A program made the position numbers and the translations under genes. A DNA stretch of 61,127 nucleotides from Alphaproteobacteria bacterium. GTDB taxonomy: Bacteria; Pseudomonadota; Alphaproteobacteria; UBA2966. The stretch lies in NCBI GenBank assembly GCA_018650465.1, contig JABIFY010000126.1, positions 1 to 61,127 of the forward strand, given 5' to 3'. A model generated the notes under the pieces. That model was not told the DNA's origin. It was given only the letters and a program-made list of their open reading frames with translations, and searched no databases. How positions within the stretch are numbered: position 1 is the first letter of the stretch; each line of letters begins with the position of its first letter. Positions 1 to 61,127 of this stretch are shown piece after piece.

Positions 1-48
1 ACGCTTCCCAAAAATGGACGATGCCACTGCAAAACTGGAATTTGACAT
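1..48 (-). CDS. Possible 5' end of a gene leaving the window
   Basis: Reading the minus strand, an ATG at 46-48 opens a frame that stays open for 16 codons to the window edge (it begins MSNSSFAVASS). It lies 32 bp downstream of the stop of the truncated cupin gene and in the same direction as the pyrimidine operon. A further operon gene such as dihydropyrimidinase or a permease would be expected here, but these residues are too few to assign a family. The ribosome binding site is weak. Confidence 0.2.
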   Translation of the reverse strand, partial: MSNSSFAVASSIFGKR

Positions 49-80
49 TGTCCCAACTCTCAATCTATTTTGAAGGCAGA

Positions 81-377
81 TTAGACGACGTGTTGGATAT
101 TTAAACTATGCCAGTGACACGGAATTCTGAACACCCTCAAATCAATTTCACCACTGATCAGACAAACCACCTCATCTCCCTTTGGATGCATCTCCCAGGT
201 TGACCAGTCTTCCTCAAAATCATTCACAGCAATCAAGGAGTGACCGGCAAAGCCGCCATATTCCTGATCCAGTTCCCGGTAGAAGGCAGGCGTAATGGAC
301 TTTGGTGTCACTTCACAGGAAGGCGTCATGATCAACCGGTGACCATCCTTCTTCCAGGGGCCGGGGTCTGTCACCAT
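81..377 (-). pseudogene. Truncated small cupin-domain protein
   Basis: The 98-residue product has the first half of a single-domain cupin: a WEMHPKGDEVVCLISGEIDL stretch (about residues 61-80) matches cupin motif 1 (H, E and the G-E-I turn). The second motif, normally G...P....H.., is missing. After LRV the chain ends in an unrelated tail with PCHWHS before the stop at 81. Complete relatives usually run 110-130 residues. The other two frames downstream of residue 82 hit stops quickly and do not restore motif 2, so a simple one-base frameshift is not evident. It starts 9 bp after the amidohydrolase stop, as the last recognisable gene of the preT operon. It could be a decayed gene or a genuinely short protein. 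Confidence 0.5.
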
Positions 378-386
378 TTAATTCCC

Positions 387-1658
387 TCAGGTCGCGTTGG
401 CCCGCTCAATCATCGCCTGCAGCAAGACATTGCACCCGGCTTCCAGGTGTTCGGGTTCGGCTGATTCGATTTCATTATGGCTGATACCGTTCAGACAAGG
501 CGTAAAGACCATGGCTGTCGGTGCCACGCGGGAGAGATAACAGGCGTCGTGCCCTGCACCGCTGACGATATCCATATGCGGAATATCGCCACCTTCGCAA
601 GCAGTACGAACCGCTGAAACACAAGCCTCATCAAAAGCCACGGGTGGTGAATACCAGATTTCCTCGAAATCCATTTCCAGGCCAATTTCGGCGGCAATGT
701 CAGCGCAAGCCTTGCGCAATTCAGCATCCATGCCGGACAAAACTTCATCTTTCGGATGCCGAAAATCGACGCAAAAGAAAACCGTGCCAGGAATAACATT
801 GCGGGAATTTGGTGAAACCTGCATCAAGCCAACCGTAGCACAGGCATTGGGCTGGTTTTCCAGGCCGATACGATTTACTTCGCCGACCATTCTGGCCGCA
901 CCGACAAGAGCATCTTTGCGGCTATGCATGGGTGTTGGCCCGGCGTGGGCTTCCTGGCCGGTCACGGTCACTTCGTACCAACGTTGACCTTGCGCGCCGG
1001 TAACAACGCCAATGGTTTTTTCTTCATTTTCCAGAATTGGGCCCTGTTCGATGTGGGCTTCGAAATAGGCACCCACTTCACGTCCGCCTACATCCTCAGG
1101 ACCAGCATAGCCAATGCGCCGTAGTTCTTCGCCCATGGTTTTGCCGTCCAGGTCCGCGCGTGACAGGCCATAATCGAGATCAAATACACCGGCAAAAACA
1201 CCTGAGGCAACCATGGCAGGGGCAAAGCGTGAACCTTCTTCATTGGTCCACACAGCCACTTCAATAGGGGCTTCGGTTTCGATCTTGAGATCGTTCAGGG
1301 TGCGCACAACTTCCAGGCCGGCAAGCACACCATAAACACCATCATATTTTCCACCGGTGGGCTGGCTGTCGAGATGACTGCCGGTCATGATTGGTGGCAG
1401 GTCATTATTGCGACCGGGCCGGCGGGCAAACATATTGCCCATCTTGTCAACAGAGATCGTACAGCCCGCTTCTTCACACCAACGCGCAAACAAATCACGG
1501 CTCTCACGGTCGAGGTCTGTCAGGGCCAGGCGGCAAACGCCGCCTTTCTCGGTGGCACCGATTTTGGCCATCTCCATCAAACTATCCCAAAGCCGGGCGC
1601 CATCCGTGCGAAGATTGTCTCCGCGTGCCGAACCATCACTCACATTTGTGTCACTCAC
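387..1658 (-). CDS. Zn-dependent M20 amidohydrolase, N-carbamoyl-beta-alanine amidohydrolase type
   Basis: The 423-residue protein belongs to the M20 family of beta-ureidopropionases, N-carbamoyl-L-amino acid hydrolases and allantoate amidohydrolases. It probably cleaves N-carbamoyl-beta-alanine to beta-alanine, CO2 and ammonium in the cytoplasm. Metal-ligand motifs are visible in order: GSHLDSQPTGGKYDGVYG (about residues 92-109), WTNEEGSRF (about 137-145), EAHIEQGP (about 200), GAGHDACYLS (about 366) and the C-terminal GISHNE (about 390). Length is normal for the family. It follows preA by 34 bp in the same direction, so it is very likely the third step of reductive pyrimidine breakdown. Allantoate or hydantoin-derived substrates cannot be excluded from sequence alone. 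Confidence 0.88.
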   Translation of the reverse strand: MSDTNVSDGSARGDNLRTDGARLWDSLMEMAKIGATEKGGVCRLALTDLDRESRDLFARWCEEAGCTISVDKMGNMFARRPGRNNDLPPIMTGSHLDSQPTGGKYDGVYGVLAGLEVVRTLNDLKIETEAPIEVAVWTNEEGSRFAPAMVASGVFAGVFDLDYGLSRADLDGKTMGEELRRIGYAGPEDVGGREVGAYFEAHIEQGPILENEEKTIGVVTGAQGQRWYEVTVTGQEAHAGPTPMHSRKDALVGAARMVGEVNRIGLENQPNACATVGLMQVSPNSRNVIPGTVFFCVDFRHPKDEVLSGMDAELRKACADIAAEIGLEMDFEEIWYSPPVAFDEACVSAVRTACEGGDIPHMDIVSGAGHDACYLSRVAPTAMVFTPCLNGISHNEIESAEPEHLEAGCNVLLQAMIERANAT

Positions 1659-1692
1659 TGGTCGTCCCCCTGTGGGTCTTTATTGTCAAAAA

Positions 1693-2970
1693 TTATTCTG
1701 CCGCAGTCGAAAACGGATTTCTTGGATCTTGCGTCCAGTTCATATAGTCCTTGCCGTTATCTACCTTGCGCATGGTTATGCAGTTTTCCGGACAAACATG
1801 CATGCACAGATTACAGCCCACGCATTCATCGTCAATAACTGAATATTTGCGCTCACCATCAATGCGTTCAGCACTGATCGCCTGATGCGATGTATCTTCG
1901 CAAACAATATGACAAAGACCGCACTTGACGCATTTGGCCTGCTCGATCTCGGCAACAATTTCGTAGTTCATGTTCAGGTTCTGCCAGTCCGTGATATTTG
2001 GAACAGCCAATCCCTGAAAGTCAGAAATCTTTTCATAGCCTTTCTGGTCCATCCAGTCGGACAGACCATCAATCATGTCTTCGACAATCTTGAAGCCATA
2101 ATGCATGACAGCGGTACAAACCTGCGTCGTGCCTGCGCCCAGGGCAATAAATTCAGCCGCATCACGCCAGTTGGAAATACCGCCTATGGCTGACATGGGC
2201 AAACCGGCTGTACCGGCATTGCGGGCGATTTCTGCACACATATGCAGGGCCATGGGTTTAACAGCCGGACCGCAATAGCCGCCGTGGGACCCCTTGCCAT
2301 CCACGGTCGGTGTCGGGGCCATGAGATCGAGATCGATGGAGGTAATCGAGTTCACTGTATTGATCAGCGACACGCCATCACCACCGCCAGCTTTGGCGGC
2401 ACCAGCTGGACCCAGAATGCTTGTGACGTTGGGTGTCAACTTGACCAGCACCGGCATATTTGTATGGGTTTTGCACCAACGCGTGACCATTTCCACATAT
2501 TCCGGCACCTGACCGACGGCGGCACCCATGCCGCGTTCAGACATACCGTGTGGGCAGCCAAAGTTCAGCTCAATGCCATCGCATTCAGTATCTTCAACTT
2601 CTTTCAGAATTTTGATCCAGGCCTCTTCTTCACATGGCACCATCAAGGAAACAACCATGGCCCGGTCCGGCCAGTCTTTTTTGACCTTCTTGATTTCTCG
2701 CAGGTTAACTTCCAGCGGCCGGTCGGTAATCAGCTCGATGTTATTCAGACCGAAAATGCGCTGCTCACCAATATGAACGGCCCCGTAACGCGATGATACA
2801 TTGACCACAGGTGGTCCCGCTTCACCCAGGGTTTTCCAGACCACGCCACCCCAGCCTGCCTTGAAGGCGCGAACGACATTATATTCTTTGTCTGTGGGTG
2901 GTGCGGAAGCCAGCCAGAACGGATTGGGCGACTTGATGCCACCTACTTCTGTGGAAAGATCAGCCATCAC
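1693..2970 (-). CDS. preA: NAD-dependent dihydropyrimidine dehydrogenase subunit PreA
   Basis: The 425-residue protein is the FMN-binding catalytic subunit that reduces uracil and thymine to 5,6-dihydropyrimidines. The N-terminal two thirds is a dihydroorotate-dehydrogenase-like TIM barrel: SPNPFWLASAPPT near residue 15, GIELNFGCPHG with the pyrimidine-site region near 140, and GGISNWRDAAEFIALGA near 265. The C-terminus carries two 4Fe-4S ferredoxin motifs, CVKCGLCHIVC and CVGCNLCMHVCPE. Its start overlaps the preT stop by 4 bp (ATGA), which suggests translational coupling and 1:1 production of the PreT-PreA complex. A second Met at residue 2 is an equally possible start. Confidence 0.95.
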   Translation of the reverse strand: MMADLSTEVGGIKSPNPFWLASAPPTDKEYNVVRAFKAGWGGVVWKTLGEAGPPVVNVSSRYGAVHIGEQRIFGLNNIELITDRPLEVNLREIKKVKKDWPDRAMVVSLMVPCEEEAWIKILKEVEDTECDGIELNFGCPHGMSERGMGAAVGQVPEYVEMVTRWCKTHTNMPVLVKLTPNVTSILGPAGAAKAGGGDGVSLINTVNSITSIDLDLMAPTPTVDGKGSHGGYCGPAVKPMALHMCAEIARNAGTAGLPMSAIGGISNWRDAAEFIALGAGTTQVCTAVMHYGFKIVEDMIDGLSDWMDQKGYEKISDFQGLAVPNITDWQNLNMNYEIVAEIEQAKCVKCGLCHIVCEDTSHQAISAERIDGERKYSVIDDECVGCNLCMHVCPENCITMRKVDNGKDYMNWTQDPRNPFSTAAE

Positions 2971-4328
2971 GACGTTCCTTTTGTTAATTCAAGGTGCATA
3001 GCCTTGGCGGCGACCTTGCCGTCCTCGACCGCGCTGACAGTCAGGTCTTGACCCGCCACGCAATCACCCCCGGCATAGACATTGCCAAGCGATGTCCTGC
3101 GGGTTTCATCAATAACAATGCGGCCTCCGGAAACCTCCGGCGCAGCCCCCCCTTGCAGGGGTGCTGCGTCGAAAGCCTGACCAATGGCCTTGAAAACCTG
3201 ATCCGCCGCGAGCGTGAAAGTTGCCCCGGTTCCCTCCAGACGGCCTTTGCCATCCAGCTGCGTGGCTTCGAAAGTCATCTCGACAGCCGATCCGTTTTCG
3301 CCCTTGATCGCGACAGGTTTTGCCCAGTGTCGAATAACTACGCCATTGGTCTGAGCCAGGTCCTGTTCAAATCCCGTGGCCCCCATTTGTTCAGGACCGC
3401 GGCGATAAACAAGGGTGACCTCATCTGCACCCAGGCGTTTGGCCTGAACTGCCGCATCAATCGCCGTATTACCACCACCGATAACAATCACACGCCGCCC
3501 AACAGCGACACTCATTAAATCATCCGCCTGTCGCAGGTCAGAAATATAATCAACGGCATCCTTGATGGCGTCTACTTCTTCACCTTCAAGCCCCAAAGCA
3601 TTTACGGCTCCAAGACCCAGGCCAAGAAAAACCGCATCATAATCATTTCGCAGCTGATCCAGCGTCAGTTCATCACCCAGAGCCTTGCCTGTTTCAAGGT
3701 TGATGCCGCCAACGGACAGAATGAAATCAACTTCGCGCTGGGCAATATTGTCGGGCATTTTGTAAGCCGCCAGACCATATTCATTGAGCCCACCCGCTTT
3801 TGGTTTTGCTTCAAAGACCGTGACCTCATGGCCATATCTCGCCAAGCGATGGGCACAGGCCAAGCCAGCTGGTCCGGCCCCGACAACGGCGATTTTTTTA
3901 TCCGTCTCTGCTTCACGCGTGTAGGGCTGCATACCTGCCTCAAACAAGGCGTCCGTTGCATGGCGCTGGAGCTGCGCAATGGTGACCGGTTTGTGGTCGC
4001 CGGTATTGCGCACGCAAACTTCCTCGCATAATTCTTCCACCGGACAGACCCGGGCACAGGTTGCCCCCATGATATTTGAATCAAGGATTGTGCGCCCTGC
4101 ACCGGTGGCATTTCCTGTGGCAATGCGGCGAATAAACCCCGGTATATCTATGCTGGTCGGACAGGCTTCCAGACAGGGTGCATCATGGCAATAAAAACAT
4201 CGACTGGCTTCATTAAAGGCCTGTTGATCCGTCAAGGGGCTGTGTAAATCCCCGAAGGCTTTCGCCAGTGCGATTGCCTCACAACGTCCGGCAGCAATAT
4301 CGCGGCTTTGCGTCATTTGTATCCCCAT
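2967..4328 (-). CDS. preT: NAD-dependent dihydropyrimidine dehydrogenase subunit PreT
   Basis: The 453-residue flavoprotein passes electrons from NAD(P)H to PreA. It resembles the GltD-type small subunit of glutamate synthase. The N-terminal cysteine clusters for Fe-S centres are CFYCHDAPCLEACP (about residues 44-57) and CARVCPVEELCEEVC (about 91-105). They are followed by the FAD-binding VVGAGPAGLACAHRLARYG (about 148) and the NAD-binding VIGGGNTAIDAA (about 284). The family TFKAIGQ/GGDC-type end is seen as VFKAIGQ and YAGGDCV. It is the first gene of the minus-strand operon preT-preA-amidohydrolase and diverges from rutR across 230 bp that hold a RutR-like box. The start may be Met1 (4328) or Met5 (4316). 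Confidence 0.93.
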   Translation of the reverse strand: MGIQMTQSRDIAAGRCEAIALAKAFGDLHSPLTDQQAFNEASRCFYCHDAPCLEACPTSIDIPGFIRRIATGNATGAGRTILDSNIMGATCARVCPVEELCEEVCVRNTGDHKPVTIAQLQRHATDALFEAGMQPYTREAETDKKIAVVGAGPAGLACAHRLARYGHEVTVFEAKPKAGGLNEYGLAAYKMPDNIAQREVDFILSVGGINLETGKALGDELTLDQLRNDYDAVFLGLGLGAVNALGLEGEEVDAIKDAVDYISDLRQADDLMSVAVGRRVIVIGGGNTAIDAAVQAKRLGADEVTLVYRRGPEQMGATGFEQDLAQTNGVVIRHWAKPVAIKGENGSAVEMTFEATQLDGKGRLEGTGATFTLAADQVFKAIGQAFDAAPLQGGAAPEVSGGRIVIDETRRTSLGNVYAGGDCVAGQDLTVSAVEDGKVAAKAMHLELTKGTS

Positions 4329-4375
4329 TCTTCTGATGCCGTTAACCCGTTATGGCATACCCTGTTAGATATCTG

Positions 4376-4418
4376 CTGTTACCTGTCTGGTATATGTCTG
4401 GTATATGTCTGGTAACAG
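4376..4418. repeat. Three tandem 11-bp repeats framed by an 8-bp inverted repeat upstream of preT
   Basis: TGTCTGGTATA occurs at 4384-4394 and 4395-4405, with a third partial copy (TGTCTGGTAAC) at 4406-4416. The array is framed by CTGTTACC (4376-4383) and its reverse complement GGTAACAG (4411-4418). The 11-bp period is close to one DNA helical turn, so the copies would present the same face. The array lies 48-90 bp upstream of the preT start codon, between it and the RutR-like box. A role as a second regulator site, or as a slipped-strand expansion, is inference. Confidence 0.8.
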
Positions 4419-4484
4419 GCAGTTTTATGGCGCTTGTGCGCTCTTGATGTATATTCTGACCAAAGGTTATTTGAAACCTGACTA

Positions 4485-4516
4485 TTTGGTCAAGTTTTTT
4501 TTGACCAAACGGTCAG
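4485..4516. promoter_or_regulatory. RutR-type operator region (rutR-preT)
   Basis: TTGACCAAACGGTCAG at 4501-4516 fits the RutR box of E. coli (TTGACCA-NN-TGGTCAA): the left half is perfect and the right half matches at 5 of 7 positions. Just before it, TTTGGTCAA (4485-4493) and TTGACCAAA (4501-4509) form a perfect 9-bp inverted repeat with a 7-nt T-rich spacer, giving three half-sites in 32 bp. The site lies 43 bp upstream of rutR and 157 bp upstream of preT, so it probably controls both, with uracil or thymine as the likely effector. Confidence 0.75.
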
Positions 4517-4558
4517 GTTTGTGCTGTTATGGTGCCGGTAGTCGTTTGAGGGATAGTT

Positions 4559-5254
4559 ATGGCGTCGATATCAGATTCAGAACCCCGGCCGGATGATAGT
4601 GCTCAGATACAGCATGAAGTCGGTAATCGCGCGAACAAACGACGCCTCAACGAAACACAAATATTGCAGGCGGCAGAAAGTGCATTTGCCGAACGGGGAT
4701 ATGGCGGCACAACAACGGCGGCCATTGCCAAGGCAGCAAATTTGCCAAAAGCCAATGTGCATTATTACTTTGGCACCAAAAAGGCACTCTACCAGGCTGT
4801 GTTGGATAACATCCTGTCATTGTGGCTTGAGCCTATGCGCGACATTCAGGAAGACGACGACCCTGCCGCAGCCCTGACAAAATATGTTCAGTCGAAGATG
4901 CGCTATACGCGTGAGCGCCCCAGTGCGTCCAAGGTTTTTGCCAATGAATTGTTACACGGTGCGGCACAGCTTGAAGACCACCTCAAGACCGATCTGAAAG
5001 AACTGGTTGATGACAAAGCCGGTGTTCTGAATACCTGGATTAAACAAGGCCGCATCAAACCTGTTGATCCGGTCCATCTGTTTTTCCTGATCTGGGCATC
5101 AACCCAGACCTATGCCGATTTTGATGTGCAGATCTCCGCGGTACTGGGCAAACCTGCCATCGATGATGCGGATTTCAAGGCAGCCGAGGATACTGTCATT
5201 CAGATGGTATTATCGACCTGTGGATTGTTGTCGACAGACGTGAATTCGGGCTAG
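4559..5254 (+). CDS. rutR: RutR-family TetR regulator of pyrimidine catabolism
   Basis: The 231-residue TetR-type repressor has an N-terminal HTH (ILQAAESAFAERGYGGTTTA then PKANVHYYFGTKKALYQAVL, about residues 38-82). Its ligand domain is strikingly like E. coli RutR, including the IDP/VDP-x-HLFFLIWASTQTYADF segment (about 180-200). RutR binds uracil or thymine and leaves its box when they are present. The start is supported by GAGGGAT just upstream of the ATG. The gene diverges from preT across a RutR-like palindrome, so autoregulation and control of preT-preA are likely. It is followed 9 bp later by a histidine kinase gene. The N-terminal 30 residues are an unstructured-looking extension. 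Confidence 0.85.
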   Translation: MASISDSEPRPDDSAQIQHEVGNRANKRRLNETQILQAAESAFAERGYGGTTTAAIAKAANLPKANVHYYFGTKKALYQAVLDNILSLWLEPMRDIQEDDDPAAALTKYVQSKMRYTRERPSASKVFANELLHGAAQLEDHLKTDLKELVDDKAGVLNTWIKQGRIKPVDPVHLFFLIWASTQTYADFDVQISAVLGKPAIDDADFKAAEDTVIQMVLSTCGLLSTDVNSG

Positions 5255-5263
5255 CAGGGTGTA

Positions 5264-7030
5264 ATGACCGGTCCGCAAGAGAGTAATATTTCCAGCCCTG
5301 GAAAAAGCATTAACTGGCTAACAGCTGAATTCCGGGATGCCGGATTTGAGCGTCAGTATCGGGAATTTGATGCGCCCGCCCATCGCCGACATGTGCTCGC
5401 CCTGTGCCTGATTTCGCTCATCCTTGCTGTTCTTGTCCAGACCATCATCGGGGGCCAGCAGCAAGAGATTCCAATCCTTCTGAAATTGGCCAGGGTCGGG
5501 CACGCCCTCAATATTGTGTTTATGCTGACAGCTTGCCTTCGCCGCTTTCACTATCGCTGGCTGGACGCATCGGTTGCCATCCTGGCCATCCTGGTCGTGT
5601 GGCAGTCTCTGCTGCTCGAAGATGTAGCTGAGCCGGATAAACTGGGCTTATTGATCCGAAATGTTTTCCTGATCGCTTTGGCCTATTTATTGTTGCCAAC
5701 CAGATTTCTTTTCTATTCGGCAACGGTTCTGGCGCAATCTATTATTTGCCTGTATCAGGTATTAACATTTTTTCATATTGACCGAACCGAACAATTGTCG
5801 GTTTTTGCTCTTGTATCAGGCTTGGTACTGGCAACAATTTACATTCGTTGGCAGCGCGATATTACCAGCCGCAGACGCTTTCTCCTGACCCAACAAAGAG
5901 ACGAGTCTCTGGCTCAGCTTTCCGAGAGTGAAAGCAAGCTGAGACTGGTAACCGATCATCTGCCAATATTTGTCGCTTACATCGACAACCAAATGTGCCT
6001 GCAATATGCCAATGAAACAGGCCGGGACTGGTATCAATTGCACGGTGTCGACATAGTGGGCCGAAAGCTGCAAGAGTTGATCCCCAGAGATTACCGTTCG
6101 ATTGAGCCTTTTGCCGAAGCTGCCCTAAAGGGCGAGGTCGTACATTTTGAACGGGTGGTCGACTGTCCTGACGGCAAAACCCGCACGGTTGCCGTCACCC
6201 ACCTGCCCCATCTCAGCGCCAACAAGGCGGTTCTGGGATATTTCAGCCAGATGGTGGATATGACTGAAATCAAACAGTCAGAGCTCGATTTGAAAAATGC
6301 CAGTCGAGAGGCCGAAGCGTCCAACCAGTCCAAATCCGAATTCATGGCCAATATGAGCCACGAATTGCGCACACCCCTTAATGCTGTCATTGGCTTTTCC
6401 AGCGCTATGGCTTCTGGTCTGGCAGGTGAGTTGCAGGGTAAACAGAGCGAATACATTACTGACATCCAGAATTCCGGTGAGCATTTGTTATCACTGATTA
6501 ACGATCTACTGGACTTGTCCAAAATCGAAGCTGGAAAACTGGAAATTTATCCGGAACAGGTTGAAGCCGACGATCAGATTGAACGATGCCTGCCCTTCGT
6601 CAAGGAACAGGCCGGGGTTGGCCAGGTCCGCCTGCGGCACACGCCTTCGCCTGACTTGCCAGAGTTGTCCGTCGACCCTCGGATGCTGCGGCAAATGATC
6701 GTTAATTTGTTATCCAATGCCGTTAAATTTTCGCCGGAAAAAGGCACGGTGAGTTGTCTCGCCATGCAGGACAGTGCAGGGCGCATCACGATCAACATTA
6801 GAGACGAAGGACCCGGCATGTCTGCAGAAGACATCCCTAAAGCTCTGACCCCGTTTGTACAGACAGAAAGCGGCATGAAAGCAGGTGGCGGTACCGGTCT
6901 TGGATTATCGCTGGTCAAGGAAATGATGGCCCTGCATGGCGGCACCCTGGAAATCCAGAGTGTTGTCGGACACGGCACCACTGCATCGCTTTGCTTCCCA
7001 GCCAAGCCCAAAACCATAGCGGTGGAATAG
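5264..7030 (+). CDS. Membrane PAS histidine kinase in operon with rutR
   Basis: The 588-residue protein has about six predicted membrane segments (residues 45-200) forming an unnamed integral sensor. A PAS domain follows (about 228-345; LRLVTDHLPIFVAYIDNQ), then a HisKA domain with phospho-acceptor His366 in NMSHELRTPLNAVIGF, and a HATPase_c domain with an N-box (MIVNLLSNAVKFSP), G1 (DEGPGMS) and G2 (GGGTGLGLSLVKEM). There is no receiver domain and no response regulator gene beside it. It starts 9 bp after rutR with an AGGGTG ribosome binding site, so it is probably co-transcribed. A role in sensing pyrimidines or their breakdown products is only suggested by position. Confidence 0.88.
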   Translation: MTGPQESNISSPGKSINWLTAEFRDAGFERQYREFDAPAHRRHVLALCLISLILAVLVQTIIGGQQQEIPILLKLARVGHALNIVFMLTACLRRFHYRWLDASVAILAILVVWQSLLLEDVAEPDKLGLLIRNVFLIALAYLLLPTRFLFYSATVLAQSIICLYQVLTFFHIDRTEQLSVFALVSGLVLATIYIRWQRDITSRRRFLLTQQRDESLAQLSESESKLRLVTDHLPIFVAYIDNQMCLQYANETGRDWYQLHGVDIVGRKLQELIPRDYRSIEPFAEAALKGEVVHFERVVDCPDGKTRTVAVTHLPHLSANKAVLGYFSQMVDMTEIKQSELDLKNASREAEASNQSKSEFMANMSHELRTPLNAVIGFSSAMASGLAGELQGKQSEYITDIQNSGEHLLSLINDLLDLSKIEAGKLEIYPEQVEADDQIERCLPFVKEQAGVGQVRLRHTPSPDLPELSVDPRMLRQMIVNLLSNAVKFSPEKGTVSCLAMQDSAGRITINIRDEGPGMSAEDIPKALTPFVQTESGMKAGGGTGLGLSLVKEMMALHGGTLEIQSVVGHGTTASLCFPAKPKTIAVE

Positions 7031-7153
7031 CCGGAATTTCCGGGCTCAAAAATGAACTTCTATTTAAAGCCCGTCACCTGTGGGATATGGACTCCAACCA
7101 TGGCCTTGCGAATGGTCATGATCGAAGCCCACTCCGCCCAGACAGGTTTTTTA

Positions 7154-8653
7154 CTATTTAAGAACCGGCATAGAGAATTCTGCACCCGAACGAATTCCTG
7201 TTGGCCAGCGTGACGTCACAGTTTTCAGTTTGGTGAAGAATTGTACGCCTTCTGGACCATGCATGTGCAAATCACCGAACAAGGACCGCTTCCAGCCACC
7301 AAAGCTGTGGAACGCCAGCGGTACCGGGATCGGCACGTTAATGCCGACCATGCCAATCTGGGCTTTGGAAGCAAATGTCCGGGCGCTGTCACCATCGCGG
7401 GTGAAAATTGCCGTGCCGTTGCCGTATTCGTGGTCGTTGACCATGTCGATGGCCGTCTCGAAACTATCGGTGCGGACGACGCTGAGGACCGGACCAAAAA
7501 TTTCTTCTTTGTAGATGCTCATGTCGGTGGTGACATTGTCGAAGATCGTGGCACCGACAAAGTGACCGCCTTCATAGCCTTGAGGTGCGGTAAAGGTACG
7601 GCCATCGACCAGCAGGTCGGCGCCTTCTTTTTCACCGGCGTCAATGTAGCCTTTGACCTTGGCCGCATGTTCTGCCGTGATCACAGGACCCATTTCCGAC
7701 GTTTCATCCATGCCAGGACCGGTCTTCAGAGCCTGCGTCAATGGCACCATGCGTTCCATCAGTTTGTCACCGGCATCCCCCACAGCCACAGCAACCGAAA
7801 TCGCCATGCAGCGCTCGCCTGCCGAACCATATGCTGCCCCCATCAGGGCATCAGCGGCCATATCCATATCGGCATCGGGCATGATGACCATGTGGTTCTT
7901 GGCGCCACCCAGGGCTTGAACGCGTTTGCCATTGGCAGTACCGCGAGAGTAGATATATTCGGCAATGCCCGTAGAGCCAACAAAACTGATGGCAGCAATG
8001 TCGGGGTTATCCAGGATCGTGTCGACGGCAACCTTGTCACCATGTACGACATTCAGTACGCCTTCAGGCAAACCGGCTTCGATCAGCAATTCAGCCATGC
8101 GGTTGGCGAGAGACGGGTCTTTTTCGGACGGCTTCAGAATGAAGGTATTGCCACAGGCCACAGCAATGGGGAACATCCACATAGGCACCATGGCCGGGAA
8201 GTTGAACGGCGTAATACCGGCCACAACACCCAGCGGCTGGCGCATGGAATGCATATCAATGCCAGCGGCGACGTCATCATTAAAGGCACCTTTCAAAAGG
8301 TGCGGAATGCCACATGCAAATTCAACAATTTCAATACCGCGAGAGATTGAGCCCTTGGCATCAGAATGAACCTTGCCATGCTCAGCCACAACGATGTCTG
8401 CCAGTTCGTCAATGTTGGCTTCCATCAAGGCTTTGAAATTGAACATAACCCGGGCGCGGCGCAACGGTGAAGTTGCGGCCCAGGCCGGGAACGCTGCCTT
8501 GGCATTGGCAATGGCTGCATTCATTTCATCCGAAGATGCCAGGGGCACCTGGGTAATGATTTCACCAGTGGCTGAGTTGTCCACGTCGCTGAAACGATCA
8601 GAGGTTCCGGCAACATCCTTGCCGCCAATAAAGTGAGTAAGTGTCTTCGTCAT
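7154..8653 (-). CDS. mmsA: CoA-acylating methylmalonate-semialdehyde dehydrogenase
   Basis: The 499-residue ALDH-superfamily enzyme oxidises malonate semialdehyde or methylmalonate semialdehyde with NAD+ and CoA to acetyl-CoA or propionyl-CoA, releasing CO2. Family marks are [20 protein letters not shown] (about residues 138-157), [13 protein letters not shown], catalytic Cys282 in AGERCMAIS, and [12 protein letters not shown]. The arrangement matches MmsA/IolA, not general ALDHs. It is the last gene of a minus-strand cluster (aminotransferase, ald, mmsA) and starts 32 bp after ald. In this setting it completes the breakdown of beta-alanine (from uracil) and beta-aminoisobutyrate (from thymine). 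Valine or inositol catabolism are alternative uses. Confidence 0.92.
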
Positions 8654-8685
8654 GGGTCTTCTTCCCTTGTTGCGATCCGGCGGGG

Positions 8686-9804
8686 TTATGCTGCGAGCAC
8701 ATCCTTGGCCGGGACATAGTTCAATTTCTGGTCGATGGCGACCGCCTCATAGGTGAGTTGGCCTTTGTGCACGTTCAATCCAGCGCAAAGATGGGGGTCC
8801 GATAACAATGCGTCGCGGTACCCTTTGTTAGCCAACGCCAGCGTAAAGGGCAAGGTGGCATTGTTTAAGGCAAAGGTTGATGTCCGTGCAACCCCGCCCG
8901 GCATATTTGCCACACAATAGTGAACCACATCGTCAACAACATAAGTTGGTTCAGAATGGGTGGTGGCATGGCTGGTTTCAAAGCAACCGCCCTGATCGAT
9001 GGCAACGTCGACAATAACTGCGCCGCGCTTCATCTTCTTGATCATATCTCTTGTCACCAGATGAGGTGCCGCCGCACCCGGCACCAACACGGCACCAACC
9101 ACCAGATCGGCGTCGATGACCTGTTCTTCAATGTTTCCTGCGGTGGAATAAATCGTGTTAATCCGGCCCCGGAACATTTCGTCCAGTTCAGCCAGACGCT
9201 TGAGTGAGCGGTCTATGATGACCACGTCACATTCCAGACCCACAGCCATGCGGGCAGCATTGGTACCAACGACACCGCCACCAATAACCACAACCTTGCC
9301 CGACGGCACGCCAGGTACACCACCCAGCAATACACCGCGCCCACCTGGTTCCATTTCCAGGCAATGGGCACCGGCCTGAATGGACATGCGACCTGCCACT
9401 TCGCTCATGGGAGCCAGCAAGGGCAGCGTGCCCCGCGGGTCTGTCACGGTTTCGTAGGCAATAGCGATGCAACCACTGTCGATCAAACCTTTGGTTTGTG
9501 CGGGATCGGGTGCCAGGTGCAGATAGGTGAACAGGATCTGGTCCTTGCGCAGCATGGCGATTTCGGCTGGCTGCGGCTCCTTCACCTTGACGATCATGTC
9601 AGCCGTGGCAAAAACTTCGGCAGCCGTATCAACAATGGTCGCACCGGCAGCCCGGTAATCATCATCTTCCAGTCCGATAGCATGACCTGCATTCGCCTGA
9701 ACGGCGACCTGGTGGCCGTGGTGGATGACTTCACGAACCGAGGCCGGGGTCATTCCAACCCGATATTCGTGGACTTTTACTTCTTTGGGGACACCGAGGT
9801 GCAT
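8686..9804 (-). CDS. ald: Alanine dehydrogenase
   Basis: The 372-residue enzyme catalyses NAD+-dependent deamination of L-alanine to pyruvate and ammonium. I take the start at [17 protein letters not shown], the usual family N-terminus. An upstream in-frame Met at 9882 would add 26 residues encoded by a large hairpin and is unlikely. Seen are [12 protein letters not shown] (substrate Lys region, about residue 75), FTYLHLA (catalytic His, about 96), [20 protein letters not shown] (NAD-binding, about 170) and the C-terminal [15 protein letters not shown]. Placed between a pyruvate-dependent aminotransferase and mmsA, it can regenerate pyruvate from the alanine the aminotransferase makes. Confidence 0.94.
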
Positions 9805-9834
9805 GGTCTTGGCTTTCTTATTGAGATTTGGTTT

Positions 9835-9914
9835 GCCATGCCGCCCACTCCCCTTCCCGACCATCCACCAGCATAATTGCATGGGCGGTCGGGAAGGGGA
9901 GTGGGCGGCATGGC
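9835..9914. repeat. 28-bp perfect inverted repeat between aminotransferase gene and ald
   Basis: Positions 9835-9862 and 9887-9914 are exact reverse complements over 28 bp, rich in G and C, separated by a 24-nt loop. The element fills the 128-bp gap between the aminotransferase stop and the ald start. Neither side has a T-run after the stem, so it is not a standard Rho-independent terminator. In the minus-strand transcript it would form a very stable hairpin 31 nt before ald. It could be an mRNA processing or stability element, an attenuator, or a small mobile palindromic repeat. Confidence 0.9.
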
Positions 9915-9932
9915 GGTCAAACCTTAAAACAT

Positions 9933-11255
9933 CTAATCCAGGTTTTTGATGACATCAGCAAGGATGCCGAACATCTCGTCGATTTGCGGTTTTGTGATCA
10001 TCAGGGGCGGTGACAGCGCAATGATGTCGCCGGTAGTGCGGATCAACAGACCTTTTTCGTAGCATGCCAGGAAGGCAGCAAAAGCGCGTTTGGTCGGTTC
10101 TCCCTCAAAGCCTTGTAGCTCGATACCGGCAATCAGGCCAGTATTGCGCAGGTCGATGACATGCGGCAGACCCTTGAGGCTGTGAACGGCATCTTCCCAA
10201 TAATCTGCAATATCAGCGCACTGTTCAAAAAGCTTTTCATCCCGATAGACGTCCAACGTTGCAATCGCAGCAGCGCAGGCCAGTGGATGGGCCGAATAGG
10301 TATAACCATGGAACAGTTCGATGGCATTTTCCGGACCAGTCATAAAGGTGTCGTAGATGTCGTTGGACGTCATCACGGCGCCCATGGGTACAGTACCGCT
10401 GGTAATGCCTTTGGCCAGGGTCATCATATCCGGTGTCACACCATAATGATCGGCACCGAAGGCCGCGCCTGTGCGGCCAAAGCCTGTAATAACTTCATCA
10501 AAGATCAACAGAATGCCATGCTTGGTGCAGATATCGCGCAGGCGTTTCAGATATCCCTTTGGCGGCATCAACACGCCCGTTGACCCGGCAATGGGTTCAA
10601 CAATAACGGCGGCAATGGTTGAGGCATCATGCAAGGTAACAATACGCTCCAACTCGTCTGCCAGTTCTTCGCCATGTTCTGGCTGGCCGCGCGTGTAGGC
10701 ATTTTTGGCCAGGTCATGGGTGTGCGGCATATGGTCGACACCGTTTAGCAGCGAGCCAAAGAACTTGCGATTGGTGACAATGCCGCCAACGGAAATACCG
10801 CCAAAACCAACACCGTGATAACCGCGCTCGCGGCCGATCAAACGGGTGCGAGCGCCTTCGCCGCGGGTGCGGTGATAAGCCAGGGCAATCTTCAGGGCTG
10901 TATCCACTGCTTCGGAACCCGAGTTGGTAAAAAAAGCGTGGTCCATGCCATCGGGTGTCATCTCAGCCAGGCGTGACGCCAGCTCAAACGCCTTGGGGTG
11001 GCCCATCTGAAAAGCCGGGGCATAGTCCATTTCGCCAGCCTGCTTCTGGATGGCTTCAACCACAGGGGCACGATTGTGACCGGCATTGCAGCACCACAGG
11101 CCCGCTGTGCCGTCCATCACCTGGCGGCCTTCAGCCGTGGTGTAATGCATGTCTTTGGCACCCACAAACATGCGCGGATTAGCCTTGAATTGACGGTTTG
11201 CCGTGAATGGCATCCAGAATGGCTCAAGGTTATTTGGATTGGTGGGCGTGCTCAT
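9933..11255 (-). CDS. Omega-amino acid (beta-alanine):pyruvate aminotransferase
   Basis: The 440-residue class III PLP aminotransferase transfers the amino group of beta-alanine (or beta-aminoisobutyrate) to pyruvate, giving malonate semialdehyde and L-alanine. Visible are LEPFWMPFTANRQFKANPRM (typical omega-APT N-terminus), FTNSGSEAVDTALKIALAYH (PLP phosphate site, about residue 108), LLIFDEVITGFGRTG (PLP ring Asp, about 250) and Schiff-base Lys282 in TLAKGITSG. Length and motifs match beta-alanine:pyruvate aminotransferases (BauA/OapT type). It is the first gene of the minus-strand cluster with ald and mmsA and diverges from an XRE-cupin regulator 170 bp away. Confidence 0.9.
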   Translation of the reverse strand: MSTPTNPNNLEPFWMPFTANRQFKANPRMFVGAKDMHYTTAEGRQVMDGTAGLWCCNAGHNRAPVVEAIQKQAGEMDYAPAFQMGHPKAFELASRLAEMTPDGMDHAFFTNSGSEAVDTALKIALAYHRTRGEGARTRLIGRERGYHGVGFGGISVGGIVTNRKFFGSLLNGVDHMPHTHDLAKNAYTRGQPEHGEELADELERIVTLHDASTIAAVIVEPIAGSTGVLMPPKGYLKRLRDICTKHGILLIFDEVITGFGRTGAAFGADHYGVTPDMMTLAKGITSGTVPMGAVMTSNDIYDTFMTGPENAIELFHGYTYSAHPLACAAAIATLDVYRDEKLFEQCADIADYWEDAVHSLKGLPHVIDLRNTGLIAGIELQGFEGEPTKRAFAAFLACYEKGLLIRTTGDIIALSPPLMITKPQIDEMFGILADVIKNLD

Positions 11256-11293
11256 GGCGGGTTCCCCTTTGAAGACCAGGTGTGAAATTTTAT

Positions 11294-11325
11294 TATTGAA
11301 TTTTCGATAACACAGTTTTTCAATA
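11294..11325. promoter_or_regulatory. AT-rich divergent control region with inverted repeat
   Basis: The 169 bp between the aminotransferase gene and the XRE-cupin gene are very AT-rich and should hold both promoters. TATTGAA (11294-11300) and TTCAATA (11319-11325) form a spaced inverted repeat, and TTTTCGA occurs twice nearby (11302-11308 and about 11336). An operator for the neighbouring XRE regulator is plausible but not shown. Confidence 0.35.
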
Positions 11326-11424
11326 AATTAAACACTTTTCGACATTTACGCCATTTTTTGTCGCATTATATTAATCAATGTAGTATATTGTCTATTATAT
11401 TCAACAACAAAGTCAGTAAATCAT

Positions 11425-12006
11425 ATGTCTGAAATCGACCAAGGTGCTGAACAAGCTTACGGATTTGATCTGGGTGCCCGCCTGCGCGGTGTGCGAGATA
11501 GCGCAGGTTTATCTCAACGTGAACTGGCCCGCCGGGCCGGCGTGACCAACGGTATGATTTCCCTGATTGAACAAAACCGGACCAGTCCCTCAGTTGGTTC
11601 ACTGAAAAAAGTCCTGGATGGGATTCCGCTTTCCCTCGCGGATTTTTTCGCCGGAGAAACGAATACGGGGCCAAAGATATTTTTTGAGGCGGACGACCTG
11701 CTGGAAATCGCTGGTGGCGATATCTCCTATCGCCAGGTCGGCGGCGATCTTTCGGAACAGGCTCTGCAAATGATCCATGAGCGATATGCGCCCGGTGCCG
11801 ATACCGGTCGTGCCATGCTGTCCCATGAAGCAGAAGAATGCGGCGTTGTCATTGAAGGCCAACTGGAGCTAACGGTGGGCAATCAACGAAAGGTACTGGG
11901 TCCGGGTGATGCCTATTATTTTGACAGCCGCCTGGCCCACCGCTTTCGCAATGTCTCCGACAAAGACAGCATCGTCGTCAGCGCCTGCACCCCACCTTCC
12001 TTTTGA
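11425..12006 (+). CDS. XRE-family regulator with C-terminal cupin sensor
   Basis: The 193-residue regulator has an N-terminal HTH_3 domain (LRGVRDSAGLSQRELARRAG then TNGMISLIEQNRTSPSVGSL, about residues 20-65). Its cupin domain (about 115-190) has YAPGADTGRAMLSHEAEECG and a second motif ending FDSRLAHRFRNVSD. This PuuR-like architecture commonly regulates amine or amino acid catabolic genes, with the cupin sensing a small molecule. It diverges from the beta-alanine aminotransferase gene, so it is the likely regulator of the aminotransferase-ald-mmsA cluster, separate from RutR. The effector is unknown; beta-alanine is a reasonable guess. Confidence 0.88.
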   Translation: MSEIDQGAEQAYGFDLGARLRGVRDSAGLSQRELARRAGVTNGMISLIEQNRTSPSVGSLKKVLDGIPLSLADFFAGETNTGPKIFFEADDLLEIAGGDISYRQVGGDLSEQALQMIHERYAPGADTGRAMLSHEAEECGVVIEGQLELTVGNQRKVLGPGDAYYFDSRLAHRFRNVSDKDSIVVSACTPPSF

Positions 12007-12014
12007 AGAAGGTA

Positions 12015-12341
12015 CTATTCTAACGCATCGATTTTGGCTGCAAGTATAAAATCGTTCTCATGCAAACCTTTGATATCGTGGGTGTAGATCGTGATATGGG
12101 CGTAGCCCCAACCGAAACTGATATCAGGGTGGTGGCCTTGTTGTTCGGCCAGATTACCGACCTGGTTCACAAAAGTCCGGGCTGCGACAAAATCAGCAAA
12201 CCTGAAATTTCGCTCAACTCGCGTGGCATTTTCAGTTAATTGCCAGTCCGGTGTTTGCTTGTGAATGGCTTTTGCCTGGCTTTCACTCAAGCGTGCGACC
12301 CCGCCCTTGCAAGGTACACATTGTTTTTCGCTCAGCGACAT
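12015..12341 (-). CDS. phhB: 4a-hydroxytetrahydrobiopterin dehydratase (pterin carbinolamine dehydratase)
   Basis: The 108-residue protein is a PCD/DCoH family member that dehydrates 4a-hydroxytetrahydrobiopterin formed by aromatic amino acid hydroxylases. The family signature is clear: GNLAEQQGHHPDISFGWGYA (about residues 63-82) with the active-site His pair, then THDIKGLHENDFILAAKID. Length is typical. No phenylalanine hydroxylase gene is nearby, so it may serve molybdopterin-linked or general pterin recycling. It converges with the XRE-cupin gene, with 8 bp between the stops. Confidence 0.93.
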   Translation of the reverse strand: MSLSEKQCVPCKGGVARLSESQAKAIHKQTPDWQLTENATRVERNFRFADFVAARTFVNQVGNLAEQQGHHPDISFGWGYAHITIYTHDIKGLHENDFILAAKIDALE

Positions 12342-12495
12342 GATGGTTTCTCCTGTCTATAGGCCCAAGAAGATATGCCGTACAACTCGAATGCCAAGTG
12401 CCATTATTTATGACCTGTAAATCCTGTGCTGGACCCGGCGACCAGTCGGCGCTAAGCTATTGGCCATGGCAAATTTATCAGGGGGAGGGTCGGAA

Positions 12496-12849
12496 ATGCG
12501 TTCCGACGACGAGTGGAATTTTCGCGAATTTGACGAAGGTGAAATGATTTTCAACGTTGGCGATGCTGGCGATGAAGCCTATGTCATTCGAACCGGCAAG
12601 GTTGATATCCTGGTTGAAAAAGACGGCAAACAGGAAGTTGTCGAAACTTTGGCTCAGGGAGATTTCCTTGGCGAAATGGCTCTCGTGGACGAGGAACCCC
12701 GTTCTGCCTCGGCAATTGCGCGTGAAGCCGTCAGTTGCGCCGTGTTCAGCAAAGAAGAAATCGACCGCGCCTTGGAAAATTCTGATTTGTTGACTTATGC
12801 ATTGGTAAAATTGCTGACCAAGCGGTTGCGCAAAGCGACCGCCGGTTAA
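12496..12849 (+). CDS. Stand-alone cyclic nucleotide-binding domain protein
   Basis: The product (117 residues) is a single CAP_ED/cNMP-binding fold without HTH or enzymatic domain. The phosphate-binding cassette FLGEMALVDEEPRSASA carries the Glu and Arg expected for cyclic nucleotide binding. I chose the ATG at 12496 because a strong GGGGGAGGG lies 6 bp upstream; the frame could also open at TTG 12460 or ATG 12466. Such lone domains usually act as regulatory partners. Two class III nucleotide cyclases are encoded elsewhere in this window, but not adjacent. Confidence 0.85.
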   Translation: MRSDDEWNFREFDEGEMIFNVGDAGDEAYVIRTGKVDILVEKDGKQEVVETLAQGDFLGEMALVDEEPRSASAIAREAVSCAVFSKEEIDRALENSDLLTYALVKLLTKRLRKATAG

Positions 12850-12910
12850 CCATACGAAACTCTATGTTTGAAATTTGACCCGGCTGTCGCCGGAAGCTGG
12901 AAATACCATT

Positions 12911-13606
12911 ATGGATTCAGTACTGATCACCGGTGCCGGTCGTGGCATTGGCCTTGAATTTGCCCGCCAATATGCCACTGATGGTTGGCAGGTTTTTGCT
13001 TGCTGTCGCACCCCGGAAAGTGCAGAAGAATTAAATACACTGTCCGCGACGCCCGGCATAAAACTGTCCATCCACAAGATGGACACGACAGATGAAGCCA
13101 GCATCAAGGCCGTGGCAGATGATCTTGTTGGTGAGGAAATTGATGTTCTGATCAACAATGCCGGGATCAGCGGGCGACGAGATGTAGAAGTTGGTTCCAT
13201 GGATTATGATAGTTGGGCTGAGGTCATGCAGACCAATGTCTTTGCCCCCATAAAAGTCACAGAAGCTTTCATGGACCATGTCTGTGAGAGCTATATGCAA
13301 TTGGTCGTGATGATATCCAGTCGCATGGGTAGTATTGGCGATACGACCAGCAGTGGCTCGATGATCTATCGGTCGTCCAAGTCGGCCCTGAACATGGCCA
13401 TGCACAGCCTGGCCCTGGAGACAAAGTCCCGTGGGCTAACGACAGTTTCAGTGCATCCGGGTTGGGTGCGCACGGATATGGGTGGATCAGAGGCGACGCT
13501 GACACCCCATGAAAGTGTTTCAGCCTTGCGTAATCTATTTTTCCAGCTCCGCGACAGCGACAGCGGTAAGTTCTTCAACTACGACGGTACCGAGTTGCCC
13601 TGGTAG
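12911..13606 (+). CDS. Short-chain dehydrogenase/reductase, C-factor/sniffer-like
   Basis: The 231-residue classical SDR has a nucleotide-binding SVLITGAGRGIGLEFARQY at the N-terminus, the NNAG motif (LINNAGISG) near residue 82, and catalytic Tyr153 and Lys157 in MIYRSSKSALN with an upstream Ser pair (VMISSRMGS). The HPGWVRTDMGG segment and overall length match the CsgA/sniffer-like carbonyl reductase subgroup. The start at MDSVLITG is preferred; an upstream Met would add 12 atypical residues. The substrate is unknown. It starts 61 bp after the cyclic nucleotide-binding gene. Confidence 0.85.
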   Translation: MDSVLITGAGRGIGLEFARQYATDGWQVFACCRTPESAEELNTLSATPGIKLSIHKMDTTDEASIKAVADDLVGEEIDVLINNAGISGRRDVEVGSMDYDSWAEVMQTNVFAPIKVTEAFMDHVCESYMQLVVMISSRMGSIGDTTSSGSMIYRSSKSALNMAMHSLALETKSRGLTTVSVHPGWVRTDMGGSEATLTPHESVSALRNLFFQLRDSDSGKFFNYDGTELPW

Positions 13607-13621
13607 CAGCAATGGATAGCC

Positions 13622-14485
13622 CTAAAGAATAACCTGATGTTCTGCCTGGCCCTTGCCTGCGTTTTCAAAACGAAAGGTTTGCCCGGCTGCAGGTTGTTGT
13701 TGTCGCTTTTCCGCGCTGAGATCCAGCCATGCTGACGTTACAAACAACGTCGACAGATCAGAGCCACCAAACCCCGGACAGGTTATCAAAGCTGTGGGCA
13801 GAGACAGGGTTTGTTTCAACTTGCCGTCGGGTCCATAACAGGCCACAGCATAACCACCCCAACGGGCGTTCCAGAGATTCCCCAACGCATCAACGACAGC
13901 GCCGTCCGGACCAAATTTTTCACCGGTTAAATCGACAAATACTTCCGGATCACCTTTTGGCCAGCCATCTGCCGGGTCCAGTTTCTGCCGCATGATTTGC
14001 TGGCGCATGGAATCTGCGAAATAGGCAAAACCTCCATCAGGTGAAAAACAGATCGCGTTGGGCACGGTGATGTCAGAAAATAATTGCCGGACTTCGCCCC
14101 GGTAATAACGATAGATCGCCCCGGCAGCCGTCTCATGTCCGATGCCCATGGTGCCAATCCAGAAACCACCGTAAGGATCTGCCCTTCCGTCATTTGAACG
14201 AGTCAAAGGATTTTCATTTTCCAGCGGCGCAATCACTTCGCTGGTACCGCTGGTTATAGTGAAACTGGCAAGCGAATTATCAGTGGCAATCAGCAAGGTT
14301 TCCTGGTCAATCCAGCCCGCCGCGGAAACAAACTGATCGAAATTCCACTGGCTCTGATCATCGCCAGCCCGGCGATACAAAATCCTGCTTTCAATATCGA
14401 ACCAAAACAGTTCCTGCCTGCCGGGGTGCCATAGCGGGCCCTCCCCGAGTTTGTTGTGAGTCTGGTCAAAAATTCCGACTTCCAT
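13622..14485 (-). CDS. SMP-30/gluconolactonase-family hydrolase
   Basis: The 287-residue six-bladed beta-propeller enzyme belongs to the SMP-30/LRE family of metal-dependent sugar lactonases. Visible are LGEGPLWHPGRQELFWFDIE near the N-terminus (metal Glu), RSNDGRADPYGGFWIGTMG (Asn and Asp ligands, about residue 95-113), PNAICFSPDGGFAYFADS (about 140) and PDGAVVDALGNLWNARWGG (about 190). The start at MEVGIFDQT is supported by AGGAGG 5 bp upstream. A sugar lactone such as arabino- or gluconolactone is likely, but the pathway cannot be told because neighbours are not sugar genes. Confidence 0.87.
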   Translation of the reverse strand: MEVGIFDQTHNKLGEGPLWHPGRQELFWFDIESRILYRRAGDDQSQWNFDQFVSAAGWIDQETLLIATDNSLASFTITSGTSEVIAPLENENPLTRSNDGRADPYGGFWIGTMGIGHETAAGAIYRYYRGEVRQLFSDITVPNAICFSPDGGFAYFADSMRQQIMRQKLDPADGWPKGDPEVFVDLTGEKFGPDGAVVDALGNLWNARWGGYAVACYGPDGKLKQTLSLPTALITCPGFGGSDLSTLFVTSAWLDLSAEKRQQQPAAGQTFRFENAGKGQAEHQVIL

Positions 14486-14606
14486 AGAGCCTCCTGGCGT
14501 GGTGTTATGCTGTTTCATGGCACCCGGGTGCCGGCCTTGTTTATCGATTGGCTGTTTTGCTCAACCGAAAACTGGCCAGCAAATCTTATTTTCAAATGAG
14601 GTAAAT

Positions 14607-14879
14607 ATGACTGAACAGGAATTTCGCGACAAGGCCCATCAGGATGGATACGCCGAACCAAACCTTGTTGATTGGGAAGCCAACCTGGTTAACGAAGAAC
14701 ACACCCATGATTTTTCAGCCCGGATATTTGTTTTGTCCGGAGAGTTGAAAGTCGTTTGTGCGGATCGGACATCTGTCTGCCAGGCAGGTGACAATGACGC
14801 CCTGGCGGCTGGCACACCCCATGCGGAATATGCCGGCCCGGAAGGCGTTAAATTTCTGGCAGCCCGCAAGGCCGGATAA
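14607..14879 (+). CDS. Small cupin-domain protein
   Basis: The 90-residue single-domain cupin has motif 1 as EEHTHDFSARIFVLSGEL (His, His, Glu type) and motif 2 as DNDALAAGTPHAEYAGPEG, ending FLAARK. The start at MTEQEFRDKA follows a TGAGGTAA ribosome binding site; a longer frame from 14499 would run into the promoter of the divergent SMP-30 gene. These small cupins often bind a metal and have no assigned substrate. It ends 5 bp before the next gene and so probably shares its transcript. Confidence 0.8.
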   Translation: MTEQEFRDKAHQDGYAEPNLVDWEANLVNEEHTHDFSARIFVLSGELKVVCADRTSVCQAGDNDALAAGTPHAEYAGPEGVKFLAARKAG

Positions 14880-14884
14880 GTGCT

Positions 14885-15721
14885 GTGTATTGGGCCATCA
14901 AAGGTGGTTCAGCAAGGAAACTGCCAGGGCTGATTGTCGCGTCAGTCTTGCTTGCTCTGCTGGCACCTCTGACAGCATCTGCCGAGGATCGACGTGTCGA
15001 TCTGGAGCTGGTTTTGGCGGCCGACATTTCGGGCAGCATGGATCACGAAGAAGCCGTCCTGCAGCGTACCGGTTTCATTAATGCCATTCGACATCCGGAA
15101 GTTATTGCCACGATCCAGCGAGGCAGATACGGACGCATCGCCGTTACTTACATCGAATGGGCAGGTGCCATCCACCAGACGACGTTGGTCAAGTGGACCG
15201 AGGTTTACGACGAGGCCAGCGCAGAGGCTTTTGCAAAAGCCGTTGCCGCCCCGCCTGTCCGAACGGCTTTCTGGACGTCTATTAGCACCGTGATTGATTA
15301 CGCTCTTGCCAGCTTGGTCGACAATGGTTTCAAGGCACTGAGACAGGTCATCGATATCTCCGGCGACGGACCCAATAACTCAGGCGGTTATGTTCCAGAA
15401 GCGCGCGACAGGGCCATTGAAAAGGGTGTGACGATCAATGGCCTGCCGATTATTAATAACAGGCCAGGCCCATACGGTTTTATGCCCATGCCAAATCTGG
15501 ATCACTATTACGAAGACTGTGTTATCGGCGGCTTTGCCGCCTTCGTGATCGTCGCCAATGGCTTTCAGGACTTTGCCCGGGCCGTTCGCCGCAAGATGTT
15601 GCTGGAGATCGCAGGACTGCGACCGAAAAGGCCCCTGCTACATTTTGCAGCTGAGGGGTATCGACCGCCCTGCGATGCCGGGGAAATCCAGTTACGTCAA
15701 TATCGCGACCAATTTCCCTGA
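14885..15721 (+). CDS. Secreted DUF1194 von Willebrand factor A-like protein
   Basis: The 278-residue protein starts at a GTG and carries a signal peptide (LPGLIVASVLLALLAPLTAS, cleavage near TASAED). The DUF1194 domain follows: VDLELVLAADISGSMDHEEA holds a DxSxS metal site, with RIAVTYIEWAG and QVIDISGDGPNNSGG further on and a conserved YYEDCVIGG-type C-terminal part. Function of DUF1194 proteins is not known. They are exported and common in Alphaproteobacteria. It follows the cupin gene by 5 bp. Confidence 0.85.
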   Translation: MYWAIKGGSARKLPGLIVASVLLALLAPLTASAEDRRVDLELVLAADISGSMDHEEAVLQRTGFINAIRHPEVIATIQRGRYGRIAVTYIEWAGAIHQTTLVKWTEVYDEASAEAFAKAVAAPPVRTAFWTSISTVIDYALASLVDNGFKALRQVIDISGDGPNNSGGYVPEARDRAIEKGVTINGLPIINNRPGPYGFMPMPNLDHYYEDCVIGGFAAFVIVANGFQDFARAVRRKMLLEIAGLRPKRPLLHFAAEGYRPPCDAGEIQLRQYRDQFP

Positions 15722-15755
15722 CAAATCCGACGCAAATGACATACCCAACTAAAAC

Positions 15756-16082
15756 TTAATCCCAGACGTCGGCAGGCACTTTCAGTGCTTCAACAGGCGT
15801 GCCGCCCAGCAGATGCTGATCGATAATCGTTTTGACGTCTTCTGCCGTTACCGGGCCATACATGACCCCTTCGGGATAGACCACGACAACAGGACCCTGT
15901 TCACAGACGCCAAGACAGCCAGAGGTGCTGGCCTTGAAGCGTCCAAACAAATCGCGGGCCTCCAGTTCAGCACGAAAAGCGTCGATAATCGGGGCACCGC
16001 CTCGGGCTGAGCAACTTCCTTTTGGATGATCTTCGGGGCGGGATTGGGTACAAACAAATAAATGTTTTTCAGGTCTGGGCAT
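15756..16082 (-). CDS. Thioredoxin-like [2Fe-2S] ferredoxin
   Basis: The 108-residue protein has the cysteine pattern of Shethna/NuoE-type thioredoxin-like 2Fe-2S ferredoxins: Cys11, Cys24, Cys56 and Cys60 (FVCTQ, GSCSARGG, SGCLGVCEQGP). Its length fits the stand-alone (2Fe-2S) ferredoxin domain family, which probably carries single electrons in the cytoplasm. GAGGAAG upstream of the ATG supports the start. It lies downstream of mlaC on the same strand with 125 bp between, and its redox partners are not identifiable here. Confidence 0.88.
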   Translation of the reverse strand: MPRPEKHLFVCTQSRPEDHPKGSCSARGGAPIIDAFRAELEARDLFGRFKASTSGCLGVCEQGPVVVVYPEGVMYGPVTAEDVKTIIDQHLLGGTPVEALKVPADVWD

Positions 16083-16207
16083 TCAGGTTACTTCCTCAAA
16101 TTAAAGACGTGCATACGCACGCATACCAAGCTTGAAAAATAGATGTTTGCTGAAAAGAATATTTGACCTGGATCAAGCGTTCACAGGATTTATGCCGAAT
16201 GAAGCTC

Positions 16208-16834
16208 TTATTTGGTCTTGCGCTTCAGTTCGCTGATCAAACCGTCGATTTTACCACCGTGCCGTCGGATGACAGAGGAAAATTCCTCGCGTTGGGTAAT
16301 GGCCATACTGACCCCCTCAACAACAATATCGATCACCTTGAAACCGCTCTTGCGTAATCTCACCCGCCAGTCAACTCGCACAGGTGCACCTTTAGGACGG
16401 ACAATCTGACTTTGAACGATTGTGTCCTTGCCCTTGACTGCACGTTCACCGGTAACGTCAAGTTTCTCGCCCGAATACTGACCAAAGCGATTGGCATAAG
16501 TGTTTACAATAAAATCTGTAAACAGCCGCTGATATTCACCGCGCTGATCCTTGCTGGCTTTGCGCCAATAACGACCAATGGCATAGCGACTGAGAGACTT
16601 GACATCAAATCCTTCCAAAAACAGGATTCGGAATTTCATGCGTCGACTGGCATCGCCCACCGACGTATCTGCCAACGTACGGATCGCCTTGTCGCCCAGG
16701 TCGGCAATGAATTCAGTTGGGTTAGTGGCCTTGGCCGATGCAGATGCTGAAATGGCAACCCCGGACAGGCTGGTTATCAAGGCCAACAAAAAGGCACTTG
16801 TCAGGATTTTTCTGCGAATGATCATAAACGTCAT
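16208..16834 (-). CDS. mlaC: Periplasmic phospholipid-binding protein MlaC
   Basis: The 208-residue protein is the MlaC/Ttg2D family shuttle that carries phospholipids between MlaA at the outer membrane and the inner-membrane MlaFEDB transporter. A signal peptide is visible (ILTSAFLLALITSLSGVAIS then SASA). The body has FIADLGDKAIRTLAD, YAIGRYWRKASKDQRGEYQR, LFTDFIVNTYANRFGQYSGE and a C-terminal VDWRVRLRKSGFKVIDIVVE with GVSMAITQREEF, all family-typical. It follows mlaA by 15 bp, so the two form an operon. The ABC components mlaF, mlaE and mlaD are not in the window. Confidence 0.9.
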   Translation of the reverse strand: MTFMIIRRKILTSAFLLALITSLSGVAISASASAKATNPTEFIADLGDKAIRTLADTSVGDASRRMKFRILFLEGFDVKSLSRYAIGRYWRKASKDQRGEYQRLFTDFIVNTYANRFGQYSGEKLDVTGERAVKGKDTIVQSQIVRPKGAPVRVDWRVRLRKSGFKVIDIVVEGVSMAITQREEFSSVIRRHGGKIDGLISELKRKTK

Positions 16835-16849
16835 CTGTTGTTGAAAGGC

Positions 16850-17725
16850 TTACTCAGTTTTCAACAAAGTATATTTTTCGTCAAGATCATCGTCTTCTGT
16901 TTCCAAAGAAATTTCAGGCATCGGCACCGTACCATCATTTTGTCCATTCATGATTTCGTCCTTGCGGCGCTGACGATACAAACTGCGAATGGTGGCGTAA
17001 TAATCAATGGCTGAGCGCTCGATATCATCGAGCGTTTCAATATTTCTGGATCGCGTGTCAATAGCACGAGCGCCAGCCCGTACCCAGTTCAGATTTCCGC
17101 GATCAACATTGTCAAAATAGTGGGCAACAGGATCAAGGTAATAATCAGCAACCAGTCCGACGGTATCCCGAACAGGTGAAGGTCCTATCAGAGGCAAAAC
17201 AAGATAGGGCCCTTCAGACGCCCCCCATGTTGCCAGGGTTTGGCCAAAGTCTTCGGAATGATGCTCGATGCCGGCAATATCAAAAAGCCCTCCAACACCG
17301 ATCGTCGTATTGAATATGAAACGGCCAAAGGTTTCGCCAGCCCGGTCAACTTCGCCCTGCATCAAATCATTGGCAAAAACGACGGGCGACTTAAGGTTGT
17401 TCAGAAAATTGCGTACCATGTCCTGTCCGGCTTGTGGCAGGGTCTGACGGTAGGCTTCAGAAACAGGACGCAAAATCAGCGTATCAACGCCGCGATTAAA
17501 TTCAAAGACAGACCTGTTTAGGGGTTCAGCCGGATCATTCAGGGCGACTGCCTCCGCGCGGGCTTCGGGATCCTCCGGCAATGACGCACAGGCAACCAGT
17601 GAAGAAGCCGCCAAGACCGCAAGAATACGGCTCAAACGGAGCAATTTATTACCATTGCCCGACTTCGGTTGCCCGGAATATGCAAACACTTCAAACAATT
17701 TTATCACCCCAAAAGTGTAACGCAT
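16850..17725 (-). CDS. mlaA: Outer-membrane lipoprotein MlaA (VacJ)
   Basis: The 291-residue frame encodes MlaA/VacJ, the lipoprotein that removes phospholipids from the outer leaflet of the outer membrane. A lipobox is seen at LVAC in ILAVLAASSLVACAS (about residues 34-48). The family core follows: DPAEPLNRSVFEFNRGVDT, VRNFLNNLKSPVVFANDLMQ, FGRFIFNTTIGVGGLFD, EDFGQTLATWG and GPYLVLPLIGPSPVRDTVG. The signal peptide begins around residue 27, and the ATG at 17725 has no good ribosome binding site. The true start may therefore be an internal GTG or TTG codon. An acidic C-terminal tail (about 30 residues) is extra. Confidence 0.92.
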   Translation of the reverse strand: MRYTFGVIKLFEVFAYSGQPKSGNGNKLLRLSRILAVLAASSLVACASLPEDPEARAEAVALNDPAEPLNRSVFEFNRGVDTLILRPVSEAYRQTLPQAGQDMVRNFLNNLKSPVVFANDLMQGEVDRAGETFGRFIFNTTIGVGGLFDIAGIEHHSEDFGQTLATWGASEGPYLVLPLIGPSPVRDTVGLVADYYLDPVAHYFDNVDRGNLNWVRAGARAIDTRSRNIETLDDIERSAIDYYATIRSLYRQRRKDEIMNGQNDGTVPMPEISLETEDDDLDEKYTLLKTE

Positions 17726-17785
17726 AAAGCGCTTTTTCGCTTGTTCTCAGCCATTCGGGACATCGCATCCCTGTTTGCCCGCTTC

Positions 17786-17801
17786 CCGTATGAACATACG
17801 G
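17786..17801. promoter_or_regulatory. 16-bp palindrome upstream of mlaA
   Basis: CCGTATG-AA-CATACGG is a perfect palindrome centred 68 bp upstream of the mlaA start. With one bulged C the symmetry extends to CTTC...GAAG (17782-17804). It may be a protein-binding site for the mlaA promoter or a small hairpin. No regulator is suggested by the neighbours. Confidence 0.5.
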
Positions 17802-18151
17802 AAGAAACAGGATAAAACATGAAATCCCGGCGGACTCTATCACGCATCACTTGATACACAAAATTCGTTAACAAAATCCGATACCTAGCCATTACCATAC
17901 CTGATTTATCCGAACCAGTGCCTGTTCACGAGAAAATTATGCTTTTTCTCTGAATATTGATCAAATTTCTATCATAATGGTACACATAGCACCAGCAGGT
18001 GATGTGGTTCATGGTTCAAAATATACCAAGTGTTGCGATTTTGCCCATGTTTCCAATTTTTTTGAAGACGTCATATTTAACGCAACCCTTTCTTCATCCT
18101 GCCCTCTTGCAAGTGATCATCATTCAAAAGCCAGCTCTAGACAAAACATAA

Positions 18152-18167
18152 AGATATGTTTATATCT
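18152..18167. promoter_or_regulatory. Possible operator upstream of arsR-methyltransferase gene
   Basis: AGATAT-GTTT-ATATCT is a perfect interrupted palindrome 58 bp upstream of the start codon, in an AT-rich stretch. ArsR-type repressors often bind AT-rich dyads overlapping their own promoter, so autoregulation is a reasonable inference. Confidence 0.45.
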
Positions 18168-18225
18168 ATCTGAACAAATTTTGTATGCAGTATACTTGAA
18201 CCGGCGGGTGCTGGCAGGAGTTAAA

Positions 18226-19149
18226 ATGGAAACTTTTTTGGCCAGATTGAGGGCAACTGCGGAACCGACCAGGCTTCGCCTCTTGGCTCTTTGCGCCGCC
18301 GCAGAATTAACGGTCAGTGAAGTCACCCAGATCCTGAACCAGAGCCAACCACGGGTTTCACGCCACCTCAAATTGCTTTGTGACGCCGGTTTGTTGAACA
18401 GAAGCCGGGAAGGCACCTGGGCATTTTATCGCCTCGCCCAGGGCGAAGCTGGTGGCCTCGCGCGCAGCCTGATTGCACAAATTCCACCAAATGACCCCGT
18501 CATATTACGTGATCGTTCCCGTCTGGATGCTGTGAAAAAACAACGGGCCGAGGCAGCGGCTGAGTATTTTCGACAAAATGCCGGACGTTGGTCTGAAATA
18601 CGCAAGCTGCATGTGCCGGAAGAACAAGTCGAAGCCGCGATCCTCAAGCTTTTGCAGGACACATCTATTTGTGATTATCTGGATATTGGCACAGGGACAG
18701 GTCGCTTGCTGGAACTGCTGGGACCACGCGTGAAAAATGCCACCGGCATCGACCTCTCCCATGAAATGCTGAACATGGCCCGCACGGCCCTGGAAAAATC
18801 CGCCCTCGAAAATTGCCAGGTTCGCCTGGGAGACATGTATGACCTGCCCTTTGAAGCGGCATCACAAGATGTCGTGACGTTGCACCAGGTCCTTCATTAC
18901 GCTGATGACCCGGCCTCGGTCATTGCCGAAGCCGCTCGTGTTACACGACAAGGCGGTCGCTTAATTGTCATCGACTTCGCGCCGCATGAAGAAGAAGGCC
19001 TTCGCCAGGATCACGCCCACCGTCGACTGGGTTTTGGCGATGAAGACCTGGCGACGTGGTTTAAACAAGCCGCCATGCAAGCCAACGCGCCGGTGACCCT
19101 GACCGGCGATCCCTTAAGCGTTGTGCTTTGGTCAGGTACCAAAAGTTAA
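18226..19149 (+). CDS. ArsR-family regulator fused to a SAM-dependent methyltransferase
   Basis: The 307-residue fusion has an N-terminal winged-helix ArsR domain (LRLLALCAAAELTVSEVTQI then QSQPRVSRHLKLLCDAGLLN, about residues 18-65). Its class I methyltransferase domain (about 145-300) shows LDIGTGTGRLLELLG as SAM motif I, ATGIDLSHEMLNMAR as motif II and VVTLHQVLHYADDP. The start at METFLARL has CAGGAG 6 bp upstream. This fusion commonly precedes metF and metH in Alphaproteobacteria, and its methyltransferase fold may sense SAM or SAH and so adjust methionine synthesis. Whether it still transfers a methyl group is unknown. Confidence 0.88.
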   Translation: METFLARLRATAEPTRLRLLALCAAAELTVSEVTQILNQSQPRVSRHLKLLCDAGLLNRSREGTWAFYRLAQGEAGGLARSLIAQIPPNDPVILRDRSRLDAVKKQRAEAAAEYFRQNAGRWSEIRKLHVPEEQVEAAILKLLQDTSICDYLDIGTGTGRLLELLGPRVKNATGIDLSHEMLNMARTALEKSALENCQVRLGDMYDLPFEAASQDVVTLHQVLHYADDPASVIAEAARVTRQGGRLIVIDFAPHEEEGLRQDHAHRRLGFGDEDLATWFKQAAMQANAPVTLTGDPLSVVLWSGTKS

Positions 19150-19170
19150 AAATGGGTCAGGTACCAAAAG
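19130..19170. repeat. 16-bp direct repeat at the methyltransferase-metF junction
   Basis: GGTCAGGTACCAAAAG occurs at 19130-19145 and again at 19155-19170, a 25-bp period. The first copy encodes the last residues of the ArsR-methyltransferase and runs up to its stop codon; the second lies in the 61-bp gap before metF. A local duplication of the gene end is the simplest explanation. Confidence 0.85.
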
Positions 19171-19210
19171 CCGAAAACGACTCTCGCCATTCTGCAATAC
19201 TGACTTTTCA

Positions 19211-20155
19211 ATGGATTCAATTGTGAACATCAAACAAAAAAGCCCGGAAGACCTTGAAGCCGTTTACGGTCCGGATCGTCCGCGTCATGGCTATACAGAC
19301 ATCAATGTCAGCTTTGAATTTTTCCCGCCCAAAGATGAAAAAACTGAAGCCGCATTGTGGCGCACGGTCAAACGCCTGGAGCCTTTGGCCCCTAAATTTG
19401 TTTCAGTAACTTATGGTGCCGGGGGTTCGACCCGCGATCGCACCCACGCCATCGTCAAGCGCATGGTAGATGAAACCACGTTGAAACCCGCGGCGCATCT
19501 GACCTGTGTTGACGCCAGTCGGGAAGAAGTCGATGCGGTAGCTGAAGGTTATCTCAATGCCGGGATTAATCACATTGTGGCCTTGCGGGGGGACCCACCG
19601 GAAGGCTCCGACAATTACATTCCCCATCCCGATGGCTATGACCACGCCGTCGACCTGGTAGGTGGGCTAAAAAACATTTCTGACTTTGAAGTTTCGGTCG
19701 CAGCCTATCCCGAAATTCATCCGGAAGCCCGTGATGGTGCGTTCGATCTGGATAACCTCAAACGCAAGATCGACGCCGGAGCGACACGGGCCATTACCCA
19801 GTTCTTTTTTGAAACAGATACTTTTCTGCGATTTATTGATCGGGTTCGTGCTGCTGGCATTGAGATACCCGTTGTACCTGGTATCCTGCCTGTCTCCAAT
19901 TTTACCCAGGCTGTCCGCATTGCCGGACTATGCGGCACCAGAGTACCTGTCTGGATGCACGAGTTATTTGAGGGCCTGGAAGACGAGCTTGAAACCCGCA
20001 AGCAGCTCGCTGCCATGATTGCCTCGGAACAATGCCAGAGGCTGGTCGCAAACGGTGTGCGTGACATCCATTTTTACACCCTGAACCGGGCTGAACTCTC
20101 GTACGCCATTTGCCTCAATCTGGGCCTGCGCCCGAATTCAATAGCTGCTGCCTGA
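19211..20155 (+). CDS. metF: 5,10-methylenetetrahydrofolate reductase
   Basis: The 314-residue FAD-dependent TIM-barrel enzyme reduces methylene-THF to 5-methyl-THF, the methyl donor for MetH. Visible are VSFEFFPPKDEKTEAALWRT (catalytic Glu in the FEFFPPK motif, about residue 34), SVTYGAGGSTRDRTH (about 65), HLTCVDASREE, IVALRGDPP and ITQFFFETDTFLRF. I place the start at MDSIVNIKQ; an earlier in-frame Met would lie inside the upstream gene. No strong ribosome binding site precedes this ATG. It is followed by metH, with the two coding regions 53 bp apart. Confidence 0.94.
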   Translation: MDSIVNIKQKSPEDLEAVYGPDRPRHGYTDINVSFEFFPPKDEKTEAALWRTVKRLEPLAPKFVSVTYGAGGSTRDRTHAIVKRMVDETTLKPAAHLTCVDASREEVDAVAEGYLNAGINHIVALRGDPPEGSDNYIPHPDGYDHAVDLVGGLKNISDFEVSVAAYPEIHPEARDGAFDLDNLKRKIDAGATRAITQFFFETDTFLRFIDRVRAAGIEIPVVPGILPVSNFTQAVRIAGLCGTRVPVWMHELFEGLEDELETRKQLAAMIASEQCQRLVANGVRDIHFYTLNRAELSYAICLNLGLRPNSIAAA

Positions 20156-20208
20156 GTAACCCGCCAAAAGTACGTAGCCCACTAAAAGACAGAAAAGAAA
20201 TCACGATC

Positions 20209-23200
20209 ATGAGTACTCTTCTCGAACATCTACAACACCATGTCCTGTTATGTGATGGCGCTATGGGCACACAGGTCCAGGCACGCGACCTGGATATCGA
20301 CCGTGATTTCATGGGCAAGGAAAACTGTACGGAAGCCCTGATCTTGTCGCGACCGGATGTGGTGCGGGATATTCATACGGATTATCTGAAGGCCGGATCG
20401 GACCTGATCCAGACCAATACCTTTGGTGGCTCGCCCATTACCCTGGCTGAATTTGACCTGGAAGACAAAGCGTTTGAGATCAATCGTCTGGCGGGCGTAT
20501 TGGCCCGCGAGGCTATTGATGCCTTGGGTCCCGATAGCAAACCACGATTTGTCATGGGCGCCATTGGCCCCGGCACCCGCCTGCCATCACTTGGTCACAT
20601 TGACTATGCTTCGCTGGAAGCCGCCCTGACTATTCAATGCCAGGGCCTTGCCGCCGGTGGTGTGGACGCCTTTTTAATCGAAACCTGCCAGGATACCCTG
20701 CAAATCAAGGCCGCAGTGAACGGGGCTAAAAAAGCGCGCCAGGAATATGGTCGCGACATTCCAATTTTTGTTCAGGTTACTGTGGAAACGACCGGCACCC
20801 TGTTAGTGGGCTCGGATATTGCCGCGGCTGCGACATCCCTGCATGCCCTGGGCATTGATTCGCTTGGGCTGAATTGTGCCACCGGCCCACAGGAAATGGG
20901 CGAACATGTCAAATGGCTGAGTGAAAACTGGCCTGGCCTGATATCCGTTCAACCAAATGCGGGCTTGCCGGAATTGGTGGACGGTCACACGCATTACCCA
21001 CTGGGTCCGGAAGAAGCGGCGCGCTGGCTTGAGCGTTTTGTCAAAGAAGACGGTGTGAATATTATTGGTGGCTGCTGTGGCACGGGGCCCGAACATATCG
21101 CCGCCTTTGATCAGATGTTGAGCGACATGAATGCGGATCGCCCGCGCCCTGAGCCCGTTCACCGCGCCCACGAATGGATACCTTCTGTTGCCTCGCTTTA
21201 TTCGCAAGTGCCCTATCGTCAGGAAAATGCATGGTTCGCCATCGGCGAACGTTGCAATGCCAACGGCTCCAGGAAATTCCGCGATTTGCTGGACGCTGAA
21301 GACTGGGATGCATGTGTCGCCATTGGTCGTGATCAGGTCAAGGAAGGCTCGCACACGCTGGATGTTTGCACAGCTTTTGTAGGTCGAAACGAAGTCCGAG
21401 ACATGACCGAAGTTGTCAGCCGCATGCGCGGTGCAGTGCATTCGCCACTGGTCATCGACAGCACCGAACTGCCCGTGCTGGAAGAAGCCCTTGCGCTGTA
21501 TGGTGGCAAGGCAGTGATCAATTCCATCAACTTTGAAGACGGGGAAGAACCAGCAGAAAAACGCCTGGAACTGGCCCGCCGTTTTGGTGCCGCTGTCGTC
21601 GCCCTGACCATCGACGAAGAAGGCATGGCCAAGGACCTCGACGCAAAAATGCGTATTGCCCGACGTTTGTACGACTTTGCTGTCAACAAACACGGACTGC
21701 CGCCAGAAGACCTGATGTTCGATCCGCTGACCTTTACGATTTGCACCGGCAATGTGGATGACCGGGAACTGGCGCTGGAAACCTTGAAAGCCATCGAAGC
21801 GCTGGCGAAAGAAATGCCCGACTGCCAGATCATTCTGGGTCTGTCCAATGTCTCCTTCGGTCTGAAGGCAGCCGCGCGTCATGTCATCAACTCGGTCTTT
21901 ATGGAACATGCCCTGCGCGCAGGTATGACAGGTGCCATCGTGCATGTTTCCAAGATCGCACCGTTCCATAATATCCCTGAGAACGAGCGCCTGATTGTTG
22001 AAGACCTGATCTACAACAAACGTGGCAAAGAGGGCACCGGTGGTGACGGGACGGACGATTATGATCCACTGCACACCCTGATCGGCCTGTTCGAAGACCG
22101 CAAGGCAGGCGCTGCCGCCGAAAAGGTACGCCCGGTCGAAGTCGAAGAACGCCTGAAGCTACGCATTGTCGATGGCGACCGTCTGGATCTGAACGAAGAC
22201 CTGGACGAAGCCATGCTGAAGCACACGCCCCTGCATATCGTCAATGAGCTGTTGCTGGACGGCATGAAGGTCGTTGGTGAGCTGTTCGGTTCCGGTCAGA
22301 TGCAGTTGCCATTTGTGCTGCAATCAGCTGAAACCATGAAGGCTGCGGTGGCCTATCTGGAACCTTTCATGGACAAAGCCGAGGGCCAGAGCAAAGGCAC
22401 CATCGTACTGGCGACGGTCAAGGGTGACGTACATGACATTGGCAAAAACCTTGTCGATATCATCTTGACGAACAACGGCTATCACGTGGTCAACTTAGGG
22501 ATTAAACAGCCCATCGCCCACATCATCGAAGCCGCAAAAGAAAATAGTGCCGATGCCGTCGGCATGTCCGGCCTGTTAGTTAAATCAACCGTCATCATGC
22601 GCGAAAACCTGGCCGAGATGACCCGCGAGGGCCTGGATGTACCTGTCCTGCTGGGCGGTGCTGCCTTGACCCGACGCTATGTAGAGGAAGACTGTTCCGA
22701 GTCCTATGGCAGCGGCCACGTGGCCTACGCCAAAGACGCATTTGATGGCCTGGGCATGATGAAGCACATCAATGAAGGCACCTTTGCCGATCACGTCAAA
22801 AGCGCCAACGAAGAACGCGCGGCCAAACCAAAATCCACTAAACGTCTGGGCGGCCCATCAGAGGAAAGCATCTTGCGACCCGTCGATTTTGACGAAATTC
22901 GCACCCGCCGGGACGAACTGGCCCGCGATGTCGCTGTGCCGACACCCCCTTTCTGGGGTGCAAAAGTTATCGAAAAAGTCGAGCTGGAAGCGCTGGTACC
23001 CTATCTGAATGAGACCATGCTCTATCAATTCCATTGGGGTTTCCGCAAAGCCGGTCGTGACCGTGAGCAGTTCCGCATCTGGGCCGAAGAAAATTGCCGC
23101 CCGATCATGCAGAACATGGTCAAAACCTGTATCGACGAAAACATTCTGCATCCAAAGGCCGCCTACGGATATTGGAAAGCCGCCGCCGAGGGCAATGATG

Positions 23201-23727
23201 TTGTCTTGTTCGATGAAGACGGCAGCACCGAAGCCGCGCGATTTGCCCTGCCCCGCCAGGGTCGGGAAAATGGCTTGTGCATTTCCGACTTCCTGCGCGA
23301 TGTGGATTCTGGCGAGCGCGATGTGCTGGGCCTGCAAGTCGTCACCGTCGGCCAGCATGCCTCGGAAGTGGCGCGCGAATGGTTCGATAATGACCGCTAT
23401 CAGGATTACCTCTACCTGCACGGCCTGGGCGTCGAAATGGCCGAAGCCATGGCCGAATATGTCCACAAACGTATCCGCGGCGAGTTGGGCTTCAGCCACA
23501 TCGACGACCGCAACATGACCAACATGCTGAAACAAGGCTACCAGGGTTCACGCTATTCCTTCGGCTACCCCGCCTGCCCCAACCTGGGCGATCAACACGC
23601 CTTGCTTGACCTTTTGGGTGCGGATCGCATCGGCGTCGCCATGGCTGATGAAGACCAGCTCCATCCGGAACAGTCAACGTCAGCCATTGTCCTGCATCAT
23701 CCACAGGCGAAGTATTTTTCGGTTTAG
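20209..23727 (+). CDS. metH: Cobalamin-dependent methionine synthase
   Basis: The 1172-residue protein has all four modules of MetH, which transfers the methyl group of 5-methyl-THF to homocysteine. The homocysteine module has Zn ligands Cys223 (GLNCATGP), Cys289 and Cys290 (GGCCGTG). The folate module has GERCNANGSRKFRDLL near residue 345. The B12 module has the axial His742 in GDVHDIGKNLVDI and the SGLLVKS loop. The C-terminal SAM-dependent reactivation domain has SFGYPACPNLGDQ near 1122. The start at MSTLLEHLQHHVLLCDGAMG is the family N-terminus; the frame extends further upstream but overlaps metF. Slightly shorter than the E. coli enzyme but complete. Confidence 0.96.
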   Translation: MSTLLEHLQHHVLLCDGAMGTQVQARDLDIDRDFMGKENCTEALILSRPDVVRDIHTDYLKAGSDLIQTNTFGGSPITLAEFDLEDKAFEINRLAGVLAREAIDALGPDSKPRFVMGAIGPGTRLPSLGHIDYASLEAALTIQCQGLAAGGVDAFLIETCQDTLQIKAAVNGAKKARQEYGRDIPIFVQVTVETTGTLLVGSDIAAAATSLHALGIDSLGLNCATGPQEMGEHVKWLSENWPGLISVQPNAGLPELVDGHTHYPLGPEEAARWLERFVKEDGVNIIGGCCGTGPEHIAAFDQMLSDMNADRPRPEPVHRAHEWIPSVASLYSQVPYRQENAWFAIGERCNANGSRKFRDLLDAEDWDACVAIGRDQVKEGSHTLDVCTAFVGRNEVRDMTEVVSRMRGAVHSPLVIDSTELPVLEEALALYGGKAVINSINFEDGEEPAEKRLELARRFGAAVVALTIDEEGMAKDLDAKMRIARRLYDFAVNKHGLPPEDLMFDPLTFTICTGNVDDRELALETLKAIEALAKEMPDCQIILGLSNVSFGLKAAARHVINSVFMEHALRAGMTGAIVHVSKIAPFHNIPENERLIVEDLIYNKRGKEGTGGDGTDDYDPLHTLIGLFEDRKAGAAAEKVRPVEVEERLKLRIVDGDRLDLNEDLDEAMLKHTPLHIVNELLLDGMKVVGELFGSGQMQLPFVLQSAETMKAAVAYLEPFMDKAEGQSKGTIVLATVKGDVHDIGKNLVDIILTNNGYHVVNLGIKQPIAHIIEAAKENSADAVGMSGLLVKSTVIMRENLAEMTREGLDVPVLLGGAALTRRYVEEDCSESYGSGHVAYAKDAFDGLGMMKHINEGTFADHVKSANEERAAKPKSTKRLGGPSEESILRPVDFDEIRTRRDELARDVAVPTPPFWGAKVIEKVELEALVPYLNETMLYQFHWGFRKAGRDREQFRIWAEENCRPIMQNMVKTCIDENILHPKAAYGYWKAAAEGNDVVLFDEDGSTEAARFALPRQGRENGLCISDFLRDVDSGERDVLGLQVVTVGQHASEVAREWFDNDRYQDYLYLHGLGVEMAEAMAEYVHKRIRGELGFSHIDDRNMTNMLKQGYQGSRYSFGYPACPNLGDQHALLDLLGADRIGVAMADEDQLHPEQSTSAIVLHHPQAKYFSV

Positions 23728-23782
23728 GGTTGTTGGTCGTTCGGCCTTCGCCTTTAGGGGATGGATCACGTTGGGGTGCCGG

Positions 23783-23810
23783 GTTAGACTGAAGTTCACT
23801 TCGGTCTAAC
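23783..23810 (+). other. Hairpin between metH and the MFS gene
   Basis: GTTAGACTGAAG (23783-23794) and CTTCGGTCTAAC (23799-23810) form a 12-bp stem with one G-U pair and a TTCA loop. The following bases (TCCTGTATTTCC) are only weakly T-rich, so terminator function for metH is uncertain. It lies 27 bp before the MFS start. Confidence 0.5.
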
Positions 23811-23837
23811 TCCTGTATTTCCACAACCAAATTATTC

Positions 23838-25085
23838 ATGGATCTATCCCGATATAACTGGCGCACAGTGCTGGGTGTCGCCACGGCGGCCATGCTGGTA
23901 CAGCAATCGTTTTCCTATGTTTGCCATGTTGTCATGCCGATCCTGGCGGACAGTATCGCGGAGGAATTTGATATCTCGCCGGCCTGGCTGGGACTGTTTC
24001 TATTCATCCAGAATTTGATGGCGATATTTACGGCCGTGGGTTGCGGCAGTTTCATCTTGCGGCTGGGGCCTTTGCGGGTCAGTCAGTTGGTGTTGTTGTC
24101 GATGGTTGTCAGCCTGATGCTGATCTCTTCCGGTCAGCTCTGGCTTTATCCCATGGCAGCCATCTTGCTGGGCGTATCGTCCGCCTCGACCCCGGCCAGT
24201 TCTCACATTCTGGCTGCTGTATGCCCGCCACGCCTGGCCCCACTGATCTTTTCCATCAAACAAACCGGGGTGCCTGTCGGCAGCTTGATCGGTGGCTTGC
24301 TGGTGCCCTTTTTTCTCGGCCTGGCCTACTTCAATCCAACCCTGGGCTTTGACTTCCAACCGGGGCCATTTGGGGCGGCATTTCTGACGGGCATGGTTGT
24401 CTTGGCCATCATAGTGTTGTTGCAGCCCTTCCGCGCTTCCTTTGATGCCCAGCGCCAACCAGGTCTCAAGATCACATTTGCCAACTTGCGCACGACTTTA
24501 GCCGACGTTCTGAAGCACCCGGACTTGCGAAAGCTGGCATTTGCGGCCTTTGCCTTTGGCGGCATGCAATCGCTGTTTGCGGGATTTTTTGTGCTGTTCC
24601 TGATTGATGACCTGGACTTCAGTGTCGTTGAAGCCGGATCGATTTTTGCCATTTCCAGTTTCACCGCTGTCTGGGCGCGTATCCTCTGGGGTTGGTTGAG
24701 CGGCCGGTTTGTTGAACCAGGCACGATCATGGCCGGGATCGGTTTGGTCGGTGGCCTGGCCGCAATCTTCATGGCCAACATAAGTGCAACTTCGTCTGTC
24801 ACATGGATCACCGCAATCGCCATTGTTTACAATATGACTGTCGTCAGTTGGCATGGATTACTGTTGGCAGAGACCGCGCGATTGGCACCGGAGGGTCAGG
24901 TCGGCGGCACGACCGGCGGCGTTCTGGCCTTCACCAGTTCAGCCATGCTGCTTTACCCGGCAATTTATGGTGCTTTGCTGGCCCTGACCGGGTCCTATAC
25001 TATCGGCTTTATGCTGGCGGCCTTGCCTTCGTTTGGCGCCTTTTTCATCTTTGCGATCCCGTCCATTGGGCGGAAAAATGCCTGA
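23838..25085 (+). CDS. MFS transporter
   Basis: The 415-residue integral membrane protein has about 12 hydrophobic segments. The loop between helices 2 and 3 reads GCGSFILRLGPLRVSQ, a degenerate MFS motif A, and the second-half equivalent reads ARILWGWLSGRF. Helix 4-5 has PASSHILAAVCPPRLAPLIF with SIKQTGVPVGSLIGGLLVPF, which places it in the drug/organic-anion type MFS 1 families. The substrate cannot be told. It follows metH by 110 bp with a hairpin between, so a shared transcript is possible but not required. Confidence 0.85.
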   Translation: MDLSRYNWRTVLGVATAAMLVQQSFSYVCHVVMPILADSIAEEFDISPAWLGLFLFIQNLMAIFTAVGCGSFILRLGPLRVSQLVLLSMVVSLMLISSGQLWLYPMAAILLGVSSASTPASSHILAAVCPPRLAPLIFSIKQTGVPVGSLIGGLLVPFFLGLAYFNPTLGFDFQPGPFGAAFLTGMVVLAIIVLLQPFRASFDAQRQPGLKITFANLRTTLADVLKHPDLRKLAFAAFAFGGMQSLFAGFFVLFLIDDLDFSVVEAGSIFAISSFTAVWARILWGWLSGRFVEPGTIMAGIGLVGGLAAIFMANISATSSVTWITAIAIVYNMTVVSWHGLLLAETARLAPEGQVGGTTGGVLAFTSSAMLLYPAIYGALLALTGSYTIGFMLAALPSFGAFFIFAIPSIGRKNA

Positions 25086-25156
25086 CCAGCCACTGATTTT
25101 TGTCAACCAGGATCAATTTATAGCCTTACCTCAATCCCGCCGCCAAAAAGCAATGA

Positions 25157-27592
25157 TCATTGTGGCCGCATCCATTTGTCTAAAACAGCCGACAAGTGTT
25201 CGTCGCGAATGGGCTTGGTCACCACGTCAACCATACCCACGGAGAGAAATTTCTTATGATCTTCGCGACTGGAATGGCCCGTGAAAGCAACGACAGGCAG
25301 CACGCTTTCGTCGTGTTTTTGCAGGCGCTGAATTTGTGCCATCAGTTCCAGTCCCGACATTCCCGGCATGGAAATATCGGTAAAGACGACAGCATAGTCT
25401 GTCGCTTCGATCATCTTTAACGCCTGGCTGCCGCTTTCGGCCAAGTCGCATATCACGCCATGTTTCTCGAACTGTTTACCCGCCATGGCGCGGTTCATTC
25501 TGTTATCATCCACAACAAGAACAGGCTTGTTTACTCTTGGTGATTGACCGGTGTCAGCATCGTTGGAAGCCAGGCGTGCGACAACGGCCAACAATTCGTT
25601 TCCATCCAACGGTTTGGTGAGAACGATATTCATGCCTGCAACGAGACAGGACTCCAGTTCGGACTTTGTCGCCCCGGCGGTTACACCAATAATAGGGATC
25701 GCGGCAATGTATCCAGGCAATTTCCGCAATCGTTTAGTCGCTTCAATGCCATCCATCAGAGGCATATGGCGATCCATCAAGATGATATCAAAGGCTGAAC
25801 CTTCACCGCTACCTTCCAAAGTCTCAAGCGCCTGAAGACCATTTTCAACGCTGACTACACTATGCCCGACCCTGGTCAAAATCTTTTCAGCTACATTGCG
25901 GTTGGTCTCGTTATCTTCAACCTGGAGAATTCGCAAGTTGCGCGACAGGCCACTTTTTTTGCCAGTGCCATGCACAATATCCGCCTGCCTTACCAGCTTG
26001 GCTGCATCCTCCGGCAAAGCAATGGCCAAAGGAATTTTGAGGTAAAAAGTCGACCCTGCTCCCAGTTCACTTTCGACCCCGATCTCGCCCCCCATTAGCC
26101 CCGCCAAGCGGCGACAAATCGCCAGTCCTAATCCCGTTCCACCATATTTGCGTGCAACTTCTACAGCGCCCTGAGTGTAATCCGAAAAAAGTTTTTGCTG
26201 AACTTCCGGTGCAATCCCCGACCCCGTATCTGTCACCGACAAAATCAGGCTTACTGTTCTTGTCGTCTGTGCTTCAGACTTCACTGAAACTGAGACGGCC
26301 CCGTTGGAGGTAAACTTGATGGCGTTACTGATCAGATTCAGCAGAATTTGGCGCAGTCGATGTGGATCGCCCAGCATGACGTCCGGCAATCCTGTAGCAA
26401 CGTCACTATGCAGCAACAACCCCTGTTCCTGTGCTCGTATCGCCATAACCGAGACCGCTTTTCCGACAACATCCGACATCATGAATGGCACGGTTTCAAT
26501 TTCAAGCTTGTTCGCATCCAGCTTGGAAATATCCAGTAAATCATCAAGGATGGTCAACAAATATTCGCCGGACGAAACCACGATATCCACGCTGTCCCGC
26601 TGATCATCATCAAGATCAGTATCGCGCAACAGTCGCGCCATACCCAGGACGCCGTTCATGGGTGTCCGCACCTCGTGACTGACTACAGCAACAAACTCCG
26701 AGCGTGCCTCCGCTGCCGCCTCAGCCAGATCTTTTGCAACCTTCAAGGCCTCTTCGGCAAGTTTTCTATCGGTGATGTCTGTTACAATATTGACAACACC
26801 ACCGGTGGGGATGGGGGCTGTATTGACGTACAGGGTTTTACCGCTGGTTGTTGCACGTTCCCAACTCGTGGGCTTGTCATCAACAGGGAGGCTCGCCAAC
26901 CAGTCGTCCGTTAACTGATCTGCAGCCCCTGGTCCAAAGTCCCCACGTTCTGCCTGAAATTTGTTTTCCACACGATTTGATTCACCAATTTTGATCAATC
27001 CCTCCGGGAAATCATAAAGGTCATTATATTGCGAATTAAACAGAACATAATTTTTGTCCTGATCAACATATCGAATGCCCGCCGGCACATTATCAAGCAC
27101 GACCCTGAGCTGGTATTCCTTGACGGCAATTTCCTGCTCTGTGTGCTTGCGTCCGGTGATATCAAGATACCAGGCCAGGCGGGCGGCCTCTCCCGCATAA
27201 TCGATTGTAAAAAATGATGCCAGAGCCCAGAACTCAGAGTCATCACCCCGCCGCATTTTGATTTCCACATCCTGGCAGAAACCATCTTGTTCCAGCATCT
27301 TTATCATTTTGTTGCGGTCTTCGATGTCAACAAAAAAATCTCCACCAAAACGCGACTGCAAGGTTTCTTCGTTTAGCCCGAAGATTTTATAAAGCAAGGG
27401 ATTGGCGTACAGGGTTTTTGAATCAGAAAGGCGAATAACTGCGACAGCGAGAGGACAAACGTCAAGTAGAGCTTCGAAGTTGCCCTTGCCTTGCTGAGCG
27501 AGACGACGACGGAGAGCCTTGACCTCTGCGTGCAGGGCAGCATTCTCCTGGCGCAGATTTTCTGCTTGCGGATCAGTGTCTGATCCCGTCAT
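25157..27592 (-). CDS. Hybrid sensor histidine kinase with two receiver domains
   Basis: The 811-residue soluble hybrid kinase starts at MTGSDTDPQ (AAGGGAAG upstream); the frame extends 104 codons further without family features. Order: a short coiled coil (about 8-40, [20 protein letters not shown]), a PAS domain (about 45-160), a second PAS (about 170-285), HisKA with His306 in [16 protein letters not shown], HATPase_c ([35 protein letters not shown]), receiver 1 with Asp607 ([12 protein letters not shown]) and receiver 2 with Asp739 ([12 protein letters not shown]). There is no membrane segment and no Hpt domain. Output partner and signal are unknown. It converges with the MFS gene. Confidence 0.9.
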
Positions 27593-27780
27593 CGAGACTT
27601 CCCTTTCAGATTTATAGCAGCCAGGAGATGCCGGACAGACATCAGGATGTTCGACCCATAGACTACTCCCTATCGGCCAACAGCGGAATATCTCAAGCTG
27701 AATAAGATACAGGTTATTCCTTGTATGCTCGTTCCTTTGATTGCGGGCTACGTCTTGCGCTATTCGATTTGGGCCCCTCT

Positions 27781-28599
27781 TCAGACCACAGCCCGTCGAT
27801 ACAAGTGCCAGGTTGCATGTCCCAAAATGGGTAGAGTTACCATCAGCCCCACCAGGCCGGACAACAAGGATATCGTCAACAGGGCTCCGATTGTCAGACA
27901 CCACACTGCCATTGTGCGAGGGCTTTTTGTCACCACCCGGACGCTGGTAATCATTGCCGTAACAAAATCGATATCACGATGGAACAGCATGGGAATGGAA
28001 ACAACGGAGTAGGAAAAAACAGCAAAGGCAATGATTGCCCCGGCCAGATTGCCTACGAACAGAAACAACAATCCAATTGGTGTCGTGAAAATCAGGCTGA
28101 TCAGTTGTGAAAAACTAAAGAGCTGAAACCCCATAAAGCCGAATGACAACAATGCGGCGATGTCCATCCAGATGAACAATGAAAAACCGGTAACCAGGGC
28201 CATCCAGCCAAGATCTCGGCTGAACATAGTTTTTATGGTGCCAAATACAATGCCCCATGACAGGTCATCTCCAGCTTCCAGATACTGGCTGACAACATAA
28301 AATCCGCAGGCCACAAAAGGGGCAATCAGCGCAAAACCGGCAGCCAGTGGATAGACCAGAAATGGTAAGTCGAAATACAGCAACATCAGGACCAACATCC
28401 AGCCACCGGCAACATAGATGCCTGCAAAAAACAGCCCATAGGCTGGCGCCCTGCGAAAGTCCCTGAGGCCGGCTGCCAAAACTTCCAACAGGTCATCAAT
28501 GCCCAATGCATTGACAGTTGGCATCTCTGCAGGACCGGCAGGCACTTCACTTGATGTTGTTGGTGGTTGATTTGTCGGCTCTGACGGGTGATCGGTCAT
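27781..28599 (-). CDS. DUF2189-family integral membrane protein
   Basis: The 272-residue protein has an N-terminal Pro/Thr-rich soluble tail and about six membrane segments. The entry motif [20 protein letters not shown] (about residues 46-65) and the later [20 protein letters not shown] with [15 protein letters not shown] are typical of DUF2189. ACAGGAATT precedes the ATG. Function is not known. It lies 188 bp upstream of the hybrid kinase in the same direction, with no sign of coupling. Confidence 0.82.
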
Positions 28600-28773
28600 A
28601 TTGAATTCCTGTTACACCGAAATTGTTCAGGTCAGCGTAAGTCCAACATCCGGTCTATTCAAGAATTGAATCACCAGAGCAGTTCCGACAATGCCGGACA
28701 CGCTCTGATGATAATCTGTTAAATTGGCTTGGTCGCCATGGCTACGAAGTGAACGAAAAGCACGCCTGCTCTA

Positions 28774-29031
28774 TCAAGAACGATCTACATGTATGCTGCG
28801 GCTGGTTTGCCAGGCCGCTGCCATGATCGCGCCACGGTCGACACCGATGTCCCTCAGGATGTGATCATCCAGTTCAGACAATACCTTGACCGAATTACGA
28901 TAGGCCCTGTTTCGCATAAAACTATCATATTTCTCAGCGAAAAAATCGACGGCAGCATCAACGATTGATGTTGACGTTGTCTGGCGCGATACATTTCCCG
29001 GAACTGATCCGACTTCCCGTGCAAATTCCAT
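28774..29031 (-). CDS. DUF1127 (YjiS-like) small protein
   Basis: The 85-residue protein ends in the DUF1127 motif: RNRAYRNSVKVLSELDDHIL then RDIGVDRGAI. The start has a strong AGGAGGAA. DUF1127 proteins are short, basic and frequent in Alphaproteobacteria; some influence RNA or phosphate and carbon metabolism, but a role for this long variant (most are 45-75 residues) is unknown. The N-terminal 40 residues show no family feature. Confidence 0.8.
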   Translation of the reverse strand: MEFAREVGSVPGNVSRQTTSTSIVDAAVDFFAEKYDSFMRNRAYRNSVKVLSELDDHILRDIGVDRGAIMAAAWQTSRSIHVDRS

Positions 29032-29166
29032 GGTCTTTCCTCCTGGCTAGCCCTTTGCCCCTGCGTTGTGCAAGGGCCTGTTCAAGGTGACAGGTGATAA
29101 ATAGGAGTTGCATGTATCAAAACGGCGTCAGGCGCACGACTAAAGTGTTTCTGTTGTTTCAGATGG

Positions 29167-29198
29167 CAAAAAACGGAAGCGACACCAGCCGCTTCCGT
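29167..29198 (-). terminator. Rho-independent terminator of the lectin-like gene
   Basis: On the minus strand ACGGAAGCG, an 8-nt loop and CGCTTCCGT form a 9-bp GC-rich stem followed directly by a T-run (TTTTTT). It lies 22 bp downstream of the stop codon of the exported lectin-like gene. Confidence 0.88.
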
Positions 29199-29219
29199 CA
29201 TTTATGTCGTTTCAGGTTT

Positions 29220-29876
29220 TTAGTCTGCGGCAAAGCAATAAAGCAATCCGGCACCGCCTGTAGAGGCCAGAGCTTTTTGACTACAGCCACGCGAGCCATG
29301 AGCCGTATTCCATGACACGTTGCCACCACCATGGCGATCGTGGTGGCCAAGCATGGCGCTTCCCTTGTCATTGCTGGTCCAGTTGCCACAGGTATGTTCG
29401 CCTTTTTCCCAAGGAAAATAGGCTGTTCCATCGGCTTTGGAGCCGGTCAGGATATCATGCTGGTTGGGCTTGTCGCCCCGACCCTTGACCTGCATGCCGT
29501 TTTCATCAAGAGCTGTACGCTTGACCAGGTTCGGACTGATATGCAGCTGATCCAGATCACTGGCGATCAGGCTGCCCTTGGCATTATACCAGGGGCCCTT
29601 GCCGATCCGGTCACGGGCAGAAGTGCCACGTTTGTCCGGGAACCAGGTGGAAAGATAAGCGCGCCAGGTCCGTTTTTTTGACCCGGCAGCTTCGGCGAGC
29701 TTTTTACAGTGACCGTCTGCACCGGCCAGGCCGCCCAGATTGGCACCGTCTCCCATGCCAACGCTAGTGACAAAGAACCCCATTGATTGGTCGGCCGCCA
29801 GTGTCGGTGACGCCGCCAACGTCAGCGCAATTCCTGCCGCTATACCCGTCACTATGGCTTTATGTTTGATACCCAT
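29220..29876 (-). CDS. Exported lectin-like (DUF1554/endostatin-like) protein
   Basis: The 218-residue protein has a signal peptide (VTGIAAGIALTLAASPTLA, cleavage before ADQS). The body has LGGLAGADGHCKKLAEAAGS then KKRTWRAYLST (about residues 50-80), a motif of bacterial C-type-lectin-like or endostatin-like domains, with later WTSNDKGSAMLGHHDRHGGG and a final GLLYCFAAD. Three body cysteines are seen (GHCKK, HTCGNW, RGCSQ), plus the C-terminal one. GGGAGGAAG upstream of the ATG at 29876 fixes the start. A ligand is unknown. It is monocistronic with its own terminator. Confidence 0.78.
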   Translation of the reverse strand: MGIKHKAIVTGIAAGIALTLAASPTLAADQSMGFFVTSVGMGDGANLGGLAGADGHCKKLAEAAGSKKRTWRAYLSTWFPDKRGTSARDRIGKGPWYNAKGSLIASDLDQLHISPNLVKRTALDENGMQVKGRGDKPNQHDILTGSKADGTAYFPWEKGEHTCGNWTSNDKGSAMLGHHDRHGGGNVSWNTAHGSRGCSQKALASTGGAGLLYCFAAD

Positions 29877-30101
29877 CGCGAGCTTCCTCCCTTGTTTTTT
29901 ACTGAGTTGATTCTGGAGACTTGTTTGTTGTCTGAGCAAACTCTATGCAGAACAATTCAACTTGCCAAGAAAATGCCGACTGTCTTCACGGTTATATGAT
30001 CGAACGGTTGTGGAGCCGTCTCAAGGTTCCAATCAATGCTGTTGAGTTCTCAACGTCTGACGCCTTTGTGTCAGTATCAAGTGAACTGAAAATATACAGC
30101 T

Positions 30102-30515
30102 TTATACAGCTCTTCGGGTTTCTGCCAGATCGGGAAATTGTTCAACCAGCCAGGCACAAAATTCGTCAAAATCAATTGGTTTCAAAAAATAGCCTACGGC
30201 ACCAAGTTCCCGTGCCCTTTTTGCATCCTGCAGTTTTGTTCTCCGGGTTATCATATAAACCGGAATCGACTTGGTTGCCGGGTCCAGCTTCAGCTCATCC
30301 AGCATTTCAAGACCTGTCATTTCTGGCATGATCCAGTCCAGTAAAATTAAGTCTGGCTTTAGTTGACGCGCCTCATAGAGGCCCGACTCGCCATTTATTG
30401 CCGTGACGACCCTGCAGCCAAGTATTTCTTCAACGGCAGTCTTCAGCAGCTCCAAAATGTTCGGATCGTCGTCAATTATCAGGGCAAGGTTGTCCTGCAA
30501 TGTTTCATTTCCCAT
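30102..30515 (-). CDS. Stand-alone response regulator receiver protein
   Basis: The 137-residue protein is a single REC domain without an output domain. It has acidic residues in LALIIDDDPN, phospho-acceptor Asp60 in LILLDWIMPEMTG, Thr/Ser in YMITRRT and Lys in YFLKPIDF. The start at MGNETLQD is chosen because the longer frame adds a hydrophobic stretch with no ribosome binding site. Such proteins work in phosphorelays or bind targets directly. Three orphan histidine kinases are encoded in this window, none adjacent. Confidence 0.87.
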   Translation of the reverse strand: MGNETLQDNLALIIDDDPNILELLKTAVEEILGCRVVTAINGESGLYEARQLKPDLILLDWIMPEMTGLEMLDELKLDPATKSIPVYMITRRTKLQDAKRARELGAVGYFLKPIDFDEFCAWLVEQFPDLAETRRAV

Positions 30516-30629
30516 CCCGTTCAAAAAGAAATATGGTATGCCGCAGGCGATTAGTCCAACCAAACTTGACATCGATATGACTGATCTTGTTCCATAATCG
30601 ATATTTCATCAAACATAAGAGATACTGAA

Positions 30630-31037
30630 TTGTTCAATCCGGTTGCAGATTTCATCGCCATGCGGAAGGACATTCAGGCGCAATCAAAGCTGATTGGCGT
30701 CTGGGGCTTCATGCTGAACGTGCCAACTTTGCTGGGTGGATTGTATTTCGCTGATCACCTGGAAGGTGTCGCCGTGATTACATCCATTCTTGTTTCACTG
30801 CTGATCGCAACTCAAATTCACAAACGCACACCTTTAAGCAGGCTCATGGGCCTGTGCCACGTTGTCTTCATTCCCACAATTATTTTGTTTGCAATGCAAA
30901 CGGGGCAGACGCCGCTGACGATGCCATTCGGGATTTGGTCGACTTACAGCCTTGTTCTGATGAGCATCTGCGTCCTGATCGATGCATTCGACCTTTATCG
31001 CTATTTCGTGCAGGGAAATCGCACCTATAACACATAA
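30630..31037 (+). CDS. Small integral membrane protein of unknown function
   Basis: The 135-residue protein has about four hydrophobic segments (around residues 23-42, 46-62, 70-90 and 100-122) and a short polar tail. TTG at 30630 with AAGAGA upstream is taken as the start; ATG at 30660 would remove 10 residues. I do not recognise the family. It is divergent from the receiver protein across 114 bp. Confidence 0.6.
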   Translation: MFNPVADFIAMRKDIQAQSKLIGVWGFMLNVPTLLGGLYFADHLEGVAVITSILVSLLIATQIHKRTPLSRLMGLCHVVFIPTIILFAMQTGQTPLTMPFGIWSTYSLVLMSICVLIDAFDLYRYFVQGNRTYNT

Positions 31038-31137
31038 GAAAATTTTATTTCGGAGAACAGGATGACGGCCAATAGTGGTGCTGGTCCGATTGGCAAAGCC
31101 GCAGCCACATCTGGTGAAGTGATGATTTCAATTTAGT

Positions 31138-32316
31138 CTACGTTGTTGCCGCATCGGGTTGCCTTGCAGACCCAGGCTTTTCGATTGTCATAGCCAGAAA
31201 GAAGGCTATCAAGGAAAATCCGCTGGCCAGCAAAAAGGCATTCGCAAGATCGTTTTCGCCTGCCAGTCCAGCAAGCACTGCAGCCGAAGCCGCGAAACCA
31301 TCCATGAAAGCGAAAGTCAGACCCAGACTTGTTCCTTCACGACCACCCGCATGATCAACGGCTGCGGCCTGTAACACGGCCCGAATTGCAACCAGCGCCG
31401 TCATGGCAATGCCCAGAGCAACAAGTGTAACGACAACGCTGGAAAATGCCCAGGCGGCTATGGCAGCAATACTGGCAATGCCATTGCCCATAAGGATCAG
31501 GGGACGTCTGCCGATGTTATCTGAAATGCGGCCCATCCAGGGCATCGCCAGCGCTCCGGCCGTCATCATCGCCGCCATGGCCAAAGCCGTTTCCAGCCAG
31601 CTGAAATCATGATTAGCTCGCAGATACAAGGGCGTCATCGTGGTAATAGCAAACAGGCCCATGTTGTAGGACGTAAACAGCGCCAGCACGCGAACACCAG
31701 TCCACGTTGACCAGACCCGCCAGATGTCTGAAAAATCTGCGCGTGTCGGTCGGGAATTCACGTGTCGCGGTACCTTGGGCGCAATAAAAATAAAACAAAG
31801 TCCCATGATCAGCGTTGGGATGATCAAAATTTGCAGAGCGACCCGCCAATCCCAAAAAAGAAGTGCCAGACCAGCAACCGGCAGAGCAACCACTTCGGCC
31901 AGGTGACCGCCGATGCTGTGAACGCCAAGGGCATAGGCACGTCTGATTTTGTGCATTTGGGCCAAGACCCCGGTTGCGATGGGATGCCATGTGGCATCCC
32001 CCATGCCGGCCACAGCTATCAGGATCGCAAACACCCAGAAGCCATCGACAAATGAAGCCGCCAAATAGCCAAAGCCAACCCAAAAGAAAGTCGCCAGCAA
32101 CAAGACGCCACGATTGGCAACATGATCCGCCAAAAGGCCCGCAGGTATGTAGGCCAGGGACGCACCTGTACTGGAAATCATAAACAGAAGGCCGATTTCC
32201 GACGGCGACAAATTCAGGGCGGCACCAAAAGCAGGGATGATCAGATACAGCCCGATCGGTGCCAGGTCGTTGGAGAAATGGCCCAGTGAAAAAGGGATAA
32301 GCAAAGAGGATTTCAT
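31138..32316 (-). CDS. MFS transporter
   Basis: The 392-residue 12-helix transporter begins at MKSSLLIPFSLGHFSNDLAP, a start that aligns with typical MFS_1 N-termini; the frame extends 12 codons further. The loop 2-3 motif reads GLLADHVANRGVLL, the central loop is short, and the second half has MGRISDNIGRRPLILMGNG, a good motif A. Members with this N-terminus include fosmidomycin-resistance-like exporters. The substrate is unknown. It diverges from the racemase-like gene. Confidence 0.83.
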   Translation of the reverse strand: MKSSLLIPFSLGHFSNDLAPIGLYLIIPAFGAALNLSPSEIGLLFMISSTGASLAYIPAGLLADHVANRGVLLLATFFWVGFGYLAASFVDGFWVFAILIAVAGMGDATWHPIATGVLAQMHKIRRAYALGVHSIGGHLAEVVALPVAGLALLFWDWRVALQILIIPTLIMGLCFIFIAPKVPRHVNSRPTRADFSDIWRVWSTWTGVRVLALFTSYNMGLFAITTMTPLYLRANHDFSWLETALAMAAMMTAGALAMPWMGRISDNIGRRPLILMGNGIASIAAIAAWAFSSVVVTLVALGIAMTALVAIRAVLQAAAVDHAGGREGTSLGLTFAFMDGFAASAAVLAGLAGENDLANAFLLASGFSLIAFFLAMTIEKPGSARQPDAATT

Positions 32317-32413
32317 GGCCGCGACGCTAGAGCGATTGCCTTCAATTAACAAGCACCCTTATGATCAGTTGAATGAGAAAGATATTTAACCTGAGAGAAC
32401 GGATTACTGCACC

Positions 32414-33109
32414 ATGACACTCCACATTGGCATCGCCGGATGCTCGGCAGAAGGGGCAGCTCTTTGTTACAAGACGATTTGCCTGGAAGGTCAGGCCGTT
32501 CTTGGTCAACACGTCCATCCAGAAGTATCCATGCATACCCCGTCCCTGTCTGAATATGTAGATTGCCTGGAAAAAGATGACATTGCAGGGATCGGCGACC
32601 TGATGCTGCAATCGGCCATCAAACTGGCAGCCATTGGAGCAGACTTTGTGATCTGCCCCGATAACACAGTGCATCAGGCTTTTGACAGCATGATCGACCG
32701 CTCACCCTTGCCGTGGTTGCATATCGGTGAGGTTGTGGCCGCAGAAGCCGCGAGTCGAAAGTATCAGCGCCTCGCCATAACAGGGACCAGTTGGCTGGTT
32801 GGCAGCGAGGTCTACCCGGCCAAACTGGCGGAACATGGACTGGATTTCGCCCGGCCCAATCAGGACGAGTGCAAGGAAATAGATCGCATCATCATGGAGG
32901 AACTGACGCAGGGCATTTTCAAACCTGACGCCATCGCCAGTTTTCGACAAGTGATAGGCCGTATGGGACAGGAAGGTTGTGACGCCGTCATCCTCGGCTG
33001 CACAGAAATTCCTTTGATCATCGACGACAAGAACTCTCCTTTGCCGACACTCGATTCAACTCGCCTGCTGGCCCGCGCCGCACTGGAACGGGCCACTTCA
33101 GACGACTGA
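32414..33109 (+). CDS. Aspartate/glutamate racemase family protein with one Cys replaced
   Basis: The 231-residue protein has the two-lobed Asp/Glu racemase fold, of YgeA-like length. The N-terminal lobe starts HIGIAGCSAEGAA. The first catalytic motif, normally CNT, reads CPDNTVH, so Asp83 sits where the catalytic Cys is expected. The second motif is intact (LGCTEIPLI, Cys196). In the E. coli relative EcL-DER a Thr/Cys pair replaces Cys/Cys and favours one direction of catalysis, so an asymmetric racemase or a lyase/isomerase activity is possible. It converges with the YghU-type gene (7 bp between stops). Confidence 0.82.
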   Translation: MTLHIGIAGCSAEGAALCYKTICLEGQAVLGQHVHPEVSMHTPSLSEYVDCLEKDDIAGIGDLMLQSAIKLAAIGADFVICPDNTVHQAFDSMIDRSPLPWLHIGEVVAAEAASRKYQRLAITGTSWLVGSEVYPAKLAEHGLDFARPNQDECKEIDRIIMEELTQGIFKPDAIASFRQVIGRMGQEGCDAVILGCTEIPLIIDDKNSPLPTLDSTRLLARAALERATSDD

Positions 33110-33116
33110 ACGGGAC

Positions 33117-34001
33117 CTATGCTTCTTCGGCGGCAGGCTCCAGTTTATCCTGGGTCCGCAGGTCAAAATCACTTGCATTGTGACGTTCACGCAGTTGTTC
33201 TTCCAGTGGGCCCATCGCACGGTTGACCATGCGACCACGCTTCACAGCTTCGCGTTCGGCGATCTCGTGGGTCCAGCGGCCAAGATTCTTGTAAGAAGCG
33301 GCATCCAGGAACTCTGCCGCTTCATAGACCTTGTTCTGAACGACAGCGCCGTACCAGGGCCAGATCGCAATGTCTGCAATGGTGTATTCATCCCCACACA
33401 TAAAACGGTTGTCAGCCAGGCGTTGATCCAGCACGTCCAGCTGACGCTTCACTTCCATAGCAAAGCGATTGATCGGGTATTCAAATTTCTCCGGGGCATA
33501 GGCATAAAAATGACCAAAGCCGCCGCCAAGATAGGGTGCGCTGCCCATCTGCCAGAACAACCAGGACAAACACTCCGCTTTGTTGGCTGGATCAGACGGC
33601 AGCAAGGCACCAAACTTCTCGGCCAGATATAGCAATATGGCGCCAGACTCAAAAACCCGTGTCGGCGGTGTCGTGCTGTGATCCATCAGGGCGGGAATCT
33701 TTGAGTTTGGATTGGCGCCGACAAAACCACTGCCAAACTGGTCGCCCTCGCCAATATTAATCAACCAGGCATCATACTCAGCCCCTTCATGACCCAGCGC
33801 CAGCAGTTCCTCCAGCATGACGGTGACCTTGACGCCATTGGGTGTCGACAGGGAGTAGAGTTGCAGCGGATGCTTACCAACTTGTAGCTCTTTTTCAGTC
33901 TGTGCACCTGCGGTTGGGCGATTGATACTGGCAAACTTGCCGCCGTTTTCCTTATCAAAGGTCCAGACTTTGGGGGGTGTATACTCAGACTGATCAGACA
34001 T
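33117..34001 (-). CDS. yghU: YghU-type glutathione S-transferase / disulfide-bond oxidoreductase
   Basis: The 294-residue protein matches the nu-class GST YghU, which reduces organic hydroperoxides and disulfides with glutathione. It has the N-terminal extension YTPPKVWTFDKENGGKFASI with NRPTAG, the thioredoxin fold with LQLYSLSTPNGVKVTVMLEE (active Thr/Asn region), NSKIPALMDH and ESGAILLYLAEKFG, then an all-helical domain with YTIADIAIWPWYG. GGAG upstream of the ATG at 34001 supports this start; a longer frame to 34088 is not family-like. Confidence 0.92.
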   Translation of the reverse strand: MSDQSEYTPPKVWTFDKENGGKFASINRPTAGAQTEKELQVGKHPLQLYSLSTPNGVKVTVMLEELLALGHEGAEYDAWLINIGEGDQFGSGFVGANPNSKIPALMDHSTTPPTRVFESGAILLYLAEKFGALLPSDPANKAECLSWLFWQMGSAPYLGGGFGHFYAYAPEKFEYPINRFAMEVKRQLDVLDQRLADNRFMCGDEYTIADIAIWPWYGAVVQNKVYEAAEFLDAASYKNLGRWTHEIAEREAVKRGRMVNRAMGPLEEQLRERHNASDFDLRTQDKLEPAAEEA

Positions 34002-34184
34002 AGGGGAGTCTCCATAGAGTGAAATCGGCACATATTTTCTGGAAATTTGAATATCACTGCGGCAGTGATATGTATATGGCGCTGACAAAATTGTGTTTCA
34101 AGCAGGTCTGTATTTTCAGGGGCGGCGAGATCACAAAGTTTCTAAATCGATATTGATTAACTTTGCCGCCCTAAATGCAAAATC

Positions 34185-34919
34185 TCATTTCTGGTAACCG
34201 AACTTGTTCAGATATGATGTGAAGATTGCTTCGTACTCCCCGCTGCTTTTTACCTTTCTCAGCGCCATGTTGAAGACAGAACACATGTCCCTGTCCCGAA
34301 ACCCCATACGTGTTGTCAGGACCGGGAAGATATCGTGAAACGCAAACTCTTTTGCCTGGGCCTTGATTTTTCCAAGGCTTTGCAAAAACAGAAACATATC
34401 GCCGATACTGACGTCCGCCCTGCCACGGTACAACATACCGGATTGCAATTTTTGATCAGCGATTTCGGAATATTCTGCAAAACCGTCAAAGGCCTTGAAT
34501 GCCGGACCCATAAATTTTTTCGCCCCCTGAAATGCAACGACCCGTAATCCCTTCAGATCAGACAGGCCATGCAGTTCAAGATTGCGATCAGTTTTTGAAA
34601 TTGCAATATCGCGAAACCGGAATACCGGGTCTGATTTACAGCCCTCCAATTTTGCAGAATCAAAGACATTTGCGACGGCATCAATCTTACCGTTTTCAAA
34701 GTCCTTCCATAGCCTTTTGTTGGGACGCCCAAACAGAAATTTTGGTTGATGGTCCGGCATGTACCTGAATACTGCTTTTAGAATATCCGGAAAAATTCCA
34801 GTGTCGCCTTTCGCTATATAATAGGGCTCGTAATTACCCATGCCCACGGAGATTTCTTTCGCGCCAGCTTCCGAGGTCCCAAAGATAAAGAGCGCCAAAA
34901 TGACAGTTGAAAATTTCAT
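34185..34919 (-). CDS. Periplasmic substrate-binding protein, SBP_bac_3-like
   Basis: The 244-residue exported protein has a signal peptide (MKFSTVILALFIFGTSEAGA) and the type of fold seen in amino-acid-binding SBP_bac_3 proteins (ISVGMGNYEPYYIAKGDTGI, IDAVANVFDSAKLEGCKSDP, YEAIFTSYLNKFG at the end). No permease or ATPase gene is adjacent, so it may act as a sensor or be an orphan component. It lies 79 bp downstream of a second protein of the same kind on the same strand. Confidence 0.75.
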   Translation of the reverse strand: MKFSTVILALFIFGTSEAGAKEISVGMGNYEPYYIAKGDTGIFPDILKAVFRYMPDHQPKFLFGRPNKRLWKDFENGKIDAVANVFDSAKLEGCKSDPVFRFRDIAISKTDRNLELHGLSDLKGLRVVAFQGAKKFMGPAFKAFDGFAEYSEIADQKLQSGMLYRGRADVSIGDMFLFLQSLGKIKAQAKEFAFHDIFPVLTTRMGFRDRDMCSVFNMALRKVKSSGEYEAIFTSYLNKFGYQK

Positions 34920-34998
34920 GATCAGACGTATCCAGCGTTCTTGAGTTTCGGCAATAGTCAATTTTGGACCAGACATTGCCTGGTGGTTTCCACGTCAG

Positions 34999-35757
34999 CT
35001 ATTCTTCGCGACCAAAGTATTTTTTTATCAGCCCACGACGATAGCCCTTTTCGATAACGGCTTTCATGCCAATCTGCAGATCCCTGATAACTTTTTTGGG
35101 CAGGTTTTTGTTTCCGGCAAGCCAGATTTGCTCGCTGAGCTGGATTCTCCCGACAAAAAGCTTTTCCGCTCCTTCACCATGATAATCTCGCCAGCGCCTG
35201 AAATATTCGTTCACATCCCCATACCAGGCATCGATGCGACGACGATGCAACATCTTGATGGTTTGTTTGACATTATCGACGCTGACAACATTGGTAAATC
35301 CGCGTCGCACCAGTTCCAGTTGATGTGAGGTCGCCCTGTGGGCCCCGATGGAATTCAGGGTTTTGGCCTCCTCAAAACTATTAATCTTGTGGGTCAGGGA
35401 CAAAAAAGCGCTTTGCGCTGCCATTTGCGGGGCAATCCAGCTGTAGTTGACTTCCCTTTCCGGCAGCCGCGAAAACCCCGGAACAAGCGTATTGTTGGTT
35501 GTCTTCACCTTGTTCACGGCCCGTGCCCAGGGCACGATTTTGGTCTCGATGCGATAGCCTGTCTCATCCGCAACCAGGTTGACCAGTTCCACCAGAATGC
35601 CGGGTCGGGAAGCGGGACCACCCATGTAACCAGGAATTTCAGTGACATAGAGCACCAGATCGGGCTTGGCTTCGTTGCTCCATGCCTGATTGACGGAGAC
35701 GACGAGGACCAGGCCCAAAAAGATGCTACGACAAACAACAACGATGTAGCGAGCCAT
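34999..35757 (-). CDS. Periplasmic substrate-binding protein, SBP_bac_3-like
   Basis: The 252-residue protein has an N-terminal signal (IFLGLVLVVSVNQAWS) and an SBP_bac_3-type body: YVTEIPGYMGG, GILVELVNLVADETGYRIET, VPWARAVNKVKTTNNTLVPG and a C-terminal KAVIEKGYRRGLIKKYFGRE. The W-A-R-A segment is common in orphan SBP_bac_3 proteins of Proteobacteria. It is upstream of another SBP gene on the same strand, and the two may be co-transcribed. There are no transport genes nearby. It is divergent from the AroQ-like gene. Confidence 0.75.
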   Translation of the reverse strand: MARYIVVVCRSIFLGLVLVVSVNQAWSNEAKPDLVLYVTEIPGYMGGPASRPGILVELVNLVADETGYRIETKIVPWARAVNKVKTTNNTLVPGFSRLPEREVNYSWIAPQMAAQSAFLSLTHKINSFEEAKTLNSIGAHRATSHQLELVRRGFTNVVSVDNVKQTIKMLHRRRIDAWYGDVNEYFRRWRDYHGEGAEKLFVGRIQLSEQIWLAGNKNLPKKVIRDLQIGMKAVIEKGYRRGLIKKYFGREE

Positions 35758-35912
35758 GATGTCACCTTCCCATGTAAATGTAAGTTTTTCCTACAATAAT
35801 CGACAAGCACCAGAGTCTGTAGCAAAAAAATAGTTATTGTCGGCGATGTTTCAAGTTATGTAAGCCTAAAGGTGAACTGGCAATCTGTCATACACTAGGA
35901 GATGAGCACCCC

Positions 35913-36353
35913 ATGCCTCGACTATTAGTCCTGAACGGTCCCAACCTGAATATGCTGGGCATTCGTGAGCCTGAAATCTACGGCACAACGACGCTGCAAG
36001 CAATTGAGGAAAGCTGTCGGGAAGCTGCCGGGGAGCTGGATGTCGAACTGGTGTTCGAACAATCTAATCATGAAGGCGAACTTGTCGATCGCATTCAGGC
36101 TGCTTGCGACGATGCAGATGCCATCATTATCAACCCGGCCGGATTTTCATTCTATTCGATCGCCATTCTTGATGCCCTGAAAATATTTCCGGGACCGATC
36201 ATTGAATTGCACATATCCAATATTCATGCCCGGGATGAAGTGCACCGCCACTCCATTCTGTCCCCGGTTGCGACAGGTGTGATCTGTGGCCTGGGCGCGC
36301 ACGGATATGTCATTGCAATGCAGGCTGCGGTGCTACTGGTTGACCCCACTTAG
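35913..36353 (+). CDS. AroQ-like type II 3-dehydroquinate dehydratase with altered active site
   Basis: The 146-residue protein has the type II dehydroquinase fold: LLVLNGPNLNMLGIREPEIY with Arg18 and catalytic Tyr23, then ELHISNIHARDEVHRHSILS with His100 and Ser102. The central motif usually read NPGAYTHTS is here NPAGFSFYS (74-82), so the active-site His is Phe80. The usual FRRHS/FRHHS is VHRHS, putting His111 where a substrate-binding Arg is common. It is therefore either a weak or different-substrate paralogue, and a normal aroQ may exist elsewhere. AGGAG upstream supports the start. Confidence 0.82.
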   Translation: MPRLLVLNGPNLNMLGIREPEIYGTTTLQAIEESCREAAGELDVELVFEQSNHEGELVDRIQAACDDADAIIINPAGFSFYSIAILDALKIFPGPIIELHISNIHARDEVHRHSILSPVATGVICGLGAHGYVIAMQAAVLLVDPT

Positions 36354-36370
36354 ACGGATCAGCCAACCGT

Positions 36371-37552
36371 TTAATTTGCGGAACTTGCTGCCGGTAACCT
36401 CCAGGCCAAGAGCATACCAACCGCGGCCATACCCGCAAGGGTCATGAAAGCCGGGCCATAGCTGTTGGTCACATCGAAAATGCGTCCGGCCAGGATCGGC
36501 CCACAAGCACCGCCAGCCATGCCGAAGAACAACACAAAGCCAAATATTTTACCGTGGGCTTTCAAGCCAAAATATTGTGCAATTGTTGGCGAAGTGACCG
36601 TAAAGAAACCGCCGTGTCCGATGCCATAGACGGCGACCCCGACAAATAATATCCAGGGTGTGGAAATTGAGAGAAAGGCCAGCAAACTAATGATCAGGGG
36701 CACGAAGCAGAAGATCAGGGCACGCCTGCCACCAATGCGATCCACCAGGCCACCCACACCCAAACGCCCGACAATACTGGCACCACCCATAACCGACAAT
36801 AGCGACGCCGCCATTGCAGGCGTCATGCCCAGGTCCATGCCGTGGATCACGATATGCAAGGGGATCGTCGACAGGGTGATAAAGAAAGAGAACTGGATGG
36901 CGCAAATCATCCAGAAATTTGAGCTTTTGCGGGCATCAATAAATGTCGTACCCGGTACATCTATCGGCGCACCGCTTGAGCTACTTGCCACCGGGCTTTT
37001 CATCAACAAGGCCGCCACCACCAAAACCACGGCGGCGCCAATGCCCAAAATCATCAAGGCCAGTCGCCAGTCATACAGGGCAATCAAAAAGGCGGCAAAA
37101 GGTGGTACGGACATTTGCCCCGTCGCCGTGCCAACCTTCACTACAGCGGTCATGATGCCACGCCGTTTTGTGAACAGCTTCGCCATGGTCGACAAAGTCA
37201 CCACATCATGGGTGGCCAGGCCCAAGCCAATGAACAGGCCAAAAACTACAAATAATTGCCAGGGGGCGGTAATCTGCGACAACAGGAAATAACCCGTACT
37301 GCCCACAAGACCTGTCACGATGAGTACCAGACGCGGGCCAAAGCGGTCACTCATGTGACCTGCAAAAAAGGCCAGCACCCCTGAGATCAAAAAGGCGATG
37401 GACATGCTGCTGGACAACAGCGTGCGCGACCAGCCGAACTCAATTTCAAAATTCTTGAAAAACAGACCATAGGCGAACAACATGCCGATTGTCATAAATT
37501 GGGTCATAAACGACCCCAGCACAGTCAGAAATCTATGGTCAAATCGGGGCAT
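36371..37552 (-). CDS. MFS transporter, OFA/monocarboxylate-like
   Basis: The 393-residue 12-helix transporter begins at MPRFDHRFLTVLGSFMTQFM; an upstream Met would add 34 unlikely residues. FGWSRTLLSSSMSIAFLISG and HMSDRFGPRLVLIVTGLVGS (motif A) and the second-half GRLGVGGLVDRIGGRRALIF match the oxalate:formate antiporter/monocarboxylate porter group. The substrate is probably a small organic acid. It is convergent with the AroQ-like gene, 17 bp between stops. Confidence 0.84.
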   Translation of the reverse strand: MPRFDHRFLTVLGSFMTQFMTIGMLFAYGLFFKNFEIEFGWSRTLLSSSMSIAFLISGVLAFFAGHMSDRFGPRLVLIVTGLVGSTGYFLLSQITAPWQLFVVFGLFIGLGLATHDVVTLSTMAKLFTKRRGIMTAVVKVGTATGQMSVPPFAAFLIALYDWRLALMILGIGAAVVLVVAALLMKSPVASSSSGAPIDVPGTTFIDARKSSNFWMICAIQFSFFITLSTIPLHIVIHGMDLGMTPAMAASLLSVMGGASIVGRLGVGGLVDRIGGRRALIFCFVPLIISLLAFLSISTPWILFVGVAVYGIGHGGFFTVTSPTIAQYFGLKAHGKIFGFVLFFGMAGGACGPILAGRIFDVTNSYGPAFMTLAGMAAVGMLLAWRLPAASSAN

Positions 37553-37710
37553 GGCGGGAGACCTGTCTGGAAATATTTTGGGTGAAAAATTTGGTGTGAT
37601 TGAATGGTGGGGCGGGAAGATGCAAGAATTTACCTGTTGAAGAGACAGGAACATCCCTCAGAGGTCAAGGTGTTGGCACACGGGGTGTGCAACCGATGGC
37701 CGAATTTGAT

Positions 37711-38217
37711 TCAGTACCGGTGCATGGTCAGATAAACGGCCCAGACCTTCAGGAGATATGTTTCTGTTTCCGGCTGGACCAGCATGCCCCAGAACCTTTC
37801 CGCGCAGTCAAACCCGATTTCTGCCACTTCATAGCCCTCTTCAGACAGCTTCTTCAGACCAGCCTGGCTCCAGGACCCGCCACTGCTGCCAAAGGTTCCA
37901 CGATCATCTTTCAGCATCCGCCTGTCAGTTGACATGACGTGGCACAGCTCACCTGTCGGCAACGCCACGTGATCTCCATGAACCTGGACGCTCAGGCCAA
38001 TGAGCTTTCTCGCCTGCGCCTCTTCCTCACCTGAATAAATACCGGTCGCCCTGAATTCCCCCAGCCTGTAGGCACCAGAAAGGAAATGACTGCCGTCATG
38101 AAATATTTCATCTGCGGAGACAGACGTTGAAGCGAACAAGACAGTTACCGCCGCGAAAACTAATTTCGTGGCGCCCGATCTAATGGGGTTTTTGTAATTG
38201 CCTGAATCAATACTCAT
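37711..38217 (-). CDS. Hypothetical exported protein
   Basis: The 168-residue protein has a signal peptide with an N-terminal charged region (KLVFAAVTVLFASTSVSA, cleavage before DEIF). The mature part is about 130 residues, with two cysteines (GELCHV, GFDCAE) that could form a disulfide. I do not recognise a family. It stands alone between an MFS gene on the same strand and a divergent hydratase gene. Confidence 0.6.
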   Translation of the reverse strand: MSIDSGNYKNPIRSGATKLVFAAVTVLFASTSVSADEIFHDGSHFLSGAYRLGEFRATGIYSGEEEAQARKLIGLSVQVHGDHVALPTGELCHVMSTDRRMLKDDRGTFGSSGGSWSQAGLKKLSEEGYEVAEIGFDCAERFWGMLVQPETETYLLKVWAVYLTMHRY

Positions 38218-38414
38218 GGTAACCTCTGGACTAAAACAGGATCTGGCTGCGTAATTGCGTGCATCAAATGATGTTATTCTGCCCCGCTTCCGGGTTCCTG
38301 TCCCCTTGCGAACAAAACAAAATCAGTGGTCTTGCGGTTGAAGTTATCAGACAGGCTGGATTTCAATTTACGCGTTGATAAAAAGTATTTGCACGGAGAG
38401 CATCAGTTAGACCC

Positions 38415-39176
38415 ATGACAACAGAAAACATGACAAACGTTCTGTGGAACAGCATCCAGCAGGGAAAGCATAATCCTGAGGAACTGCGTGGCAAGCTTTC
38501 GGTTGAGCAGGCCTATGGTGTCCAGCTTGCCATTCTGGACCGCTACCTGGCCGCCGGGGAAGAACTGGCAGGCTGGAAGGTTGGTCTGACGGCCAAGGCT
38601 GTGCAGAAACAGGCGGGCTGGCATGAACCCGTTTTCGGGTTCCTGTTGGCCAGCGGCCATCGGCCTGGCGGTGTCATTTTCGACTTCGCTTCATTGATCA
38701 ATCCTGGATTCGAAAACGAACTTTGCCTGACCATGGGCAAACCATTGACCGGACCCGATGTCACGCTTGAACAGGCCAGGGATGCCATATCACATGTTGC
38801 ACCTGCGCTGGAAATCATAGAGAGGCGAAATGGGTCTCCGCTGGAAATGGCCCTGGCCGTCGCCGACAATAACCAGCAAAAGGCCTTTGTCACAGGCCCT
38901 GATGTCCCGCTGGCCGATCTTGATCTTGGTGTGGCCACGGTAGATGTGAACATCAATAATGTTCATCAGGAAACAGCCAATGGGGTCGCCGTTCACGGCA
39001 CGCCTATTGCTTCAGTCCAGTGGCTGGCCAACAAACTTGGGCACTTCGGACGCAAGCTGGAGGCAGGCCAGCGCATCATGTCAGGCTCCTTCACACGGCA
39101 ATATGGCATCAATCATGAAGATTCAGTTGAATCAAGTTTTGATCCCATAGGTCGGGTAAACGCTGAATTCCGGTAG
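38415..39176 (+). CDS. 2-keto-4-pentenoate hydratase-type (MhpD/FAH superfamily) protein
   Basis: The 253-residue protein matches hydratases and decarboxylases of meta-cleavage pathways: LSVEQAYGVQLAILDRYLAA (about 31-50), GWKVGLTAKAVQKQAGWHEP, PGFENELCLTMGKPL (metal-ligand Glu) and IASVQWLANKLGHFGRKLEA with a SGSFT end motif. The family adds water to 2-hydroxypenta-2,4-dienoates or decarboxylates related keto acids. No other aromatic-degradation gene is near, so the pathway is unknown. MNVLWN-type alternative starts are absent; the ATG at 38415 or a Met at residue 6 are possible. Confidence 0.8.
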   Translation: MTTENMTNVLWNSIQQGKHNPEELRGKLSVEQAYGVQLAILDRYLAAGEELAGWKVGLTAKAVQKQAGWHEPVFGFLLASGHRPGGVIFDFASLINPGFENELCLTMGKPLTGPDVTLEQARDAISHVAPALEIIERRNGSPLEMALAVADNNQQKAFVTGPDVPLADLDLGVATVDVNINNVHQETANGVAVHGTPIASVQWLANKLGHFGRKLEAGQRIMSGSFTRQYGINHEDSVESSFDPIGRVNAEFR

Positions 39177-39241
39177 AGTTCACCTGAGAGCGTATGCTGC
39201 GTTTCAGGACCAAACCTGATCAGGCCAACAACATATTTGAT

Positions 39242-39844
39242 TTACGACTTGTGCGGTTTTTCCATCTGCCAGTTTAGATTGGCTTCGACAGTTGGCCATT
39301 CGCTGGCGATGATAGAATAAACGGCTGTATCGCGTATGGTGCCATTGGGCATGATCATATGTGATCGTAATATTCCATCCAACTTTGCGCCAAGGCGTTC
39401 GATTGCCGCACGGCTTTGCTGGTTGATAAAATGGGTCCTGAATTCAACAGCTATGCAATCCAGCTCTTCAAACGCGTGCCGCAACAACAATAGCTTGCAC
39501 TCCGTATTAATACCGGAACGTTGAACGGATTTTCGATACCATGTTGAACCGATCTCAAGCCGCCGGTTGGCAGCATCGATATTCATGTAGGTTGTCATGC
39601 CCACGGCCAAACCGCTGGATTTTTCGATAACGGCGAAAGGCAACATCGAACCCGTCTCCCTGAGACCCAATCGCCTTTCAATCTCTCCCCCAACCGCCTC
39701 GGGTTCAGGTACCGTCGTATACCAAAGGCGGTGCAGATCACCATCCGCCGCCGCGTCCTCAAGCGCCGCCTGATGATCCAAAGACAGAGGAACCACGGAA
39801 ACATAATTTCCCTCTACCGAAAATAATTCAGGCCAAATCGTCAT
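39242..39844 (-). CDS. GNAT-family N-acetyltransferase (RimJ/RimL-like)
   Basis: The 200-residue protein belongs to the GNAT group that acetylates small molecules or protein N-termini. It has VPLSLDHQAALEDAAADGDL at the start, GMTTYMNIDAANRRLEIGST, WYRKSVQRSGINTECKLLLL (acetyl-CoA-binding R/Q-x-x-G region) and FINQQSRAAIERLGAKLDGI at the end. GAGGAAG supports the start. Substrate unknown. Similar proteins are often annotated as YjdJ/RimJ relatives. Confidence 0.82.
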   Translation of the reverse strand: MTIWPELFSVEGNYVSVVPLSLDHQAALEDAAADGDLHRLWYTTVPEPEAVGGEIERRLGLRETGSMLPFAVIEKSSGLAVGMTTYMNIDAANRRLEIGSTWYRKSVQRSGINTECKLLLLRHAFEELDCIAVEFRTHFINQQSRAAIERLGAKLDGILRSHMIMPNGTIRDTAVYSIIASEWPTVEANLNWQMEKPHKS

Positions 39845-40011
39845 CTCGTCTTCCTCATCAATAAGAGACCCGGACGAGCATCTGCAAATCCGGTTTGCTC
39901 AGTACCATCGATTTTTCCAATACAGCACAGTAACCGCTTTAGCTGTATTCTCGATTGATTTAGTCTGGATCACAAGTCCACCCAGATCGAGGGATGCAGG
40001 AGGAATTACAG

Positions 40012-40398
40012 ATGCCGGAAATCAGTTTGTTTGTTGGTGCATTGCTTGCGCTGATACAGGTCCCCATGACTTTGGCCGTCGGGCTCCGCAGGCGGGCACT
40101 GAAGATCTCATTCCTGGATGGTGACGACGATATATTGCTCAGGCGCATACGCGGGCACGCCAATTTCACTGAAACAGTCCCCATCGCCATCATCGCCATG
40201 GCTGCCGCCGAAGTATTCGGTGCCGCCACCCCTGTTTTGTGGGCCGGAGGCTGCCTGCTGGTATTTGGCCGACTGGCGCATTACTGGGCAGTGCAGAAAA
40301 TCGAATCAGGTGCCATAAGGTTCGCCTTCATGCTGTTCACTTTGATCCCCATGGCCGGGTTTTCACTTTTCGCTCTGGCGGCGTATCTCACTCGGTGA
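40012..40398 (+). CDS. MAPEG-family membrane protein
   Basis: The 128-residue protein has four membrane segments and the MAPEG signature (GHANFTETVPIAIIAMAAAE, about residues 47-66) in which GxxNxxE binds glutathione in eicosanoid and glutathione transferases. FGRLAHYWAVQKIE follows in the usual position. AGGAGGAA upstream of ATG at 40012 sets the start. Bacterial members have glutathione transferase or peroxidase activity or unknown roles. Confidence 0.85.
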   Translation: MPEISLFVGALLALIQVPMTLAVGLRRRALKISFLDGDDDILLRRIRGHANFTETVPIAIIAMAAAEVFGAATPVLWAGGCLLVFGRLAHYWAVQKIESGAIRFAFMLFTLIPMAGFSLFALAAYLTR

Positions 40399-40457
40399 TA
40401 TTGGGGGGCGCAATCCGCTCGTTGGCAGCGGTTAAGACATGAAAGTTCTGTCAGACG

Positions 40458-40886
40458 ATGATCAGAAAATATGACGAGCACGACATCGAAGTCGTTGTTT
40501 CCACGTGGCGTCGGGCGAGCGAACTAGCTCACCCGTTTTTAACAAAGGCTTTCCTTGATCAAGAGGATGCCAACATGCGCAATATTTACCTGGCCTTTGC
40601 TGAGACCTGGGTTATTGAAATCGACGGTGTCGTCGTTGGTTTCATTGCTCTTATCGAAGATGAGATAGGCGGCCTGTTCCTTGATCCTGATTTCCACGGA
40701 CAAGGTTTGGGCCGGGCTTTGGTCGATAAAGCCGTTATCCAAAAAGGGCCTCTTAAAGTAGAGGTCTTTAAGGAAAACATAATTGGTCGACGTTTTTACG
40801 ACGCCTATGGATTTCGCGAGACCGAGGAGTTCATCCATGAAGCAAGCGGGCAAACAACCCTGCGCATGAACTTTGCCCCGGCTTAA
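40458..40886 (+). CDS. GNAT-family N-acetyltransferase (YjaB-like)
   Basis: The 142-residue protein begins IRKYDEHDIEVVVSTWRRAS and has VGFIALIEDEIGGLFLDPDF then HGQGLGRALVDKA (acetyl-CoA pyrophosphate loop, about residues 85-97) and ENIIGRRFYDAYGFRETEEF. Size and layout match YjaB-type acetyltransferases. It follows the MAPEG gene by 59 bp in the same direction. The substrate is unknown. Confidence 0.83.
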   Translation: MIRKYDEHDIEVVVSTWRRASELAHPFLTKAFLDQEDANMRNIYLAFAETWVIEIDGVVVGFIALIEDEIGGLFLDPDFHGQGLGRALVDKAVIQKGPLKVEVFKENIIGRRFYDAYGFRETEEFIHEASGQTTLRMNFAPA

Positions 40887-40919
40887 AAACTACCGACATG
40901 AAATTGGATCAGATATTTT

Positions 40920-41729
40920 CTATTTGGACGTTTGATCGGGCCGATAGTTGATTGCCGTGTCGGTAAGGGGCATCACAACCTCCCTGATTTTCGCGGCCTC
41001 AAGGCAAAGCCCCACGTCCTTGATCAAAAGCGCGTCGTAGTGGTCCCAGTTCGCCTCAAGCGCATCCCAATTTTGAACCGTGAAGCTGTTGGCGGATGAG
41101 TTGGCAAAGATCTCCATGAGAGTGTCAGGCGACATGCTGTAGGCACTGGCAAAGGCGCGTGCCTCAAGCAAAAGTTTCATGGTCCCCATCAAAACAACAT
41201 TGTTGGCTAACTTGGCCACAGTGCCTGCACCAACGCCGCCACAATGGAAGACCTTCCCCATAACCTCCAGCACTTCCCGGCACTGTTTCAGGGTTTCTGC
41301 GTCCCCACCGACCAAAAGAGCCAAGGTCCCCAGCACTGCCCGTTGCGGCAGGCCGCTCACCGGAGAATCCAGAACCAAAATACCTTGCTCAGCTGCTTTA
41401 GAGGCAATATTGCGGCAGTCTTCAGGGCTGAGCGTGCTCATAATGATCAGGACCGCCCCCTTTCTCATTCCGGCCAGCACGCCATCCGGCCCGTAAATAA
41501 CCTGCGCCGTCTGGCTGGTATCGCGCACCATGGTGATAACAATGTCAGAGACTGCGCCGACTTCAGCTGGTGTTTCCACTTCGGATATCCCCAGCTCCAG
41601 GAGTACATTTATCGCATCGCGATTTTTGTTGGCGCAACTTGTCACCGACCACTGATGATTGAGCAATCGGGTTGCCATCGGCAGTCCCATGTCACCAAGG
41701 CCAATGAACCCGATTTTTAGACTGGACAT
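40920..41729 (-). CDS. 3-hydroxyisobutyrate dehydrogenase-family NAD(P)-dependent oxidoreductase, C-terminally short
   Basis: The 269-residue beta-hydroxyacid dehydrogenase has an N-terminal IGFIGLGDMGLPMATRLL dinucleotide fold, DSPVSGLPQRAVLGTLALLVG (about 116-136) and catalytic Lys in GAGTVAKLANN. The C-terminal domain ends at LTDTAINYRPDQTSK, about 25-30 residues short of usual members, and the other frames downstream do not continue it. It may still fold. The start at MSSLKIGFIG follows GGGAGC. It starts 13 bp after the SulP stop on the same strand, so they may form an operon. Confidence 0.82.
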   Translation of the reverse strand: MSSLKIGFIGLGDMGLPMATRLLNHQWSVTSCANKNRDAINVLLELGISEVETPAEVGAVSDIVITMVRDTSQTAQVIYGPDGVLAGMRKGAVLIIMSTLSPEDCRNIASKAAEQGILVLDSPVSGLPQRAVLGTLALLVGGDAETLKQCREVLEVMGKVFHCGGVGAGTVAKLANNVVLMGTMKLLLEARAFASAYSMSPDTLMEIFANSSANSFTVQNWDALEANWDHYDALLIKDVGLCLEAAKIREVVMPLTDTAINYRPDQTSK

Positions 41730-41742
41730 GTTATTATGCTCC

Positions 41743-43530
41743 CTAAATCGTGTATTCCGGTCCTGATCGCTCGTCAGACTTGTTGAATGAGCGAAGAGCC
41801 TCGAAGGCTTCATGGGTGCTGAGGAAAATCTGTCCCGGCGTCAGGTCATCAAGCAAGTTGGAACGTTGAAGGCGGTCCATCACCGGTCCTTTGATTTCGG
41901 CCAGATGCACCTGCACACCTACTTCCCGTAAATCAATAATCAGGCTTTCCAGACTTTCCAGCGCACTGGTGTCGATAAAGCTGATTGCGTTGCAGATCAG
42001 GAGTACCTGGTCGATTTCTGGATGCTCTGAAACCTCACTCAGGATGTATTCCTCCAAATATACTGCATTGGCGAAATAGAGATTTTCGTCCGGGCGCATG
42101 GCCAGGATGTTGGATTGGGTTTCGACCTTGTGACGGTCGATATTTCGATAGTGCTCAGTGCCTGGCACGCGACCAACGATGGCAACATGGGGGCGGCTGG
42201 TCCGCCAGAGATACACCAGCAGTGACAGGATGATGCCGAAGACGATGCCGACTTCAACGCCAAGCACCAGTACCGCGATAAAGGTCGCCAGTTGCGACGC
42301 GGCGTCCCCACGGCTGTAGCGCCAGGCCTGCAGAAAACTTTTGATATCCACAAGGGTGAAAACAGCGACCATGATGATGGCCGCCAGCACCGCCTTTGGC
42401 AGGTGATAAAAGAGCGGTGTCAGGGCGATCACCGTTAGCGCCACAAGGCCGGCTGTAATCAGGGAAGCCAACGGCGTATTGGCCCCGGCTGTAAAATTGA
42501 CGACCGATCGGCTGAAACCACCGGTTACTGGATAACCCCCGGTGAAGGCCGCGCCAATATTGGCAGCGCCCAGGCCGATGAGTTCCTGATCAGGATCAAT
42601 TTTCTGGCGGCGTTTGCGGGCCAGAGACTTCGCCACAGAGACACTTTCCAGAAATCCAACAAAGGAAATCAGGGCGGCGGCAGGCAGGAGTTCCCACCAG
42701 ATTGCGACATCCAATGATGGAAACGACACCCCTGGCAATCCCGCCGGTATATGGCCGACGGTCTTGACCCCTTGCGCGATCCCAAGATTCCCCTGCCAAA
42801 CCATCACCGTGCCAAAAATAACGGCAAACAACGGACCTGTGCGAGAAACGGGTGCCACAATGGCCTGGGGCAAACCGAGATTTAGCAGTTGCCGAGCCAT
42901 CGGACCTTTGCTGTAAAGCAGGATTGCAATTGAGACGAGAGCAATAAACAAGGTATAGGCATTGACCTGATCCATCCTGGCCCACGCCGTGCCCAAGGTG
43001 TCAGAGATCAGATGGCTGCGCGGAATGTTGACGCCCAGCAGATGTTTTAGCTGGCTGAAGGCAATGATCAAGGCGGCGGCACTGGTGAAGCCAGAAATTA
43101 CGGGATGGCTGAGGAAGTTGATCAATGAACCCAGGCGCAGCACGCCCATGATCAACAGCATCAGGCCGCTGATCAGGGCAAGCGCCAATGCCAGGGCCAT
43201 GAAGTGTTCGCTGCCATATTCGGCCAGGTCACCCAGGCTACTGGCGACCATCAACGAAACAATGGCCACTGGTCCAACCGCCAAAGCACGGCTTGAACCG
43301 AACAGACCATAAAGGATGACCGGCAGGATGCTGGCATACAGTCCGACCTGGGGCGGCAGTCCGGCCAATAATGCATATGCCATGCTCTGTGGCACCAGCA
43401 TGATGGCGACAATGCCGCCAGCGATGACATCGCCCGGCAGGAATTTGCGCTGATACCCTGGCAACCAATCCATAACACCTGGACGCACGCTGAGAATTTG
43501 TTTGAGATAGTTTTTCAAAACAAACCCCAA
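41743..43530 (-). CDS. SulP-family inorganic anion transporter with STAS domain
   Basis: The 595-residue transporter has the SulP core: MVPQSMAYALLAGLPPQVGL (about 44-63), FGSSRALAVGPVAIVSLMVA, and GFTSAAALIIAFSQLKHLLG, about ten to twelve hydrophobic segments, and a C-terminal STAS domain (NAISFIDTSALESLESLIID). It may move sulfate, bicarbonate or other anions. The TTG at 43530 and the ATG at 43473 (MDWLPGYQRKFLPGD, AGGTG upstream) are both possible starts; the second fits relatives well. Confidence 0.9.
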   Translation of the reverse strand: MGFVLKNYLKQILSVRPGVMDWLPGYQRKFLPGDVIAGGIVAIMLVPQSMAYALLAGLPPQVGLYASILPVILYGLFGSSRALAVGPVAIVSLMVASSLGDLAEYGSEHFMALALALALISGLMLLIMGVLRLGSLINFLSHPVISGFTSAAALIIAFSQLKHLLGVNIPRSHLISDTLGTAWARMDQVNAYTLFIALVSIAILLYSKGPMARQLLNLGLPQAIVAPVSRTGPLFAVIFGTVMVWQGNLGIAQGVKTVGHIPAGLPGVSFPSLDVAIWWELLPAAALISFVGFLESVSVAKSLARKRRQKIDPDQELIGLGAANIGAAFTGGYPVTGGFSRSVVNFTAGANTPLASLITAGLVALTVIALTPLFYHLPKAVLAAIIMVAVFTLVDIKSFLQAWRYSRGDAASQLATFIAVLVLGVEVGIVFGIILSLLVYLWRTSRPHVAIVGRVPGTEHYRNIDRHKVETQSNILAMRPDENLYFANAVYLEEYILSEVSEHPEIDQVLLICNAISFIDTSALESLESLIIDLREVGVQVHLAEIKGPVMDRLQRSNLLDDLTPGQIFLSTHEAFEALRSFNKSDERSGPEYTI

Positions 43531-43585
43531 TTAAGTCGCTGAGCGGCATTCCGCAATAAATTTTGGGTCAAAAGTGAATCAGGCG

Positions 43586-44152
43586 TCACAGACGAGCCAA
43601 TTTGTTTTCGTCCGTGTGCTCAAATACCTTACCGAAAATATCGACAAGGGTTGTTTGATGATAAGTCATCACACCATTACCCACGATGACTTTTTGCGAA
43701 AATTCCATGGATGAAGCTTTTTTCGTCATAAAGGGTGACTGTACAATTCCCCATTCAGGATCGCCAAGTTTCGCCTTCAGTTCCAATACAACACGTCCGT
43801 CCTCATCAGTGTCGCCCGTATATTTTCCGCCAGCCACGACGCTGACGGCGCGGGGGATAACAAATGAATGCATGACAGTCTGGTTTTCAGCGTCCCAGAT
43901 CCAGTATCCCGTTTGGTCGTGAAACGCCTGGTCATCGGATTTCCGTTTTACGATTTGACGATAATAGATTGCGGTGAGGTTTTGCTCTTCGGCATTACTC
44001 AAGTCACCGATGTCTTCACAGGTTATCGTCTCGTAATAGGGGTTGTGCTCTTCTCCATCTCGATCAGGGGCAATATCCGTACCCTGATCGCCTCTCCATG
44101 TGCCAACAAGGTGTTGAATAGGGCCATAGTCAATATCAGGATGGTTCATCAT
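43586..44152 (-). CDS. Heme-binding beta-barrel (nitrobindin/THAP4-like) protein
   Basis: The 188-residue protein has the FABP-like nitrobindin features: GPIQHLVGTWRGDQGTDIAP (GxWxGxG-type N-terminus, about residues 12-30), YYRQIVKRKSDDQAFHDQTG and GYWIWDAENQTVMHSFVIPR. Related proteins bind heme on a ten-stranded barrel and react with NO or peroxynitrite. The family's C-terminal heme-ligand His is not obvious at its usual place; the nearest is in VFEHTDENKLARL. It is alone on this strand, 56 bp upstream of the SulP start. Confidence 0.82.
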   Translation of the reverse strand: MMNHPDIDYGPIQHLVGTWRGDQGTDIAPDRDGEEHNPYYETITCEDIGDLSNAEEQNLTAIYYRQIVKRKSDDQAFHDQTGYWIWDAENQTVMHSFVIPRAVSVVAGGKYTGDTDEDGRVVLELKAKLGDPEWGIVQSPFMTKKASSMEFSQKVIVGNGVMTYHQTTLVDIFGKVFEHTDENKLARL

Positions 44153-44406
44153 CTTCGCTCACCAACTTCTGTGCAAATTTCGAGTGACCAACAGACTACC
44201 CAATACCCAAACGATGTACACAGAAATTGACCAACGATTGTTCGCTTGGGGTCACAATCGGATATTCCTGATTTGATGTCATGAGCCTTGAGGCAACCCG
44301 CTCCCGTCATTGAATCCTGGTCAAGAATGATCATATGAAAGAAGGATGCTGCCAGCAGCACGTGAAAACTGACTATTGGTTCCTGTGTGGAACAAAAAGG
44401 TGGAGC

Positions 44407-45267
44407 ATGCGAGAAGGCAAACCAAGCAAGACAGCGCTGAAAGTGGCTACAATTATCGTCGCTCTGGGGGCAAAACCAGATGCGGATCAAATTCTGAACC
44501 CTGGCCTGCTCGAAGCCACAGAAGATTTACTGCTTGCCTCAGGTGTGCTGGGAGAAAAAGCCCTTCGATGGACCAAAACCCAACGAATGGTTTCGATCTA
44601 TGAAGCCTTCGACTGGATGTTGCCCGGGCAGTTTCAGGCCATTGGCGAAAGAAAAGTTTTTTGCGAGCATCAGGTCAGGGATGCCATCTCCGCTGGCGCC
44701 ACGCAAATCCTTGTTCTCGGTGCCGGGTTTGACACGATGGGGTGGCGCCTTGCGCCGGAATTCCCTCATGTGAGTTTTTTTGAAATTGACCATCCGGCAA
44801 CGGCGCGTCCAAAAGCCAAAGGGATCGCTGCCATGGGGCAGCGGGACAATCTTTTCTTGATCCCTTCGGACCTTGGAAACCGGAAACTGATTGACACCCT
44901 GGCGGCCAACAATTCCTGGCGCAGTGACGCACAATCAATAATCGTTGCAGAGGGTTTGTTGATGTACCTGCCTGGCGATGCGGTTGTGGATTTATTTTCA
45001 CAATGCGCAGCAGTTTCTGGCGCCAAGAGCCGGATCATTTTCACCTACATCCCGGCCAGTACTGACGGTCGGCTTGATGTGGGCAAATGGACAGGCCTGG
45101 TTCTGTGGCTTCAGAAGATCACTGGAGAGCCATGGCTCTGGAGTATGCAGCCCAAAAACCTCACCTCGTTTCTGGCGGAGTTGGGCTGGAAAAACGACCC
45201 TGTGCTGGAAGGTGGAGCCGGAAGGCATGGCGCGGAATTGTACACCGTTGCCACCAAGGAAATCTAA
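44407..45267 (+). CDS. LCMT/PPM-type class I SAM-dependent methyltransferase
   Basis: The 286-residue enzyme belongs to the leucine carboxyl methyltransferase (PPM1/Tcmp) family: ILVLGAGFDTMGWRLAPEFP (SAM motif I, about residues 98-117) with HVSFFEIDHPATARPKAKG, and later IIVAEGLLMYLPGDAVVDLF (motif IV region). The start ATG at 44407 is preceded by AGGTGGAGC; the frame extends to 44335. In bacteria such enzymes usually make O-methyl groups on small molecules or polyketides. The substrate is unknown. Confidence 0.83.
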   Translation: MREGKPSKTALKVATIIVALGAKPDADQILNPGLLEATEDLLLASGVLGEKALRWTKTQRMVSIYEAFDWMLPGQFQAIGERKVFCEHQVRDAISAGATQILVLGAGFDTMGWRLAPEFPHVSFFEIDHPATARPKAKGIAAMGQRDNLFLIPSDLGNRKLIDTLAANNSWRSDAQSIIVAEGLLMYLPGDAVVDLFSQCAAVSGAKSRIIFTYIPASTDGRLDVGKWTGLVLWLQKITGEPWLWSMQPKNLTSFLAELGWKNDPVLEGGAGRHGAELYTVATKEI

Positions 45268-45364
45268 TCCACTGCAGTTGCTCATTTCAGTCGCGATGAA
45301 CCGCGTAAAAGTGGACCAGGCAGAAACTTCATGACAGTTCCGCCGCCCTATGTTACTTGGCTTC

Positions 45365-46096
45365 ATGGGTACTTCTTATGATATTATCGGCGTCAACTAT
45401 TCTGACCTCAGGAAGCCTGATCGCCGGATTGAGACAGTGATTGCGCGCGCGCTGGGGTCTGCAAAAACTGTCCTGAATGTTGGTGCTGGCGCGGGTTCGT
45501 ACGAGCCCACCGACAGGCTGGTCACAGCAGTTGAGCCTTCGGTGGAAATGATCCGACAGCGCGGTGTCTCTGCAGCTCCGGCTATTCAGGGCTTTGCAGA
45601 AGACCTGCCCTTCGATGAAGATTCTTTTGATGCGTCGATGGCGATCTTGACGGTTCACCATTGGAACGACAAAGAGAAGGGTTTCAAAGAGATGCGTCGC
45701 GTGACGCGGGGCCCGGTCGTTGTACTTACGTTCGATGCGTCGCTCAGGGGACTCTGGCTTGCGGACTATTTTCCAGAACTCGTGACGTTGGACGACGAGA
45801 TAATGCCGAAAATGACTGACTATGAGAAGTGGCTGGGGGCAGTAGAAATTTCGACCATTCCAGTTCCGCACGACTGTACGGATGGTTTTTTGTACGCGTA
45901 CTGGCGGCGACCCTCAGCTTATCTTGATCCCAGAATCACGGCCGCCATGTCTTCCTTCCAGGCAATAGACAACGTATCCGAGGGGCTGGAAAAACTTGAA
46001 AGAGACCTGGACACCGACGCATGGTCGCAGCGGTATTCTGAATTGCGCATCCTGGATGAGTACGACGCTGGCTACCGCCTCGTCACGACAAAATAA
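45365..46096 (+). CDS. Class I SAM-dependent methyltransferase
   Basis: The 243-residue methyltransferase (Methyltransf_11 type) has VLNVGAGAGSYEPTDRLVTA (motif I, about residues 36-55), VEPSVEMIRQRG, and DEDSFDASMAILTVHHWNDK. It could be an unspecified small-molecule methyltransferase. ATG at 45365 (MGTSYDIIGVNYS) or 45350 are possible starts, neither with a strong ribosome binding site. It follows the LCMT-type gene by 97 bp. Confidence 0.82.
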   Translation: MGTSYDIIGVNYSDLRKPDRRIETVIARALGSAKTVLNVGAGAGSYEPTDRLVTAVEPSVEMIRQRGVSAAPAIQGFAEDLPFDEDSFDASMAILTVHHWNDKEKGFKEMRRVTRGPVVVLTFDASLRGLWLADYFPELVTLDDEIMPKMTDYEKWLGAVEISTIPVPHDCTDGFLYAYWRRPSAYLDPRITAAMSSFQAIDNVSEGLEKLERDLDTDAWSQRYSELRILDEYDAGYRLVTTK

Positions 46097-46210
46097 TTGG
46101 CTCTCAAGTCGAGGACCTCGCCCCGGTCCAAAGCCCGCTTCGGGCCACAAGCGGCGCCACTTATCCGCCAGAGCGTTTCGGATTTTAACGGGAACACCCC
46201 AGGTTTGGAA

Positions 46211-46243
46211 AAGGAAAAGCCCTGCCGTTTCCGGCAAGGGCTT
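46211..46243 (-). terminator. Rho-independent terminator of the DUF465 gene
   Basis: On the minus strand AAGCCCTTGCCG, a GAAA loop and CGGCAGGGCTT form a stem with one bulged base, followed by TTCCTTTTCC. It starts 27 bp downstream of the DUF465 stop codon. Confidence 0.8.
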
Positions 46244-46269
46244 CCGTAGATCAATTGATGGACCGTAGC

Positions 46270-46503
46270 TTATGCGCGACTCAACATACCGACCATTTCA
46301 TCCTTCAACTCGAGGCGACGTTTCTTCAAATCCTCAAGAGAAAAATCCGACGCTGCTTCGATTTCGTCTTCGATACGAAGAATATGCTTTACACATTCAT
46401 GATAGGCATGAAACAGCTTGGCAAAATGATTGTCGGACACTTTGAGATTGTGAATTGCGTCCTTGTATTCAGGCAGTTCATCCGCCAAATTGTGATTGCT
46501 CAT
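46270..46503 (-). CDS. DUF465 (YdcH-like) small coiled-coil protein
   Basis: The 77-residue protein matches the DUF465 family: short, alpha-helical and charged, with HAYHECVKHILRIEDEIE and DFSLEDLKKRRLELKDEM as the family's typical helix pair. GAGGAG lies upstream of the ATG. The family is widespread in Proteobacteria without an established role. It has its own terminator. Confidence 0.8.
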   Translation of the reverse strand: MSNHNLADELPEYKDAIHNLKVSDNHFAKLFHAYHECVKHILRIEDEIEAASDFSLEDLKKRRLELKDEMVGMLSRA

Positions 46504-46707
46504 CGACTTCTACACTCCTCGTCATCAGTTATTTCACTTTAACAGAGTGTAATATTATTCCCATAAAAAGACTACGGTTTTTGGAAAGAATTGGGCGTAA
46601 ATCGTATGCTTATTCTGGGAAACGAACACTGGTGCTTCATGAACAGGATCCGGCCGGGTATTGCTCGGCGCCCATAGCCAAGAGATGACTTTGGCCGGCG
46701 GGCAAAA

Positions 46708-47748
46708 TCAGGTTTCTGACCTTGCTACATTGTAAATTTCTGTCTCACTGACCCGACCGCGAAATTGAACGTTGCCTACTAACTTGGCTTTCAATTTTTT
46801 TGGCAACGTCATCTTTGAGATCAAGTCACCTGACAAAAGAAGCGAATAACCGCTTTCTTTGCAATATTCTTCTATCCTTGCAGCGGTGTTGATCGTATCG
46901 CCGAAGTAGACGATCTCATGCTTGTCGTCACCGCATTCTGCGGCAACAACCGGTCCTCCATGCAGCCCTATTCGGTACGACGGGACAACGCCAAACCGCC
47001 TTTCGTAGTCGGCGGCACGTTTGGCGATGCGGTCTTCAATTGCAAAGCAACATTCAAGGCAAGCGGCATCACGCAATCCGCGCTCGATGGGCCAGGTGAC
47101 CACAACCTCGTCCCCGATATATCTGTGCGTCTCTCCTCCATAAGCCAGAGTCACCTGGGCCACGTCGAAAAAGAAGCGTGTGATTAAAGACTGGGCCGCA
47201 ATATCTCCCATTTTCTCCGCCATGGCGGTGGAGCCGGCAAGGTCCAGAAAAAGAAATATTCGTTCCTCTTTCAAGGGGCGGTGGTAACGCCCGATGATCA
47301 GGTTTCCCAGGACGCGTCCGCCGACGACGGAGCGCACGGCAAGAATAAGCTGAAATACCAGGGCCAGCCCAAAGGCGACGACGACATCAATTACAAGAAA
47401 GGTGAGTGCGTTATCTGCGGCGAGGCGCTCAGGTAATATCATCATACCGCCGAACAGAAGAACGGCGATAATGATGAAGGTCATAAGGGTGGTCTTGATA
47501 AGAACCGAGGAAATAAACGGTTGTCGGCGGAACCACTCAGCGCCGACACCATTGGCGTAAAAAACCTCGAACCATCCGACGAAGACACCGAACATCAGTC
47601 CGTGTATCCCAAATCTCAGAAGTACTCTAGGTGATACTTCAAATCCCTGAAATTGGCCGATGATTGGTCCGTAAGCCATTGCAAACAACGCGGACCCGGC
47701 GGCAATACCGCCGAGGAGCAACAATCGTTTTCTTGTTCTTTCCTTCAT
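46708..47748 (-). CDS. Membrane class III adenylate/guanylate cyclase
   Basis: The 346-residue protein has four hydrophobic segments (about residues 10-27, 45-62, 82-105 and 118-140) and a C-terminal class III cyclase catalytic domain (about 165-330): metal Asp in IFLFLDLAGSTAMAEKMGD, RYIGDEVVVTWPI, and IVYFGDTINTAARIEEYC. It should make cAMP or cGMP. The start overlaps the stop of a possible 39-codon leader frame by 4 bp. Its receptor may be the stand-alone cyclic nucleotide-binding protein, but this is only inference. Confidence 0.88.
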   Translation of the reverse strand: MKERTRKRLLLLGGIAAGSALFAMAYGPIIGQFQGFEVSPRVLLRFGIHGLMFGVFVGWFEVFYANGVGAEWFRRQPFISSVLIKTTLMTFIIIAVLLFGGMMILPERLAADNALTFLVIDVVVAFGLALVFQLILAVRSVVGGRVLGNLIIGRYHRPLKEERIFLFLDLAGSTAMAEKMGDIAAQSLITRFFFDVAQVTLAYGGETHRYIGDEVVVTWPIERGLRDAACLECCFAIEDRIAKRAADYERRFGVVPSYRIGLHGGPVVAAECGDDKHEIVYFGDTINTAARIEEYCKESGYSLLLSGDLISKMTLPKKLKAKLVGNVQFRGRVSETEIYNVARSET

Positions 47749-47864
47749 TCGCTGTACAAACCAGTCCGGTACAAACCTGCCCCGTGCAAACCTGAACTAC
47801 GCCTGGCGTTAGCCGGTCGATGATCGTCCCGCGAAAGACAGATTGGGGTATCTGGCGCGTTCAT
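47745..47864 (-). CDS. Possible small ORF coupled to the cyclase gene
   Basis: A 39-codon frame starts at ATG 47864 with AAAGAGG 6 bp upstream, and its stop overlaps the cyclase start as ATGA. The peptide begins MNAPDTPICLSRDD and ends in a GLHGAGLYRTGLYSE repeat. The coupling and the ribosome binding site support translation. There is no recognisable function, and it may simply be a leader that sets cyclase translation. Confidence 0.4.
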   Translation of the reverse strand: MNAPDTPICLSRDDHRPANARRSSGLHGAGLYRTGLYSE

Positions 47865-47997
47865 GATCATCCTCTTTTTTTCTGACTTTCCCAATAACGG
47901 CAAGCGCTTCAAATGGTGGCTTGCCGAATTGGGGATCGACAAACCACCCTGCCTGTGACCGGCATTCGGAAAAGTTCCTCGTCGTTGATATTTCCGC

Positions 47998-48201
47998 TTA
48001 GTGCTGTGCCGAGGCCGACTTCAGTCCCACAAATTTGAGAATCTTGGCCAAGGGGCAAAAGCCGGTGAATGCCGATTGGAACAGGTTAGCACCGACAAAA
48101 CCGGTAACCCACAGCCACCGAACGTCATGGTATTGGGAAAGAATCAGGCTGGCTATTATGACAGTGCCTGCAAAGGCGAAAATAGTGCGTTCAATTGACA
48201 T
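47998..48201 (-). CDS. DUF2892 (YgaP-like) inner-membrane protein
   Basis: The 67-residue protein has two membrane segments and the DUF2892 layout: N-terminal [20 protein letters not shown] and the motif [20 protein letters not shown]. Such proteins often sit beside rhodanese, sulfide:quinone reductase or ArsR/BigR-type sulfur regulators. None of these is here, but its divergent partner is a cytochrome c'-like protein and their shared region has repeated palindromes. Confidence 0.85.
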
Positions 48202-48268
48202 GGGTATCTCCGTCGGATGGCCAGGTGCTGTGAGACGAACCTGGCATGGGTGGTTGACAACTTTTCAT

Positions 48269-48300
48269 ATTAGATCATACTAATATTAGATAGTCCTAAT
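48269..48300. promoter_or_regulatory. Two abutting ATTAG-N6-CTAAT palindromes
   Basis: ATTAGATCATACTAAT (48269-48284) and ATTAGATAGTCCTAAT (48285-48300) lie directly next to each other, 68-99 bp upstream of the DUF2892 start. Such twin dyads look like the binding sites of a dimeric repressor such as an ArsR/BigR-type sulfur or redox regulator. The regulator gene is not adjacent. Confidence 0.75.
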
Positions 48301-48386
48301 ATTTAGAATGTCAAGACTGTCTGAAGAAAATGGGCCAAGGCCAATCCGCAAATTGACTGTCGTCAATGTCGGAGCGCCCCCACTAT

Positions 48387-48402
48387 ATTAGATTTACGTA
48401 AT
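48387..48402. promoter_or_regulatory. Third ATTAG-N6-GTAAT site before the cytochrome c'-like gene
   Basis: ATTAGATTTACGTAAT has one changed half-site base compared with the twin sites at 48269-48300. It lies 33 bp upstream of the cytochrome gene's ATG, where it could block its promoter, while the twin sites lie nearer the DUF2892 gene. Confidence 0.7.
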
Positions 48403-48435
48403 ATTTAACTATTCCTCTTGTGAAGGTCACGGAAA

Positions 48436-48894
48436 ATGATGAACGCAAAGACCCTGTCGATCCTGGCTATCGTGCTTTGGCTTGCCGGTGCAGCGACAGT
48501 TGCTGTCATGTATGTCGGCGGGAAGACGGAACAGGCCTCTGACGGTCGTGTGGCCGTGGTACTGACCGAGGCTGAACGCGATTTCGTTCTCGCTGAGATG
48601 CGCCAGATGTTGTCGTCCGTTCAGGGAATAGTTTCAGCTGTCGCCGAAGGGGACATGAATTCAGTTGAGAAAGTCGCCCTGGCCATTGGAAGCGCGGAAG
48701 TACGCAAGGTTCCAAAATCCCTGATGCTCAAATTGCCGCGTGATTTCAAGATCATGGGCACAGACAACCACCTTGAGTTTGACGATGTTGCGGCAAAGGC
48801 GAAACTTGGTGGCAAGGCTGTCCTCGAACGGTTGGGTGATTTGATGGTCAATTGCGTCGGTTGCCATGAAACCTTCAGCCTGAAAGCGGAATAG
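48436..48894 (+). CDS. Cytochrome c'-like protein
   Basis: The 152-residue protein has an N-terminal hydrophobic signal or anchor (LSILAIVLWLAGAATVAVMY) and a single heme-attachment motif CVGCH at residues 140-144, close to the C-terminus as in cytochrome c'. The middle is helical, fitting a four-helix bundle. It should be exported and carry covalent heme c, binding NO or passing electrons. Divergent from the DUF2892 gene and probably regulated with it. An alternative start is the second Met. Confidence 0.8.
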   Translation: MMNAKTLSILAIVLWLAGAATVAVMYVGGKTEQASDGRVAVVLTEAERDFVLAEMRQMLSSVQGIVSAVAEGDMNSVEKVALAIGSAEVRKVPKSLMLKLPRDFKIMGTDNHLEFDDVAAKAKLGGKAVLERLGDLMVNCVGCHETFSLKAE

Positions 48895-48935
48895 CTAACT
48901 TCGGTTATCTGCGCCCCTACAAGGGATTATGGGAA

Positions 48936-49337
48936 ATGAACAAGGCTACTGTTAACTTTATCGGCACAATTCAGACTTCATACAAGACGGTGGCGGAATG
49001 CCCTGGGCAGGCCCGCCCAGCAAACGGTGTTTCGAAGATAGTGCTGGACCCGGAGATGTTACCCGCACTTAAGGGGATCGAGGGTAAAAGCTGTATCCAG
49101 GTTCTCTATTGGTTTGATGAGGCCGATCGTTCGGCCTTGCAAAAAGTTCCCAGGTGGTCAGAAACAAACGAGAAAATTGGTGTTTTTGCACTGCGTTCCC
49201 CCATGCGTCCAAATCCGATTGCCTTAAGCACGGTGGAACTCCTGAAAGTGGAGGAAAATGTGCTCACGGTAAGCGCCCTTGATTGCCGTGACGGCACGCC
49301 GTTACTGGATATCAAACCCTACATGGATCCGCCGTGA
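48936..49337 (+). CDS. TrmO/TsaA-family SAM-dependent tRNA methyltransferase, single domain
   Basis: The 133-residue protein is a TsaA-like (UPF0066) protein: it begins VNFIGTIQTSYKTVAECP and has VFALRSPMRPNPIALSTVEL and SALDCRDGTPLLDIKPYM. TrmO methylates N6-threonylcarbamoyladenosine at tRNA position 37. The E. coli protein is about 100 residues longer with a C-terminal domain, which is absent here; short forms are common in archaea and some bacteria. It follows the cytochrome gene by 41 bp on the same strand. Confidence 0.85.
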   Translation: MNKATVNFIGTIQTSYKTVAECPGQARPANGVSKIVLDPEMLPALKGIEGKSCIQVLYWFDEADRSALQKVPRWSETNEKIGVFALRSPMRPNPIALSTVELLKVEENVLTVSALDCRDGTPLLDIKPYMDPP

Positions 49338-49815
49338 CCACCGTATATTAACACGCGAAATATCAGGGCCTGCAAGCAGGCCTCAACAGGAATTGATGAC
49401 AATCAGGATCTAATCAAAACCGCATTTGCCTGGCGTCACAGGCCGCTCGTTTGACATAGCCGGTTTAATCCTTAGGGTATGCTACAACGTTCGAAAACAA
49501 TGCCCTTGTGGTTTGTCGCCCCCGCACACTAGAGCGCCTTCAATGACAATCGAGTCACTGAAGAGGCCTATCCTTTTGAGATTGCACAATTTTTACAGAA
49601 AACAGTGATCCTGTTTTCTTTGAAATTGGCTCTGGACCGCGATAACAAATCACGCGCCAGCGGTGCCCTACCGCTTTTCACGGGCTATCGAGAACAACCT
49701 GCGCCGTCTGTTGGATGTTGGTTTACGCGGAAACGCGAAAACACGGTTTTTTTGCGACCGGATCGTCCGGATACCCCTTTTGAGAAAACCCATCTAACAG
49801 GAGCCACTGATCGAT
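49338..49815. other. 478-bp gap without a recognisable gene
   Basis: Short frames in this stretch have no ribosome binding site or recognisable family, and I see no tRNA-like fold, terminator with a clear T-run, or copy of the 49-bp repeat. The last 15 bp hold the CAGGAG-type signal of the next gene. I see nothing else that I can support. Confidence 0.5.
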
Positions 49816-50835
49816 ATGTCCGAGAACATTGTTAATAGCGCTGAAGAAGTTTCCAGAATTGCATTTGGTTTTATGGCGTCCAAGGCGTTGTTTGCCGGTC
49901 TGCATATCAATGTCTTCACCCACCTCGCCGACGGGCCCAAAACTTGTGGTGAAATATCCAAAAAATCCGGCGTTCCCGAGAACAGGGTCACAACACTGAT
50001 GACCGCACTTTACAGCATCGGCCTGGTCGGCTGGGAAAAAGAAAAGTACTCCAACTCACCAGGGGCGGACGCCTTTTTGTCGCAAACGTCAAAGTATGAT
50101 TTCGGCGATTACCTTCGCTACCAGATCGATCAACAGATGTATCCTTTCCTGCAGCAACTGAACGAAGTACTCGATGGGTCTCTGGCCCCCGATGCTATCG
50201 ATTCTTATCAGCACTGGATGTCGGATCCTGAGCAAGCCGCGTTATACAGTAATGCCCAACATGCCGGATCTCTTGGGCCGGGTCGGACAATTGCGCGCAT
50301 GGTTGATCTGACCGGTGCGAAAGAATTGCTTGATGTTGGCGGCGGTACAGGTGCCATGACGATCCGCTTGTTGGAGGCCAACCCGGACCTGTCTTCAACG
50401 ATCATCGATTTTCCGAATGTCAGCGAAATCGGCTGGAAATTCATCACGGAAGCCAACATGGTCGACCGGGTAAGATATATTCCATCGAACGCCCTGACCG
50501 CCCAATGGCCAAAACAGCAGGACGCTATTTTAATGTCCTATCTCTTTAGCGGCATTCCCGGAGAGGAAGTCCCACGGCTGATCCAGTACGCTTTTGACTG
50601 TATGGCGCCGGGCGGCAAGCTGCTTGTGCATGACTTCATGGTCGAAGATGATCGCTCCGGCCCCCATCTCGCAGCACTTTGGCAACTACAGCACATGGCT
50701 TTCACCCCCGATGCCCATTCCGTCACCGCAGGGTGGGTGAATGCTGAGATGCAGAAGGTCGGATTCGTGGATATCCAGGATGACCAGACAATTCCAGGAC
50801 TGACACACCTCGTCCACGCCCGAAAGCCGGACTAA
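49816..50835 (+). CDS. O-methyltransferase family 2 (ASMT/HIOMT-like) protein
   Basis: The 339-residue protein has an N-terminal dimerisation/winged-helix domain (IAFGFMASKALFAGLHINVF, CGEISKKSGVPENRVTTLMT, about residues 13-75) and a C-terminal Methyltransf_2 domain with LLDVGGGTGAMTIRLLEANP (motif I, about 172-190) and GGKLLVHDFMVEDDRSGP. These enzymes O-methylate phenolic or similar small molecules. Its substrate is unknown. AACAGGAGC precedes the ATG. Confidence 0.86.
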   Translation: MSENIVNSAEEVSRIAFGFMASKALFAGLHINVFTHLADGPKTCGEISKKSGVPENRVTTLMTALYSIGLVGWEKEKYSNSPGADAFLSQTSKYDFGDYLRYQIDQQMYPFLQQLNEVLDGSLAPDAIDSYQHWMSDPEQAALYSNAQHAGSLGPGRTIARMVDLTGAKELLDVGGGTGAMTIRLLEANPDLSSTIIDFPNVSEIGWKFITEANMVDRVRYIPSNALTAQWPKQQDAILMSYLFSGIPGEEVPRLIQYAFDCMAPGGKLLVHDFMVEDDRSGPHLAALWQLQHMAFTPDAHSVTAGWVNAEMQKVGFVDIQDDQTIPGLTHLVHARKPD

Positions 50836-50926
50836 GAAAACGACGTTACCGAAAGCGAATGTCGCGTCGGATCAAAAGTGAGGTCGGCTGTAACGTCAAC
50901 GAATAGCCAAGAGGCGACATCATTCA

Positions 50927-50968
50927 TCTGGTAGCTGGCATCTGGCAGTTGGCATCTGGTAGCTGGCA
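50927..50968. repeat. Three 14-bp tandem repeats
   Basis: TCTGGTAGCTGGCA at 50927-50940 and 50955-50968, with a variant TCTGGCAGTTGGCA (two changes) at 50941-50954. The array lies in the non-coding 202 bp between two methyltransferase genes, just after a stretch (50871-50884) that matches the end of the 49-bp dispersed repeat (TCAAAAGTGAGGT). Confidence 0.9.
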
Positions 50969-51037
50969 ACCCCGGGGTATGTTCGATAGTGTTCCGGGTG
51001 GTCAATTATTGACTGGTAAAAAGTGGACAGGACAAAT

Positions 51038-51694
51038 ATGGCTCAGAACGACGACAGCGACATCAAGAATGGCTTCAACTCCTTGAAAGACGGCTCCACA
51101 AATTCGACAGCTATTGCAGCCTATTACGATGATTGGGCCGAGACTTATGACGCGACATTGATAGACTGGGACTATCAGGCCCCGGAAGATGCTGCGGTGG
51201 CCCTTGGTGAGTATTTGAAGTCTGGCGACAGTATTCTGGATGTCGGCTGCGGTACGGGGATGTTCGCCTCGGCCTTGTCCCGGCACCTGGATTGTCGAAT
51301 TGAAGGCATTGATATTTCGGCGGCCTCTCTGGAAATAGCGGAAAAACACGGGCAGTACGATCGCTTGCAGCGCCATGATCTACAAGTCACACCTTTGCCA
51401 GCAGCCGATAATGCATTTGATGCCGCCGCCTGTGTGGGGGTCATGACCTACATTGAAGATGCGGCAGCTCTGTTGGCTGACATGTGCCGTGTTGTTCAGC
51501 CTGGTGGCTACATCTTGTTCACTCAGCGTGATGATCGCTGGATTGAGAAAGAGTTTGATTCTCTGATAAAAAGTTTTGAGGAGCGCAGGCTCTGGACACC
51601 ACTCAAGATAAGCAAAGCAAAGCCTTATCTGCCAAAAAATGATGATTTCAGTGACAGCATTCGCGTCATTCAGGTGCTCTGCCAGGTTGCTTGA
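51038..51694 (+). CDS. Class I SAM-dependent methyltransferase
   Basis: The 218-residue enzyme has YDDWAETYDATLIDWDYQAP at the N-terminus, motif I as ILDVGCGTGMFASALSRHLD (about residues 67-86), IEGIDISAASLEIAEKHGQY and AAACVGVMTYIEDAAALLAD, then CRVVQPGGYILFTQRDD. It resembles Williams-Beuren/Methyltransf_11 proteins acting on small molecules. I use ATG 51038 with GGACAGG upstream; a GTG at 51023 is the alternative. Confidence 0.83.
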   Translation: MAQNDDSDIKNGFNSLKDGSTNSTAIAAYYDDWAETYDATLIDWDYQAPEDAAVALGEYLKSGDSILDVGCGTGMFASALSRHLDCRIEGIDISAASLEIAEKHGQYDRLQRHDLQVTPLPAADNAFDAAACVGVMTYIEDAAALLADMCRVVQPGGYILFTQRDDRWIEKEFDSLIKSFEERRLWTPLKISKAKPYLPKNDDFSDSIRVIQVLCQVA

Positions 51695-51795
51695 CACCGC
51701 CCTCGACCGCCGCGCTTTTGACGACCAGGGTGATGCCCGCTTTGGGTCAATAACAGACTTGTTTGCACTGCCATTGACCCCGTTGGAACCGGATT

Positions 51796-51844
51796 AAATC
51801 AACTTCTCGACAGCGGCTTGTATTTGACGCTTCAAAAGTGAAGT
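51796..51844 (+). repeat. Dispersed 49-bp repeat, copy 1
   Basis: The core runs from AAATCAACTTCTCGA to TCAAAAGTGAAGT and matches the copies at 52466, 54356 and 58063 with a few substitutions. Upstream lies a related GGGTCA...ACAGACTT segment (51745-51760), so the family unit is about 100 bp. This is the most divergent copy together with copy 2. Confidence 0.88.
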
Positions 51845-51918
51845 TCGAAATTTTGACCGCTAATGATCGACAAGAGACAGCTATCGATTTGTCGGGTACA
51901 GTATGGGGAAAATGCCAA

Positions 51919-52395
51919 ATGAGTTTGGTTTCGGGTATCAAGCTCGTAAACTCTTCGGGGTATGACCAACACCTTTTTGGAGCTTCCGGTCGGATGAACA
52001 TAGACGAATATTTTAGCTGGGAATGGAAAGAGTTAGCCAACAAGTCTTGTCTGTATGTTGCACCCCAAGGAACAGCCGACAACAAACGCTGGATCGCTTT
52101 TTTCGAACAGGTTGCAGATTCTTTTCCAGACGGTGATGCGTTCGTCATCGTCGATGTCCGGGGAATCGAGGAGAAAATCGATCTGGAGGGGTTCAAGGGA
52201 ATAATCGATATTTTGAAGAGACACGGTGCTGAAAGTGCGCATTTCGCTGTCATCACCACCGATCAATTTCACAAACTCACAGCCGATATTTTTCAACGAT
52301 TGGCTACCGCGAGCGGATTTAATCTATCTATCGTCGTCTTCCTCAGTGAAGATTCCGCAACAGATTGGTTAATTGAAGAGATCGAAAAACACTAG
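51919..52395 (+). CDS. Hypothetical protein
   Basis: The 158-residue protein starts at ATG 51919 with GGGGAAAA upstream (MSLVSGIKLVNSSG). The frame extends upstream to a GTG at 51838 inside the 49-bp repeat, which would add 27 residues. The middle part AFVIVDVRGIEEKIDLEGFK, then GIIDILKRHGAESAHFAVIT, looks like an alternating beta-alpha fold of the STAS or SpoIIAA sort, but the match is weak. I do not recognise a family. Confidence 0.6.
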   Translation: MSLVSGIKLVNSSGYDQHLFGASGRMNIDEYFSWEWKELANKSCLYVAPQGTADNKRWIAFFEQVADSFPDGDAFVIVDVRGIEEKIDLEGFKGIIDILKRHGAESAHFAVITTDQFHKLTADIFQRLATASGFNLSIVVFLSEDSATDWLIEEIEKH

Positions 52396-52465
52396 GACGG
52401 GCATGTCGGTAACGGGTCAGTTGCAGACCTCTTGGTGCTACTACTGACCCACTCTATACCTCATT

Positions 52466-52514
52466 AAATCAAGTTCTCGACAAAGGCTTGTTTTTGGCGC
52501 GTCAAAAGTGAGTT
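52466..52514 (+). repeat. Dispersed 49-bp repeat, copy 2
   Basis: Same unit and orientation as the copies at 51796, 54356 and 58063, here AAATCAAGTTCTCGA to TCAAAAGTGAGTT. A GGGTCAGTTGCAGAC segment lies 50-65 bp upstream, as in the other copies. It fills the 286-bp gap after the hypothetical gene. Confidence 0.88.
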
Positions 52515-52681
52515 TGGCCAAAATGTCAGCTATTTGGCAACAACGGACATAGGGCCATGCCAGACAGTCGGGATGGATGTGGATATTTCCAGCGATAGAA
52601 TTTAAACCTCAGATATCGGATACAAGCACATCTGGATGCATGGCCTATGCGATTGAAGCGGCTCCCGACTCTAACATGATC

Positions 52682-53365
52682 TCAATAAATGAAGGGCACA
52701 AATCTCGCCGTTCTGGCTTTGTAATCTTCGAAATCTGCGCCATAGCGGTCGGCAAGATAGGCATCCAGCGCCGGGATATGAAAAAATATGAAACTTGCCG
52801 TCACAAAAATCGGGATTGGCCAGGCAAACACTGATGCCGTCAGTATCGCCCATCCGGTGAACAGTAGGGTATCGCCAAAGTAGTTGATGTGCATGGAATA
52901 AGTGAAGAGACCTTCAGTATAACATCGGCCATTAGCGGAAGGGTTCATCTTCCACATCCAGCGTTGCAGTTCTGATCCTGTGTTGAGAGTAGAGCCGAAC
53001 AAAACCAGACCACATCCAAGCCAGTCCAATAACCGAGGTGGCGTCGGCGTGCCGGAAACCTCCCCGGAGCCAAGCAGCAGAAATCCAACTTCGAACAAAG
53101 CCATAAAGGCAGTCAGGCCCAAAACCTCGGACAGGGCGACCCTGCGTTGCATCAGGACAAACAGGGTCACCAGATGCCGTAGCCAGTAAAGAACAGCACA
53201 CAGTGCCAGAATACCGGCTCTCGGTTGATCCGGCCAATCCAGGGTGCCAAAGGCCAGCCAGATACACAGGGCCGCGATGGCACCATGTAGAATGGCAAAG
53301 GTCAGTTTGGAGCTTTGAGAGCGATCATGTTCGCGGTTGACACCGCCGGAATTTGACATGGCCAT
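52682..53365 (-). CDS. DUF1295/isoprenylcysteine methyltransferase-like membrane protein
   Basis: The 227-residue membrane protein has about six hydrophobic segments. Its C-terminal part reads GRCYTEGLFTYSMHINYFGD (about residues 146-165) and ALDAYLADRYGADFEDYKAR, then TARFVPFIY, the ending typical of DUF1295 proteins. This superfamily includes steroid 5-alpha reductase-like and isoprenylcysteine carboxyl methyltransferase-like enzymes. The actual reaction is unknown. It is convergent with the gene upstream at 51919. Confidence 0.8.
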   Translation of the reverse strand: MAMSNSGGVNREHDRSQSSKLTFAILHGAIAALCIWLAFGTLDWPDQPRAGILALCAVLYWLRHLVTLFVLMQRRVALSEVLGLTAFMALFEVGFLLLGSGEVSGTPTPPRLLDWLGCGLVLFGSTLNTGSELQRWMWKMNPSANGRCYTEGLFTYSMHINYFGDTLLFTGWAILTASVFAWPIPIFVTASFIFFHIPALDAYLADRYGADFEDYKARTARFVPFIY

Positions 53366-53467
53366 GCTTCAGAATGGTTTGAAAAACTTCAGGATAAAAG
53401 TCGTGATACCCATCAACAGCGCAGTCACGCCGATGAAACTCTGCTCATGATCATGAGCAGGGATCGG

Positions 53468-54226
53468 CTAGCCAATTTTCTGAGCGACATACATACCGTA
53501 GCTATAACAGGATTTGTACTTTTTATAGAGTGCGATTTCGTTTTTCTCAGCATCGATGATTGAGGTTGCCATCTCGTTATCTTCATGTCTTGCGAGAAAG
53601 TCGGGAAAGCCTTCCTGCAAAGGTCGATAATAATTCTCCAACCAACAACTCTCGGGCAGTACAAAATAGCCAATCGGCGCGTATCCGTTTTCTTCAAGAA
53701 CCTTGATTTTTGTGGATGCTGTTGCAATTTCCGGATACTCGGCTTCCCAATATTCCTGTAACTCGGGGGGACGGCTGTTCGTTATCCATGTAATCTCTGA
53801 AACCGCCAGAATTCCATCAGGTTTCAGAAAACGCCTCCACTCTTTCAGCCCCTTTTCAAAGCCCATGTTGTAAATGGCACCCTCTGACCAAAAAACATCA
53901 TATTCCTCTTCAGCAAATGGCAACTGCTCCATAGAACATACAAGTGTTTCTATCTTTTCAGATAAGCCTTCCGCTTCGGCGTTGTCTTTAAGCGCCTCGA
54001 TGAATTCCGGCAAAAAATCCACGGCGGTAATTTTTGCATTCAATGAGTTTGCAAGTTGCAATGTCGAAGCCCCGGTTCCACAACCGATATCGGCGATATT
54101 TAGCGGCTTTGGCTTATGGAGGTTTGCCAACGTCATCGCTCCACTCGTCTCCGCCTGCCCACCGGGACCTTGACGATTCTGACGTTTATGCAGGTCAACC
54201 AACAGAGCCAGGTATTCGTCGTCCAT
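53468..54226 (-). CDS. Class I SAM-dependent methyltransferase
   Basis: The 252-residue enzyme (Methyltransf_25/31 type) has ALLVDLHKRQNRQGPGGQAE near the start, motif I as NIADIGCGTGASTLQLANSL (about residues 38-57), ITAVDFLPEFIEALKDNAEA and DVFWSEGAIYNMGFEKGLKE, with GILAVSEITWITNSRPPELQ after. Similar proteins are SmtA-like with unknown substrates. No strong ribosome binding site precedes the ATG. It lies 102 bp upstream of the DUF1295 gene on the same strand. Confidence 0.83.
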   Translation of the reverse strand: MDDEYLALLVDLHKRQNRQGPGGQAETSGAMTLANLHKPKPLNIADIGCGTGASTLQLANSLNAKITAVDFLPEFIEALKDNAEAEGLSEKIETLVCSMEQLPFAEEEYDVFWSEGAIYNMGFEKGLKEWRRFLKPDGILAVSEITWITNSRPPELQEYWEAEYPEIATASTKIKVLEENGYAPIGYFVLPESCWLENYYRPLQEGFPDFLARHEDNEMATSIIDAEKNEIALYKKYKSCYSYGMYVAQKIG

Positions 54227-54749
54227 TAAAAAAAACCTTCAATATTCAAGCCGTTGGAAGGCTTAGCATATTTGAAATACCTTGAGGTGGAAAGTTCTGT
54301 TTCAGGTCAGAAGCAGACTTGTTGACTCAAGCATCGTCCCCGCCGAAAACTCAACAAATCAACTTCTCGATAATGGCTTGTATTTGGCGCGTCAAAAGTG
54401 AGGTTTGTAATGTTGTCTGGTAATAGCCACAAGCAGACATTTCAAACCTATTTTGTCATTTGTGATCCAGCAAAACTTTTTGAGTCGATAGCAATTCCAT
54501 GTGTCTTGTCAGTCTTCGAGAGATGCAATTTGGTACACAGTTTTTCCGAAAGCTCATTGCCGCGGCGAATGCCGGTCGCAAAACTCTCATAAAGACCGTG
54601 TTTTCCTCGTCGAGAAGCTACCTGCAATTTGTGCAACTGGTTCGACATTCTCAGCGATACGGTTCCTCAGATATCCACGGTAGCGTTGGGAAAACGCAGG
54701 ATCAGTTGGTTTGGTGACAAAATTTTATCGACGGAATGTGAGCACTTCT
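54227..54749. other. 523-bp gap holding copy 3 of the 49-bp repeat
   Basis: Besides the repeat at 54356-54404 I see no gene that I recognise: short frames on both strands at 54398-54862 lack ribosome binding sites and family features and overlap each other. The region may include a decayed gene fragment, but nothing identifies it. Confidence 0.5.
54356..54404 (+). repeat. Dispersed 49-bp repeat, copy 3
   Basis: AAATCAACTTCTCGA to TCAAAAGTGAGGT, identical to copy 4 (58063-58111) across the whole 49 bp as far as I can read. An upstream GGTCAGAAGCAGACTTGTTGA segment (split here for reading: GGTCAG, then AAGCAGACTT) is also shared in part with the other copies. Confidence 0.9.
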
Positions 54750-55634
54750 CTACCCAAGATTATTGCTTCGCCAAGAGTATTCGGGTTCGTAGCCTAGAAC
54801 ACGTCGCGCTTTTTCAATTGACAGAAGGGTTTTGTGACCATCTGAACCTTCAAGCATCGTGACACCGGGGAAAACTTCCGCCATCAGTTCTTCATTTGAT
54901 CTGGTCATGACGCTGTCCGCGTTGGCGATGATGAAATATTCGGCACCGATATTTTCGACTATCAGGCTTTTGCGGACGGACTGGGCGAAGTCTCTGGCGT
55001 CAATGTAGCCCCACATATTCCACTTTCGAATGCTGGCATCACCCTGCCAGTCCGGAAATCGTAAATAGTCGTCTGAAGTCATAACGTTTGATAGACGCAG
55101 ACCGATGAAAGACATATCGGGGTTCCAGCGGTGCATCTGTCGAGCCATTTCTTCGCTCAGGACTTTTGACAAAGAATATGCGCTCTCCGGGCGTAGGGGG
55201 TGATCCTCGTCAACAGGGACATAGTCGGGCGGGGCCTCAGCCGAAAATGGCAAGCCAAGTGTCGTTTCACTGGAAGCCCAGACGACGCGTTTGATGCCGA
55301 CCAGCGCCGCTGCCTCAAACACATTGTAGGTGCTCATGATATTGTTTCGGAAAGTAAGGCAATCGGGATAAAGGTCTGGTGCGCGAATGGCGGCGAGATG
55401 AACAACGGCATCAGGTTGTTTAAACTTGCGAAAAGGATGATCATTTCCGCCTGTGGCCCGAAAGGCTTCGACGGTTTGACCGAGGTCTTCGAGGTCGACA
55501 TTCAGGAAAGCACAACATGGGTCGACGGGTGGCCTGCTATCAATGTTCAGGACGAGATAACCGTGTTCGACGAGGCTTTGGCAAACGATTGTACCAGCTT
55601 TGCCGCTGCCGCCGGTGACAACAATATTCTTCAT
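54750..55634 (-). CDS. NAD(P)-dependent epimerase/dehydratase
   Basis: The 294-residue extended SDR has an N-terminal IVVTGGSGKAGTIVCQSLVE nucleotide-binding fold, VVHLAAIRAPDLYPD, and the catalytic YSLSK (Tyr and Lys, about residues 152-156) after VWASSETTLGLPFS. It resembles the UDP-glucose 4-epimerase/uronate dehydrogenase-like group. The substrate is unknown; the neighbours do not form a sugar pathway. The start at 55634 is the family-typical N-terminus. Confidence 0.85.
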   Translation of the reverse strand: MKNIVVTGGSGKAGTIVCQSLVEHGYLVLNIDSRPPVDPCCAFLNVDLEDLGQTVEAFRATGGNDHPFRKFKQPDAVVHLAAIRAPDLYPDCLTFRNNIMSTYNVFEAAALVGIKRVVWASSETTLGLPFSAEAPPDYVPVDEDHPLRPESAYSLSKVLSEEMARQMHRWNPDMSFIGLRLSNVMTSDDYLRFPDWQGDASIRKWNMWGYIDARDFAQSVRKSLIVENIGAEYFIIANADSVMTRSNEELMAEVFPGVTMLEGSDGHKTLLSIEKARRVLGYEPEYSWRSNNLG

Positions 55635-56051
55635 GTTCCAACTTCTCCTTGACTATGTCCTGGAATCAACCCTGACCGTGTTCAGAGACAAAATCACAGT
55701 CCCGGGTTTGTAAAATCTTTTCCAGTGCCTCGCATCTGTTATGCTTGTCGTGATTGAGCGGTACAATAAATGCCGACAGCCAGCAGGTCCATGGCCACGC
55801 CGCACGAATAAGAATACCATGGCGATATATATCTGTTTGGCTGTTCACCACGGAGGAAATCCGGCGGCGGTGAGAACGGAACCTAATAGCCAATAAGAGA
55901 TATTCGTTGCGTTGACGGGCTAGAACAGTCGCACGCAGCATGTGTATCGGGGGCATCGGGCGAATGCAGAAAATAATTCTTCAGAAAACTGCATGAATTT
56001 GTATAATCGTGAATAATTTGACTATCAACATGGAACTGCCCGTAAGGAAAT
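55635..56051. other. 417-bp gap upstream of the PAS kinase gene
   Basis: No recognisable gene. The last 80 bp are AT-rich and should hold the kinase promoter. I see no terminator or repeat that I can support. Confidence 0.5.
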
Positions 56052-57974
56052 TTGAAATCAAAAATATTACAATCTACCTCGAAGGTTTATCCAAGCGAGT
56101 TCTCCCTCGTAAAAGCGTCGAAAATGTTTCCTGATATTTATGACACTTTGCCCGATGCAATAGTCTGGACGCAGTCAGGTGTGATCCAGTATGCCAATTC
56201 AAAATGTGTCGAACTGCTGCGTGCCGACGGTAGGGAAGGCCTGATTGGCAAGAGCATGCTGGATTTGATCGATCCAGAGTTTCGAAATATTGCCGCGCGC
56301 CGCATCGAAGACACAGCCAAAGGTCATCCTCCAGGTTTCAAGGACATGCGGCTTATGCGGTTCGACGATACGAAGGTATGGGTTGAGACGACAGGAAGCC
56401 TGATTGAAGTTGAAGGTGAAGCATTTGTCCAGGGTGTGTTTCGCGACATCTCCGACAAAAAGAAGCTCGAAGGCGAATTGATTGAGAGTGAAATCAGAAC
56501 TCGTCTGATCGCCGATAATCTCCCCGTATCGATTGTATATGCAGATAACCAGCGTCGATACCGCTATGTGAACAAGGTGTACCTGGCATCCTATCAATCC
56601 AAAGAAGATGAGATCATCGGGCAGGATATTTTGACTGTAATGGGGGAATCTGCTCATACCCTGGTTTCGGGGCAGCTGGATGCAGCCTATGGCGGAGAGC
56701 CGCAGACGTTTGAGGCGGAAGTCCCATACAAGGTTTCTGGAAAATCCTGGGTACTTGTCAATTATGTGCCCCACTTCGACGACGCCGGTAGCGTGGTTGG
56801 TATATATGGCTTGGTCACTGATATCACTGAGCAAAAGTTTCGTGAACAGGCGTTGAAGGCTTCTGAAGCGCGACTGACGGAAATTTTTGATATAGCGCCA
56901 GAAGCCGTGATCACCATTGACGAAGAAATGTGCATACAGCTTTTCAACAAGGGGGCAGAGCGCATATTTGGTTACGACGCAGACGAAGTCATCGGACAGA
57001 GAATAGAGTTTCTGATGCCGGAACGCTTTCGCTTGGGACACCTCAAACATATCGAGGGCTTTGACCAATCGAAGAATGTCTATCGGCTGATGGATGGCCG
57101 CGACGACATCGCCGGCCTTCGCAAGGATGGGACCGAATTCCCTGCTTCTGCATCTGTATCCAAACTGGAAACAAGCAGCGGGAAGATTTACACCGTCATG
57201 CTACAGGATGTTACCGAGCGTAGAAACGCTGAAGGCGAACGCCTCCGAGCTCTGGTCATCGCCGAGAAAGCTAATCAGGCGAAATCAGAATTCCTCGCCA
57301 ATATGAGTCACGAATTGCGCACACCACTGAATTCCATTCTCGGGTTTTCAGAAATTATCGCCAATCAAAGTTTCGGTGCCGTCGGAAATGATAGATATCT
57401 GGAGTATGCAAAGGACATTCATGGCTCAGGCGCTCATTTGCTGGAACTCATAAATGATGTTCTCGATATCTCGAAGATCGAAGCCGGACAAATGTTCTTG
57501 TCCAGTCAGGAAGTCGATCTGATTCGAATGATTGAGTCTTGTTTGAGAATGATTAAGGAGCAGGCGTTTCGGAAGTCCATTGAATTGAACACCTGTCTGG
57601 ATGATTCTTCACTAATAATGATCGGAGATGAGAGGGTTCTCAGACAGGTTGTTTTAAACATCCTGACCAACTCAGTGAAGTTCACCCCGGTAGGTGGAAC
57701 GATTGAGATAACATTTGCCAGTGATGCTGAAGATTGTGCTGTATTGCAGATATCTGACACTGGTATCGGGATAGCTGCATCAGATATTCCCAAAGTGATG
57801 GAACCCTTTGAACAAGTTACATCAGTCGATACACGGGATCATCAGGGAACTGGACTCGGTCTGCCACTAAGCAAAAAGTTGACAGAACTTCATGGCGGGA
57901 CGTTTGAACTTGAGAGCGAATTAGGAGTTGGGACGGTTATCCGCCTGACATTTCCTGCAAAGACCAAAATTTAG
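56052..57974 (+). CDS. PAS-domain histidine kinase
   Basis: The 640-residue soluble kinase has three PAS domains: about 25-135 (YDTLPDAIVWTQSGVIQYAN), about 150-270 (ADNLPVSIVYADNQRRYRYV) and about 278-395 (IFDIAPEAVITIDEEMCIQL, with a GFDQSKNVYRLMDGR-type linker). Then HisKA with His420 in NMSHELRTPLNSILGF and HATPase_c with ILTNSVKFTP, DTGIGIAAS and GTGLGLPLSKKLTEL. It has no receiver and no membrane segment. The TTG start at 56052 has TAAGGA 4-9 bp upstream. Signal and partner are unknown; the kinase core resembles that of the rutR-linked kinase. Confidence 0.9.
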   Translation: MKSKILQSTSKVYPSEFSLVKASKMFPDIYDTLPDAIVWTQSGVIQYANSKCVELLRADGREGLIGKSMLDLIDPEFRNIAARRIEDTAKGHPPGFKDMRLMRFDDTKVWVETTGSLIEVEGEAFVQGVFRDISDKKKLEGELIESEIRTRLIADNLPVSIVYADNQRRYRYVNKVYLASYQSKEDEIIGQDILTVMGESAHTLVSGQLDAAYGGEPQTFEAEVPYKVSGKSWVLVNYVPHFDDAGSVVGIYGLVTDITEQKFREQALKASEARLTEIFDIAPEAVITIDEEMCIQLFNKGAERIFGYDADEVIGQRIEFLMPERFRLGHLKHIEGFDQSKNVYRLMDGRDDIAGLRKDGTEFPASASVSKLETSSGKIYTVMLQDVTERRNAEGERLRALVIAEKANQAKSEFLANMSHELRTPLNSILGFSEIIANQSFGAVGNDRYLEYAKDIHGSGAHLLELINDVLDISKIEAGQMFLSSQEVDLIRMIESCLRMIKEQAFRKSIELNTCLDDSSLIMIGDERVLRQVVLNILTNSVKFTPVGGTIEITFASDAEDCAVLQISDTGIGIAASDIPKVMEPFEQVTSVDTRDHQGTGLGLPLSKKLTELHGGTFELESELGVGTVIRLTFPAKTKI

Positions 57975-58062
57975 CTTCAGTAAACTAGCTTCAAGGCTAA
58001 AGTCCGTTCTGGGTCATGAGCAGACTTTATAACTCCGCCATTGCTCCCTCAAAACTTCAACA

Positions 58063-58111
58063 AATCAACTTCTCGATAATGGCTTGTATTTGGCGCGTCA
58101 AAAGTGAGGTG
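58063..58111 (+). repeat. Dispersed 49-bp repeat, copy 4
   Basis: Identical to copy 3 over 49 bp. Upstream AAAGTC (58000-58005) and GACTTT (58023-58028) frame GGGTCATGAGCA as an inverted repeat. The copy lies in the gap after the kinase gene and before the cyclase stop. Confidence 0.9.
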
Positions 58112-58146
58112 GCGGACAGCCGTGCAGACGGGTACCGAAATTCCGA

Positions 58147-59352
58147 TCAGTCAGACTGAAGCTCGATGAAACAGGTCTGCATTATGCCTTTGCCCTTTAG
58201 TTCAATCGGCGGGCGTTCTATGACCTTGAACTTTACAGGCAGACGCACCGCATACTCCTTGCTGACATGGATTTTGCCGACTTCTCCCGATGTTTCCAGT
58301 CGTGCGGCCACATTTACCGCATCGCCCCAGACATCGTAGTGAAAACGCCGTGTACCGACGATGCCGGCAACGACCTCTCCTGCGTTGATGCCAATGCGAA
58401 TGTCGATGTTGTGCTGTTGAGCTATGTGAAGGAAAGACATGGCCGCTTCGACCATCTTGATCGTGTGATCAGGCAAGGGTTGCGGCGCACCACCAACCAC
58501 CATATAGCCATCACCGATCGTCCGGATTTTCTCGATCCCCAGCTGATCGCATATGTCGTCAAAGTCACTAAACAAAGCGTTAAGCAGGTCGACTGTCTCC
58601 GTTGGATCTTGCCGCGCAGACAGTTCGGTAAAGCCCGCAACGTCGACAAACATAATGGAAACATCCGGGTGCCGGTCCGCAATGCGCTTTTCATTATTGT
58701 TTTTCAGGCGCTCGGCGATGGACTCTGGTATGGCGTTCAGAAGAAGTTCGTCAGACCGGCGGTGAGCCTCCGCCAGGGCATCCTCACTTTTGTTCACGGC
58801 CCGTACGAACACCGCAGACAGGGCTCCCAGCAAGAGACAAAGTGTCACGATGTTGAGAACGGTACTAAGTGCGGGGTCTGTTGTAATGAAACGCACAGGC
58901 AAATTGTCCTGCCAGAAAGTCACCGCCACGAGAATAAGGCCCGAGATTGTTGCGCACAGCACTGAAAGCGTTATTTGACGACGCGGGAACACAAGGAACG
59001 CGACGACGATTAAAACCGCCAGATATACCCAGCTTCCCGAGTCATACCCAAAAAAATATTGGGAAAATCCGACCTGAATGAAGGCGACAGAAAAGAACAT
59101 GATCGCCCCGACAGTCACTAAACCGCGCCGGATGGGAACAAGCGCCGTCACAAACAATACACCGATCACAACGAACTCGACGGCCATCCAGCCATAGCCG
59201 AGCATGAAATTAATCCCCGCCCAAATCCAGCTTTGCAGGAAGGCGAATATGACAGAAATGGCAACCGCCCGGGCGTGTTTGACCTCACCCACCGGCAACT
59301 GTACATCACCACGCACGCTCAGCATGTACTCGGATAGTTCCCTAATTCCCAT
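58147..59352 (-). CDS. Membrane class III adenylate/guanylate cyclase
   Basis: The 401-residue protein has an N-terminal membrane sensor with about six segments (residues 28-190) and a class III cyclase domain (about 220-395): metal Asp in SIMFVDVAGFTELSARQDPT, substrate Lys in EKIRTIGDGYMVVGGAP, and FHYDVWGDAVNVAARLETSG with the second specificity Asp. The residues fit an adenylate cyclase. The sensor is unnamed here. It is the second cyclase in the window. Confidence 0.9.
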   Translation of the reverse strand: MGIRELSEYMLSVRGDVQLPVGEVKHARAVAISVIFAFLQSWIWAGINFMLGYGWMAVEFVVIGVLFVTALVPIRRGLVTVGAIMFFSVAFIQVGFSQYFFGYDSGSWVYLAVLIVVAFLVFPRRQITLSVLCATISGLILVAVTFWQDNLPVRFITTDPALSTVLNIVTLCLLLGALSAVFVRAVNKSEDALAEAHRRSDELLLNAIPESIAERLKNNNEKRIADRHPDVSIMFVDVAGFTELSARQDPTETVDLLNALFSDFDDICDQLGIEKIRTIGDGYMVVGGAPQPLPDHTIKMVEAAMSFLHIAQQHNIDIRIGINAGEVVAGIVGTRRFHYDVWGDAVNVAARLETSGEVGKIHVSKEYAVRLPVKFKVIERPPIELKGKGIMQTCFIELQSD

Positions 59353-59456
59353 TTCGCCAGATTAGTCGACAGTTGCCGTGCGTCAATGCTTCAGAAGGAC
59401 CACGACGGGTCCACACTGCGGGTGTCAGCAATAGGTCAACGGTAGACAACGCTGCA

Positions 59457-61127
59457 TCAACGCGACAACGGCTTGTACTTCAAGCGGTGTGGCTCAGTAG
59501 CCTCGGCACCCAAACGGCGTTTCTTGTCTTCTTCATAAGCTTCGAAGTTGCCTTCAAACCATTCCACGTGGCTGTCGCCTTCGAAGGCCAGGATGTGGTT
59601 GGCGATTTTGTCGAGGAACCAGCGGTCGTGGCTGACGACCATAACGCAGCCGGCAAAGCTCAAGAGAGCTTCTTCAAGGGCGCGCAGAGTGTCGACGTCG
59701 AGGTCGTTTGTGGGCTCATCCAGGATCAGGAAGTTGGCGCCGGATTTGAGCATCTTGGCAAGGTGGACGCGGTTGCGTTCACCGCCTGAGAGCTGGCCGA
59801 CTTTCTTTTGCTGGTCTGATCCCTTGAAGTTAAAGCCACCCACATAGGCGCGGCTGGGGACCTTGCGTTTGCCCAGTTCAATTTCGTCCTGGCCGTCCGA
59901 GATTTCTTCCCAGACATTCTTGTTGTCGTCCAGGCTGTCGCGGCTTTGATCCACATAGCCAAGCTGGACCGTTTCGCCCAGTTTGATGCTGCCGTTGTCA
60001 GGTTGTTCCGATCCTGTGACCATTTTCAGGAAGGTGGTTTTACCGGCACCGTTGGCACCGATGATGCCCACGATGGCACCGGGTGGCATGCGGAAGCTGA
60101 GATCATCGATCAGCAGTTCGTCACCAAAGCCCTTGCTCAGGCCTTCGCTGTCCAGCACCAGCGAGCCAAGGCGTTCACCGGGAGGAATGGTAATTTGATT
60201 GGTGGTGACCTGGGCGTCATGGCTTTGGGCCAGCAGTTCTTCATAGGCGCTGACGCGGGCCTTGGATTTGGCCTGACGGGCGCGCGGACTTTGCTGGATC
60301 CACTCCAGTTCGTCGGCCAGGGTTTTCTGGCGGCCTTCTTCCTGCTTGCCTTCAAGGGCGAGGCGCTTTTGTTTTTGCACCAGCCAGCCGGAATAATTGC
60401 CTTCGTAAGGAATGCCGCGTCCGCGATCCAGTTCCAAAATCCAGCCTGCGACATTATCCAGGAAATAACGATCGTGGGTCACGGCCACAACGGTACCGGT
60501 GTACTCTTCCAGGAAGCGTTCCAGCCAGGCGACAGATTCTGCATCCAGGTGGTTGGTCGGCTCATCCAGCAGAAGCATGTCGGGGTGATCCAGCAGCAAC
60601 TGACAAAGGGCGACGCGACGGCGCTCACCACCGGACAGTTTGCTGACATCGGCATCTCCGGGCGGACAGCGCAGGGCATCCATGGCAATTTCGATGGTGC
60701 GGTCGAGGTCCCAGGCGTTGACAGCGTCAATCTTCTCCTGCAGCTCTCCTTGTTCCTCGATCAGGGCATTCATCTGGTCGTCGTCCATGGGTTCGGCAAA
60801 GGCCATGGAGATTTCTTCAAAGCGCACCAGCAGGGCCTTGGTCTCCCCCACACCCATGGTGATATTTTCCAACACGGTCTTGTCCGGGTCCAGTTCAGGT
60901 TCCTGGCTGAGATAGCCCACCTTGATACCTTCGGCCGGCCAGGCCTCGCCATTAAATTCTGTATCCATGCCCGCCATGATCTTCATCAGGGTCGATTTAC
61001 CGGACCCGTTCAGACCCAGGACACCAATTTTGGCACCTGGCAAGAAAGACAGATGAATATCCTTGAGGACTTCGCGCCCACCTGGCCAAGTCTTGGAGAG
61101 GCCTTTCATCGTGTAGATGTACTGATA
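59457..61127 (-). CDS. ettA: ABC-F protein EttA (energy-dependent translational throttle), N-terminus outside window
   Basis: The 556 codons in view cover almost all of EttA, a ribosome-associated ABC-F ATPase that gates the first steps of translation elongation according to ATP level. The frame stays open to the window edge; the in-frame residues before MKGLSKTW read YQYIYT, like the family's N-terminus, so only a few residues are missing. Walker A motifs are [12 protein letters not shown] and [15 protein letters not shown] signatures are [12 protein letters not shown] and [12 protein letters not shown]; Walker B regions are [11 protein letters not shown] and [11 protein letters not shown]. 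The characteristic inter-domain linker has [20 protein letters not shown]. Confidence 0.95.

Follow-up and report, generated by a model that had tools for sequence, protein, structure and literature searches.

Background

Several described groups of bacterial repeats resemble the element reported here. REPINs and GTAG-REPs, which are associated with RAYT proteins (PMC3116915, PMC2817692), are dispersed, non-coding intergenic palindromes in which two short REPs carrying a GTAG tag form a hairpin of 70-110 nt, and compensatory changes between the arms have been reported for REPINs (PMC3116915). The CGTC-REPs are mostly alphaproteobacterial palindromes of 20-40 bp with loops of 4-5 nt, a CGTC tag and a CCA tail, and have no dedicated transposase (PMC3733652). 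CIRs, the CcrM-associated intergenic repeats of Caulobacter and Brucella, are, as summarized in PMC2229807 from Chen and Shapiro (2003), intergenic units of ~110 bp that are conserved among Alphaproteobacteria and comprise two stem-loops, a linker and a conserved GANTC. MITE-like elements such as NEMIS/Correia, RUP, YPAL and RPE are intergenic units of 100-200 bp that lack an open reading frame, form a long hairpin and show insertion polymorphism, and the hairpins of NEMIS are RNase III substrates (PMC2229807, PMC10969869). Template switching between inverted repeats provides a further point of reference, as it is reported to homogenise the arms of such repeats and to invert the spacer between them (PMC8604942; PMC8794818).

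To place a long palindrome found in an alphaproteobacterial catabolic operon among these systems, we compared its sequence, copies and sites with those of related genomes. The window, by which we mean the whole stretch of DNA analysed (61,127 nucleotides), is the entire contig C2 of a 4.8-Mb genome in 163 contigs (G000), and the features discussed are collected in Table 1.

Table 1. Coordinates of the palindrome, its neighbouring genes and related sites
Feature	Location	Strand	Basis
Omega-aminotransferase AptA, upstream gene	9933..11255	-	NF052567, 771 bits, cut-off 500
Alanine dehydrogenase (ald), downstream gene	8686..9804	-	TIGR00518, 517 bits, cut-off 392
Methylmalonate-semialdehyde dehydrogenase (mmsA), after ald	7154..8653	-	TIGR01722, 723 bits
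Arm 1 of the perfect palindrome (3' arm in transcript)	9835..9862	-	sequence
Arm 2 of the perfect palindrome (5' arm in transcript)	9887..9914	-	sequence
Asymmetric 24-nt spacer, minus strand GCCCATGCAATTATGCTGGTGGAT; holds the family's conserved loop (ATGCRATTATNCTGGTGG)	9863..9886	-	
A+T-rich outer flank ATTGAGATTTGGTTT, resembles the TIR-like TTNAGNTTTGRTT flank of other copies	9820..9834	-	
A+T-rich outer flank GGTCAAACCTTAAAA (minus strand AAGGTTTGACC), inverted match to the opposite flank	9915..9929	-	
Probable inserted element, ~115 bp, bases without a G001 counterpart	9818..9932	-	alignment to G001:C2 (L273)
Own-genome copies	C2 (window), C53:27448, C59:47910, C58:~22010, C119:~14340, C151:~2600, C69:~27053, C10:~22423, C112:~52180		
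Own-genome serC-serA copy, in halves	first bases of contigs C147 and C151		
Sites common to both species	serC-serA; C58/C83; C119/C104; C112/C30+C142		
RAYT-like Y1 gene locus, two copies of TAATTGGTGCCAGGCACTAATTAA...TTAATCAGTGCCTGGCACCAATTA	L037 (G000:C64:3405-6725), 1357-1412 and 2119-2174		

Results

The initial annotation, made from the letters of the window, described exact 28-bp arms around a 24-nt loop, a stem longer than that of a terminator, the lack of a T-run and a position that parts the aminotransferase from ald. All of these points hold: the arms are exact, the palindrome lies between the aptA stop codon and the ald ATG, the stem far exceeds terminator lengths, no T-run adjoins it on either strand, and no terminator-like site in the window uses it. 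Extended inward, the arms reach 33 nt at 94% identity, the spacer pairs further, and the palindrome of ~80 bp sits inside an element of ~110-115 bp. Approximately 5e-11 exact 28-bp pairs with a loop of up to 60 nt would be expected by chance in 61 kb, and the arm motif was not matched in shuffled sequences. The RNA is predicted to form a single long helix (MFE -82.4 kcal/mol, z = -9.9), and the single-stranded DNA to fold at -48.3 kcal/mol (z = -10.9). An Rfam search of the palindrome on both strands returned sub-threshold matches only, mostly to microRNA precursors, as any perfect hairpin will. Elsewhere in the window, a separate repeat spans 51745-58110 in three to four diverged copies of 59-120 nt (at 51745, 52415, 54305 and 58052) whose 59-nt cores are 80-97% alike.

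On established biochemistry, aptA, ald and mmsA make up a set for the catabolism of beta-alanine, with Ald recycling the alanine that AptA produces. A PuuR-like regulator (11425-12006; NF007408, under its cut-off) is divergent from this operon. The ald frame is open for 26 codons further upstream (9805-9882), crossing half of the palindrome and reaching an ATG within the spacer, and a gene caller may therefore place the ald start within the repeat.

The arm motif occurs once in the window and at ~10 places in the genome. The search of the genome for the arm sequence that had been proposed with the initial annotation thus reveals a genomic family, represented at ~10 sites in the BLAST, pattern and covariance-model searches, with a canonical form of approximately GCCNNGCCGCCCRCKCCCCCTCCCGACCRCCCATGCRATTATNCTGGTGGGYGGTCGGGAGGGGGMGYGGGCGGCNNGGC and A+T-rich flanks outside. 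All own-genus copies appear to lie between co-directional genes with tight gaps, several of the flanking genes being judged from aligned reading frames without annotation. Gene context was read from these own-genus copies, and counts of copies 'inside ORF' in G+C-rich genomes were set aside as the work of a crude ORF caller. Such placement between co-directional genes fits insertions that are tolerated in operons. Contigs end inside palindromes of the family in both this genome and its sister (L071/L072, the starts of G000:C151 and C147; L081/L084, the start of G001:C30 and the end of C142), which indicates that short-read assemblies break there and that copy numbers are underestimates. When 310 core arms were searched with a strict pattern for a partner within 90 bp, 14 lacked one. 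An autonomous element with split arms was considered for these and rejected, as most of the 14 have a slightly altered second arm and the rest are truncations at contig ends; no gene was found to be framed by core arms standing as clear halves without a partner.

Comparison with a sister species of the same genus (G001), queried with 350-bp flanks, located the same gene pair without the palindrome, which answers the earlier proposal that this gap be compared in relatives. The site on G001:C2 measures 711 bp against 703 bp of flanks, and the distance from the aptA stop codon to the ald ATG is 16 nt there versus 128 nt here. In addition to the window site, five own-genome copies correspond to sister sites that lack a palindrome and three copies of the sister correspond to such sites here, giving nine sites occupied in one species only and four common to both. 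The cleanest junctions are those of the window site and C151, several other unoccupied sites having diverged across the gap so that their exact junctions are uncertain. At C151 the stop and start codons overlap as ATGA in the sister species, and in our genome the element parts the two codons with ATGA on both sides; this is a candidate target-site duplication (C151:2578-2685), none being readable at other sites. At the window site ~115 bp were probably inserted, with limits that shift by a few bases with the alignment within a span from the ald leader to the aminotransferase stop. In this comparison of two genomes, the nine one-sided sites are more simply explained by insertion; the converse, that the palindrome at the window site is older and was lost in the sister species, would be a possible but less simple reading. 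The presence and absence of copies would thus point to transposition, and the suggestion in the initial annotation that this might be a mobile palindromic unit gains support from the genomic copies and the palindrome-free sister site.

Arm sequences vary between copies yet remain Watson-Crick paired. Among eight copies, 94% of cells are paired and 11 pairs show two-sided changes, a number reached in none of 500 shuffles and to be compared with one to four in slid registers. A larger set of 117 copies, all from named genomes, was compared at the 14 arm positions that the search pattern does not fix: these pair at 84% versus 29-36% in slid registers, and variable positions show three or four pair types. 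Relatives compared at the same site (L137/L222, L148/L179) carry double changes with the other arm bases unchanged. At C119/C104 the 74-bp palindrome is identical across species but inverted, within flanks that are 79% identical, and the spacer is inverted at C58/C83 as well and not at serC-serA or C112, amounting to two of the four shared sites. For spacer orientation we relied on own-genus pairs, since calls from distant pairs were ambiguous or involved different elements at nearby places. Arm homogenisation together with spacer inversion at the same locus in relatives is the footprint by which template switching is defined (PMC8604942), and both are present at these sites. Selection on RNA pairing should produce an excess of G.U over A.C mismatches in the mRNA sense, and there is no such excess (7 versus 8, with 98% Watson-Crick pairs overall, in a small sample with gene direction taken from a crude ORF caller). 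Maintenance of the arms at the DNA level rather than by RNA-level selection is therefore favoured, and the co-change of the arms probably arises from copying errors at the hairpin, that is, from template switching. Exactness had earlier been taken as a sign of recent origin or strong constraint. That reading is not supported: copies common to the two species, in flanks of ~80% identity, are equally exact and the co-changing arms point to homogenisation of DNA, so that exact arms are a poor guide to age or to any regulatory constraint.

Copies of the family turn up in many orders of Alphaproteobacteria and hardly at all in the rest of the phylum. When 84,980 named species genomes were scanned with a pattern, at least 118 stretches were identified. 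The 80 matches listed include Sphingomonadales, Kordiimonadales, Minwuia, Kiloniellales and other rhodospirillalean groups, Hyphomicrobiales, Hyphomonadaceae and similar records, and among these matches every record that names a class or lower taxon is alphaproteobacterial. The copy in casp150-mb.302, recorded as 'Proteobacteria bacterium', has the same contig position and sequence as that in an alphaproteobacterial genome (G200). In a separate set, the exact core was present in 16 of 385 alphaproteobacterial genomes with up to 30 copies, and outside the class 3 of ~260 genomes gave one match each with unlike loops. The distribution is patchy, given that genus g2 of the same family as the source has no copies. 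Plasmid or phage carriage was considered and set aside: two plasmid records, both sphingomonad, and no phage records carry the family, which is chromosomal and almost never found on plasmids or phages.

Variants of the element were also observed. The ~17 copies of the genome G042 (L105-L119) belong to a variant CCGTCCCGCGCCCCCACCCGGCCACCC that is specific to this lineage and whose outer inverted flanks are longer (GAGACCGTTTGAGAATG...), and some copies in G003 (L085-L099, e.g. L094 and L095) have a longer, apparently part-duplicated spacer CAGGATACCACAGGGATTATCGA. In Qipengyuania sp. (L137:3732), a copy lies in a ~150 bp composite insertion with another small hairpin, directly after a gene end, and three related genomes are without it.

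Discussion

The palindrome is quite probably a dispersed chromosomal repeat that was inserted between aptA and ald and whose arms are kept by template switching. Most likely, a non-coding palindromic repeat entered the aptA-ald gap after the split from the sister species, the most economical mobiliser being a transposase acting in trans. A polymerase switching templates would then rewrite one arm from the other and sometimes flip the spacer, and replication itself would keep the arms exact.

A doubtful extension of this reading is that the near-fixed core CCCKCTCCCCCTCCCRACCACCC and the spacer motif are bound by a shared host or transposition protein, with template switching keeping the arms and the insertions tuning operons. 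The core of the C119 copy is alike at 49 of 50 bases, spacer included, to that of a genome of another family (G346), a conservation that could reflect selection on a bound sequence. If this extension were true, a protein common to many orders would recognise the palindrome as a cruciform or single-stranded hairpin, and insertions would uncouple overlapping or tightly spaced genes of operons.

It is unlikely that the palindrome is a cis-regulatory RNA hairpin of aptA-ald-mmsA, whether attenuator, processing site or 3' stabiliser, selected for enzyme balance. The great stability of the helix, its position between stop and start, an RNase III gene in the genome and the co-directional genes around copies in this and the sister genome would all suit such a role. 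However, the sister species keeps the gene pair with its 16-nt gap and no hairpin, the same element adjoins unrelated genes, G.U pairs are not in excess, the spacer inverts and a T-run is absent. The first two of these observations weaken the earlier proposal that attenuation, cleavage or balancing of the two enzymes is the reason for the existence of the element. 

Under the reading as an inserted repeat, an effect on aptA-ald expression is plausible. With the element, the transcript gains ~112 nt and a helix of ~29 bp. In Neisseria, hairpins carried by repeats have been put forward, and reported, as substrates of RNase III (PMC2229807), and as a side effect the aptA-ald helix would probably allow RNase III and exonucleases to split the two cistrons apart. 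Split cistrons and lost translational coupling between aptA and ald would be likely consequences, and the palindrome may possibly protect the aptA 3' end. Nothing in the data shows that an operon effect is selected.

Slightly less likely than a cis-regulatory hairpin is a REP or REPIN moved by a RAYT, a Y1 transposase. The intergenic, palindromic and dispersed copies, the hairpin of REPIN size, the known compensatory changes of REPINs (PMC3116915) and a RAYT-like gene in the genome bring this explanation to mind, and we searched for a mobilising enzyme among Y1 transposases (PF01797) in our own genome and in 190 genomes of the class, with 29 loci inspected. None was found. The sole Y1_Tnp gene of the genome, on C64, is flanked by a different palindrome that reads GTGCCAGGCAC...GTGCCTGGCAC and is unrelated to that of the window; none of the 29 other loci is flanked by the family, and one has a related palindrome ~0.75 kb off that does not flank the gene. 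The genome G042 has many copies and no Y1_Tnp match, and GTAG occurs in the outer 25 nt of 2 of 184 copies (GTGG in 39). A RAYT origin was accordingly rejected. A strong bidirectional terminator or transcription barrier, repeated by chance, is very improbable even with a long G+C-rich hairpin right after the stop codon in several copies, as the T-run is missing on both strands, the stem is much longer than that of terminators, the own-genome copies lie in likely operons, whose downstream gene a terminator would silence, and termination needs neither a conserved asymmetric spacer nor co-changing arms.

Reading the palindrome as an inserted repeat maintained by template switching has several implications. 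The family offers, at several natural sites, a record of how arms are homogenised and spacers inverted among related species, and it cautions that perfect arms or covariation need not mean RNA-level selection. It also explains assembly breaks in the present and sister genomes. The palindrome-free gene pair of the sister species is a ready control for the effect of an insertion on two coupled enzymes.

The comparison with known systems is as follows. The element resembles REPINs and GTAG-REPs in its dispersed, non-coding intergenic hairpins with compensatory arm changes, but consists of a single long, exact palindrome where those have two short REPs, and has neither the GTAG tag nor a RAYT flanked by the same palindromes. 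It shares with CGTC-REPs a mostly alphaproteobacterial range and the lack of a dedicated transposase; unlike them, it has stems with a median of ~30 bp and spacers mostly of 14-24 nt, and CGTC lies near an end in 17 of 184 copies. CIRs are similar in size, intergenic position and conservation among Alphaproteobacteria, and differ, by their published description, in architecture and in GANTC: the present element is a single palindrome, and GANTC is at background (54 in 141 copies versus 52.5 in shuffles). As in MITE-like elements, there are dispersed copies, unoccupied sites in relatives and a long hairpin without an ORF; unlike those elements, the arms are G+C-rich, there are no TA ends and no clear target-site duplication, and the search of Y1 transposases gave no related insertion sequence. 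The outer TTNAGNTTTGRTT flanks of own-genus copies are candidate terminal inverted repeats that are degenerate and lineage-specific. The G+C-rich stem without a T-run also differs from an intrinsic terminator. No literature match to six 15-mers of the arms and no description of this family across many alphaproteobacterial orders was found in the papers searched; the family is apparently undescribed, although older or subscription descriptions, especially for sphingomonads, may exist. Dispersed, hairpin-forming and polymorphic for insertion, the element behaves like a MITE or REPIN but satisfies the full definition of no family, and it is most fittingly regarded as a new family of palindromic repeats in bacteria.
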